Below, one piece after another: positions 1 through 64,000 of a stretch of 64,000 nucleotides of DNA (the stretch's first letter is position 1; each line of letters begins with the position of its first letter). The notes under the pieces were generated by a model. The model searched no databases and was not told the DNA's origin. It was given only the letters and a program-made list of their open reading frames with translations. A program made the position numbers and the translations under genes. The DNA is from Pegea sp. RAD2-039 (Eukaryota; Chordata; Thaliacea; Salpida; Salpidae), in the NCBI GenBank assembly GCA_034620365.1, contig JAQGEQ010000048.1, positions 186,001 to 250,000 on the forward strand, written 5' to 3'.

Positions 1-2033
1 ATATCTTATACAAAAGTTCAAATTATGCCTCTTGTACATTATACACTCAAAAAAGTTACTATATATAGGCAAGCTCTTAGCATCTTTGATCTTGAAGCAT
101 AATATCTGTCTTAAAAGAAGATATCTACAAAAAAATTGTTCATTAAAAAAGCTTGGTTATGTGGAGTGTGAGTTCTATTATAAAAATTTAAAATCAAACT
201 CGTCAGTTCTTCAAAATCAAAGCTTTACATGTGTGTAAGTAGTTATTATTCGATTAGTAAATTCTATTATTAAAGTATAATAAAAAGTACTAAGTAGTAT
301 CATCAACTGTAATAAATAATATCTATTTATTCAAAAAAAGGTATGACCTGAATTATGAAATTACCTATTTATAACATTAAATAAGTAAAGACTTAACTTG
401 TGTCGGTTGCTCTATCATTTTTGTTTTTTTTCACTTTGATAGCAGGTTTTTTATACTAAGGCTTTAACAATATCAAAGATTATTATTGAATAATTTTGAG
501 AGTGTGACTCCTAATCCTAGTAAAAAAGTCTCATAGTGAATGATCTCAAAGTGAAATAGTTCTGTCAAAAAATCTAATGAGGTTCAGTTTTATTTAGGTT
601 AATAAATGGAGTTTAATCAAAATTATGTATTTCTGATTATAAGAGCTGAAAAATATTCATTTTAATTTTTTGGATTTCTGTAAGGAGAACTGTTTTAGGA
701 GTAACATAAGAAAGTACTATTATGTTTAGATAATCTAGCTTATAGAGAGAAAATGTTTAAAAAAAAATAACAGCTACCTTGGTAAAAAAGAATACCAAAC
801 TTTAATTAAAAATTATTTATATGTCGAATAATGTAAAAGAAAAAACTTTCTAACTTTAAAACCTTTTCAGCTGAAATTAGAAGTATTACCTATTTTTATA
901 TATAACTTGGTAGCCATAAACGTACATTATCAAAATCATTACTACTTGTTTTTTCATTACATTTTCATTTAAAATTGTTTTTAAAAACAAATTGTAAATA
1001 AGACGTAATTATTAAGTTTACTCTTAAAATAGCCTGTACAAGTTCAATCGTGATATCGTATTATTTTAACAAATCAATAATTTTCCTAATTTTATATTAA
1101 TTTTCATGGTAAGCATTATTACTCAAAGTAATAAAAGTTGATTAAAAGGAGTGATTATAAATCAGAGACTAATTATTTACTTGTATGGTTATATTGTATA
1201 TTTATTTGGGGCTATATAGTTGTTGCTTTTTCCTAGACAGGTTCCTATTATGTTTTGTTATCTGATTTTTGATGGTTTTATGTTATTCTTATAAATTAAA
1301 TTATTTTGTAAATTTAAGTTAATTTTTTTACTATATTTTTCTTAATTTGATTTGGTATAATAGTTTTTTTCTAAATCATTTCTAACAAACTATTTTCTCC
1401 TATCTAATTTAATTTTTAATCTTTTACTTAAGAGATTAAAAGACTTAAAGTTTTTTAAGGAATAATATAGATCATTTCAAAAAGAAAAATGATATTTTAT
1501 GTAAAATTAATTTAGTTGTTTTTCTCTTTGTTGTTTTGATTCTTTTATATTTAAAAATTTTCTTTAGAACAACTCTGATTAAATTTAAGAATTGTATAAA
1601 GACTTTAAATATAATTACTTCTAAAAACTTAGTTTAGACTGACAACTTTCACTTTATTTTAATTAATTAGCATATCATTAATACAGATTATGTATTTGTA
1701 ATTTGATTTCCTAAAAACAGTTCAATGAATTATGTTTTTGTTATTTATATATATTATTTGATATTTATTAATTGCTTTGCATAAAATTAATGAGGATTGT
1801 ACAAATAATTTTAAAAATTAGTCATGAGTTATGAATTTTTGAAATAAATGTATTTTTGAACATTTTTATAAAAGTTATAGAAATCTAAAGTTCCATATAA
1901 AGTATAAAGTTTCTGTTAGTTGTTTCATTTATTATAACTTATATAATTTATAAAGACTTATTTTTAGTTTTAAAATTAATTAATGTAAACTGTTTAGGAA
2001 AGTATATTACACCCTTAAGTTAGGTTTTTTCAG
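1..2033. other. AT-rich stretch without a recognisable gene
   Basis: I see no supportable exon or RNA gene here on either strand. Short open frames occur but none shows family resemblance. The right edge is a good 3' splice site (ggttttttcag, AG at 2032-2033), which starts the DCUN1D leader. Confidence 0.5.
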
Positions 2034-2070
2034 CACTGATTTTAAATTTTTGGTTGGATCGTTATTTATA

Positions 2071-5000
2071 ATGGTAAGATGTTCACTTATAAAAATTGTT
2101 TAATTTCTTTTGTTTAATTATTATTCTGTTGTTTTTAGTATAAGCTGAAAGCTGGACAAAAAGCAAAAGTTTGTGAGTTTATGAGCCTCACCAAGTTAAA
2201 TGAGAAGTCAGCCATTGCCTTACTCAGTAGCTCCAACTGGAGATTAGATTATGCCTCTGACCAATATTTTAGTAGTTTTCACAGCCAATCAATGCCAAGG
2301 CAATCCTTCATTAATAGCCAAAAGTTAGAATCTTTATTTCAAAAACTTAAAGGTATAAGTATATAAAAGCTAATTATGGTTGTTTAGATTTATAGTTTTT
2401 TTTTAACTCTCATATTGAAAAACTTTATACCAAAAGCCTCAAGCAAATTTTTTTACTTAATTGTAGCATACTTGTTTCTATAATCTGTTTTATGTTTAAT
2501 TGTATAAACTAGTTTTTTTACATCTACACCAAAATATATTGAAATAATCACTTTTACTTTTTTATACTTTTTTAAATAATACTTATTAAAAATCTTTTTT
2601 TATTTAGATCACCAAGAACCTGACAAAATTGGTATAGATGGAATCATTGAATTTTGCAATGAGCTAGAAATTGACCCTGCTAGCATCACTACACTTGTTG
2701 TAGCCTGGAAATTTGATGCAAAGACTCAATGTGTTTTCACAAAAGAAGAATTTTTAAAAGGAATGGAATCACTTAAGTTAGTAGTTGATGTTTAAATAAA
2801 GCCTTGTTCATGAAATATGTGAGGTATTTGGTAAAAAAAGTCTGATTGTTTTCATGTTTGTATCCAATCTAATCTGATTGTCACGTTTAACTGTACAGTT
2901 TTCAGAGTTATTTGATCTAATTGCACAAATGGTAATGTCTGTAAATATGATAAAAGCTTTTATTTGTGATAGTGGTTCTAGTTAGTTCTTCTGCAAATCA
3001 TAACAACTTAATACAAGTCCATTTGAGTTAATTTAACACCTTGAATTGCAAAACCTCCAATTAACAGCAGTCGAAAAAACTTGATGACAAATCTTTTAAT
3101 TGATTAAAGATTGTTAAGAGATATGCAACTGCAGTCAGCAAAGTTCCAGTCATAACCCTCTAATATGTATGTTCCTGAGAAAACACTTCACTTTTTGCTT
3201 CTTATCTTTTTTACTTGGTTCAATCCGAAAATCCGTTTAGTTTCATATTACAATAAATTTGATGCAATGAGATTTCTAGTAAATCTTTTGAACAACTTCC
3301 TGTCTCTCAATGCTCTTTCTCTTTTCGAATTCTTTTGATAACATTTTCCAAATCATTGTCACTTTTTTCAAGACCATTTGTTGGATACAAATTAATCAAT
3401 AAAACTTTTCAATTTCCTAAAAAACGATTCTTCCCGTGACTTTAGTTGAAACTTTCAAATCTTCTGCAAAATGTAATTTCAAACCAATTTCTTATCACTT
3501 TTCAAGTTACAGTGACTTCAACTAGCACCCCAGGGCAGATATCTTCAATGCTATCAATTTAATTTGATTATACTTTTATAGGAAATATTTATAGAATATC
3601 TAAATTCTAAATGCAGACCAGCACAAAGATAGTGCAGAAAGCTTAAAATTTGCAAAACTATTTTCATTGATACAATTTGATCTGATTTATAGATCTGATT
3701 TTATCAGCTGTTTAGTTTGTTCTTTACTTGTTTATCTAATAATTTTAACGCTTATTTACTTAACCAGCATTTTTATTTTCAGCTGTGATGACATTCAAAA
3801 GTTACGATTAAAATTACCTAATTTGGTAAAAGAATTGGAAAATCCAGAACTTTTCAAAGATCTTTATCAATTTACATTTTCATTCGCTAAAAATGTTGGC
3901 CAAAAATTTCTTGGTTTGTAGTTTCATCACCATCAAAATGTGTTTTTTAATTTGCAGTGAAATTACACCTTCACAAATATTACTTGATTTAATTCATGAC
4001 TCTGTCATAACATTTATTTATTTATTAAATTCATCTTAACAAGAAAATTATGATAAAATTATTTCAATATTTTCTAATTTTAAATCATTTTTGTCATTTT
4101 AATGAATATTTTAGGAATGAAAACTAATCATTAAATGTCTTTATTATAATCAACTGTTTAGTTTGACTTGTTTGTTAAATAAATTTAAATTTTGATTCAT
4201 CTTAACTTCAATGTCGAAACCTGGTCCCCTCCTTCTCTTCTTTATTTGAAGAGCTTGGTTGGAGTACATCTTGTGTTAGATACAATCTACCCAGCTCTAA
4301 ATAAACCAGAAATGATACTGCTTTCATTTACTATTTCCACCATAAATCAGATATCTTTAGACAATCACATAAGAGCTTTTATGTTTACTGTAATTAAGTC
4401 AAACCTGGAGTTTAGCAAAATATTTTTAGTAGTTACTTTCATCATACTAATTTTGCTTTGAATTATCGAAATGTTACTCATTTGCATAAATTGTGACTTA
4501 ATCCATTACTAATGGTTTGATGACAATCTTTTAAATCATTATAAGAACCAACTAAAAACAAATCTTATAAACAGTTGTAAAATTTTCTTTCACTTCAGTT
4601 TATATTTCATATTTTATAAGTCTTTTAGACTCATAAATCAATCAATAGAATACTTCAATAGTTTCAAATATTAAAACCTAAAACCACCAAACACTTGCAG
4701 ATTTAGATATGGCGATCGAATATTGGAAGATGTTACTGAAAGATCGCTTTAAATTTCTCGACTGGTGGATTGAATTTCTATCTGTATGTAATTCTAACTA
4801 ACAACTTAAATCTTTTCTTCAAAGCATTTTTTCTACAGGAACATCACAAGCGTTCAGTCCCACGTGACACATGGAATCTTTTGCTAGACTTTTCAGTTCA
4901 AATCAACGACGAAATGTCTAATTACGATGAAGAAGGTGATTTGCCTAAATAAAAGAAATCTCGTAATTTTGTTAGCTTTCAAAAGCTGTATACTTTTATT

Positions 5001-5145
5001 TCTTACAATTTTCTTTTAACTAGCCATGTGGCATTTTCTGTGTGATTCTTCAAACTATTTCAATTTAATCTTCTATCTCGCAGGAGCTTGGCCAGTTTTA
5101 ATCGATGAATTTGTAGCTTGGGCGAAATGTCGTATTCACAACTAA
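2071..5145 (+). CDS. DCUN1D1: DCN1-like cullin neddylation protein (DCUN1D1/2 type), 7 coding exons
   Basis: Scaffold-type E3 that brings NEDD8-charged UBC12 to cullins. Exons: 2071-2073, 2139-2352, 2608-2776, 3783-3913, 4701-4783, 4839-4935 and 5084-5145, giving 252 residues against about 259 in human DCUN1D1. The start codon is alone in exon 1 (ATG|gtaagat). Exon 2 then reads [15 protein letters not shown], matching the conserved N-terminus. The potentiating-neddylation domain is complete: [88 protein letters not shown]. The N-terminus lacks a myristoylation signal, which favours the DCUN1D1/2 subgroup over DCUN1D3. An AATAAA at 5265-5270 is the likely poly(A) signal. Family assignment is very secure; the exact paralogue is not. 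Confidence 0.95.
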
Positions 5146-5264
5146 ATCTTGCACCAAAAAAGCTAAAAGAAAATATGAGAACTAAACAGTATTGAATATT
5201 TATCTTTTTGGATATTAAAAACTGGAAGGACTTTTAAAATGGTCAACCAAATTGTTAATTTTTA

Positions 5265-5270
5265 AATAAA
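5265..5270 (+). terminator. Poly(A) signal of DCUN1D
   Basis: AATAAA lies 120 nt after the DCUN1D stop codon in AT-rich sequence. It is a likely cleavage and polyadenylation signal, judged from position only. Confidence 0.5.
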
Positions 5271-7844
5271 GATCTTTATTTTTAGCTATCTAATAAAATT
5301 TCGTTTTTTAGTTTTTGTTATTTGCTGTTTACAGCGCTTTACAATTATTTACTAAATTTGCTTTCTTAAGTAAATAAATATATTAAACAAATTTTTCTTG
5401 AAATTTTGAAAACATAAATTTGTAGAAATCTTTAAATTGTGATGATTAAGAAACGAGAGAAATAATTTTGAGTAAAATTAATCAGAAGCAGGTGACTCCT
5501 CAGCACCTTCAACCACCAAATACAGGATTTATTTGCAAAATTAGCTGTTAACTTTATATACGAAAACCTGTGAAGATCCAACAGTCTTTTAATTAAGATT
5601 TCTTGCAAACAAAGGGTCATGATGTCTAACATTTTTCTTCATTAAAAATATAGGATTGTTTCCAGTTGATAATCAGATGATAAATTTGATGCAAAACATC
5701 AGATTTTAACAAGTTATTAAACCGATCTGCCTTTTTTAAATACTATTGAAGATTCTGAAAAATATTTTTAATACAGCAACAACTTGACCTTTATAAGCTA
5801 ATTTCAAGTATTTGAAAGTTTCAACGAACAAAATTATCTAATTCATGCCAACAGCGATATAATGTTTTACTTTTAATGAGGGTTGTAAAATAAAAATCAG
5901 TTTAACTGAATCTAGATGACAATAATAATTCTATTTCACAAGAATAATATGTATCCTTAAATATTATCATATTAACTTTTGCTTAAAAGAAGAAAAAAGC
6001 TGATGGAAATAAGTAGTAATCAAATGAAGAGAAGACTTTAATGAAAAAAGTCATCGTTTATAGTCTGATACTATAATTTGTGTCAACTATAGAGTATTAT
6101 GAGATCAAGTCACGACTGTTTATGTCAAATGACAAGTAATGAAGACAAAGAAATGAAACTAAACGTACAAACCAGCAGCTTTTAGATTAATTTAGCTTAC
6201 TGTGTAATCTCATCAGGAAACTATAAGAGCTTATGTAACCTAGTGAAAGTAAAACAGAAAACCAACTTGATTAACTTATCATTTTGCAAATTTTTGAAGT
6301 TATGCAGAATTTCAAGAGTGAATCTACATAATATAATAATTTGCATTTTTGAACTGGGATGTTAAAACATAAGTAAGTTGCTAAATCAATTATAAAAAAA
6401 TTACATTTGTTTAACTTTTATAATCCTTGGAAGTTAATGCTTGTATCTATGCAATTTTCTTTAATGTTAATCCCCGATAATCTCTCTTAGTTCTTATCTT
6501 CCTGATTTTAATACCTAAATATTATTCAACTACTTTTATTAAATGATTAATTTTTGAATTATGGAAGCTTTCTTATAAAAAAAAGCTATAGTTAGTTTGC
6601 TTTGAGTGATGAGCATATTTTGATTAATATTTGACATGTTATTTACTAGTTGCATAAAGACGATCGTAAGACTGAATATCGTTTTTTCTTCATTGCTATG
6701 TTTTCATTAAAGTTAAGCTAATATCAATAACAAATGTGAAGTTTAAAAAAACGCTAAATTTAAATGCTTAAAACTTTTGTTTGCAGTAGAAGGGTGTTTT
6801 AAAGATTATTTGTCATAAAAAAAGAATATATCTAAAATATATCAATAGTTTGAAGAAAATCAGCCTAGAAAACATATAGTGTTAAACAGCTGCATGAAAA
6901 ATGTATAAATTTAACTCAACATTGATAAGACGTTAATAAAAAGAAAATTTCAAATACAAAAAAAAAAACTCAAACCAAAGGAACTAGTTGTTTAATTATT
7001 TTATATTAAAACAAAATATCAGTGGATGAAAACCATCACAAAAAATTGTTTATATTAGAGTATACTACAACATACTGAACTTGTCAAAATTATCTAAACA
7101 GATCTTACTTTATAACCAATTAAACAAATTAAATACTTATTAGAAGTAATACAAACATCTTGTAACCTTTGGAAGAAAGTTAATATTTTGATAAAACGTT
7201 TTTAGTTGGTTTTTCATAAACCTAAACTATCTCATCAAATTTGATCAAGTATTACAAAGCTTATAAGTTATTTAGACTTGTGAGCAAGTTAATACTCTCC
7301 AAAACTTGAAACTGGAAACTTTTAGGCATAATCAAATCAAATATAATCGAAGAGTTGTCACTTATGAGTTGACTTAATGTGATGAGTTTACTGTCCCTGA
7401 TTTTTGACTACCTTGAAGAAGATTTCAATCAGTTTAGGAAATTATAAAAGAAATTGATGGGAAAAATCTTTTTTAACGTTGAGAAGTAAGGCAGAAAAAA
7501 TAAAAAAAACTTAAACTCTTTTCTATATGACTGAAGTTATGCTAGGTTATTTCAGCAGGTTAGTTTATTAGTTAAAAACAAAGTAAACTCATGGTAAAAT
7601 AAGTTTAAATACATATTAAGTGAACAACTTAAATTGCATTTTAATGGCATTGAACCTTTTGTAATTTTCAGGTTACAAAAATTTTTAATTCTTAGAATAA
7701 TTCTTAAAATTCAAGTCAATTTTCTTTAGAAGTTACGTTATTATTGAACTCATATAAGCTTCTTTTATTGTTAACGTAATCTAAAAACTTAACTTGGAAA
7801 AAAAAACTCTTCTCTAGATTTTCATTATCTACCAGCAAAGTTGA
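5271..7844. other. Convergent intergenic spacer, no gene seen
   Basis: AT-rich DNA between the 3' ends of DCUN1D (+) and the connexin (-). The longest open frame (minus strand, around 5432-5632) has no family resemblance and I do not call it. The connexin 3' UTR must lie in the right part. Confidence 0.4.
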
Positions 7845-10771
7845 TCACACATATAGCATGTCACTTCCATTATTATTAAAAGCATCATTTCGATGTAGAC
7901 AGCTTGGAGATTTGCAGACGATAGTTCTATATAACATAAATTTAAATAAATATACTACTGAGTGTATTTTTACCTTATAAGATACTAAAACATAATTAAA
8001 ACTGAAGCTTTTATCAAAAGATAATAGATCTCGAGATTTCCTTACTGATTTACTTACTTTCTTCTGTGACGGTAAGCTCGGGATAAGATAGAAATAATTT
8101 CAACAACTGTTAAGAAAGCACAGATGACTGAAGTGATATTCATATATCTTAAAAGAACAGTTTTTTCCTGCAATAAAATCCATAATAAAACAATCTTCGA
8201 AAAGGTTACATGTAATTTTGAAGATATCATAATTTATATCTAACTTTCAATTGATAAAAACTTATTGAATTTATTTAATTAATTCTATTATAGTTTTCTG
8301 TAAAGAGATTCAAAAAAGAAAAGATAATTAAATTTTCAACTAACATAAGGTCGAGCGACCCAGCATGGTACATGGTCGGTACTTTTCATCAAATTTGGAC
8401 GGCAAGCAGTTCTAACATCTTCATTTTCTCCCGTACAGATGTAAAACCCAGGAACTTTCATCCAAACATAATCAAGAAAACTTAATGCTGATTGACGTCT
8501 ACCATTCTATTAAAAAATACTTTTAGTTTAGAATTATTATTACTTAAAATTTAAGTTACTTTGATGTTAAAGATATAAGAACCAAGATAAATGAAAAATA
8601 TTTCAATACTCAGCCTGGCAATAAGATTCAAAATATTTGCAACCATTAGTCTTCTGCTTTGTGGAATCTGAAAAATTAAAACTATATTTTTTATTTTTTC
8701 AAAACTCAAGTAAGATAAGTGATTTAATGAATAATGCTTCTTTTAATCATTATCTGGTGAATGTTGGAAAAATATTTACTTTGTTAACGTTTTCATATCT
8801 TACAACTTACATCGACCACATTATCTCCACGAAAAACCTTTTTAATCTTATAAGGGCCAAGCTTTTGCTTGCGTTTTTCCACATTTTGTTTTATCTTGGT
8901 TGAGATGTCGGTACTTTCATCCTTTAAACAAATTTGTTGCAGGCTCTTATATTTTTAATTAAAATGTTAATTAGTTCAATCTCTCAAATAACAATTATAA
9001 TTCGACTAAAGTTTTTTAACAAAAGTTTGTTTGAATCATTAAAAATTGGCTCTTTTCATTTTCATGTATTAAAATGTTGACAACTTCTGATCAAAGAGAT
9101 GAAGAATTTTCTATTTAACAAATTTCTTATTTGAGTTTTCAAAATCGTTTAAATACTATTTCTTATTTTTATTACCTGGTCACTTTGCTCGTATGATTTG
9201 ATTTTATTGATTTGAATTGAAGTATATTTCACATAGAGATGAAATATTAAAGTTGGAATAGAAACTGCTACCATCTGTACAAAAATAATGATAGTTCAAC
9301 GAACTCAGGTTTTTAAAAGCAAATTCTCTACAAAAAGAATAATTTCAAACAACCTGAAAGGCCCAAAACTTATTATGAGAAATCTTAGTAAATTCGTCAT
9401 AGCACATAAGGTTACATCCAGCAACATTTTCACTACAGGAGAAAAAATCCAATTCATCTTCATATACTGCAAAGAATAGAAGAAATATGTAATTTATAAG
9501 TCAAATAATACGAATAAATGCTATTAATCAGTTCATCTTCTTCTAAAAAGTTGTTTTTTTTTGGCAACTTTTTTCTTTTTAGATTATAAAGACTATTTTT
9601 ACAAAATCTAGCACCTGATGAAAATTAATATTTTAAGGAGTTCTAAAATTTCAAGATTTGAATTCTAAATTGTTGATCAAAACTCCTCCAGGGTGAGAAG
9701 AAAGTCACATCTTATTTGTCTAGTTAAGAATTTGTTTACTAAATTTATTGATATCTCATTCTCTCCCTATAGTCAGCTACAACATTTATCCAATTCAAAT
9801 TTTAATCTAATCATTTTAAAATTGAAGAAACTTCAGGCTACGCTGCGCGGGAAAGAAAAATCAGAGATAAGTGAGCACCAAAATTCGTCGAAGAAACTTT
9901 TTTTCTTCAAAATGAACAGAAATAAAAGAGGTTAGACAAATCATATCTTCTTTTGAATCTAATAAAAGTTCTTTGCTGGAGTAATCGTCTTTCGGATGAA
10001 AAAATGTCCACCGAAGCATCCAATCAACTATAAGGATTTTTCGGTCCAAACTCTCGGCTGTGCTAAATTCTCATCTTCCTCAATTGTCAAAGAAGAAGCT
10101 AAAACTAACGCAAGACTGTATCTCGATAATATTTGGAATTCACGACAAATCATGATGAAGAATCATTTTAAGAAGAGACTTTTTAAAGAAATGGTTGACT
10201 GTCACACAAACGAAAATACTCTGGGCGAAGAAGAAAGAAGTTATGACCTCTTTTATCTACAGGTTGGATCTTCTCAGCTTTTATGCGTTGTTTATCTTGG
10301 AGAAGGAATCGTGTATTTAAGAACATTTAAGAGGCCAGTCTTGCAAACTCATCAAGAAATATTCCATCTCATATTAAAGAGTTTCAGATTCAATCGCCAC
10401 CAATAGAAGATTATTTGAAATATAATTCGATAAACTGTTAAATGAGTTTTTGGAAATATTATGTGATCAATTTTTGTTCATTTTATCCATCTAAACTCAT
10501 TAAGTTGATGGTTTTACATGATAGGGACTTTCTCCATAACCTTCATTTGTAAAGAACGAATATTTCATATTCTTGAATATCTTTTAAACTTTGAAATGTT
10601 ATATGATTTTCAGTTATTCAAAAAATGACAAATATTTTTCAGAAAATTAAAAATCTGAAGAAATAAAATAATAGTCTCACCAGAAGCAGCAATAGTTGAT
10701 ATTACAAAAAGTCTAAAACCATAAACCATTAGGTACCACACCTGACCCAGGATAGTGGAATGGTTAGCGAC
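7845..10771 (-). CDS. Connexin (gap-junction protein), intron-rich, first coding exon not located
   Basis: Four-pass subunit of gap-junction channels in the plasma membrane. Exons read on the minus strand: 10771-10681 (N-terminal helix end and TM1: VANHSTILGQVW), 9466-9354 (extracellular loop 1), 9274-9176 (TM2), 8945-8811 (cytoplasmic loop), 8667-8560 (TM3), 8506-8345 (loop 2), 8167-8058 (TM4), 7902-7845 (tail). All junctions are GT-AG with matching phase. Loop 1 has the connexin signature C-x6-C-x3-C (CSENVAGCNLMC) followed by YDEF and W. Loop 2 ends PCWVARPYEKT, the counterpart of CFVSRPTEKT, but its three cysteines are spaced x10 and x12 instead of the usual x4 and x5. If the donor at 8057 is not used, translation stops at 8054. 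The first exon, about a dozen residues with the start, was not found upstream of 10771. The product is about 290 residues plus that N-terminus. Confidence 0.9.
9996..10406 (+). CDS. Unrecognised 136-residue ORF inside a connexin intron, opposite strand
   Basis: A single uninterrupted frame that is long for DNA this AT-rich, lying wholly within the 9467-10680 connexin intron but on the other strand. The product is basic to neutral, with a Ser-rich spot (FSSSSIV) near residue 28 and a hydrophobic strand-like segment (LLCVVYLGEGIVYL) near residues 95-108. There is no signal peptide, membrane helix or domain I know. A splice-acceptor-like AG at 9967-9968 lies 27 nt before the ATG, as at other genes here. 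It could be a nested gene, an exon of a larger gene, or a remnant of a mobile element. Function unknown. Confidence 0.3.
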   Translation: MKKCPPKHPINYKDFSVQTLGCAKFSSSSIVKEEAKTNARLYLDNIWNSRQIMMKNHFKKRLFKEMVDCHTNENTLGEEERSYDLFYLQVGSSQLLCVVYLGEGIVYLRTFKRPVLQTHQEIFHLILKSFRFNRHQ

Positions 10772-13700
10772 CTGTAATAGACTTTTTAAAATATTTCATC
10801 ATCATTATAATTAAATAACTTATTTTTTTATTTTATTAGATACACAACTGGTTCTGACCTGCTGTCCTATCTTTTTTATAAGATCAAACATTTCTTCATA
10901 TAAGCAAAATTATGCAAAAAAAATAAAAGTACTTTTTCTATAAAATATTTGCTTGAAAAAAAATGTTATTTCAAAAAAATCTCACAAATGTCTTTTAATA
11001 ATGACTCGTTTAAACAATAAAAATGTTTACTTTATTTGATAACAACTTTTTCAATCAACAATTTTACAATTGTTGCTACTAACAATCTTATTTTAATCAA
11101 AAATTTTGTAATCATTTGTTAAGATCATTTAATATCTTGTAATAAAATGAATTATTTTTTTGATTTGTACTAAAACTTTTGAGATCTCACTTATGAAGAG
11201 AAATTGATTCTAGATTCTTGAAATTAAAAACTTGAATCTTTGCATATAGGTCGTCTGGCTCCTTGATAAAACATTCAAAAAACTCATAAAGAAACTGATA
11301 CAAGAACTAAGTATCCACATTTTGCCATAATTACTCGTAGAATTTCAAGCTTACAAAATATGGACCTGACTTTCTAATTTAAAATTATATAAAAGAACTG
11401 TCGGCGACCTTGCAATAGTAAAGATATGTCTATACTTACAAATTTCAGCAAAAACTTAAAAAGAATACTAAAGTTTGCATATACTGGTGTTAGTTAAATT
11501 TTTAAGCAATTAGATTCTTCAAAATGTATAAGTCTAAACCTTCTTTAAAAGCTTGTTAGAAATTTTAAAACTTTTTAAAACTTAGTAAGCTTTTAGTTTC
11601 TTAAAACGGTTTAAACAAAATCTATTAATAGTTGCTGTATTTTAAAGAAAAGCAAACTTATTATGACTGTTTACATTTAATTACTGATTAAAACTGAAGA
11701 CTGAGTTCAAAAAGATCAAAATAATAATTTAAAAACTGAAGAAAGTTAAAAATAATATATTCAGTATTTATTGTATAAACAATCTTTTCAATTATAAAAT
11801 TACTCAGTAACTTTTACAAATTATAAAATAAAAAGAGTCACATGGTACTTATATAAAAATTGTTTTTTGTAATATACATTTTCTCTGTTAGAGATAGTAT
11901 TATAAAAAGTAAAATCAAACTGAATGACATTATTATTACTTCTTTTAAGAAATAGATTTATAAGGATCAAATCAAACTTATTTTATCACTTGTTAGGCTT
12001 TCTTTCTTATACTTTATTTTTCAATATTCCTAATAGTAAAAAATCTCAAAAAGTTTTTTAATGGAATTATAATCACCCTCAAACAACCCTTTTTATTATG
12101 CTCTATTCTAGAACCTGTATTAAAATTTGTTTTGAAATCAAGAAGATAAACTGTTGAACAGCTTGTGTAAAGTCTATAGTCTAACAACAGCTAGTAAAAG
12201 CAATATATTTTAACATAAACAAAATTTTAATTATAAGTTCATTCTTATTTTTCTTTTATTTAGAAAGTTGTCTATCATAAGGCTTTATTCTAATCCAGAG
12301 AAAACTTTTTTACCTGAATTGATGACTTTCGATTATTTTTAAAGTGATAATAGTTATCAATAATGAATTTTATGTTTTTAAAAAATATATATAATCGTAT
12401 GGAAACAGTTTGTTTAAACGTTAAGATTTTTTAAATAAAACAAGGAAAAGTAGTATTTCAGTCCAAGTTTAAGTTTAAAAGATTTCTTTAGTAAAATTAC
12501 AACTTATTTATAAAATCTAATACAACTAACTTCATGGACTGTTAACATGGTTGTATACAGACATTTTCAAACTATCTTATTAAATCAGTCATACAACATT
12601 TGTTTTAGAACTCTATAGAGTGATAACTTTAACATAAAGGATTTATATTTTATTTTATTAGTTGCTGTAAATTCAAATAAATAATTTTATTTTAAATACT
12701 CTATGATTTTTTATCATTCTAATATTTGTCGCTTTAATTTTATCAATTTTCACAAAAATATCATCTTCTTTTGGTTCTTAATTGCTGGTAACTTTCCTCA
12801 AATCAACCAAATTAGAACAATCATGCACGACAATTGATGAGTACAATCCAAAAAGAAACTTGCAAAGTTTGAAAATCTATCAATGATAACTTCTGTATAT
12901 TGAAGAAAATGTCCTAAAGGCAGGTAGATTTTTGATTTTGGTGGGACATATGAGATCAGGTTGAGTCAATTCTAATTAGCTTCAATTTATGAACCTATGC
13001 CTACCTTATACTGGTTAGGGTACCATATAGAATTCTTACCAAACTAGTTTTACCACATTTAAAAACACCAAATTTATGAATGACTCCAATTTCTATGATA
13101 ACTTGAGAACAGAAATTCCAAGTTTTTTAAGTTAATAATTTTTTATATTTGGGCGAATTGACTTAAAAACAATTTACAAAATAGCGTATAAACTTGAAAA
13201 TGATTATGTCCCATTATTGTTTTTCGTTTGCTGTTTTCTTAGTTCTATTTGTTTATACAACTTAGACTAATAAAGTAGAAACTGCATTCTGTCATTGTAC
13301 GTGCTTATTTTGACATGATTACTGAATATACCTCAATATATAATAAATCATATTTTTTGATAATAATTAAGTTTCTAGATAATACTTAGAGATAAAGAAG
13401 TAATATACCATTTCTTATAGAAACATAAATGACTATAAAAAGCTTTTAAAAATTTAGTAAATATTTAAAGTATGCAAAAAAGATTGATTAGCTTACTTTA
13501 AAAATATTCTTTCCAAGTAGAATTTTGAAAGTGAACATCTTACTGTTTAGGATAGAAATATTCTGGAGTTATTTATGGTGTATATTTGTAGCTTACCATC
13601 AGGTTGATATGTTCTTCAATTGCTTTCAGACTTTTATTTCTAACATTTACTCATCTATATACACTTATTAAATTTTTGTTCATCATTAAAGTCTTTGCTT

Positions 13701-14580
13701 TTATAATTTTAGTTCTTTTAGCAATGTCTGAATTAAGAATTAGGCATACTTAGAACTCTTAATATTTTTAAAAAGTTACTACTTTTCTATTATGTTTGAC
13801 TATTATCTTTAGTACTTAGTAAATTATAGGTACATATATAGTTACTACATCATGTTTAAGTTTAGAAATTAAACTTTGAATTTTTCCCATTGTTCAAATT
13901 CTTATAGTTTCAATAGCTCATAAAGATAAAGTTTTTAATGTGACTTTTATCTTTAAATATTAAGATAACTCATTTATAGTTTTATTTATTTAGATTGAAT
14001 AAGTAATCAGCAACAATTTGCTTAATTTGTGATATTAATAAGTTTGTTGATTAGCAGCTAAATTTGTTTTGATTTTTACTTTTCATGAATTTATCTGTTT
14101 TAACAATTTTTTTTTTATAAATAATAAAAAAATGGTTTTGATTTATGTTAGTGATGCAAGCATCATATAGACAAGAGTTTTAATTGATTAATTTTCCATT
14201 AATTTTATTGTTTCCAGTTGTCAGACAAATATTGTGTACTTTTGTTAATGATAGTGTGTATGTTTCTCAACAATACTTTCTAGTATTCAATCATTAAACA
14301 TTAAAAGATTTATATTATTTAGGCAGCATTTATTCTTAATTTTTATCAATCTATCTGTTTAATTATATTATTTTAATTCTGTATGTCTGTGTGCATAATT
14401 TTAACCATTTTATAACTTAAAAACTTATTTTTATAGTATATCCATTAAATTTTATTAGACTCATGAATATGAACAAGTATTTTGTTTTTGATTTAAGTGA
14501 ATCTTATTTAAATGATGTATATTTATTAGTGTTTATTACATTGGATCATTGAAGATAAAAATCTTTCCTTTCACCTTTAG
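10772..14580. other. Long AT-rich spacer between connexin and RICTOR
   Basis: About 3.8 kb between divergent genes. It should hold the connexin promoter and its missing first coding exon (ATG plus about a dozen residues including the conserved Trp), but I could not find a convincing one. No RNA gene or repeat was recognised. A strong 3' splice site (ctttcctttcacctttag) ends it at 14580. Confidence 0.4.
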
Positions 14581-14600
14581 AGTGTTCCATTTTTGGACAA

Positions 14601-17600
14601 ATGAGGTCTTCTAGACTACCTTTTAAAAGGCCTACTCTCAGATTTCAATCACTTCAAAGTAAGACCATGCAACAATGATTAAATGATTTAGATGTAATTA
14701 CAATCTCCTAAGAAATTTTTCAACATTTTGGTTAATCTTAAACAAATTAAAGCTTTTGTAGTTTCTAAAATGTTTGTCTAAACATGTTTTTGTAGACTTC
14801 TTAAATGTAATTTATTGTTCTAATCTGATTTGTGATGTTTTTATTCAAACAGATAAGACTGAAAACTTGGAAAGCTCTTCATTTTTAGATGCAACGAAAG
14901 GTATTGCAAACATTTTTGTTAGCAATTTGTCACTTGTTTTGTAAAGCTATATGTAAATTTCTATATCCTGAATCTATTTTCCTTAAACATTCATTGATTT
15001 TTCAGATCCTAATGAGAGTTTAGCAGAGATTTTAAAGAATATCAGCATACCTTCAGGCGTGCCAACTAATCGGAAACTTGCTTACCTCAATAGTTTAGTC
15101 AAGGTAATCAATTAATGGTTTTACAGCAAAGATAATCTTTTTAAAGTGTCATTAACAATTTGTTTTTCAGGTTCTGTGTAATCTTAATGACATTTCCTCT
15201 CTTGCAATCTCTATCGAAGTGTTTATGCTTTGGTAAGATCGACGTTTCAAATCAAATCTTTTCCAAAATCCACTTTTTTAATCTTTTAATAGCTTGAAAG
15301 CTTCCTTGATTTCGGAGTCTAAGGAAGTAAGAGCTGGCACTGTAAGAGTTCTGCGATACATCATCAACGACCACGATACCATGCTAGTATTTGAAAAACA
15401 CAATTTGGATTATTTTGTCACGAGGTTAGATCAGTAGAAAATTCACCAACTTCATCAGACTTGTCACAGATGCTTAGACATCAGCCACTTTAATGAAGTT
15501 GAAAGAATTCAGGCAATTCGTCTCATCCGCAAATTAGCTAATCTTAAAAGAAGAGAAGAAATTGATTTGCAAACTACTCCAGTTGTTCCTCGATCACTGG
15601 TTGCAAGTATTGTGTCTGTGTCTTTAGGAGGAGCTGAAGAAAGAGATCGTGTCTACCGAACATGTGTGGCTGTGCTCTGTGAATTAGGTTGGTTTTTTTA
15701 CTTCTAAATTTGTACAATTTGAAAATTGATCTCTCATTGGTTGTTTTAAAAGGGTTGATTAAATATCTAAACAAATTAAATGAAGTTTTATATTTGCACA
15801 ACATTAAATGATACACAACAATGAATTCCAGAACCATCTCTTCTAATTGTATTTCCCAGTTTATTAGTTTTTCGAAGTTTCTTAAAATTGAAAAATAGCT
15901 GAAATCTATTTCCTTTCCTGAGCATTTTCATTATCTACAAATTTTTCTATCAATCTATCTTTCTAAAATAATTAAAACATTTTTATCATAAAACATAAAA
16001 TCCTTGAAAGTTGGAAAACCTTGATTTGAAAATTGTCAATTATATTTCGATATTTTTATTGGTTTATAGAATAAATTTCTAACCAAGTTTAAATAGAATA
16101 TTTAAACTAATTGATGCCTAATTTCACGAAAGTTGTTTTCTCGTATTCAAATAAAACTTTACAAATACGTTTAAATTATTATTTAAATCAAAATCTGTCG
16201 TAAAATAAAAGTCCAAAAATTCTGATAATTGTCTTGAATTTATTGAAAAACTAATATTTACAATAATTTATATTATTTAGATAGATAGTTCTATACACCC
16301 CGTAAAAGTCTGTCACTGTAGGTTTGCAAAACACTTGATCATGAGTAACATCAAGCCAATTTATTAAGAGTTATTTTTGTGGGAAAATATTTGAAATGTG
16401 TTTTTTTACAGCTCTTATTCAGCCATGGCTAGTTATCGAATGTAATGGAATATTGGCACTCACTAATGCTGTGATGGAATGTCATTTATACCAACGAATA
16501 AGTGAATGTGTATCAATGACTTTGATTTTTCTTACTAGTCATCCAAACAAGAGGTTTTCGACTTCACTATTTGGTTTTTTTATGTTCAACTAACTTTTTT
16601 ATATCGCTCATCAAAAACCTTTTCATAATTTTTTTTATAATTATGTTTCTGAACATCAATCGTCTAGTTGAAGTTTCTAAATGATAAGATAAAAAACTAC
16701 GATAAAAATAGTTGCTAAAACATCTTGTTTCTTTTGAAAGATTTAATCGGTAAATTTGAATAAAGTTTTTCATTTTATGAACAGACCTATAGATGAAATG
16801 TTTCCAGTTTTGAATGCGGCATTTGCACCTTACACAGAACTCAACTACCGACTTCGGATCAGTAAAGATGAAAATAGTTTCAGGTATCTTTTCTTTCTCT
16901 CATCTCAAACTCATGTTGGTTAATATGACTTCATCTTCAATTGAATACAGTCACCAGGATCAGGAAATGCTTTTCATCGCTAGTAAGATGGCTATTGTAT
17001 CTTTGTTTCGAGTCTGGGCAGGTATCTTTCATATAACCACCTCCATGATTAGTTCTTTTGTTGAAGCAATTAAAATATCTCAGCCAAATACACGGGTTAG
17101 TTTTCTTTCATTTCTATTAATAACTTTCTAAGTGAATATGACGAAAGTTGTTAATTACTCGATAATATTAAAAGCTTCTTTCTAGAAAGCGATTTTTTCC
17201 ATTTTGTATTCTTTATTTTATCTGAATGAACCATCATGGGGAGAAGATTTCGACGCAGCAATGAAAGAATCATGTAAGAAATTGGTTTGAAATGTTTTGT
17301 AAACAAATTAGATAAATTTCCTTTCGATACAAATTTATATAGATCTGATAATTGTTCATCCTTTTATTAACAAATCGAATTATTTGAATTAAAACTTTGT
17401 TGAAACAGTAAAAAGTGGAGTTAATTGAAATGTTTTGTAAGATTTATTAACGTAATGATCCATTGCAACTTGTAAATACATTTGCAAGTTCTATTACACT
17501 AAGATTAATATTTGATTGATAAAATGTTCAGTTTTTCAAAAGTTTATTTATTCTAGAACAATAAACCTTTCAAAACTAATTCCTGTTGGCTTTTTAAACT

Positions 17601-20600
17601 CTATAAACAAGTTGATGATAAACATGATGCTACTAAATAAATATGCTTCAATTTATCCAATAACGATCTTTCTAGTGCTTCTTTCCTGATACTAGGAACA
17701 ACATATTTGTTAAAATCTCTCAGCAGATTTTCAAATATTTCTAGTTTTGAATAAATGAAATAAAGAGAAGTTTTTGAAGGAAACTTTTATTTATGACAGT
17801 AGCTGTTCAGTTTCGCGACAATTGGCGACTTTCAGAAAACTTTGTAGCTGCTGAAGGTGAAGCGATAGTGGAACGAAAAAGTATCTGTAGACCTGATCTT
17901 GTCTCTTGCTATCTATCTTTAATTTTGTCAAGATTTATTGATGTTGGAATTCTAGAGGTAAGTAAAAAAAAACAACAATTTTAGCTATTAGTTGAATAAG
18001 TCGACTTGGAAAAAGTTTTCAAACTTTTCCAGTGTTGTTGAGTAACCTTTTAAATGTCAAAACCCTCTTCACTTCACCGTTTGTTGTTGTCTCTTCTCTT
18101 CTTAGCTCAAATTATGTTTAAAGAGTTTTTTTTCTTATCTAACTCTGATGTCGTCGTAGCTAATTTGAATATAGATTAGAAGTTGAACTTTTGATGAATT
18201 AAATTAATGAAAAAAATTGAAGAAAGTATAATCGAGGAAATTAATATATTTTTCTTTCGATAACTTAAAAGTTCAAATAGTTCACGTCAACCTCACCACT
18301 TTTATTTATTTGCGGTATTATGCTTGTAAAATATTTATATACTTAAGTAATCTTCAATATGACTTAAACGCAAAAAAATTTACAAAGTTAGCAAAAAAGT
18401 AATCTTATGAAATCATTAAATACTCCCAAATTTCTTTCTACTTATTTCATTTATCTTTATTATTTTACTTTCACTAAACAGTTAATTCAATAATTTCGAT
18501 GTTAAATTAGCTGTTGATTGAAAAACAAATCATTTTCTTGATGGCTTTTCAAGTCTTCAAATTTCCTTTCAGCTTATTTTGTTCTAAATTATTTTCATTT
18601 AAATCATTTGTTTTTTATATTCAGAAATATTTAGAAAATCTTTTAAAATATTTATCATAGTTTATATCGTCTAGTGAAAGTTAATTCAATCAGAGATACA
18701 AAAGCTTCATTAATATTGAGATTTTATCGAACAAAAGTTGAGAAGAAAGACAGAATAACAACAAGTTGCTTGTAGTAAATAAGCTGCAATTGAATTGAAA
18801 GTATTTTCATTATCATATCAACTTGTCAAGGTTTCTAGTTCAGGTAAACATTAAAAGATGTTCAAATAGTTGAGTTAGATGACCTTTTTCAACTACGATA
18901 ATCTCTACTTTAACTTTTCATTTTATCTTTTAAATCATCTCTCGATCATTACTGATGAAGATTGAAATTCTTTTTCTACAGATTCTTGCAGAAATTAGCA
19001 TCAAATCAGATGAAGCCTCTTCTGTGTCTGCCATCATTTTGCTTGGATCTTTACTTAATTTATCATCACAACTTCTACCTCAAAGTGTTTCGGCACAAAA
19101 TCCCAAAGTCTCATCATCCACTCGCTACTGGGATCAGATCTTGTGCCAACTCTTACAAAGCTCTTCGTTTTCGCAATTAGTCGAAGATGAAAGGTAACTT
19201 ACTCATCAATTTATTTTCAATCGATTTTTTTTGCGGCGTACCTCCCAAATTTCATTTTTTTTCTCTTACTGCAAGTATTTTAGGTAAATAAATTTTAAAC
19301 ACAAATATTCAAGTGGAAGGTGACAGGTTGTTATTCTTCAAATAATCTTTTCTTCATCTCTTTCTTAGCCTATAAACATGTAAAAAATTCAACAAAATTT
19401 TTTACGTAAAACATTTCGAATTCTTTCTTTTAATCAATAATCAGAGTAAATTTCTTTTAAGATATTTGTAATTTTTCAATAAAGTTTGTATAAAAGTAAA
19501 AAAAAACAGAAATCAATTTATTGAACAAATATCTCAGAAAAAATCAGAAATAAAAAAATAAGATTTATTCTGAAAATTAAACCAATTTTCTAAAGAGATA
19601 GATCTAACTTCTTCAATATGAAAACAACAAAATATTTATTTTTAGCATTTTTAATATTAGCTTGGCAACAAGTTTAATATTTCCTTTTTCATCTAGTCGG
19701 AAATACTTAGCCGTCAAACGACTTTGTAAGATACAGTCAGCATACAGCAACGTTCATCAAGCTCATAGTATATACCTAAAAAGAGCTATTAGCATCCACA
19801 GTCCATGCCATCATCCACACGACACTAGTGAACATCTAACCGACAATCAGTCTACTAGAAGGTTTTTTTTCAAGAATTTTTTATTTGATTTTTGTCATAT
19901 TAACATATCAGTGGTTTTATCAATTTTTTATTAGTTTTATTCACCCTGCCAGTTTTGAAATAAAAGTTTTACTCACAAGCTAGTTGTTGTTGTTATTTGA
20001 CTAATGTATAATTAAATCAAAGTCAAAATGTAATTAAAAATCAGTTTCTTGTATTCGTTCTGCAAAACAACATTATGTTTGCAACAAATATTTAGTTCAA
20101 ATAAATTGACGGAACGTTTTATTAAATAACAAACTTCAAACTCAGTAATTGGAATATTTTCTGCAAATCATTTAACTTTCAACTGATTTGTTGTCAGCAG
20201 CTTACGACGTAAACGAGTGATTACTATTTGGAAAGATTCATCTCAAAATAAAACTGTTACTCTTATCAAAACTTCAAAGGTATTATGTTTATGAGACTTT
20301 CTTCTTCATCTTCTTCTATTACTGGATGCAATTTAAATCAATTTGATCTTTAAAGTTTTTTTATTTTGTTTTGAAGAGCTTTCCGACTAAATGTATTAAT
20401 AAGTTTTTATTTAAACAGTAAAAAATAAGTTTAAATATTTGGTTTATTTAGATATTAAATAAAATAGTTTGAAATATTTCATATCTTTGCAGTTTTGAAG
20501 TTTTAATAAAAGCAAATATACTTAAAATTATGAAATAAATATTGAAAGAAATTGAATTTTCAAATAATTCTCATCATAATATTTCTTACCAGCTTTTAAA

Positions 20601-23600
20601 CATCAAACTAAAACCTCTTCAGATTAGATAAAATTTTCTAATATTTCATATAATCACTTTGTGCTTGTTTTTAAACTGATCTTATTTTCTCTATTGACAA
20701 AATTTTGTTCAATTAAACATTCATTATTCGACTTTTTAAATGTTCTTTAGTTTACCAGCGAGTTTTCCCTATGGAATTGGGATGTTTTGTACACAATCTT
20801 TTCCAAATCATCCCCTAAAACCTTCTTAAGATCAAACAACGATCTTGTAAGAAGATTTCTCACTCGAGTAACAGATTACTTCTCGCCTCTTAGCGACCAG
20901 TTTTGTAATTTAGACTTAGAGAAGGAAGGATGTTTTGATAAAAATAGGTGAAAACTTAATTTTGTTTTTTTCTTCGTGTTTTTTAACTTGATTGATTGAT
21001 TTATAATCAGTTTCTAATAAAAACTGGTTGTTATTGAAGTAGTCGAGTCTAATTATTAGTGTAGTTTTTAAAATCACTTTGAATTTAACAATATACAAGA
21101 GCTGTATAAATAAATGACAAATTTCCTGAGTTGAATTTTCTAATCATCATTTGTTGTAGTTTTAATTTAGTATTTTAAACAATTTATGTTATTTACTAGA
21201 AAGAAAGTAAAAGTTGCTCAAAATTTACTTCAATTACTTTCAACTTGTGATTATGAAGTTCGAAATTTAGGCAAAAATCTCATCAATGAAATTATTAGCT
21301 CTCTCAAAGAGGTGACTTGCTCTTTCCTCATTTGTAGCTTCATTTTTATCAACTGATTTATCAGATGAAGGATAAGTCGGTGACAGTATTTGAAACAACC
21401 TACAGAAGGGAATATATCTTTATTATTGGTTCGCTGTCATCAACAGCTTCTGGTCTTCAGTTGATGCATCAATGTAATGTCTTTAACTAGTAAGTTGATG
21501 TCGTATCGGCTTTATCGAGCTTCATTGGTAACTTTTGTTGAAGTTTTATGAGTTTGGCGGTGGAGTCGACTCCAGATAATGTAATCAAGCTGCTGGTATC
21601 AAGTCTTTATTATTGCAAAGACAATGACTCTGTTAAAGTCCTCACTAAAATTATTAGTGATTGTTCTGAGGTAATGGAAATGTTTCATTCTGTTTGCTTT
21701 CAGTCAGATGCTTTTATAAAGTTTGAAGAGCTTTCTGCTGGTGTGAATCGATTATTTGAGATATTTTTGTTATTCTACAAAAATAGAATGCAAATAATTG
21801 ATGTGAAATTGCTGTAGAAAATCATCATTAAATTACCAGCTTCCAATTGTAACAAAATCAAGTTTTCAATCCTCTAATTTCAGCTCCTTCATTAATTTAC
21901 TTTTTTTTTTTTAAGCACCGAACAAATTTTTCATTTTCAGATAAAACCAAAAATATTTTTTTCAACTTTTTAATAAACTCATTTCTTCTCAAACCAAAAT
22001 CAAAACTTCTTATATAACTGATACCAACAAACTATTAATCAAATTTATTTGCAGAAAGCGAAGATCTACACTGCCACTTATCTACGCATTATACTTCGTT
22101 GTGATCCCACTAGCTTTTCTGAATGGGGAATTACATTAATAATTTCCTTACTTCATGATGAAAGTAGGGCAGTAGCCTCACAAGCACTTGATATTATTGA
22201 TGAAGCTTGTGATAATGCAGTTAGTATCATCTGTAAATCCTAATTCGAGTCTTTAATGAGTCGAAACAAAACTCTTAAAAGTCACTTTCTCGATAAATGT
22301 CAAACTTGAAGACCTTGTTGGATATTTTTAACTATTTTTAAATAATTGTTTTCTTTTTTATGTAAATAAACTGTATCCACTACCACGAGCAAATATTTGC
22401 TGGTTGTTAACAAATTTGTTGTTGTGGTAGGAGTTACTGGAATTAGTAATATCACTACATCCGCCATTACTGTGCTTGGGAGATTCTGGCGTTTTTTTAA
22501 CTTGTCGTTTCTTATCCAGTCCAAAAGGTTTCTATTACCTCTTATCAAATAATTATCTCAATAAAGAGTTTGATCAGTGAGTAATCTAAATGAAATTTCG
22601 ACAATGAAGTAATGAAGATGTATGCAGATGGTGGAAAAAATATAATGACTTGTATGTGAAGCATGTTGAAGATTTACTGAAAGTCTCTCTTACAACTCAT
22701 GAACGTTTTGTAGAAGGAGAAAGTTTTGTTCGTCGAAGCAACTCCAAGTAAGTTTGAAATTTCCAATCATAGCTCAAAGTTTGATTGAATCATCTTAGAA
22801 AACATCAGAAGCCTGTATTTCTTCCTTCTCATTTATATGGAGAATTATGTAAATTAGAAGAAGGAACAAAACTAATTGAAGAACGAGAAATTGTCCCAAA
22901 ACTTTTTACAAAACTACAAAAGTTAATTGAGAGTTCAAACTTGTGTTCTGATGATGATGATTGTTGTCTAGTTAAAGATGAAGGCAACAAAAGTTGTTCT
23001 GTGGATCATAAAACTCTCATTGACATCAAATCTTGTTTGTGGGCCCTCGTAAGTTCTATTTACTTCTAAATTATTTACTGTAAACTTGTTTTTTTTCCAT
23101 TTCAATGTTTTTCTTCGTCATATCCTGTTTTTGCAGTAGAGTCTAAAACAAGTTAATATTTCTTTTTCAAATCATCTTGCTTGGTTGTAGGCTCACATTG
23201 GTTCATCTGTGTATGGATTACAACTCATTAAAGACTTGAATGTTGTTCAAATGATCAATGAACTTTCTCGTCGATCTAAATTTACCTCAATCCGTGGAAC
23301 AGCTTTTTACTGTCTCTGTTTAGTTGCTCAAACCAGGTCAGGTTTACAACTACTTGCACAATGTCAGTGGCAGGTATGATCAACTTCTCCTCCAAATAAT
23401 TTCTTTTAATATTTCATGAATTTTTTTAAGTGGTTATTTATCTAAAATTTCTGAAAAAAAAGAAAAAAAAATGTTTTGAAATTAAGCCTGACTGACGTGA
23501 TTTAAAGTTATTTCGAGATAAATATAAAAAGTTGATTATACTCAAGATCAAATTCAATCAAAATTATTAATAATTTAAATTCATTTTAACTTGTTCATCA

Positions 23601-26038
23601 AACAATTTATTTTTGAAGGGATTACATAAAAGTATGCATCGCGCCACAGCTTTTGATGAAGTCGATTGTTTAAGTCGGAGTATATCCACCATCACTCTCA
23701 ATTGTCAACGATCTGTTGATAATCTTTCCACTCCAAGTAAACTTCCATCGACCTCCGAAAAGTAATTTTCCAACAATTTCTTCTTTTCTTCAATTAACTT
23801 TCATGTATAGAAGCAGTCCTACTGCAGCTTCGTCTCCAGCCAGCTTGTCTTCTACAAAAACCTCCTTGTCGTCATCGAGCACTTTGTTAAAAATCAAAAA
23901 CTCACCAAGTAACATTTTATCACACACTAATCGAACATCTAAATGATGACGTCATCACTTGCAACAGACCAAGAGACTTTATCACTAAGTTTCAATCCGA
24001 TGACCAACAACATCAGATCACCGCGTCAGATGAAGAAGACAAATGGATTGAAGCCTGTGAAGAGTAGGGTCCGAGGTTCGTTTAATTGATCAATTCGATG
24101 TCTTCTTTGAATTTATTTTGTTCCTAAGACTTCCTCACCTCTGTAAGGAACCCAAATCGAAAGTCAAAAGTAAGTAGCGAGTTCAGAAAGCATCTTTAGA
24201 AGATTGAAAGTGATTCTACAGAAGAATTCTGCATTAGAAGAGAGGTCTTCACGCGCTGTATCTTCTACTATCGCTCATTTTGAGCAAAAAACCTTCAATG
24301 CCAATAGAAACACTTGTCAAAGCTTGCGGACCGAGGACCGGGCCTCAACTAGTCGAGGCAGGTCCACAAGTGAAAAGATACTGAAAGATTTGCATATTTG
24401 GAACAATAACAATTCTGGGATAACTTCGCTGCAACGTCGCGCTTTTTATGTCGCTGATCACTGTGAGATGTGTTCCGCATCTCGAAGACTTCACAGCTCA
24501 AAGTTTGACCAAAACGCTTCACTCGATGAACGGCGCGCTAGTTTATCTCTGCGGGAAAAAATCACTCCATTCCGGCGACAATCTGTCAAATCCACTGATT
24601 CCTCACACAATCGACGTAATAGTGTCGACAGCAAAGGTGCTACATCCAACTACAAAGACTGCTCCTGCCCTTGTCATCGTCTTGCCTCTCTCGATTATGT
24701 GACTCCTACCTTCACCAGTAAGTTACTTTTAAATCAACAATTTTATCTAATTTATGTTGCTTTCTGAAGACAAGCAACATGATTGGAGTTCATTTACTGA
24801 TCCTCAGATGGTTGATGATCTGTAAGTTGATCAAGTTATTGAGCGATAAAATGATTTTGAAGACACACATTTGATCACAGAGATCGAGATGGAAGTTCTT
24901 GCTCCTTTCAATTCTTGTCATCTGAAAAAGAAATTATGAAATTACGATACAAAGGGATATGTGTCCCAAACTCAGTTGGCAACTTCTTCAAGGTCCTTGA
25001 TTGGATCAAGATTTGAGCTTTGATTGAATTTCATTTTTAGACATCTTTTGAGCGTGATGAAGATAAAAAAAAGTCTGAAAGCTCTTCATCAGATGATAAA
25101 CTGATCTCGTTTAGTTTCTATGATCATACAACTTTACAAGTGAAAGATCCTATGAAAAGTACGATGAAATCTTGATGATCCCCTCATAATTTGCTGATTC
25201 CACAGAAAATGTCGATCAGTCCAACTTTGAAAATGATCTCCTCGCTGTAGTCAAAGATTTTGATTATAGAAGACAAAGCCACAAACTCCATCACATCAAA
25301 TGTCTCACAGAGTTAGATACTTCGCTATCAAATGATAAAAAGTTGAAAAATCGAAGGAACCCTGTTTTAGTACCTCACAGCTTGCTGAGTGAATCCAGTG
25401 ACGTCAACAGCGCGATCGGTCAGTTATTATTTCTCTTTAATTGTTTTGAAGTAAAAATATTTTTCATGATTTAATTTTAGGTGAAATTTCATCAAGTGAA
25501 ATTAAAGCTTTAGTTCAAGAAGAAATCCACCGCCTTGTCGTCAAATTGGGGTCTTTTGTTGGTGTCAAAATTCGTGAAACTTCATTATTGATGTACTTTA
25601 AATCGTTTAATTGACAAAAAAACATTTTAAAAATTCTTAAAAAGTGGAAAAAGTTGTTCCTTTTCCAAATCAATAATCTCTTTTAACTAAATTACAGCAA
25701 GATATTTAGTAAATATGTTCAAACATTTGAGCAGTTTAAAAGAGAAGCACCCGGACGCTTTCAACTCTGTTGGCTTGTACTGTCAGATCATGGAAGTCAT
25801 CTGCAGTCACCGTTATCGTTTAACTGCTCGCCGTTTCATCCAGGAACTCTTTCAAGACGTCAAATTTTCTGAAGTAAATTTAAGATACTTTTACTGACTG
25901 ACAGCGTCTTTTAATGTTCCTCTAAATCTTTTTATTAATTAACTTTTTTAGGTATACGTCGAGGCTCAAAAATCTTTACAATCAATAAATCTGGTGACTT
26001 GTAATAACAAGTCGGCTGCTTTGCAAAAGAAAACTTAA
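14601..26038 (+). CDS. RICTOR: RICTOR, mTORC2 scaffold subunit, 35 coding exons
   Basis: Obligate partner of mTOR in complex 2, which phosphorylates AKT, PKC and SGK. Exons: 14601-14658, 14853-14900, 15006-15103, 15171-15232, 15293-15424, 15470-15687, 16412-16553, 16785-16883, 16951-17095, 17186-17273, 17800-17957, 18982-19193, 19646-19861, 20198-20279, 20751-20947, 21200-21311, 21365-21489, 21544-21670, 22055-22219, 22431-22576, 22628-22747, 22799-23048, 23191-23373, 23619-23761, 23811-23908, 23968-24075, 24129-24169, 24222-24717, 24770-24821, 24881-24992, 25041-25158, 25206-25418, 25481-25561, 25698-25873, 25952-26038. These give 1635 residues against 1708 in human. Landmarks: NEVERIQAIRLIRKLA, KMAIVSLFRVWAGIF, RDNWRLSENFVAAEGEA, QALDIIDEACDNA, SLWALAHIGSS-type repeats and RRFIQELFQDVKF near the end. 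The Ser-rich exon 28 has basic phosphosite-like motifs (RRQS, RRNS near residues 1309-1325). Introns go down to 45 nt. Confidence 0.97.
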
Positions 26039-27520
26039 AATGCTCTCTTCTTTTTTCTTCTACAAATCGTGCCTCAAATGTTGCTGCTGCTATCTATTCG
26101 ATGAAGATATATTCATTCAACTAACAAAACTTATTCAAACTTCAGTTATCCGCCCAAACTATTCCCACTGTCGTTAACAAAAACACTTTCTTGTGGGAAT
26201 TGATTTTTTTTATTTGTTGTATTTTATCCAAATATTTTTTTGGGTTCTCGTTTTTGTTCTTATTGATTTTTATATGATCACCTTAGCATACAAATACTTT
26301 ATCAGGTTGTTTTTAATATTTTCTTTCTCCAATAACGCAAAGATCTGTTAAAGTATGCAACATTTTATCTCGCTAGTATGTTTATCTACTAATTTTATTC
26401 AATAATTTTTCGCATCAAACTTTTTCCACTTTATTTTTACTGCATATGGTTCTGACACTAACCTCTTCTGAAGTTTTTTATTTTAACAAAAAAATGTAGA
26501 TGAAATGAGTTGGAATAATCACGATGTCAACTGAGTTTGTTGATCACTTGAATACATGTAGTGATCTTATTAAATCCAAAATTACTAGATTTATTATTTA
26601 AGAATTTAAGATAAATCAAGTTATCAATAAATTAATGAGATCTTTCAAGAAGAGTTCATTTTAGTTTACATATTCAGCTAATATGATGTAAGACATCTTT
26701 GGATGAAGTCTGTTACTAAAACAACAACACGAAAAGCTTCTTGCAGTAAGAAGCAGTTTGTACTTTTGCAAAAATTTCTGCATTAATTTGCTCAATACTA
26801 ACTTATATGTTTTTTTAAATTACTTTTTTCATTTTAATGATTTTAAAAACGATATTAAATAACTCTTTGTCTCTACAACTTGTTGGTGGTTGTATAATCA
26901 TTGAAAAACTGTTTGCTCTATCAAAACCTCAATTTTCTTAGAAAGTATTATATCAAATATCACCTCACTCATGTTTTATAAGAATTTGTTTTCTTAAAGA
27001 AAGTCAAACCGATAGCAACCTCTTATAGTATTATTTGATGAATTATATATTTTAAACCTTTTGCTTTAACACTAAATCCTCAATTAGTAATACTTCAAAT
27101 TAAAACCTACTGATTAATTCTATTTTTTTGTTAGTGCAATCGTGTTCTTGTTTTTCATTAAATCCGACATTCAACAAAATTGTCTTTTTTATTTGCCATC
27201 AATTTGAAAAACGTTTTAAAATCATGTTTAATTTGTGAATAGTAAAACCTTCAGCTTAAGTTATTATTGATTATTCATTTATAAACAATTTATTTAAAAA
27301 ATAATGTGAACAAAAGCAAATCTTCTAACACGACCTCAACTATTTTGTATTAACAATTTTTCTCAACAAGCTTTTGATGACTTCATTTTAATAAAAAGAA
27401 ACAAAATTTGGTTCAATCAGTTTATTATTAAGTTATGGTAAAATATTGCAAATAGCATTTGCTGAAAAGGATAAAAAATTAAGAAAAATAGTTACTAGAC
27501 GTGACTTAAAACGTTGTAAG
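26039..27520. other. AT-rich sequence downstream of RICTOR
   Basis: It holds the RICTOR 3' UTR and intergenic DNA. I see no coding exon, RNA gene or clear repeat. No single poly(A) signal stands out. Confidence 0.4.
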
Positions 27521-27527
27521 TTAAGAA

Positions 27528-29890
27528 TTTTATTCAACATATAGTCGCAGATGACAAATTATACAGCTATTATTTCAAATACAAAAAGATATGAGTGACA
27601 AAGGTAATGAAAATGTCTTAAGTTTCACGGTTTAACACCTTAGAGACAAAGATACTTAGATTTTAAATGAGCAAGTACTAGAAATTTTATCATTGTTTAG
27701 ATAAAAGTTAGATGATATTGGGTTAGTTTGAAGGTTTATTTATTGGCAGATGAAAACATTTGTTGGTATCTAGCATAAGTTACTTGATTGAAGCCATAAG
27801 TTAGTAGACTCTAAAGAAGATTGAAGAGAAATTGGTTTAGTACTAAAAAGTTTGGAATTATCGGCAAAAAGCAATTAGTGATGAAGAACATTCTGTAATA
27901 CCATTAAAGAGAATGGGGCTAATAATGCTGACTTGAGAAACACCGTTGAAAACCGCAAAAAAACTTGAACCAGTGTTATTAATGATGACTTGTTGATGTC
28001 TATCTTTAGGAAATTTCTCAATCCAAGTTATAAGAGCAGAGTTAATATTAAACTACTTGAGTGTTTTTGCTAATATGAAATGTGAAACAGAATCAGAAGC
28101 TTTGTGAACGCCTGTATAGATGTTATTTGTTGCTTGATTATTTCTTTAGAAAAACCGCCACTAGTAGAGACAATACAGCAGCTAATAATTGAAGAATTTT
28201 CGAGAAAAGAATACAAATTGATCATCAGAGAGCTTTTGTGGAGAAGATGAAGTTGAGGATAGATAGAGTGCTTAATAAATAAGAAGAATTTTTCAGATGT
28301 ACGAGTTATTTTGTTTCTAATATTATTGATGGTGATGAGGTTGTCAAGATCGGTAGAAATAAAATCTTCCAGAAGATTAGATTTTTTGTTTTGAAAATAA
28401 TATTTTTTGACTCTTTGTCTTTGGTGAGAAACTTTTGGGAGGTTAGAATAAAAAGTTCAGCTTTTACAAGATCACTGAAATAAAAATTTTCATTTTCTTC
28501 AACAAGACTGTTATGAGTAAGCGAGAGTTTCATTTAAATTTAAGAAATTTATACAAATTACGCTATGAACCGCCGTCACAAAGTTTATTTCCCCTCTAAT
28601 CGTACCACTTACTAATTTCAATTTTATACTCCACTACTACACTTAGCCCTGTATTTTGATTTATCCGAATTTTTAACTTTAGATTTCTTGTATAAGAGAT
28701 GATTTTCTTTTAACAAGCGTTTAATGTGAGGTAGAGTACGGTTGGGACGGGAAATATTTGAAGAGAATTAGTCAGAGTTTGGATGAAAATGTCTAGAAGA
28801 CTATAAAGATAGCTCTTTATTAAACATGCATTTCCAGATAGAGGAAGATATATTGGTATATTGACTCTATAGAAGTCAGGATCAAGATAAAAATCTTTCA
28901 GCAAGTGACAATTAACATCGTTTTGGATAGTAACTAACAACGTTACATACATCAGATAGCATTGATCTATTTTCAGATTTTAAAGAAGGAATATAAATAC
29001 AACAAAATCTGACTTTGGATTTCAAGTTAAAAATATAAACACAAATAATTCCAAAGCTGTTTTTATAAAATGAGAAAGAACCTTAATCTATATAAGCCTT
29101 TTGAACTTTTTAACTAGGCAAGCACCACCTTCTCTAGCATCAATGTCTAATGATGTTATACTTAGGACGATAGGACATTGGGTTGAAAATTGTGTTAGAT
29201 AGCAAGACTCAGTTAGTAACAATAAGTCAGTTTGGTTGGAGTCAAGATAATGGGACTCAAAGTCTATCTTATTTGATATAGAACTGATGCTACAATACTT
29301 AATTGACAGATTATCTAAGGTAGGTGGGTTGATGTTTTTGGTAGTAGAAATATTAGTATCAGTCCAAGAGAAACTCGGAGTTAACACGAAAATGCTGATA
29401 CACCACTCTTACTCGCCTGTCAATTTTCACGTATTTCTTTTACTAGTTTTTCGTGAAGTTCTTTGCTGCTTTTTGATTGGTTTGAGAGTTTCATGGTGAT
29501 TGGAATATTATTAGAACATCTTAAACTAATTCAATAAAACGCCTTGATGTTGTTTTTTGTCAGAGGAACTTTGTCCTCTACCGACTTTAGGAAAGTGTAA
29601 GAACCTTGCCTTGTTGACTTGATCATCCATAATAGACTAAGGGATGCTGAAGATCGATAGGTTGAGAGGTTTCAAGTTCTTTGCAGAAACTTCAGCTTGG
29701 GGCTCTATAGACAAGGTCGTTTGAGGATAATGCTTTCAAAATACATTAAGTTGAGGAAATTTGATTAACCTCTTCAGTTAGAATGTTCAAAACATTTTTA
29801 CTTACGATTCATCATTCGAAAGCTTGTGAACTTTCATATCATTTATCAGTTCTTTTTTAAAAACTTCGACCTTTTAAACTAAATTTTTTA
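27528..29890 (-). mobile_element. Decayed non-LTR (LINE) retrotransposon, minus strand
   Basis: Read on the minus strand, fragments appear in LINE order. Around 29,620-29,700 there is a possible ORF1-like piece. Near 29,387-29,088 there is the start of an APE-type endonuclease (SISNKIDFESHYLDSNQ, then LLLLTESCY). Near 28,260-28,160 a piece resembles the start of the reverse transcriptase. Near 28,110-27,900 the RT core reads ASDSVSHFILAKTLK, then a stop, then ITWIEKFPKDRHQQVIIN and GVSQVSIISPILF. Near 27,860 the catalytic-box region reads LFADNSKLF, so the expected second Asp of the ADD box is Asn. In-frame stops and frameshifts show it is dead. Its 3' end is probably at about 27,528. Confidence 0.75.
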
Positions 29891-30161
29891 ACCCAGTATG
29901 AATCTTGGTACTTGGCAAAACAGAACTACTTTATCTTGGTTTAATGATCATTTTACATTCTTTACACAAATATGTAAAAAGACCGAAAGAGACCAATGGC
30001 TTCGTTTTGACATTAAAAAACTTGCCAATCTTATTCAAACAGAAATAGTTTATAATTATTAAGATTTCTTATATTAAATGAATAAAATGCAATAAGTTTT
30101 TTAGTATTGCTTACTACTAAAGTTAATTATCAACCGATTTATTTATTTCATTAAAGAATAT

Positions 30162-30215
30162 TTTATTTATTTAACGCATGGCTGCGAGTGACAAATTCAA
30201 CAGCTCTTATAGCGG
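30162..30215 (-). mobile_element. 3' end of a second LINE copy with TAAA-rich tail
   Basis: On the minus strand this reads GAGCTGTTGAATTTGTCACT followed by CGCAGCCATGCG and then TTAAATAAATAAA. The minus-strand sequence at 27575-27528 is a diverged copy (AGCTGTATAATTTGTCATCT then GCGACTATATG). Both look like the 3' terminus of the same LINE family. I could not define a coding part for this copy. Confidence 0.5.
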
Positions 30216-32849
30216 ACAAAAACCAAATATTATGAGCAAAGAGATTATTGGAACTCTTAGATATCACAATTTAAGATTAATGCAAAAGAATAGAAACACT
30301 GTAGAGGTATACGTAGAACGTAAACTGTGAGTAAAAAATCTAATATGACAAAATAAGAAAGTGAGGAAACTGGCAGTGCTACATATTACTTGTTAAGGAA
30401 ACTACTTAAATCTTTATTTTCAACAAAATTTTAAAAGGTGCGATAAATTTTGATTTAGTGATGGAATTAGTGTGTCTTTTAGGGTGTAATAAAAGAGCTC
30501 TGACTCAGAAAAGTTTGAGACACCAGTACAAACTTCTAAAATCAAATATTTAATTGTAATATTTACAGTTTCTTCTATTCAGGGTTGAATTAAAATTAAA
30601 AACTCACAAAATATTTGTAAAATTACAAATTATAAGACTTATCTACATTTTAAAATAATAATTTAAATCAGTAATATAATCAGTAAGATAATAATAAACG
30701 AATAATATCAATATAACAAGCATAAGAATACCCATAATTTTTAAAAAATTTCTGTCTATATCTAGCCTCGGATTATTTTTTAATTTGTCCTAAGACGTTT
30801 ATCTATGATTTTTAATTTTCAAACACAATTTGGAAATGAAGTATTTGTTTTAATAATGCCATCACAAAGCTTCAATCTTTGCCCAAAATTCTACGTATCT
30901 ATGAGTTGTTGTTAAATATTGATAATTATTAGCTGAGTATGGTCACGATTTAAGCAATTATTCTCGACGACCAAAAAATGTTTTAAATCAAAAATCAGTT
31001 CTTAAAAATCTGTTTGATTATTTTCAAACAGAGAAAATTCTTTTACTAATTCAATTGCAATTTAGAAGTCTATGAAGATGCCATTATAAAGTTTTTTAAA
31101 TTTATTTTTAAAATCTTCAAAAAACAAAAAACGGCAGTTTGCTCCTGCAAAAAAACGTTTTATTTTATCATTCATTTTTCTTTAGATGCTGATTATATTT
31201 TTAATAGTTGATTTTATTTATAAAACATCTTCTAACTTTCTATTATTTATATTTTCATTTCGGCCGTCTATTATTCTTCACTTATTATTTTTTATCTTTT
31301 TACTACTCTATTTTTGGCGAAAATATTCTATTGAGATAATACTAGCAGTAAACTTCTTTTGGTTGTAGTGTACTTTTAACAGGTTAACTATGATATTATA
31401 TAAAAAAGTTTCAATTTGCAATTTTTTTAAATACAATTTCTTATCATGGATTATTTCTAAAAAGATCAAATATAACTCATTTTCATCAACGAAAAGAAAC
31501 AAAATCAAAACCTAATTTAAAATCTTGTAAAACTAAAATACTAGTTAAAATCAAAAAAAAAATTAGAGTTAAAAAAATGTTTTAAAAAGAACTTATTTTT
31601 TCATAAAGATGTTTAAGAATGATTTAAAGACTTATGTTTATTTTTGATAAAAAATTTCAGCCAAAATCCAATTTTTAAAAAAAGTTAAATTTTTAAAAAA
31701 TGTTGTTTGGAAACCTTCAACCATATCTTTTGCTTTACTTTAGTACCAGTTAGCCTTTTGTAACTTAGCAGTTAAAGGTATGTTACTTTTTTGTTTTTAG
31801 TTTCTACTTAAATTTAAGATTAGCTTTCGTTTATTGATTATAAACTATTTATATATTTTAAATGATTTTTTCGCCTAAATTATTTTTGCTGGAAAAACAA
31901 AACATACTTTATTTTTTAAAATATAATTGAACTTAAAATTTATGAATTCCGAAACTTAATTTAAAAAAGCTTCCTCTTATAAAGTGTTTTTTAAAAGTAT
32001 ATATAATTAACTTTTATTTATTTTATGTTAATTAAGTAACATGTAACATTTGGTTGAACTAAGATGTAAAACCTTTTTAAAATTTTCCTTTTTAAAACTT
32101 CTTAATATTTACTTTCTAATTATTTTTTATTATTCTTTATTTATTATAATTCTTTATATTTGTCTTTTATCTGAAACAATTTATTTTAGGATATATATAA
32201 AGATTAAAATTTAGTGAACTATTCTAATATTTGAATGAAAACAGATTTTATTGAGTTTCCTATAAAATTGATTTTTTGTGTTTCTTGTAAAATAAATTGT
32301 CTTTGTTCTTCAACCATTTTTAAGTTATAAATTGTTCAATTTATGTTTTTTAATTCATCAGTTTTAATAATTTATTAAATATTTTAGTTTATCATGAATA
32401 ATAATAAATAAACCTAAGTTTGCTTTTCAAAGACTTTTTTTTCTTCTATAACTTATGTTTAATTGTTACTTAGTATAATAGTATAAACTGTTGTATTTAT
32501 TTGATCGTTTCTATGATTTTAATATTATGATTTTGTTTTTTTAATTTATTGTAAATTGTCAATTTATTATCTACTATTTTCAAGCTTCTAAAAACTTTTG
32601 GTTTTTATAAAAACTTTTTACTGAATTTGTATTTCATAATATGATTTTTGAATTATACTTCAATCAATATATTAAATAAAAATTTTGTCTCATAGTCCTA
32701 TAGTGTATTTTCAGTATTTTATATTTTTCTCTTAAATTATAAATAAAATTATATATATGTATAAATAGTTAAGATTCAACTACAAAAATAAACAAATTAT
32801 ATTTTTATTGAATTAATTTCATTCACTTATTGCTACATTTGTTTAATAG
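30216..32849. other. AT-rich spacer upstream of RPL26
   Basis: No supportable gene. Open frames such as 31186-31368 are low-complexity and hydrophobic, as expected of AT-rich DNA. The RPL26 promoter must lie at the right end, but I see no clear TATA or initiator context to call. Confidence 0.4.
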
Positions 32850-33341
32850 ATGAAGTTCAACAAGTTGAAGACCTCATCACGTCGTAAGAATAGGAAGGCA
32901 TACTTCAATGCTCCTTCTCATGTTAGAAGAACTTTCATGAGTGCTCCACTCTCTAAAGAGCTTCGTCAAAAGTACAACGTACGAAGCATGCCAATTCGTA
33001 AAGATGATGAAGTTCAGGTGATTGTTTGTGTTTGAAAATCTTCCAATCGTTCCTAAATAACTAACTTATAGATTGTTCGTGGACACTATAAAGGCCAGCA
33101 GATCGGTAAAGTAATTCAATGCTACCGAAAGAAGTATGTTGTTCATATCGAGCGTATCCAACGTGAGAAAGCCAATGGAACCACTACCCATGTTGGCATC
33201 CACCCTAGCAAGGTTGTTATCATGAAGTTGAAAGTGGATAATGATCGTAAACGTATCCTCGATCATCGTGCTGCTTCAAGACGTCAAACACAAGACAAAG
33301 GAAAGCATACTGAAGAAAGTGTACAAGCCATGGAGACATGA
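32850..33341 (+). CDS. RPL26: 60S ribosomal protein L26 (uL24), 2 exons
   Basis: Large-subunit ribosomal protein near the peptide exit tunnel. Exons 32850-33017 and 33072-33341 give 145 residues, the same length as human RPL26. It is nearly colinear throughout: [58 protein letters not shown] and [18 protein letters not shown]. The KOW motif is in the second exon. The ATG directly abuts a splice-acceptor sequence (tttgtttaatag|ATG), so the 5' UTR must come from another exon or a spliced leader. AATAAA at 33358-33363 is the likely poly(A) signal. The C-terminal tail ([17 protein letters not shown]) differs from the human one, as is usual. Confidence 0.98.
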
Positions 33342-35399
33342 GCTTTATTCATTTTCTAATAAAATTGCTCCAAGTTACAAATTCTGTTTGCTGCCTATGA
33401 AGTTGAAGCAGTTATTAGTCGGCAGTCTTTATTAAATCATCAGAAAGTTTATGTCAAAATTCAAACAACTTTACAAGGATTTTATCACAAGTTATCTAGA
33501 AGTAAATTGTATCAATTTTGGGAAGTTTTTCGCTCAATGTAAAGTTGTCTTTCTCAAATTATTATTATTTACTCTAATTTACATTTGAAGCTTTCCACAA
33601 AATCAACTTTCTTTATAGAAGATTGCTCTGAAAAGTAGCTTGAGTTAAAAAATTCAGTTAAGCATGAGTAGGTGATCTATGCAATCAATTTCTTATTTGC
33701 AATATGTGAGACATACTGCCGAGTAATCACCGTTCAGTTGGACCCTTCACGAAATTTATAATAATTAAAGCTAAAAAAAATGATTTTTGCAAGTAGTGGT
33801 TCAGACAAATTAACTAAAACAGAGCTTAGGTAATAACTAGCATTATAGAATGAAGTTTATCATATTCAAGTAGTTTAATAAAAAGCTTTTGATTTTAGCT
33901 CGGCTTTTGCCGCGTACGGCCATACTGAATCTCCTCCAAAACAGTGTCAAGAACTAGGAAAGTTTTTGAACAAGCTTCTTTTCTCGATTTTTAGCTAATA
34001 CGACTTCATTATCCTTATTATTGTGCTTCTCAGAGAAGTTTTTATTCACACGAGCAGTTAATAGTTTATGAAAGAGTTCTCAGCTTACCATTGTTTGCTT
34101 TTAAAAACTACATTTTAGAACAACCTTACGAAAGCTCCAAAACTTTTCAAAGATTTAATCAGTTTATTATGCTTGCATGATTCATTCAATTAAGCTGTTG
34201 TTTCTCTGATCTCCAGTGAAAATTAGAGTAAAATAAAACCTAAGTTTAATTGGACAATTTTTAGCTATATAAAAACTTTGAACAAAGGGTCAACCTGGTA
34301 CATCAAGGTACTTTCAACTTCTTGTTTGATAAATAAACTCAAGTCAGCTACCACTAGGTGTAAACGTCCTTTCAACATAATGTCCTGAAGACTTATTGAT
34401 ATTTAGCCAAATTTGTACTTTTGCTTTCTATTTTATTTTTACACCAAATAATGAAATCGAATATTAAACAATTGTTTTGGAATTATTTTATTTTTAGGAA
34501 GTTTCAAAGAATAAGTTGTTTTTTATGAAAATTTTTGTTCCATTTAATTTTAGGCTTTTTCTTTATAAAATATAAAAAAATTATTTTGAGTCTTGTGAAA
34601 AAGTTGTTCTTGATTCTTCTATTTGTTTATTGAAATAGATATTTTGTAAAAAGGTTTTTATAAAAATATTAATATTAAGTATTATATATATTATAATATC
34701 ATATATTTTATAATATAGTATAAAGGTTTGTTTTTATATAAATTTTGTTGATATTTAGATTTTTACTTAAATATTTGTTCTTCATCTGATGGAAACACTA
34801 CTAACATTATATTATACATTAATAATTATCTTAATAGATAAATTTATATAATAATATTTATTTAAAAAATTATTTATTTTCAATTGTTTAAGTATTTTTA
34901 TTTTTGCTAGCTGTTTATGTTACTTTTTTTATGTTAATTTAATTTTTTTATCTTTTTATATGAAAACATTTTTAATTAAACAATTTCTAAAAATTTTATT
35001 CACTTTGTAACAATATATATTATATATTTATTACAAACATACAATCTGATCAGTAAAAAGAAATATATAACAGGGATTTGTAAGCAGCAAAATTTGAAAA
35101 ATATAAAAAAATGTGTAAACATAAATTTCTTTGAACATGTTTATTTAATACTTAGTAAACATAAGCTATAACTTTATACTTATCAAAATAGATGAAAGGT
35201 AAAACAAAAGGTTTATAACAACTGATTTATGTATATACCTTATAAATTTTTATATGTTATTACAGCCATCATACAATTAGTGTTACCCTCAAAAGTTGTT
35301 ATATAAAAAGTTATCTTATTAAGTTGATGATGTTTTTATCATCACTTTATTTTCTTATTAGCATGAGAACTAGTAAGATAATTGATTTTATATTTACAG
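33342..35399. other. Spacer between RPL26 and DNAJC19
   Basis: No gene seen. The part around 33,700-34,400 is somewhat less AT-rich than the rest but holds no open frame or RNA fold that I can support. A 12-nt 5S-rRNA-like match near 33,915 is discussed among the rejected items. Confidence 0.35.
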
Positions 35400-35432
35400 G
35401 TTTAAGCTTTTTGTGATTTCTAAATAAATCAA

Positions 35433-35768
35433 ATGTCGTCCACATTAATTGCAATAGGGTTGGGTGTTGCTGGTTCTGCTTATGCTGCAAGAGCACTCAT
35501 CAAATCTGCTGGTCCTCTTGGTAAACATTTCGAACAAACTCTCAAACAGCTTTCCAGTCTCGATTATAAGTATTATCGTGGCGGTTTTGAACAGAATATG
35601 TCAAAACGCGAAGCTAGCTTAATACTTGGAGTGCCTCAAAGTGCAGATAAGAAAAGAGTTCAAGCAGCGCATCGTAAAATTATGTTTCTTAATCATCCTG
35701 ATAAAGGAGGATCTCCATTTTTAGCAACCAAAATTGCTCAAGCTAAAGAGTTGATGGATAAAAAGTAG
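35433..35768 (+). CDS. DNAJC19: Mitochondrial import J-protein TIM14/PAM18
   Basis: Inner-membrane J-domain protein that stimulates mtHsp70 in the presequence translocase motor. It is 111 residues (human 116) in one exon. There is an N-terminal membrane helix at about residues 4-22, then YYRGGFEQNMSKREASLILG, the conserved HPD tripeptide at 88-90 within LNHPDKGGSP, and a short C-terminal helix. The start is supported by family length and by a splice-acceptor-like AG (atatttacag) 33 nt upstream. AATAAA at 35875-35880 fits the poly(A) signal. It is the only complete, recognised gene here without coding introns. There are no disabling mutations, so it looks functional. Confidence 0.96.
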   Translation: MSSTLIAIGLGVAGSAYAARALIKSAGPLGKHFEQTLKQLSSLDYKYYRGGFEQNMSKREASLILGVPQSADKKRVQAAHRKIMFLNHPDKGGSPFLATKIAQAKELMDKK

Positions 35769-37398
35769 ACAGATAAAAAAATGTTTTTAGAAATTTTAAC
35801 TTCAGCTGAATTTTGAGATTTTTAATTTATTAAATGAGTTTGTGTTTCCTTGTGAAAGATGAAAATAAAAATTCAATAAAAGATTTTGTGTTTATTTTTT
35901 GTCAAAAACATGTAAATAGTTAAACTTAGTAGTTGAATCCTAACCAAAAGTTGTAAACAACCAAGAACAAGATATAACTTGTTCTCAGTTACTATTAATT
36001 AAAGTCAAAAGTTCTAAACAGAATAAATTTTTTTTTTAAAGAGCTAGTAGTAGTTTTTGTGGATATAAAAGTTTTTAGTTCAACATGCTTCAATAGTATT
36101 TTATTTATCAAAGTCTTCAGCCATTTCTACATACTTCGAAAGTCAGAAAGTAGTGCACACATGAAAAGAAATATGAAAGGGCGACATAAAAACGTTATAA
36201 GAATCAAATCAAAATTTATTTTCGATTGGCATGTTGTTAATAAGATGCTTGGTTGAATTCTTGTAGGATGTGATTAAGATTCAGTGAGAATCGTAGAATC
36301 TTTCTTCTTTATCTACAGCTTAGACTTTATATTGACTAACGAAAGATGTTAACGCAGTTTTGGTGGTTTCCATCTATACAGCACGATTTGCTGCAAGTTG
36401 AGAAAGCTTCTATACCCAGCTGTTTCAACAAGGACTTATAACTTGATTTTTTTATTACTTTTTGGACACTTCTTTAACAATTTTGAATATCCTTTTATAA
36501 TAAAAATACTATTTTTATAAAAAAATTAACGTAAACAAGTACCCATAAAATAAATATTTTTTAGCCTCATTTTAACTCTGTTTGAAAATTCTTTAATAAA
36601 AGGTTTCTTTTTTTTTAAATTGTATAAAGAGCATAAAATTTTCGATAACTATAAATTAGTTGATAATTGAAATTGACAAACATTTACTTTGAATTTAGGC
36701 ATGCAAAAAATAGTATGCACTAATAAACAAATAGAAATTTATTTCTTTTTGCCTAAAGCATTTATAGTCAAAGCTGTACGACATGATGTAAGTCTAAAAA
36801 AAATTGTCTTTAAAATAACAATTAATCAGTAAATTTTAAGTATTAATCAAAAATATTACCATAGAAAACAAACCAAAGTAAAAACAGAAAGCTAAAAGGA
36901 AAGCTAAAGAAAGTTAAAATTTTATCTAGTGCTTGTTTCCCAATATTTTTTTCCATTTTTTTATTGATGCAAATGATTATAATAGAAACTTGTTCTATAC
37001 TTCTTGTCAGTATAATTGTATATAATTTATATAAAACTGATAATATAGCGTGTTTCTTTAAAGTATTAAGATAAATTGTACATTGTAAACGACGAACATG
37101 TAACTTTTGTTTTTGACTTTTAAGTAATGTTATCCATGAATAACAAATAGAATTATAAAACTTTTATTTTCAATTTTTTATTTGTTAAGATATAATAAAC
37201 TTATAATTTTAAAATAATTTTGTTAATACTTGATTATTATTAAGATATCTGTTTAAAGTTATTATTTATTTGAATATTTGTTTACATTTATTTTTCATTA
37301 GAGTTATGAAACAGAATTGTTTTTAATATATCTTAAATTATATCTATTCAGCTATTATAGACTTTTGATAAATTAACAATATAAAATATATTTTATAG
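35769..37398. other. AT-rich spacer
   Basis: The DNAJC19 3' end is followed by intergenic sequence with no supportable gene. The open frame 36059-36256 has no family resemblance. An acceptor-like ttttatag ends the stretch at 37398. Confidence 0.35.
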
Positions 37399-37421
37399 GC
37401 CAAGTTTGCAAAATAGGTATT

Positions 37422-38658
37422 ATGTTAGCTAGAGCTACATTAAATGGACTTCAAAAAGTTGGTTTAAGTAAGCTTATGTTGTCAAATTATTAAATTTTAT
37501 TTTTTTTTATTACTGAGTTATAAAAAACTTTATATAAATTTCATTATTCAATTATTAATTGTTCAAATTTTAAACTTGTAGATAAATGTAAACATTAATC
37601 TTATTTTTACTTTATGAAAGTGAAATATTGTATGATTTTTTTGTAGGTTCAGTTTTAAAAACAAATTTAAGATTTGGTAGTAGATGGATACAACCAAATT
37701 TTAAAGGAGGAAAAGCTAAGATTAATGGTTAGATATTATATCACATTTTTGTATTCAAAGTATTCTTCACTTCTTATTACTTTTGTAACAAGTGGTTGTA
37801 TTACTCAGTTACTTTAATTAACTTTTTTAGTTTTTTATGTTCAAGTATTATATTGATATGTGATAAATATTTTTTATATTAAATAAGCGATCTTATTATT
37901 CCTTTAACTTTTAGGCTAAGACTATTTTTTTTAGATTATTTTATATAATATTTAAAGTTAAAAATTATAAGAAGACAATCCTAATATAATTAAAATATTA
38001 ATTTAATTTAAGGAATCAATCCAACATAAGTTAGTTCTTTAATTACCTTGATCAATTAGTTTAATTTCTTAGTTATTAGTTTCGATTAATAATTTAATTA
38101 ACCATTTAGCAAAATGTTAAAATTCTTTTCTTTCTTAAATTGTTTCTAAAAGTTTAAGGTTATTTAGAACTAATTTTTTTATGTTAATTGTGACAGAACC
38201 GTTTCGATTTTTGAAGCAGAAATTGTACTCAGACGGTGAAAAGGTTATTGGTTTTGGTTTTGTTGCTAGTAAGTTTTCTTTCAGTTGTCTGGCAGTTTGG
38301 TCAATTAATTCATATTTTAACTTTCTAATAGCAATAAAATATTGTTTTGTATTTTCAATCATTAACAAGAATTTTTTAACTGTTTCAATAAAAGTAGCGA
38401 AACGTTTTTAGTTGTATCATATAAACTCTTTTTTTAATTGATAGTTGTTCCTTTTATCTTTGGTTATTACGTTTTATTCACGGATCGTCCAGATGAGCTT
38501 GATAAACGGACTGGAGAATACTTTAAATACATGCATCAATATCCAGGTAACTTCACACTTTCTTTTTTATAATTTGTTTAATAATATTCTAAATCTTTTT
38601 ATTTTTTCTACTTTTTTCTGAATGCTTTCACTTTTTTACAGACCCTGTAAGAAAGTGA
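37422..38658 (+). CDS. Small single-pass, probably mitochondrial inner-membrane protein, 5 exons
   Basis: Exons 37422-37467, 37647-37727, 38197-38268, 38445-38546 and 38642-38658, all in phase, give 105 residues. The N-terminus (MLARATLNGLQKVGLSSVLK, then Arg-rich sequence without acidic residues) looks like a mitochondrial presequence. One membrane helix follows at about residues 60-77 (VIGFGFVAIVPFIFGYYV). The C-terminus is charged and ends YFKYMHQYPDPVRK. The size and plan fit an accessory subunit of a respiratory complex. There is a faint resemblance around GYY..YM to complex I subunit NDUFC2, which however has two helices. I do not name it. AATAAA at 38681-38686. The gene structure is well supported; the identity is open. 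Confidence 0.75.
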
Positions 38659-39239
38659 TTTAGTAACAAAAATCGTTTTGAATAAAATTATACTCTAAGG
38701 AATAATTGTGGTTTGCTAGAAAAACAAATATTGAGGATTAGTCGGTTTATATTCATATAAAATAAGGTTTACTATCAATAAATTTATTATTGTTGTGGGA
38801 CATCTTAGACCACCGAACACAAACTTGCTAACTGGGAAGTTTTATCAAGCTACTAAATTGAAACAATTAACTTCTTGTTAGATTTTATGAGCTAACTTTG
38901 CTGATAACATTAATCTCAAAGCTCTCATTATGTTATTTGATCAGTATACTTTCATATATGATTAAATCATGAAAATTAGTAATATTCAAGTTTTTAGAAG
39001 TATGCTAAATTTTAAAACTAATTGTGGTGAGAAATTATTTGTAGTAATTTAAATCTGTAAGTACATTTTATATATGCAGCATAATACCCAAGAACAAGTT
39101 ATCAAAGGTGATTAATAAAAACATCTTTAAGAGTCATATATATTGCTTTGTAGAGTTAAAGACTTTTGAAAACATTATCTTGAGCTACTTTATATCATTA
39201 GATACTTTTATAATAAAAGTATGAATAGATGGTATATCA

Positions 39240-39790
39240 AATTGGTGATATCAAAAAATCGAGGCAACATTTACTAGATTGGTATACAGGAAACTTAATA
39301 TTATATGTGATAATCATCAAAACTGTCTCAGCTTCAATTTAAATACTTTGGAAATTCGACGGATTAATTATCCACAATTCTTTGACCTTCAATTCGTAAT
39401 TATTTCTCTCTATTAGTCCCTCCCTCAAGTTGTATCAACTCAGACGACACACATTACATCTTAATAAGCCCATATCACCTGGTACATTAATCAGAGCAAT
39501 TGTTTTATCATACCGCACAATTAGTACTTGGAACCAGCTGCCATCAGACATTGTCATGTCAGAATCACTCATGCTTTTCAAGCAGAAGTTGAAGCATTTT
39601 AATATCTCGACAATTGTAATTATTTTATTGTGATTTTTTTGTATAAATAACATTTAAATAATTATGCACTGTTATAATGTATAAGGATTCCTGAACTGCT
39701 ATGTGTTACTTCTAACTTCACTATATTTGAGAATGATCTTTTCAAGCACCCTCTTTCACGTTTATTGTAATAAATTAACAAAGTTAAGTT
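39240..39790 (+). mobile_element. 5'-truncated, decayed LINE fragment, plus strand
   Basis: Around 39,325-39,385 the frame reads FNLNTLEIRRINY, like the LEYRRLRGDL segment after the reverse transcriptase of many LINEs. At 39,430-39,633 it reads RRHTLHLNKP and then SYRTISTWNQLPSDIVMSES, matching the usual LINE C-terminus (RV..WN.LP...V...S...FK..L). The 3' end near 39,745-39,785 (TTTATTGTAATAAATTAACA) resembles the tail at 60,895-60,925. It contains stops and has no promoter, so it is inactive. Confidence 0.65.
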
Positions 39791-40317
39791 TTGTAGGTTG
39801 TAAAGCAACTTTTCTTATCATTTTGATAGTTTTTTTATACTACAAGTAAATGATGGAAAAATCTTGTTGACGAGTTTCTGCTACTGGTTCTTTATTCTAT
39901 TGAAGCGATATTTTTTGCCAAAATTATTAGACATAAAAAATCAAATCTGAACCTTTCATAGATACTAGATTTTTATGTAATCTTTAAATATAAATTTCTC
40001 CAAAAATAATAAAATAGCAAATGTTGAAATCAAGCTGAATACTTCTAAAATAAAAAACTCAGACATTTACTACAAAAAATATTAACCTGGTATTTAATTT
40101 GACGAAATCTGAATATAAGAAGATTTATTAGTGAACCAAATTAGCTTGAAAAAATAACTTGTTAGATAAATTAATTTTTTATATAAACCATTTTACATGA
40201 TTAGAAATCTATGTAATTGAAATTTATTACTTAGCTAGCTATAAAAATAGCCAGAAACTAGAAGAAAACTGAACTAAAGGTAATAAATGGATAAATAAAT
40301 TTGTTGAAAATTGTGAA

Positions 40318-41677
40318 TTATTGCTCCTTAAGTTTAGCCTTCAAACTTTCTGGCATAGATGGTGGTGGTGGTCTTGGTAAACGGAAATAGACCTTAACTG
40401 AGTCATAAATGAACCATTGAAGGGCAGTTAAAGTACCAATCATGATAATACGAGCACCTAATCCATTCCATACACCTGGAACAAGACATAAAAATGATAA
40501 AAAAAATCATCAAACAGATTTTCAAAATAAACCTTTAGGTCCAAGTTTCTTCAAAGCTGAAATAGGAGTAGCTCCTTTTTCTTTATTAAGAATTGAAACA
40601 ACTGAATCAGCAGGATGAGAAACAATTGCACAGAATACACCAGCGATATAACCAGCAACAAAAGTTACGCATAACTGCTCAGATTTAGAGCAAGAAGCTC
40701 GTGGTTTAGGAACAACATATTTGTAGATGGCTTCAACGGTACGTTCGAAGCAAGCAAACTTCATCATAGTATAAGGAATTTGTCGCAACCACAATGGAAC
40801 CAGGCCTTTGTAAAAACTGCAACAAAATATTTCGCATTAAAACAACTAGCAGCGTTGCTGTGCTTTCAACTTACGTTCCCATTCCTTCAGCAGCTTTCAT
40901 CTTAGGAAAAGCTTCTCGTAGAGTATTAGCAAAACCAGGTTGAGTTTGAATTCGAACTTTAACAGCTTCCATCGGTGCCAAAGCAATATCAGCAAAGAAC
41001 TCAGCACTTGCACTAGCAGCAAGATACAAAGAAGTTCTCCAGAGAAAGGTTTTTTCCTGAAATAAAAATCTATAAACTTAATTATTCGCAATTTGAACAA
41101 GAAACCTACTTCTCCAATCATCTCACTATAAAGGTTTTTAAAGACTTCATAGAAACCAAATTTACAAAGTCCTTGCATTGAGTAACCAATGAGAGTAGGA
41201 GCCCAGCCCTTGGCTAAACCTCTCATTCCTTCCTCACCAACTGTTACTTTAAATCCATGAAAGATATTTCTGTACTTGGCAGGGTCAACCTAAACATTTA
41301 ATATTTTAAAATAAACTGTCCAAGACAAAAAAATCTTATTTCAAAAGTAATCACTTGAATTCGGCATTTCACTAAATCAAGAGGAACAATGGCTGTATGA
41401 GTTAAACCACAACTAAGGACACCACCAAATCCACACAGAGCAAAGTACTTTGATGAACCAAACTCGCAACTGTATTGATCTGTTAAAGACATAAAAAATA
41501 AGAAATTAGTTAATCACACTAAATATTTACTTTCAAATATCAATTAAGTTGACACCAACCTTTTGAAGCAGCACTGATGATTCTATTTGGTTCAGCTACT
41601 TCTGGTTGGCAAACTGCTTTAAAAACAGGTGCCTTGAAAGGGTTAGTCTTCAGTGTTTCAACAAGCTCATTAACCAT
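40318..41677 (-). CDS. SLC25A3: Mitochondrial phosphate carrier, 6 exons
   Basis: Inner-membrane carrier that imports phosphate with protons for ATP synthesis (copper in some settings). Exons on the minus strand: 41677-41560, 41479-41355, 41289-41110, 41056-40875, 40816-40533 and 40475-40318, giving 348 residues. Three mitochondrial-carrier repeats are present with signatures PLDLVKCR (Pro72), PMEAVKVR (Pro169) and the relaxed third form HPADSVVS (near 270), as in known phosphate carriers. Typical stretches are [30 protein letters not shown] and [13 protein letters not shown]. The N-terminal extension is short compared with the human precursor. The start is preceded by an acceptor-like tattttctag whose AG ends at 41697, 19 nt before the ATG. 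Confidence 0.98.
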
Positions 41678-41696
41678 TGTAAAGCCTTATATATTA

Positions 41697-44058
41697 CTAG
41701 AAAATATATATTTGATTAAATTATTCCATTTATAAATTTCTTCATGTAGATTTAGTAAATAAAGAAAGAATAAATAAATAAACATCTTTAACAGCAAATT
41801 AATTTATAGTTTTTGTTTGTCAATTAATTTAACAAATACTTCTAATTCATTAATTTATCTCTTAATGTAAATTTTCAAATATTTACCATAAAAATTATTA
41901 GCTTATACATCAGAGAAAGTTTTTTCTTTAATTTTGAAATAACAAAGTAAAACTTTAAGTCAAAACTAAGCTTATAAACTTTTATAAATAATTTGAGGAA
42001 AAATTATATATATAAGAAATGTTATATTGAAATAAAATTTATAAATTAAATGAAATTATAATATAAATTACTCTAGATTTAATTATGAATTAAATTTTTA
42101 TAAGACAAATTCAAAAAACAGCTTTGAATATTAATGAAACAATTAAATCCAAAAAATATATGATATAAAGTAAATCTATTTATAATCTAAAAATATATGA
42201 AGTTCAAAATCCAAAAAGAATTCAATTCAAAGTCCCAAAATTAAAAAAAGATAAAAAAACAAACTCAAATTAATTATTAACAAAATTAACAAATTGAAAA
42301 TGTTAATAATGAATTTTGCATTATCCATAAGACAATCTAATATAATAATAATAACAATTAAATCGAAATATAAAATTTCTTACTACAAAAAATAAATTAA
42401 AAAAATTATATAATAAACATTGATCAATAAATTACTTTAACAGTATCTCAGAAAAAATTATCTTAGTGAGTTATAAACTTAACTTCAGTAGGTTTACTGC
42501 AGCCAAATAATCAAATTAAATTTAAAGTCCAAACTTAGTTTTACTTATGATTTAAACAACGTCAGTTTTAGTATACAAGTTTATATGACACAGATAGTAA
42601 TGAAGGTCGGAACCATAAAGGTCAAACTAAACTGAACCAACAAATACTAGCAAGTAATAAACAATGATTATTCTACAAAACAAACGTCAAAAAATATTTT
42701 TTAATTATTTCTACCATTAAAAAAAGTTGTAATCAGATGACGCACAATTTTTATGGTGGTTAAAAATGAGTATATCCTAAAAACTGAACGTGCTTTTTAC
42801 TGAGAAGGTTAATTGCGAAATAAAAATACTGTGACATGATTGGTTAAAAATACAAAAACGTCATTAAAGACTACTTGATGAATAAATAGTGAATATTATA
42901 TTTGAAAAACTTTAAATAAGAAGCAAACAAAACTCATCTATTAAAATAAATTAATTAATTAAAAAAAAAACACTTGAGAAATAGTATAATTAAAAAAAAA
43001 GTTATAGACTGCAAGACATATGCAAAAGCAAATATTCATGATAAATTGTCTAAAATCTTTTAAGTAAACAAAACTTCAATAAAAATTCACAATATATCAA
43101 ATTAAGTATAACAAAACTAAATATAAATTCACTAGAAAAAGATTATTTAACTCTTCACAATTATGAATTATCGACTGAATTTATAAATAATTTTGAAAAA
43201 TTTTTCGTTTTCTTTGCTATATTTTTATATCCAAATTTGTTTATTGTAAACTTTTTAAGTGTGCCGTCAGCTCTGATTTATTGATAAAATCTTTAATCAT
43301 TTTATTTGACACTAACGGTAATTCTTATGGAATTTCTGTGCAGGAATGAGACTAAACATAAATGTTCAAAACTCATATGACTTGTTTAGAAATTTAAGTA
43401 AACAGCACGCGTAACGTTGTGAATATAATGTAAGAACTGGGTAAGTAATTTCTATAACATCAGGCTTTTAGTTTTCAGAAATGCGTATTGTTTCTATCTC
43501 GGGAAAACTTTATCGCCTTTTATGTAAATTTTATCTATATAAGTATAAAGCCTTTAAATATAACTGAAAAAAAACTCACTTCAAACAACACACCTAACTA
43601 TAATTCAATAGTTAGTATTGAGCTATTCTTGCCTACTGTTATATATTTATTAGGTTTTCAGTAAACCGATTACCTTTTTAAACAAGTCTTTGTTAAAACT
43701 TGAGAAGGCTTACAAATAAAAACACCACTAATTCTATTTTTGGATTATTCAAAGTCTACTTTTTAGAAAGTCTTACTTTTTTATACCACTTAAAAATATA
43801 TTTTTCAACAGTAGGTTAACTCCTAATGTTTGCAGCATTATGAAGGGTAGTGTTACCATCTTTTTTACTTTCTAAAAATAGGTACGAAACTTGTAGAAAC
43901 AAATAGCAAGTTAAAAACGAGTCAAATTTCATGATATCACGCATCAAAGTTGCTTTTGTGCTGGTAGATAGACGAATACAATTTTAGGAATTTAAGGAAA
44001 ACAAGAAATTAATAAAAATCAATGAACAAATAGCTTTCTTAAAGTATAGTAACCACAG
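41697..44058. other. Very AT-rich spacer upstream of SLC25A3
   Basis: No supportable gene between the SLC25A3 5' end and the small gene at 44.1 kb. A short frame at 43346-43397 follows an acceptor-like gtgcag but could not be joined to any in-phase exon. Confidence 0.4.
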
Positions 44059-44097
44059 TTTGAAATCATATTCTCAACTCCATCACTTCATCAAACT

Positions 44098-44657
44098 ATG
44101 TCGCTTCTTTTAAAGTTGAGTTTACAAATTGATGATTTGAGTATTTTTGTTGACAAGTAATTTATTAATCAGGCATTTTCTTAATCTATTTCGTATTTTA
44201 TGTTGTTCTTATATTTTAAATGTGATCTGATTCTTCATTTTACTAATTTTCATTTACTTGAATTATGGTATTGGGGACTTCTTCTCTTTCATTTTTCAGA
44301 AGTCAAATTGTGTTGCGAGAGTTGTTATCTGTAGCCACGTGTTATTTTGTAAGTAAATAAGATTTTTAATTTTTCTTAAATTCAAATATAAAGTTAAAAA
44401 AAAAACGATAAAATCTGGTTCATAACGAATTTTTAACAATTTAAATTACTTGTATAAAAGTTTTTTCAAGTTTTGAATTTTAATTGAGTTAATTAATTTT
44501 ATAATTTTTTAAGATAAAATAATCTATTAAAGATGAATTTATATTAATACAAGTTAAAAGTTGTCTGTCAAACTCTTGAGATAAGTAAAAAGCTTCTTTC
44601 AATTTTAAACATTTTCTTAAGGTTTCAAATACTTCAAGAAAAAAGAAAGATCAATAA
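44098..44657 (+). CDS. Possible 47-residue protein from three small exons
   Basis: Exons 44098-44156, 44300-44348 and 44622-44657 join in phase. The splice sites are strong: donor gtaatt, acceptor ctttcatttttcag, donor gtaagt, acceptor cattttcttaag. The product starts MSLLLKLSLQIDDLSIFVDK, continues SQIVLRELLSVATCYF and ends NTSRKKKDQ. The stop codon overlaps an AATAAA at 44653-44658. It is a short amphipathic protein with a basic tail; no family recognised. AT-rich DNA can mimic small exons, so this is a moderate call. The reading could also start in an undetected upstream exon, since 44126 is preceded by a usable acceptor. Confidence 0.4.
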
Positions 44658-45171
44658 ATAAATGATCAGATTTGTTCGATAAGATCAATCACGATGGCAA
44701 ATTGTTCTAAGAGTTAATTTATTTATGGTTCTAGTAATTTTTCGCAAAACCATAACCGAAAAACTAACACTAGGACCTTAAACATGTTAGAAATTGTTTT
44801 AACTCCTTGCTTTCAAGAAGAAATGTCAGCTATTAACTAGTCTTTCATAAAAAGTGTTTATATTCTTATAACTTATAGAAACACAATTTTGACAGTGACA
44901 AAACTTAAACAGTTTATCTAAATTATTTGTATGCTATATTATGCATGTGTACTAGAAAGCTACAAAATAGGTAATAACACAAAGCTTCTTAATAAAGTGC
45001 TGATTAAAAAAATTGTTGAAATGAAAAAGTAAAAACAAACAAATCAACACAGTGAAAAAACGAAAGCGATTTCAACTAAAAGTTTCTGCAGTGAAAGTTA
45101 ACGAGAAAGCCAGTTAAGATATAACCCTGAATGGCTTAGGACATAATTTTAAAACGATATTTTTCAAATGA
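44658..45171. other. Spacer
   Basis: Between the small plus-strand gene and the 3' end of the minus-strand cilium-type gene. Nothing recognised. Confidence 0.35.
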
Positions 45172-46968
45172 TTACAAATTATCGATATTTTCAGTTTCAA
45201 TTTTATTGAAAGGGTTTTTTGGTTCCACTGTGGTGACCATACGTGAAAAAGGGGCAGTCCTACTGCTGCGAGGTGCTGTTTCCATAGCAGCAGATTGATC
45301 TCTAATAACAGATAATTAAATCGTGTTTTTACACATTAAAAAAGTCAACAAACCTAAAAACTGAAGCAGAAATTGAACGACAATTAATAGGGTTGCAACT
45401 GTTTGCTGGTCGCACAGTTGTTGTCCAATGTACGCGTCCTGTATAACCTGGTATATTTGGACCCCTGAAACAAGTTTGCTTTTAACAAGAACACTCACAA
45501 ACAGTATTTCGTCATCGACAACTTTCTTTCAACAATTTATTTCTCACCTGCAAGTACTAGCGGATCTTCTTGACTCTTCTAAACTCCCTCGAGTCAGCAG
45601 CTGCATCTTCTGATCCGGATGATCTCTACTCTCGTTATTTATTCTGCCAATATGTCCTCTAAAGATACAAACAGTTCAACAGCCAGTAAAAACAGCTGAT
45701 GAATACGCTCACCCATATCCAGGTATAACATGTTTCAATCTGCCGTACTCACTCTTGCTGAAGAAGAAAAACTTTTGAAATTTCATTTCTTTTAATCTAC
45801 ATCACTTACAAATCATAAGGTCTTTTTCCATGACCCTTATCTCTCATTTGAAAGCGATCCCAAGAAGGTCCAAGCCTCTAAAGATGTCATTTGATTGAAG
45901 CACAGTTTATTTATTGCGACCAAAACCTGATAAAATTCAGCCGATTTTTGATAAATCATCGGCCAGACGACCAAACGTTGTGAGATTAGATCTGGTCGCC
46001 CTTCTAGTGTGTCCGGAGAAGCCTTTACTCTTCTTTCAAGCTTTTTGTCCCAATCAACAGCCAAATAATTTCTAAGAAGTTTGTTAAATCTTCATTATAT
46101 GAAGACATCCACACTCACTTCTGGTTGCTGCTGGTGTACATGAACTTTTTAGCCAGCTGATCTCTCCAGTTATCTGCTTCAAAAGCAAAAGACCCAACAA
46201 CCAAATTCTCCCGGTCATCTGCTCCTTTTTTCGGAACAACTTTCTCATCACTAGTACATCCTCCTAAGGAAGCGCGAATCGCAGCATCGGATACCTGAGA
46301 ATTACAACAAGTGAAAGATCACTTTAAATAACCAACAAAAATAAGAAAGAAACAAAAGAACAAACAATTCTGGAGTTCCATTTTTCTTCAAGATCATCTT
46401 CATCAACGAGATCATCCCAAGGATGACCTTGTGCTGATTTAGTAGCAGTTTTATCCCGAACTTTTGTAGTGGGGGTACTTGAGTTTACTTTATCACTATC
46501 TCTTGCAAGTAGAGGAATACTACAAAATTTGTGATCATGTAACATCCTTCAGAAATACTTCAACTGACCTTTTAGTATTCGAACAAAGATCTACATCTGC
46601 GGCAGCTCCAATCATACCAGAAGATGCATCGATAATGGGATAATTGTCACGATGTGGTGCTAAGGCACAACCTTGATGGGGTGGTTGTGAGTGAAGATTC
46701 CATTTGATGAATGAAGGACTATCTTTGTGTCGAGTCTGTGAAAAAACCGACCGAAATTTGACATTCTTTCAAAATTTTTTTATTATGAAATGTGAACCTG
46801 AAAGCTGGGTACATCATAATTGCCATCTGGGCCTTTGATAGATGGAAACTTGACCAAACGAGCAGTTCTCCTGGCTTCAGCTTCTCTCATAAACGTTGCT
46901 AGAGCAGAAGTATCATTACTTAAGATTCTACTCATGTCAGGATGACGATGCAGATAAGTTTCAACCAT
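45172..46968 (-). CDS. Probable ciliary/sperm microtubule-associated protein with IPGYxG motifs, 10 exons
   Basis: Exons on the minus strand: 46968-46798, 46735-46569, 46519-46366, 46294-46119, 46071-45927, 45877-45810, 45757-45713, 45658-45548, 45464-45354 and 45301-45172, all in phase, giving 425 residues. It is soluble, with no signal peptide or membrane helix. Two copies of a Pro-Gly-Tyr-Gly motif occur at residues 305-312 (IPGYGGHI) and 350-355 (IPGYTG), the second followed by RVHW. Such motifs are typical of axonemal microtubule inner proteins (FAM166/CIMIP2 and SPMIP types). Other notable stretches are RLGPSWDRFQMRDKGHGKRP and WPMIYQKSAEFYQ. A role in the ciliary or sperm axoneme is an inference from the motif. 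The gene structure is secure; I cannot give an orthologue name. Confidence 0.75.
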
Positions 46969-46997
46969 TTTCAATTATTGATTTATGTTTGGAAACA

Positions 46998-49907
46998 CTG
47001 TTCAAAATCGAAATATCAAAGTCATGTGGTTAACTTAGAAACAAAATCAATTTTTTTAATTTATATTTTACAGATAAGACATTGGATGCAGAAATAATTT
47101 TATAAAACTATGAAACAGCATATTAGAGCATATCCATGAATTAATTATCTATATAAATAACAGAATTGATTAAGTTAAAGCTTCCAGTATTTCATATTCA
47201 CATAAAAAATACTTTTGGTTAAAAAATATTTATTTATGTTTAATTTATTTAAATTTTAAATATTTTATATAAAATAATTCACTATAGCAATAAACATTTG
47301 CACCTGCCATTTCCAATTTTACTAAATCTAACTTTAATCTACCATAAATGTCAGTTATTTTTATACTTTAATCTTATAAACATTTGTATAAATCCAATAA
47401 AAACCTGGCAACTAATGATATATACAAAGATGTCAATAAAAATAAATCGATGCTTTATTAGAAATTGAGAAAGGTGAGGATATATTGTTTATAGAATTAT
47501 AGAAACTCTTTTTTGAAATTATTTCATCAAAAATTGTTAAATAAACAGCTGTTTTTGTTAATAAAAACTTTGATAAGCTAAATTATTAAACCATATGTTC
47601 AGAAATTTAATTTAAAAATAAGATTAAATAAGACTTCAAAATAGAACTACTTATGACATGGTTTATGACACAGAAAAAACAATATACTTGTATGGAATAA
47701 ATTAATTTTTAGAACTGTAATAAGCCTTTTTATCAACAACAAGGTGTTAATCGCGCGTCTGATGTAGTTATGACAACAAATATAAATCACTCGTGCGTAA
47801 CTTCAACAAAAATGGTTTATGATTAAATTTTCTCTAGAGCTTCTTGAAAAGATTAGGCATATAGAATTAGAATAACTAGATTAATCGATATTTAGATTTT
47901 GTTTAAAATTATTAGATGAATTCAAGAAGTGGAGCAGTCTGTTTCATTTTGTATAAGATATCTAATTCTGCTTTTTCTTAAATCAAATGTTGTTATTTTT
48001 GTTGATGCAATATTTTAGTTAGGAAATTTCAGATTTAAATAATGAGATTTGATAAATAATGTTTATGGTTTTGTTTTACAAAATAAAAGTATATATATAG
48101 TTTGTCAAATCGCAATTAATAATTAAAATTATTTAGTTAAAGTCGAAAAGAAATAAATATGTATGTTTTTATGTTCAAAACAGTTAATCATAAACTCCCA
48201 TATGACAGAAGTTAATCGATGAATGTTAAAATAAATCGAAATTTTACAAATATTTTGTTGTAAACATCCAAAAATGACTACATATGTTTAGTTTTATTTG
48301 CAGAACTTTCTGCTGTGTTATGCTCTTTAATATTTTATACAACAAAAGCAAATTGTTTAAGATTTTTTGATTTTATGGTTACTTGCTTAGCGTATTATTA
48401 TTTAGAAGCAGACCTTTAACATACTAAGTAATCAAAAATAAGAAAATCGAAAAACTCCTTAAAATTATTTAAAGAAATGTTTTAAAATGAATGCTTAAGT
48501 TTCAAATGACGTTAAAAACAATTTAATAAATAATTGCAAAAGTGAATTGAATTATTGATTATAATTAAACTTTTTTGTCAATACATTATCCTAAGATGTA
48601 AAACAGTTTTTAAAAGTAGATTTAAACCCAATTAAACATTTTTCTGATTTTATCACCATGTGGTTGAGCACATTTCTGATGAGCAAAAATCTTTTTTTAG
48701 ATAAAATGTTTTTCATACAAAAATTTCTTTAATCAGCTTTTAGTTTAACGTTGGAAAAATTTTAATAAGATGTAAATATTAAAAAATTTTTAATTGGCTT
48801 TTAATTAAATGTATCGTTACTCTTATTAAATTAAATGATTTTACTGAAATATTTCAATATAATGATTCAAATTTAATGAAAGATAATTTTTTATTTCAAC
48901 CTTTTAGCATTATCAGAACTCATATTTAAAGGTTAATTTGTTTTTTAGCTAGTATCAAAAAGCTTTTTTTCAGTCATTAAAAAATATTGTAACCGCATGA
49001 CGGAGCTACAGAGCTTATAATTGTTTATATTAAGGATGTTATTCTAGGTGAACTTTTTATATTTCATGTGAGAAAAGAGTTTGGTGGTGGTCGGAAGAAG
49101 AAGAAGTAATTAATTAAGTCCCTTTTTGATTTTAACTAAGATTGTTTTAGTAGATTAAAATGCTTTGAGCTTAAAGCAGACTTTAAATTTTGAATTTAAA
49201 TGATTGATTAAAAGACGGTTAGAATTTTAAAGGTTCAAGTTTCAAAATCTTTTATAAATATTTTTATCAAAACAACAATTAAAGCTAAATTAAGTATTTG
49301 AAATTATTTTCAATATTGTGAAATTCAGATTATTAATTCCATTAGTTTTCAGGCTACTTGGCATAAACCTTTTTTCTTTCAGAAATAAAATTTTTTCCAT
49401 CGTAAATCGGTTTAATTATCTTTCAAAACAGATCTCAATCAATCTTAAAATCCTGAATCAACTCTTTGATAATCAATCTTATTTTAATTCTTTGTTTTTC
49501 TTCCTTTAAATTGAACTGACGTTCTTTGGTGACGTCATTCGAAATCTACTTGACAAGATAAAAGTTACACGAAAGACTTTTTGATAGTTTATTGTTTGTT
49601 TGCCTGAGGTACTGATCCGGAAGCTTTCAATCTGTTTAAGGTGACTCCTTCCGATTGTTACAAAATTAAAGTTAAAAATCTGTTTTTTTAGTTAGAATTT
49701 GTTAAGCGGTTAAAAAGGATTAAATTTGATGAATTATTAAAAGATCACTTAGAATCTAGATAAAAATCGATGTTTTTTCATTTGTGGTTAAATAATTTAA
49801 TTGATAAAAAAGTATCAAAAAAGTAGAAGTCAGAATTAAGTTTCAGCTCACCAAATTTCTTCTCATTTTTTTCTCGAATTTTTTAAAATTGTTAAAACTT
49901 TACTAAG
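46998..49907. other. Divergent AT-rich spacer before DAG1
   Basis: It separates the minus-strand cilium-type gene from DAG1. No gene or RNA seen. Composition turns distinctly GC-richer from about 49.5 kb, and the first TGACGTCA palindrome of the DAG1 cluster is at 49530-49537, so the right end is a plausible DAG1 control region. Confidence 0.4.
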
Positions 49908-52695
49908 ATGTTTAGAATGGTAAAACAGTTGCTTAGCAACGCCCAGCTTCTTCTCGTTTGTATTCTTATTCCTGCGGAAGCAATCATCTGTCAACTCTTT
50001 GCTTTTCCCGGGATTCTCTTTAATCATTCGCTTTATGACGTCATAGAAGAAGCTGGCGTGAAAGAGGTGAGATTCTTCTAAGAATGTTTGCCTTCGAAAA
50101 ATTCTTTCATTCAAATTTTCTAATCATAATATTTACGATGCTCAATAAAGCGTGACGACTTTTCGTCGTGATCGCTTTCGCAACTTCCGTTTTGTCAATT
50201 TGTTTAAAAAGATTTTTTGGCGCTTTTACAAAGCTTCAGTGATGACGTCATCATAAATCAAAGTCAGTAGCGATCAACTTTATTTGCACCTCATCACGAT
50301 AATTCTTCGAAACTAGAGCTGCTGACATTGATCGAAAACTGAAAAGCGCGCATGGGGGCTTTCCCTCGCGTCAAATTGAATCGATGTTTTGGCGTCGAAC
50401 AAATTCGGAATTTTTCGAAACATTTTTCTTTTTCAACTGAAACTAAATTTGTCAAAGCGCAAAATTTCCTGATTTCTTCTTTCGCTGTTTTCATCACCTA
50501 TCATCTCGTTGCCATCGCAACTTGTTTATGTCACTTCCAGATCAGCAACCTTCCTGATTGGCTCGTGCATCACCATTCTCGACTTGAGGGGATTCCCGCT
50601 ACGCGTGACGTCATCACTGCTCACCGCATCCACATCACTTTCAGCAACTTTTCGAAAAAACAGTGTGACGTGGTCGTATCCGATGACGTCATCAATTATG
50701 CACGCGCACCACGCAGACGTGGGTTAAGGTGCACGAGCTCAGAACCAATCACAGTAATCGCGATGACTCTGATTAAACCTCCATTAGGAGGCACTGTTGA
50801 GTTGATTCGTTTACTCAGCGGATTGACCAATCAGGAGATAGTTGTGGAGGAAGAAAAGACACGTGGGTCGCATCACTGGTTGCTAAGTGATCCAAGCGCT
50901 GTAGATGAAGCAGTTGATGGACAAGTGAATGTGTGGTGGCCAGTTGCATGTGGTTCAGATACACTGTCTACGGGACAGTTGGGTCGGCTGTTGGAACTTG
51001 TAAGGCAACAGATGCGAGTGGTGAATTGGCAGTTAGGAAGCCGAAAAGACGCGAAAGCGCGATTTGCTGCTCACTCGTTACCGTCCACTGACGTTGGGGT
51101 GAAAATATCATCACGAAGCAAACGTGAAAATGCAATTTGGTCGTCCGGTGAGTCCCCAAGTAGCTTGTCCCATTTGCACAGCTCTACACCGTCAATCCTA
51201 CCACCTGATGGTCACATCAAAGTTCGTCGATCTCAATTGCGTTTTCGCGCTGTTCGCGGCAGCTTTTTCTGGGGTATTGTCCCTGATGGTTGCTTTGAGA
51301 CCACAGGGTTTGAGACCTTCTCCTTGCTACTTATCCCTTTACCTTTCACTGGAAGCGATGACGTCACTGAAGGATCCTGGCTGAAGTTTGATGAGCAACG
51401 CGAGCTGTTTGGAATGACACCGAGTGCAGCTCGGAATTACGTAAGTGATCTTCTTCATCTGATCTTCATTTGAACTTTCTCTTTTTCAGAGCTTTTTGTT
51501 ACAAGCAACCACCACCAGCGGTTTTACAGCTACTTCAGAAATTAACATCACAACTGAAGCAGCAGCATCCACTTTCAATCATCACTTCCTGATCACTTTT
51601 TACAACAAATCTTCTCCTTTCGCTCCCTTAGATTTGAGCAACTGGATGCGACTTCTATCTCGCGCTCTTAACGCTACTTCATTGGTCATATTAGATGTAG
51701 AAAAGAGAAAACAAAAAAGGGACTTTATCGTAAAGTTGGCGGACAACATGGCCAATAAGGACTGCAAAATAGGGCGTTTAGGGCAACTAATGTGTGGCAA
51801 CAGTGTAGGGCTTGGTAGTTGCTTGGTACAAACAAATTTTCGATCCTATTTTCTTCCAAACATTGTGATCGATGACATCAAAGTGGTGACTAACTTAAAA
51901 TCGTGCTTGTCAACAGCAACGACCACAAATTGGGCAGTGACACAGTTGTGGCCCAAATATTTCAAGGTGGAAGCAGAAGCAGGGACGCTAACCCGCAAGC
52001 AGTTGCCTAGAGGTGCCTTGTCTCGTCCAAACTGTACTAAGTTCAAGTTAGTAGATCTTGGAAGTAGAGAGTCACGACCACCTCTTTGGTTGAAAGTGGA
52101 CATTGATACACTGCTAGTACTGCCCTTTATCAACGAATCTCAACTATCTTGGGTGGGAGGGTTAGTAGCATCATGTGGTCACCAGAGGGCGCAACAGGAT
52201 TTAATCTTGAGTATCTACATCAACATCACGAGAAATTTGTGGGAGAAGAACCAAGAAGAGATGGTGATAATGACGATGAAAATGTTTAACTTTAATTCAG
52301 AGGTTTGTGATTGATGACGTCATTTACTAATCATTGATTGTTTCAATTCACAGACTTTTACTGTTCATCATTCACAACGCTTTCTTGCTTCTATTCGTAA
52401 GTTCTATGACGTCACTAACACCTCTAGAATCCTTCTTCATGCTCCACTTGTTGATCCCTTCCGAGTATCTTGGAGTCTTTCTGCATCCGGAGCAACGTGT
52501 CGTGAGCTTAAAAAGCTGCAAAATGATGTCATGGAGCAGAACGGGAAGATACAGAGCAATTTTCAGCTGTTGTTAGTCAGTGATGAATCACGTGACTAAA
52601 TGACTTCATCTTCATCTTACAGTTTGAAAAATCGCGGATTTAAAGTTGATGAAATCGAAGTGGTGGCGACGAAATGCATCGAGGATGTGACGTCA
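49530..52695. promoter_or_regulatory. Cluster of nine CRE-type palindromes TGACGTCA over DAG1
   Basis: The 8-nt palindrome TGACGTCA, the consensus for CREB/ATF bZIP factors, begins at 49530, 50036, 50243, 50606, 50684, 51359, 52315, 52407 and 52688. One copy is upstream of DAG1, two are intronic and six are inside coding exons. The copy at 50240-50253 is a perfect 14-nt palindrome, TGATGACGTCATCA. By composition I expect far fewer than one in this interval. Whether they are bound is unknown; the sequence shows only the motif. Confidence 0.6.
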
Positions 52696-53115
52696 TCAAC
52701 AACTTATTCAATCTTCAATAAGCTCACTTCTACAAGTTCTTCCTCAAGTTCTTCCAGATCTTCCAGCTCTTCAACTCTTATCATTTGCTGCGTGCTCTTC
52801 ATCTTCATTTTACTCATTGTTCTGCTCTTTTGTCGCCTGAAAAGACGACGGGACACTTCGAAATCACGCGAACAAATGTTACAAAGTGGATCGTATCGTA
52901 GAGGAGCTTCGGTTGTATTTGAGAATGATTTGAAATCAGATCGGAAAAAGATCGGTTCCCAAATACTTTTCTATGGGTCATCTGAGACGCTTCATCCGAC
53001 CAGAAAGCGATCTTCAATCACTGATATAACAGCTGGTGGTCCTGAGATTCAAAGACCCCCGCCTCCACCTTACCTGCTCAGACCCCTAACTGCCATTAGG
53101 GATGGCTTGTCGTGA
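49908..53115 (+). CDS. DAG1: Dystroglycan, 5 coding exons
   Basis: Laminin-to-dystrophin transmembrane receptor. Exons 49908-50066, 50541-51440, 51490-52302, 52354-52571 and 52623-53115 give 860 residues (human 895). A signal peptide lies at about residues 5-25. The first cadherin-like unit has AGVKEISNLPDWLVHHHSRL, matching the human AGKEALPSWLHW...TLEGLP. A Cys-initiated S6-like domain follows (about 117-215), then a furin-type RSKR at 245-248. A second cadherin-like unit is at about 284-375, and a third candidate at about 536-600. The SEA-like region ends in the Cys673/Cys715 pair. The membrane helix is 749-767, followed by basic residues, GASVVFENDL as in human GVPIIFADEL, and a WW-binding PPPPPY at 842-847. 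The Gly-Ser autocleavage site seems absent. The mucin region is very short. The first exon was chosen over an open upstream extension because it restores the conserved domain. Confidence 0.93.
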
Positions 53116-54589
53116 TTTATCATTTTGCAAAAGTTTGGCCAATACACAAATTGGCTTCAAACCAAATTGGGTTTTGTGCCAGGTTTGTGTGTGATAGATC
53201 CAACCTTTTGTCGTGGTGTTTACATTTTTCATCAGTTTTTTAAACTATTTTCTTTTTTTTTTGTTTTCTACAATTGTTTACTACAACACCAAGTGATGTT
53301 GTTTGTTTTAAAGCTTTTGTTTTCTCTGCAATTTCCTTTTTATAAAATCGGAAATGTTCTTGTGAATATTGAAAAATGGTTTTCTAACTTTTATGAATAA
53401 TTAATATTCCCAACAAATTTAATCCGACTTTTTTATACATAAATATAATTTCAAATGAGATTATAGTAAACTTTTGAGTTAAAGTTTGGACAAATTTGTT
53501 GACAATTTTTGGTGAATAATGGAATTATTTCAAAAGTTTATTTTCTTTGAGCTATGAGTGTTTCTACAAGAACTTAGTAACACAGAATAAAAATATTTCA
53601 AAAGTTTCCTTTAAATTTTATTTATTATAATTTCTTAAACTTTAAATATTGAAGTAGTAACCTTCAACATTAGCGAAAATCACAGGTATGTTTTCATGTT
53701 GAAATTATAATCCCTGGTGGGAATAAATTTAGCAGTAAAAAAATCTGGTAAATTAGAAAAAAACTCCTCGAGTAATATCAAATATTTCTTAAAAAGATAT
53801 TCAAAAAATAGTTAAAAGTTTGTTTCACAATGTACTCTTTATCCTAAATTCAATATTATTGACACAAAATAAACCCGGTTCTAGCTGTCAACAGCAAAAA
53901 TGTTGTTAGCTAAAAATAATTGTTTAATTTTAGTTACAAACATCCAGTGACATTTATTTAGTTATAAAAGGTCAGTAGTTAGACTTTAGGATTTTAAATA
54001 TCGCAAAAAACCTCTAATTATATTACACTAAATCAAATCAGTTAAAAAACAAGGTTGGCTAAGATAACAAATCTTTCATCAAAGAATGTATAAGATGAAA
54101 ATAAAATAAGATCTTTACTATCATTAAAAAAGCAGATTTTGGATGAATTGCGTGAATAATTGAAATGTTTATAAGAGAAAATTTGATCTGACATCTAGAT
54201 GCTTCAAACAAAATGAAGCAATTTGAAACTTAACATGAGAACTAAGAGAAATGGAATATCGTATAAATAAAATTAGAAAAAAGGTTTATGTAAAAGTAGA
54301 AAAAGAATGATTTTAAGTTTTAAAAATCAAAACATTTTTCCAGAAACAGAACAAATGTTTTTTAAAGCAAACTGGAGCCACGAAAAAGTTAAAGATGTTT
54401 CGATATCATCACCAAATTTGTTCATCATCAATTCATTTGCTAACTTATTTCTTCTTCTATTTTTTTTGTGTCACAAAATATTGTTTCTAAATTCTAATTT
54501 ATTAAAAGCTCTAAAAAGACAACTTAAGATTGCAAGTTAATGATTTATTAGAAACAACAAATTGACTATCCAATAAAGTAAACGAATCT
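53116..54589. other. Spacer between convergent DAG1 and PTCD3
   Basis: It holds the 3' ends of both genes. No further gene seen. The open frames 53125-53400 and 54307-54540 are low-complexity with no family resemblance. AATAAA on the minus strand at 54543-54548 could serve PTCD3. Confidence 0.4.
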
Positions 54590-57500
54590 TCAAACATCTT
54601 TCGATGTCTTTATTGATGATCGAATCTTTTCCAACATCTGTATCAGCAAAGATTAACTGAAGATCAATCTTGATTAATCTTTTATTCTTACCTGAGTAAT
54701 CGCAGTGCTCTTTAAGGATAAATCCTCACAAATTTGCAGTGATTTTGGAGACAGTCTAAGAAATTTTAAGATGAAATAAAAGAAGAAATTAAGAAGAACA
54801 ATTCACTTGATGGAGATCTTCTTATTTGCAAACATTAATAAAGTGTTTCTGATCTCTCGTTTGTCATTACTTCTGATAATTATCTCCAAGCAAGAACTAA
54901 ATATCTCACTTTCAATACTAAGCATAAAAACGATCAGTTAGATGAAGCTTCGCTCGTTGCTAAGTTACCTTCGAGTATAATCTTTGCGTGAGATCAAGAA
55001 CTCGGGATGAATAGTCTGCATAAGAGCGATATTTTTCATTTGAGTTTGTGTATCATTATCCATTTTATGCCAAATTTTCAAAACATAATCCAACCATTCA
55101 AGCGAAATTCTGTGTACGCCATTTATTTCTGGAGAAATGCAGACAACAATTTCCAAAGATGTTGTGAGATTCCCACTTACCAAGAAGGATTAATGGCAGG
55201 TATTCAAAAGCTTCATACTTCTTAATTGCTTGGAAGAAGAGCCGGATCATTCTCATGTTAAGAATGATTCTCTGTATAAATTGATGAAGTTTGAGTATGA
55301 AAGATTTAGAAAGAAAATTGGAACTGACGTTAGGTGAGAGAAGAGACCGGACTTGCCAAATACTTGTCATGGAATCGTGTTTCAAAATATTTGTCATGTA
55401 AGTTTCACTGTGAAGTAAATCAACATCACACAAAGAAGAAGAAGATCATGAAACTTACTAAAATCTTCTTTCAAGATATAAATTCTTCATCAATTTGTGT
55501 TTGGTTGTTGTCGTGACGATTTGAAAAACTCTCTTGGCACGATCAAGGTCATTCTTACCACCCAACAAGAACATTATCTCAGAAAAAGAGGTAACTAACA
55601 AGCAAAAAGATGTCGAAGGTCTTAGGGATGAAAGCTGATAACTTACCATCAAGAACTGATTGATATTCCAAGTCGAGATCTTCTAATAATCCTAGAATAT
55701 GATCTACTTTTAAATCTCGGTCAACTTTATCATTGAGGACTTTCTTGAGGAAGCAGCTAAGAAGATGTACGCTCATCTCTAAAAAGAACGAATCTAATAT
55801 TTACAATCACGTGACTTTGCGCTCACCAACTCCAGTTGCTTTCATCTCATTTTCAATTTTAGTCATCTTTTCAACGAAATCATCAAGATCTTGAGATCTG
55901 TGACAGAATCTTTTGATGACGGCAGAAAAGGTCTCTTGATCAGGAACAATTTTGTTTTTGTTCATCTCATTACAGATGAGCTTTAAATGAAAGAAAAAAT
56001 CAATTCTAAAAAGATCTTTTAGATTGATACTTACATTAAACAGTTTCCAGTCGTTAATACCTATCGATAACAATTTGTTGGAAGTCTGTAAGTTGGCTTT
56101 GAAATTGTTGGGGAGCATCTGATCCCGGTAAACTTCAACAGCTTTATCAACTTCATCTATCTGTGAAAAATTTAAAAGTTGTGATCTTTATAAAAAGAGT
56201 TTTTATCAAAAACACACTTGAAGAAGTACTTGAAGATATACATTAAAATGATCTTCAGTTGGTTCTTTTATGCATGAGAAGACTTGATGTAATAATCGGC
56301 TCTTTACATCTTTCGTAGTCTCTAACTTCCGTAAATACTGAAGATAATAAACCCTTGAGTCTTCTAATCAGTTTACAAAATGACAATAACTCACATTACT
56401 TGCTTCTTTTTGCATTTTTTCATGAAATTCTGGACTTGAGCGATAAAAAGCCAAATAAGCAAATAAACGATTAGTAACAGCGAGAGGGACATCATCTTTA
56501 GCTCTGAGGAACAATTCTGCAGCCAACATCATCTACATAGACATAAGTTGATGAGGTTTAAATGATAAGTTGCTGACAACAAACCTTATTTTGATCTAGA
56601 GCTTTGACGATATCATCAATAGGACCTTGTGATTCGACCGACTCAGCAACATCAGATGAAGACTCATGAAGAGCTGGACTTTGACCAGAACCTAGCCAAA
56701 GATCAACTTCATCACTATCCCAAGAGTCTTGCAACAGATTGGGAAAAGAAGAAATGACATGCTCCGCCGCTTCAAGTCCTTTACTGGAATTTTACAAATA
56801 AAAATCACCACAGAAATACCATCAACAAGAAGCAAACCTCCTGTAAGCCATTCGCTTTTCTAAAGGCATCATCTGAAAGTGAGGTGATGACAAGTCCTGG
56901 TAGGTAGGTGATATGGATGGACCAGTCAAAGAATCCATTACTTCTAATATAGCTGTTGGACTCCTATTAATCAATCATAATCATTAAAATAATTATAATT
57001 AGATCAAAATTCACCATTTCTTTGCGGCTGGTAAGGTGATATCTTGCTCTAAACTCTTCTTAATCATTTCCTTTGGATCAAAAGTGGAATATTTGTGACC
57101 CAAACATCTTATGGTACAAGAGGAAAGAAGTTTACTGAAAATGAAAAACTTTCATTAAATCATAATTTTGAAAAAAAAAATTTGTAAATTTTAAATAATC
57201 AGACAAACTTAGAAACATTTAAATCAATTAATTTCTTCTCAAATTAACTTTTTAATTCTTAGAGTAATCATTATATACTGGATAGTTCATTATATTAGCT
57301 TATATCCTAGAATTCTAATAAATAATATTTAAACTGATAATAAAGAATTATAAATGAAACCAATAATTTTCACAAATTAAATCATTTAATATTTTTATCA
57401 ATTTGAAACAAAATACAATTTTTGAGGTAAAAAGTTTAATATTTTGAAAAATAGAAAGGTTAAAATCTGATATTATTTTAATACAATGTTTGTTGATTTT

Positions 57501-57734
57501 AAATAGTTGTTAGTTTAGAAAGAATTATGAGATTTTTTCCTAGAATAAAATATCTATCTATTAATCAAGATTACACATTTTTGTTAAAGAAAAATCCTTT
57601 AGTTGACCAAAAATTAAAAGTACTAACATCTTTTATACATATAACATGCAAGGTTAATATATCAGCAAAACTGTTTGCAGTAATTTACACAAAACAACTT
57701 ACTTGATAACAGATTTTTTATTCCAAACTAACAT
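54590..57734 (-). CDS. PTCD3: Mitoribosomal PPR protein PTCD3 (mS39), 15 exons
   Basis: Pentatricopeptide-repeat protein of the mitochondrial small ribosomal subunit near the mRNA entry. Exons on the minus strand: 57734-57703, 57134-57015, 56963-56838, 56783-56585, 56532-56395, 56337-56218, 56160-56035, 55980-55827, 55778-55647, 55594-55459, 55407-55181, 55128-54969, 54917-54807, 54755-54692 and 54637-54590, giving 630 residues (human 689). The start exon encodes MLVWNKKSVI, a presequence. Conserved context is DITLPAAKKWSPTAILEVMD, MPLEKRMAYRRSKGLEAAEH and VISSFPNLLQD, plus PPR-like helix pairs such as NKIVPDQETFSAVIKRFC. An alternative acceptor at about 54650 would give a longer last exon with a hydrophobic tail; the shorter one fits better. 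Confidence 0.9.
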
Positions 57735-59977
57735 AATAATTGTATCGATAGAACTTTAGTAAATATAAATAAATTTGTTAAAATTTGATATAAATAATGA
57801 TCATATCAAATTATCAGACATAATATTAGTAGTTTGAAATATTGTTGGAGGTTATGAAACAAAATGGCTTTTGTAAGTTTACTACTAAAACTTTGTAAGA
57901 ACATTTAAGTGGTAATTTATAAACTGTAAAAAAGTTCAGTTTAATACATGAGACCATTTATCTTTTAATCAAATTTTTACCTAAATTAATCTTTTTCATG
58001 TCGTTCAATAATAACAATGATTATAACAATTCTAAATGAACAACTCAAAACTGCTTGATTTTTTGACAAAAGCTATTAACTTCAGAGAAAATAACAAGCC
58101 TGAAAACAGCTGATCGAATTAAGCAAATTGATAATCATGAATCCTTTTCAACGTTTAATTTATTAAAAATTACTTGAAATATTGCCTTTCATTTATAGCT
58201 TGCTCTTATTATGTTTGGATTTGTTTAGTTTCCATAAAACTTAATACCTTCAGTAAAAGGATTTTAGCATTAAATAGTTCAAGCCTCACCATGAGAATGA
58301 AAAAAATAAAGTTGAACACTTTAGCCTGTATAAGCTCTTCGACCAATAATACTAAACTAATAAAAACTTAGAGACAACACATAGGTGTTAGGAAGGCGTA
58401 TATCAGCTTTTATAAATACTTATACATATTTTTTACAAACGTCTAGTAGAGAATGAGCCTTGGGTTTGCAATTATTGACCACTAAAACATCAAAAACAAA
58501 CCAATGGATATATTATGCACTTAATTTACACCTCAAGGTTCATCTCAAGGATGAGGCCTGCGCCATATTTAAACTTTCTAAAACAACTGAAAAATTTAAT
58601 TCGGAGTTTTTACAAATCTACATATTTACTTATAAGAAAATCATTTTTACCATTTGATAATATTTCTGAAAAATTCATTAAACTTTTGAACTTTTATTAA
58701 GGTAAAATTTATTTTATCATTTTCGTTAATTTTTAAGACTTGGTTATATTAAAAAGAAAGTTATTTGATAAAATTTGATTGACGACTGATAAAAAATAAT
58801 TGGAGAATATTTTTGTGGTTAACCAGAATTAGCTTCAAAAATGTTTTTTTATAATTTATATACAATATATTCTGTATACTATAAACTTTAGTAAACACGA
58901 AAGTTAGTTCAGCCTTTTATTCAAGGTTAGCATCAAAATTTTTTCAAACCATTTATTTTTAGTCTTCATGATTCACATCTTTGAAAGATTAACCTCTACT
59001 TTAGTGGATGTTTTTAAAAGCTAATTTCTAAACAATCTTTTTTTAATAATATTTTTACGCTATTATTATTTCTTTGTCATGATCGCATTCAATATTTATA
59101 ATCTCGTCAAATAACCTGCTTTTTCATCATTTCAATTTTGATTTTATAAAGCAATACTCTTTAGACTATTGATGTTTCAATTACTTATGATGCAAGATCT
59201 CTTTCTACTAGAAGTTTAAGGAGTATTTAATCGATTACAGTCTGTTAATTGCTTTTTAAAGTGCTTAAAGCAAATTTGAAAAAAATTCATGAGTAATTTA
59301 TGAACACTTATTTTCTTTGTAATATGATTCTTTGTTGTATGATTATATGAGGAATATTTATCCTTTTACATTTTGTAAGTTCTAAAAACTTTTGTTTTTA
59401 ATACTTTTTGTTTTAACATTTATTTGTTTAATTTTACAAATTAACAACGTTATTCTTATTTCTTTATTTTTTACCAATCAATAGTGTTTTTCCTAAACAA
59501 AATCTTAATATTTTCTTTATAATTAGAGTTGATACTAAGTTAAAATCGTTTTAGACCATTCCTGATAATTTACAATTTTGATATATAGTTATATTAAGTA
59601 ACAACTATTTTTGACTTATACTTAATTAATAACTAAACAGTCTGATTATCTTTAATAACTAAACAGTCTGATTATAAATTGATAAAATCGGTTGCAGCAA
59701 TCAAATTGTTTATTTTACATTTTAATGTTTAACATTTCTGTACTTTAATCATTTTGAATTTTGATGATTGTACTTCAATTGGTAAATGGCTTGATGTAGT
59801 TTTGTATTTGCTTTAAACTGAAACAATTTACAGACTAATCACAAACTTCATTAGTAAACAATATGCTCGATATAAATTGCTGATTGTAGACTAATAATCA
59901 TTTGTTCTCAGACACCTTCAGTATCAGTAATAGTTTGTGTTAACTTATTGTTTAATAAATAATATTCTTTCTGATAG
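57735..59977. other. AT-rich divergent spacer between PTCD3 and the Gla gene
   Basis: No supportable gene. The overlapping open frames at 58460-58700 are slightly GC-richer than the surroundings but show no domain. An acceptor-like attctttctgatag ends the stretch at 59977. Promoters of both genes should lie here. Confidence 0.4.
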
Positions 59978-60000
59978 GTTTGTAAAATCACAACTAAATA

Positions 60001-62841
60001 AATGAAACTTTTATTATTTATTACCGCGGCATTTCTCGTAGCAAACACTTATGCAGGTAAACTTATTTATTGAAAATAAGCATAGATTATTTGAATAATT
60101 GTCATTCTAATAATATTTGTTTGTTTTAAAAAGTTAAAACTAAATTGAAAATAAAATAGATAATTAGTATTATCATCATAACTTTCTTATTAGTACTTTT
60201 CCCTAAAATCTATTTTTTTTCTTAAGTATTTCTTCAAAAAGAAGAAGCATCTCAAGTGTTGAACCGAAATAAAAGAGCAAACTCCGGATTTGAGGAGTTT
60301 GCGGAGGGAAATTTGGAGAGAGAATGTTTTGAAGAACAATGTGATTATGAAGAAGCTCATGAAGTTTTTGAAGATGACCAACAAACGGTTAGTTAATTAT
60401 AACTTTGAACTTTTTGATTTTAGGACATAAAATAATGAATAATTAAACAAGTTCATAGCTAATAATTACTTAAATCAATATCTAAATAATTTAAAATTAT
60501 AGAGCTTCAATGGCTATCTTTAAAATCGATTTTTTAATGGGCAAAGTAAAAGATCTATAAATTAGATTTGTAAAATTCTTAATGAGACAAAATGTATTTT
60601 TGCTATAAAGTTTTCTCTAATTAATTTATGCTTTTACGAAAAATGATACCTAATGAGTAAAAAACAGTTTTATACTGATTTTACATACATTTAAATCAAT
60701 TACTAAAATGGATTTACAAAGTATATGTGTTAAAATAAAGATGTTTCCAATTATCATTTGAATTAAAAGATTCTAATTTCATAAGTGATTTATCTTTTTT
60801 ATTTTTAATAATTTTAAAATCATTTGCATATACTTTCAACTTAATTATATATAATAGGTATTATTTCTATCTCTCTCTTAGCGAAAGGGACCCTTCTTCG
60901 CGCTTATTGTGATAAATAAACAAAATAACCAAAACTAGTTTGTTAAAATATTCTATAAAATATCATAAAGTATTAAAGTAAAGATTAATTAAACTAGACA
61001 GTATTTTTCAATTAATCTTACTCTTATTATAAATTGACTTTTTGTAATTATTTACAGGAAAAATTTTGGCAAACTGTTACAAGTAAGAAAGATTAGTTTC
61101 AACTGAATTAACTTTTTACATAGAAGCATAAAAATGTTGAATAATTAGGAGTTTGAGTTACGTTAAATTATTGTTTACCATAATTGTATCATATATACAA
61201 TTTATCCATCTGTGTAATGAAGCGGTTACCACGCTTGCCTAGAGAAGTTTGAACCTCATAGGCAGTTCTTCAGTGTCGTTCTGACAGCTCCTGTGACATC
61301 AGCTAGACGCTGCCTAACCTTATTGTCGTGGAGAGTGGAATCCTGCTACATAGGCAATAACTGGATTTCCATAATTTCTGCCCTGGTATATAAGCATGGT
61401 CGTTCTCAGTCAAAGCAGGCCAATATATATATACAATCTAAAGATTAATTATAGAAATTAATTCAACTCATTTACCCTGTAAAAGACCCTTTGTTAAGAC
61501 TAGAAGACTAGCTTAAAATAAAAAAACATATATCCTAAAATGGCATAAACTTTATTTAAATAATACAAAAGTTAATTTTTAAAATAAGTTTACTGCACTG
61601 CAAATTGCAAAAATAGTAAATTGATTTTCAGTTTGTTTAATTAGTCAAAACAGTTTGATTAGGTTATTTACCGGATAAGTTTTATTTATTTGTTTTAACA
61701 GATCAATGTCGTTCGAACCCATGCTCTGAGCCTGGTACCAGTTCTTGTGTGAATATTTACCATAATTTTGTTTGCTTATGCAAACCTGGGTTCACTGGAA
61801 AAACTTGCGAAATAGGTGAGAAGTCTTGAAGCTATGATAAAGCTTAAATATGACTCAGTCTAGTCAAAGCAGTACTTATCTTTAGCGTTTTTTTAATTGA
61901 GATGAAAAATTGAAAGGAAAAAGATTCAGGTTACCTAATATATCCAGATTTTTAATTAGCTTGAAAGTTTAGGCAAGGCTAACATGAACATTTTTCAGAA
62001 ATTGATTTTTGTGCTGAACAACCTTGTGTAAATGGAGCTTGCTTTAATGACGCGCCATCATATCGTTGTGTTTGTGAACCTGGCTATACAGGCAAACACT
62101 GCAACTTTGGTAAGATTCAAAAATAGTTGATTACACCAAAATTATTCTTGTAAAGAACCATAGAATCCCACCACTGTTGATAAACACCTCCTAAAATTGT
62201 CACTCATTCTTCTCACAGATGTAGATGAATGTAAGGTTAATGACAATTTGTGCAAAAATAAGGGTGTTTGTACCAATACAGATGGCTCATATAACTGCCA
62301 TTGTGCACCTGGCTGGACTGGGAAGCAATGCAGTCAAGGTTCATACACTGAATTTGTATTTTTGATTTAGTTCTAAAACTAGATACAACTAGTGGTCAGT
62401 GAAGTTGTAATTGCTGATGTTGAAACTATTTGATTTAGATGTAGATGAATGTCAGGAAAGCGACCCTTGTCATAACAGTGCTACTTGCATCAATCTAGCT
62501 GGATCATATAAATGTAAATGCAAGCCTGGCTGGACTGGTCAAACATGTAGTATAGGTACTAATTCAAAACTTATCAGTTTTCAAACAAACTTTTAGAAAT
62601 TATTTAGTTAGAACAGAACGCAGGAAAATATCTTGACTGAGTTATGTATTAAACTGAACGAATAAAAGAAGTTAGTTTTATAAAATCACTTGAACTAAAT
62701 ATATAATTTGTTTTTTCAGATATTGACGAATGTAGCTTTGGATATTGTCCTTATGGTTCAACCTGTGTTGATGGGCATAATTCATTCTCTTGTTTGTGCG
62801 CAGATAAAGGCTGTGAAAATTTCCAACAAGAAAGTCCTTAA
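60001..62841 (+). CDS. Secreted Gla-domain protein with five EGF modules, 8 exons
   Basis: Exons 60001-60055, 60227-60387, 61058-61082, 61702-61815, 61999-62109, 62219-62338, 62439-62555 and 62720-62841 give 274 residues. There is a signal peptide at 1-18. The propeptide (19-35) has the carboxylase docking residues Phe at -16, Ala at -10 and Leu at -6, and ends in the furin-type site RNKR. The Gla domain (36-80) has [17 protein letters not shown], i.e. the C-x4-C loop and the full canonical series of Glu residues, and the aromatic FW. Five EGF modules follow, one per exon, all split in phase 1; modules 3, 4 and 5 start D[VI]DEC, the calcium-binding form. There is no protease, LamG or membrane segment. 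By plan it is closest to the non-catalytic half of protein S/GAS6 or of clotting proteases. Gla residues would bind calcium and phospholipid membranes. Poly(A) signal at 62885-62890. Confidence 0.93.
60870..60925 (+). mobile_element. LINE 3'-end fragment in intron 2 of the Gla gene
   Basis: GGACCCTTCTTCGCGCTTAT followed by TGTGATAAATAAACAAA resembles the end of the LINE fragment at about 39,745-39,785 (GCACCCTCTTTCACGTTTAT then TGTAATAAATTAACAAA). This suggests a heavily 5'-truncated copy of the same family. Confidence 0.45.
61211..61430 (+). mobile_element. tRNA-derived SINE in intron 3 of the Gla gene
   Basis: A GC-richer island in an AT-rich intron. Its head reads AAGCGGTTACCACGCTTGCC, then TAGAGAAG, then TTTGAACCTC. 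This is the layout of a tRNA-type pol III promoter: an A-box-like start at about 61,215-61,230 and a B-box-like GTTTGAACCTC near 61,247. An unrelated body of about 150 nt follows, and an AT-rich tail (AATATATATATA) near 61,430. It is a SINE rather than a tRNA gene because no acceptor stem closes after the B box. Confidence 0.6.
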
Positions 62842-63674
62842 TTAGTGGATCGCTTTGACATATATTAATGAAATATAATTGCTTAATAAAAGTATAATTT
62901 TTACTTATTGAGTTGATCTTCTATTTTGCCTAGTAAGGATATAAGTATTTTGAAATAAAAAAAAGTATATTTATATTAATAAAATTAGAAATCGATTAAT
63001 AAACTTTAAAACTGTTTTCATTTGTTAAAAAGAAATTAAAAAAAGAAAAAAATATGTGAATGTCTGTGGCAATTGAAAAATACTATTAACATAGAATTAC
63101 AGCTTCTGTATTTATGATTATTTTTGTTGACTGTAGCTAAATAAAAGTTTTGAATTTTCATTCACTTAAATTTTTAAATGGTTTTCAAAATGTTTATAAA
63201 AAATTTTAAATATGCAAATAAGGAAGATTACTCGTTTAAGTATCCTAATACTGAATGACACAATAAAGCTAAATAGTGACGTCATAATACTTTGTATAAG
63301 TTTTATGGCCGTTTGTAATTATTAATTATAGTCAGAAATCTTTTTGAAGACTGATCGTATATTTAATATCATTTATCTGATTTATGCTAAATTCATTTGT
63401 ATTTAAAATGAATTTAGATCGCAGCAAGCAAAAATTTATTTATAAAACATCAGAATTGAGACAAACTTCAACTGATAATCATAAAGATCAGGTATTTGTG
63501 TTTTTAAACTTTATAATGTAAACTATATAGCATATACCGTTAGTCTAAAATAGATTGGCATCTGCGCTATTACTTATATGTGTTTGCTACATGTTTTAAG
63601 AATAACTATCTAAGTATCATCGATACATATATACAATTCTTTTGTCTAAACGACCTTTCATTAAATTAAAGCAG
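62842..63674. other. Spacer after the Gla gene
   Basis: AT-rich. It contains one TGACGTCA at 63277-63284. A short frame at about 63,408-63,492 ends in a donor-like gtattt but cannot be joined in frame to the next exon, so no gene is called. Confidence 0.35.
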
Positions 63675-63680
63675 ATATAA

Positions 63681-64000
63681 ATGAGTAGAAATTATTTTTT
63701 AAAGGGAGTTTCTCTGGATGAAGTTTTGATGATAATCTACAATCAAAAGAAAGTAGTAGACAATAATTATGAAACGATTATAAAGAACTTTTATAAAGTT
63801 TACCAGAAAAAGTATTGGCAGCCATTACACGACTTGCAAAATTTGTTACTGGATCAGTTTGGGATTAACAAGCAAAAGTAATTTACTAACAAAATTTACC
63901 CTGAGTAAAATTCTTATTGAATAAATATTATTTAAACTTTAGATTGACTGTCGGAGAAATAGATACAATTATAAAAAAATCACCGCTACAATCAGATCCA
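63681..64000 (+). CDS. 5' end of an unidentified gene, running off the window
   Basis: Exon 63681-63877 and the start of the next exon at 63943 join in phase (donor gtaatt, acceptor aaactttag) and stay open to the edge, showing 85 residues. The protein is helical and charged, starting MSRNYFLKGVSLDEVLMIIY, with an aromatic-rich stretch YKVYQKKYWQPLHDLQNLLL, then TVGEIDTIIKK. A stop codon directly precedes the ATG in frame, and an acceptor-like AG lies 6 nt upstream, so this is the true start. No family recognised. The last bases are limited by the window. Confidence 0.6.

Follow-up and report, generated by a model that had tools for sequence, protein, structure and literature searches.

The window, the whole 64-kb stretch of Pegea DNA that was analysed, carries 12 copies of the octamer palindrome TGACGTCA, relative to a mean of 0.38 and a maximum of 3 in 100 dinucleotide shuffles, and under a dinucleotide model no other 8-mer in the window reaches as high a z. 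All 12 copies lie where a preliminary description of this DNA had placed them, and the two perfect 14-nt palindromes that it reported, TGATGACGTCATCA at 23944 and 50240, are exact. Nine of the octamers are packed between 49.5 and 52.7 kb, and six of these are exonic, two intronic (50243 and 52315), and one upstream (49530) in our own five-exon gene model with inferred splice sites, in agreement with the spread over promoter, introns and exons described earlier. In the list below, octamers were located by motif count, together with the gene model where a position relative to the gene is given, and 14-mers by perfect match; both are given without strand.

23944-23957: TGATGACGTCATCA, 14-nt palindrome around the TGACGTCA at 23947-23954
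25399-25406: TGACGTCA
49530-49537: TGACGTCA, 5' of the dystroglycan-like gene's start codon
49908-53115, + strand: host gene of the dense array (gene model); product of 860 aa that spans the membrane once and whose likeness to dystroglycan is judged only by eye
49908-50066, 50541-51440, 51490-52302, 52354-52571 and 52623-53115, + strand: exons of the host gene, splice sites inferred
50036-50043: TGACGTCA, exon 1, Tyr-Asp-Val-Ile
50240-50253: TGATGACGTCATCA, 14-nt palindrome in intron 1, its TGACGTCA at 50243
50606-50613: TGACGTCA, exon 2, Arg-Asp-Val-Ile
50684-50691: TGACGTCA, exon 2, Asp-Asp-Val-Ile
51359-51366: TGACGTCA, exon 2, Asp-Asp-Val-Thr
52315-52322: TGACGTCA, small intron 3 (52303-52353)
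52407-52414: TGACGTCA, exon 4, Tyr-Asp-Val-Thr
52688-52695: TGACGTCA, exon 5, Val-Thr-Ser phase
63277-63284: TGACGTCA

The host gene had been named DAG1, an identity that is not confirmed. The name is based on topology judged by eye (an LPDWL...LEGIP stretch, a transmembrane segment, and a PPPPPY tail); a Pfam search with the joined 860-aa model gave four weak matches, all below the cut-off and none to dystroglycan, and a PDB search with the same model gave no match. A search found neither an allelic version of the gene nor any further copy. Five of its six exonic octamers share one Asp-Val codon phase, as had been described, and the sixth (52688) is read as Val-Thr-Ser. This phase bias is weaker evidence than is apparent, because one of the three phases has a TGA stop in frame.

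The pile-up had been described for this gene, but it is not particular to it. Across the whole assembly (105.7 Mb), TGACGTCA occurs 27,792 times, 39.7-fold over composition, relative to 694 copies of AGTCGACT, a CG palindrome of equal composition, and 969 copies of the reversed word, and the 14-mer TGATGACGTCATCA occurs 1,972 times versus approximately 0.2 expected; these whole-genome counts are independent of the choice of islands and stretches discussed below. In the 264 kb that were read directly (the window plus 20 stretches, 19 on a 200-kb grid of C1 and one, L025, off the grid and placed where 14-mers were already listed), 41 copies were found versus 1.44 expected. The 20 stretches without the window contain 29 copies in 200 kb, and omission of L025 as well leaves 18 copies in 190 kb versus a scaled expectation of approximately 1.0. 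Among the 24 CG-centred palindromes with four G/C in these 264 kb, TCACGTGA alone shows a further clear enrichment (10 versus 1.44, approximately 7-fold), and the others are near chance; equal enrichment of unrelated CG palindromes, the check put forward in the preliminary description, was looked for and not seen.

Words that differ from TGACGTCA by one base number 37,125 genome-wide (64,917 - 27,792), a modest excess relative to 27,699 for the reversed control and approximately 21,000 when the dinucleotide model of the 264 kb is scaled up. In a set of islands picked for octamer richness (21.5 kb), whose fold values are therefore upper-end figures, there are 60 perfect copies versus 0.47 expected, and one-mismatch words are near chance (13 versus 10.1); the genome-wide excess of such words indicates that the perfect-only pattern of these islands is not universal. 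Sorted by position, the one-base deviants give ratios of 0.5-2.9 over 12 classes, with small counts and no clear outer bias.

Copies of TGACGTCA crowd into kilobase-scale, GC- and CpG-rich gene stretches, including the window gene, tankyrase, formin, a METTL18-like gene, and many other listed places. When scored in 500-bp windows, octamer density over composition is 7-12-fold at 20-40% GC and 100-160-fold above 40%; copies are concentrated where GC is 40-50%, and the excess there is still 100-160-fold. Nine isolated copies show no kilobase-scale GC peak and stand at background GC beyond 100 bp, as do control palindromes, and the palindrome was rejected as the cause of local GC on this basis; GC richness is a property of the islands, not of each copy. 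Pairs of octamers 9-38 bp apart number 5,279 genome-wide, 24 times the uniform expectation, and a spacing of 20 bp is favoured (466 pairs versus a mean of 176 per bp). These pair counts cover the whole genome, and the listed pairs are those of the first places. Part of the 20-bp peak is minisatellite (13 of 50 pairs listed stand in chains), and the spacing persists in 9 of 35 pairs that have no other listed pair within 150 bp (56 pairs listed, all on C1). Nucleosome phasing, suggested by seven gaps of 176-185 bp between nearest neighbours in the examined loci, was rejected when 1,571 pairs at 176-185 bp were found genome-wide versus 1,501 at 196-205 bp.

The flanks of 62 copies, three sites of which were counted twice through the near-identical L037 and L038, read outward from the octamer as T (0.64) or C (0.24), then C (0.50), then A (0.58), giving an 8-bp core with a soft, symmetric Y-C-A preference over three further bp per side. 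A pyrimidine directly after the CRE octamer is the preferred ATF/CREB flank, and 0.88 of the 124 flanks have T or C at +1, the arrangement of a functional CRE (the canonical octamer followed by Y). The Maf recognition element, TGCTGACGTCAGCA, carries TGC/GCA flanks; it was rejected as a candidate, with GCA in 2 of the 124 flanks and TCA in 37. When oriented by gene, the flanks are symmetric: TGA precedes the octamer in 20 of 55, and TCA follows it in 22 of 55.

Both the placement and the retention of TGACGTCA seem to be due to something at the level of DNA and not of protein, as the preliminary description had also suggested; its occurrence in exons and introns alike, the strand symmetry of its flanks, the filling of Asp-Val contexts, and the specificity for one palindrome all support this. 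If GC-rich genes rich in Asp-Val simply yielded the word by chance, then copies would be expected to concentrate at 40-50% GC, as they do, and Asp-Val pairs are themselves approximately 2.4 times over expectation in the exons of dense genes (25 versus 10.3). However, GACGTC accounts for 17 of those 25 pairs versus approximately 2 from codon usage, in a count with reading frames fixed by chosen peptides, and the scale of the excess within that same GC range, the presence of the word in introns, and the near-chance frequency of CG palindromes besides TCACGTGA make such a bias very improbable. An element that acts in the transcript, for splicing or export, might account for the many copies within gene bodies, some of them in introns of approximately 50 bp, but the core is a perfect dyad and its flanks are equally frequent on either side by gene strand, which makes an RNA-level signal highly unlikely. 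It had further been suggested that a short element is spreading, and the many perfect 14-mers, together with copies inside minisatellites that amplify the site, could be taken to favour a mobile or inserted 14-bp palindrome. Nevertheless, only 1,972 of the 27,792 octamers extend to 14, and nothing clear is common to the 62 copies beyond approximately 4 bp of the octamer, which argues against a repeat family. Moreover, all four coding copies tested, two in tankyrase and two in a titin-like Ig domain, lie in ungapped alignment, pointing to substitution in place and not to insertion. One copy in the METTL18-like gene does have a gap of two residues right next to it. With neither a common sequence beyond the palindrome nor insertion into conserved frames detected in the 62 copies and the four coding copies, a dispersed mobile element is very improbable.

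Non-adaptive drive is a possible explanation, albeit one that we hold tentatively. Here, repair or recombination would favour the intact octamer over versions that differ from it by one base, allowing it to accumulate where protein function permits, either through biased conversion (e.g., a bound protein that shields its chromosome from breaks) or through a repair system that templates the site, as modelled on the repair mechanism proposed for cyanobacterial HIP1. By the conversion route, a chromosome whose octamer is bound by protein would be spared meiotic breaks, and its octamer would then pass to the homologue by copying, the hotspot paradox in mirror image. Several observations are consistent with drive, including the indifference to exon or intron, the perfect-only pattern of the chosen islands, the steep rise in density above 40% GC, and a near-identical tract of approximately 150 bp, covering an intronic copy, that is common to two diverged tankyrase ankyrin segments. 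In addition, the octamer fills 16 of 18 permitting Asp-Val contexts in the exons of dense genes, an upper-end figure because these genes were chosen for richness, and such near-complete filling looks more like drive than selection for some sites. The excess of one-mismatch words genome-wide and the lack of a GC peak at the nine isolated copies speak against it, and the filling of just 3 of 7 allowing contexts in the Thr-Ser phase counts against both drive and selection. Somewhat more doubtful is the view that TGACGTCA is for animals what HIP1 is for cyanobacteria, with a DNA-level process driving a bZIP-type palindrome so strongly that it occupies almost all Asp-Val contexts able to take it in dense genes and thereby writes Asp-Val (often Asp-Asp-Val-Ile) into proteins.

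TGACGTCA is a genome-wide, highly iterated palindrome of the CRE type, and, judged from the sequence, there is about an even chance that its copies form bZIP-read platforms that are kept by selection for binding. A dimeric protein that reads duplex DNA, most simply an ATF/CREB bZIP, would fit the flank symmetry and spacing. Cognate candidates are encoded: a CREB1-like bZIP exon matches 5zko at 9.2e-20 and the CREB of 1dh3 at 6.7e-17, with 37 of 46 aligned residues identical by our own count, and a Jun-like bZIP exon is also present. In the platform reading, a dimeric bZIP protein of the CREB/ATF class would read each site as duplex DNA, and neighbouring sites, with approximately two helical turns (20 bp) favoured, would act jointly as intragenic platforms for open or unmethylated chromatin or for transcriptional control; the usual CpG methylation of animals would also affect the octamer. 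Natural selection for binding, and not for the encoded Asp-Val, would then keep the octamers perfect. Arrays that extend into coding exons are odd for ordinary regulatory sites and count against this reading, as do the modest genome-wide excess of one-mismatch words and the octamer density of the loci examined for bZIP matches, which is close to the average of the genome. Of the earlier interpretation, DNA-level selection or drive stands, with a bZIP (CREB/ATF)-type reader supported as the likely partner, and the spreading element and the special status of DAG1 do not.

If this is true, then sites for a transcription factor can reach tens of times their chance frequency throughout an animal genome, even within coding exons, and work based on motif counting, codon bias, or dN/dS would be misled in such species. 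The genome would also provide a natural test bed for site drive versus site selection, with the prediction that octamer alleles are favoured over one-base variants in frequency or transmission. The same motif also forms a dense array in an enhancer region of Ciona (PMC11001920), a hint that the trait may be wider among tunicates and thus open to tests in a laboratory animal.

Among known systems, the M26/CRE meiotic hotspots of fission yeast, where Atf1-Pcr1 acts and sites promote breaks nearby, resemble the present case in that an ATF/CREB dimer recognises a CRE-like ATGACGT, which can act inside an ORF, although a full CRE in ade6 was reported to be neither bound nor active (PMC9775316). An indirect sign of recombination, a kilobase-scale GC peak, is absent at the nine isolated copies of TGACGTCA. 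The CRE itself, bound by CREB/ATF bZIP dimers, is an octamer identical to TGACGTCA; its central CpG is critical for CREB, and methylation there can inhibit binding (PMC1796609). The CRE of Ciona intestinalis, like that of fly and worm, is not positionally biased towards the start of transcription, and it is such bias, as opposed to genome-wide excess or coding saturation, that the relevant part of that work describes (PMC1796609). A TRTGACGTCA motif occurs in Ciona notochord enhancers, with functional relevance judged possibly variable, and in that context it is described from a small number of enhancers and not as something found genome-wide or in exons (PMC11001920). Finally, HIP1 (GCGATCGC) is a strongly over-represented octamer palindrome of cyanobacteria, of unsettled function, for which a repair model has been proposed (PMC4390886). 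As with HIP1, which is at times symmetrically extended to GGCGATCGCC (PMC4390886), a single octamer palindrome in Pegea far exceeds expectation genome-wide and others do not (TCACGTGA is also raised), in both coding and non-coding DNA (the window gene, and tankyrase and titin-like exons). HIP1, however, is prokaryotic and tied to orphan methyltransferases for inner sequences (PMC4390886), whereas TGACGTCA is the CRE word, in an animal genome, strongly clustered in GC-rich genes.

The octamer TGACGTCA, a CG-centred palindrome, occurs 27,792 times in the assembly that contains the window (G000; 105,744,746 bases in 387 contigs), versus 969 occurrences of its reversed word and about 700 predicted from composition alone; AGTCGACT, a CG palindrome of equal composition, has 694 copies. 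The 14-nt palindrome built on the octamer, TGATGACGTCATCA, is found 1,972 times and its reversed word not at all, with expectations of about 0.2 by composition and about 9 given the 8-mers. In a 264-kb sample, consisting of the window and 20 stretches of 10 kb from contig C1, 41 octamers were observed versus 1.44 expected. One C1 stretch, L025 (11 copies), was sited where 14-mers had already been listed; without it and the window, 18 copies remain in 19 stretches versus about 1.0 expected. Equal enrichment of other CG palindromes, a concern of the preliminary description, did not materialize: among 24 CG-centred palindromes with four G/C tested in the 264 kb, only TCACGTGA, which we take to be of E-box/MiT-TFE type, is also clearly raised (10 versus 1.44 expected). 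This second word numbers 5 versus 0.47 in the islands, i.e., stretches chosen for octamer richness (L001, L024, L025, L039, L040, and window 49400-53200). Counts across the assembly, controls, and sample therefore establish the excess as genome-wide and word-specific, and its attribution to a single gene falls with the 27,792 copies across the assembly. The TGACGTCA excess is real, genome-wide, specific, and DNA-level. The words AGTAACCC/GTAACCCA and ACGACTGT are also strongly over-represented in the 264-kb sample, which could point to a dispersed repeat family.

Within the window itself, exactly the 12 copies previously claimed were recovered, versus 0.38 expected from dinucleotide shuffles, and the octamer has the top z among all window 8-mers under a dinucleotide model. 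Both 14-mers, at 23944 and 50240, were likewise confirmed, and the described exon, intron, and codon-phase placement agrees with a five-exon model of the host gene. The count of five of six exonic copies sharing one phase stands, but it is unremarkable alone: TGA is a stop in one of the three phases, so the octamer can encode only Asp-Val or (Leu/Met/Val)-Thr-Ser. The name DAG1 found no backing, as the 860-aa joined model has no dystroglycan match in Pfam and no match in PDB. Half-sites TGACGTGG and TGACGTTG lie between the octamers of exon 2, at about 50667 and 51089.

Octamer-dense genes, and one further octamer-bearing gene, include the following:
49908..53115 of the window (+), the gene first named DAG1
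L040, tankyrase (PDB match 4.7e-21)
L039, formin (Pfam FH2 4.3e-12)
L025, METTL18-like gene (best seen against the histidine protein methyltransferase 1 homolog 4rfq, 2.8e-37)
L003, titin-like Ig protein (two octamers)

Selection on protein was weighed against a DNA-level cause, which the preliminary description had favored, using 23 exon pieces (2,613 codons) from dense or octamer-bearing loci. Asp-Val occurs 25 times there versus 10.3 expected by composition; GACGTC is used in 17 of the 25, where codon usage predicts about 2, and the octamer fills 16 of the 18 Asp-Val contexts whose neighbors permit it, values that mark the upper end given selection for density. The octamer occupies 3 of 7 (Leu/Met/Val)-Thr-Ser contexts, a weaker effect than in the Asp-Val phase. 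A further 16 pieces (2,548 codons) contain 10 Asp-Val pairs versus 7.7 expected, with 2 octamers in 4 permitting contexts, and their single Thr-Ser context lacks one. The DDVI-type word GAYGAYGTNATH was matched 62 times over two strands of the sequence examined, 57 with the octamer; GATGACGTCATC reads the same on both strands and is hence double-counted, and after correction the octamer is present at 34 of 39 places, translated or not. The direction is clear, with the dipeptide following from the DNA word and not vice versa.

A spreading short element had also been suggested. Flanks were compared for 62 copies representing 59 sites, since the same three are present in both L037 (contig C21) and L038 (C37), inverted copies with 99.25% identity across 3.06 kb that may be either a haplotig or a recent duplication. 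Outside the core lie symmetric flanks (T/C, then C, then A), and beyond about 4 bp no clear common sequence is seen in the 62 copies. TGACGTCA is a site rather than a repeat, even if minisatellites have multiplied some copies. In five islands, with gene strands taken from homology (for L024, from a long reading frame), flank words fall equally on both gene strands (20/55 on the 5' side, 22/55 on the 3' side), and the unit therefore resembles a duplex-DNA dyad more than it does an RNA signal. In tankyrase, two coding octamers lie where 67 residues align to tankyrase-1 (5jhq) without a gap, and encode similar residues (sdvtk and sdvin versus adlak and leiin); both octamers of the titin-like Ig domain likewise fall where the alignment is ungapped. 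An Asp-Asp-Val-Arg octamer of the METTL18-like gene sits directly beside a two-residue alignment gap. The alignments thus show that the testable coding copies arose via point changes in place, not by 8- or 14-bp insertions, which tells against the spreading element. Two tankyrase ankyrin segments (L040:2243-2440 and L040:3760-3957) are near-identical across about 150 bp with diverged flanks; the shared tract includes an intron carrying the 14-mer and is gene-conversion-like. The genome-wide excess of one-mismatch words is modest: 37,125 (64,917 minus 27,792), versus 27,699 for the reversed word (28,668 minus 969) and about 21,000 expected, scaled from the dinucleotide model of the 264 kb. In the chosen islands (21.5 kb), they are near chance (13 versus 10.1), with 60 perfect octamers versus 0.47 expected.

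Copies are strongly clustered. Genome-wide, 5,279 pairs at 9-38 bp represent 24 times the uniform expectation, and pairs at 176-185 bp and at 196-205 bp still exceed it 21.5-fold and 20.5-fold; clusters are therefore wider than 200 bp, and single ones extend over kilobases. No nucleosome-like spacing is seen in these two wider classes. A 20-bp spacing is found in 466 pairs genome-wide versus a mean of 176 per bp; minisatellite chains account for 13 of the 50 pairs listed, and 9 of 35 listed pairs standing apart from others have this spacing. Tandem arrays with TGACGTCA in the unit, repeating every 20 bp, every 33 bp, or at greater lengths, indicate local amplification of the site and are known from positions and printed matches:
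C8:368056-368223, tandem array (G000)
C1:3616342-3616567, tandem array (G000)
C1:5276682-5276998, tandem array (G000)
C1:6114755-6115125, tandem array (G000)
L024:6421-7952 is a 1.5-kb minisatellite with units of about 30 bp. Sequence up to 100 bp from a copy has 39-40% GC and a CpG observed/expected ratio of 0.9-1.2; at a distance of 2-8 kb the two values are about 27% and 0.6. No GC peak at the kb scale surrounds the 9 isolated copies. In 500-bp windows, the octamer is 7-12-fold over composition at 20-40% GC and 100-160-fold above 40% (22 copies, 28 windows), and is absent from all 24 windows below 20%.

As for a reader, TGACGTCA is the canonical CRE, and the genome encodes a CREB1-like bZIP (9.2e-20 to CREB1 5zko; 6.7e-17 to CREB of 1dh3), a Jun-like bZIP, and other bZIPs. 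The Maf-type flank GCA is rare (2 of 124 flanks). A bZIP dimer is most likely the reader, with binding itself something we infer from sequence. Either function or drive may have made the octamer so abundant in this one genome. A GH6 domain exon at C14:74494 (Pfam 2.5e-8; genome search E 1.2e-4) fits a tunicate origin, GH6 among animals being known as a tunicate trait. A search of the assembly for COX1 gave no match.

Among the literature matches listed, titles and abstract openings mention no genome-wide or exonic TGACGTCA excess in animals. Published work describes CREs without positional bias in Ciona (PMC1796609), ten TRTGACGTCA copies in one Ciona enhancer region (PMC11001920), ascidian muscle gene promoters enriched in CRE-like sites (PMC6589888), and TGACGTCA as one of few 8-mers for which conservation as an upstream element is predicted in all of worms, flies, and mammals (PMC551538). 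The nearest system in kind is HIP1, the highly iterated palindrome of cyanobacteria (PMC4390886).
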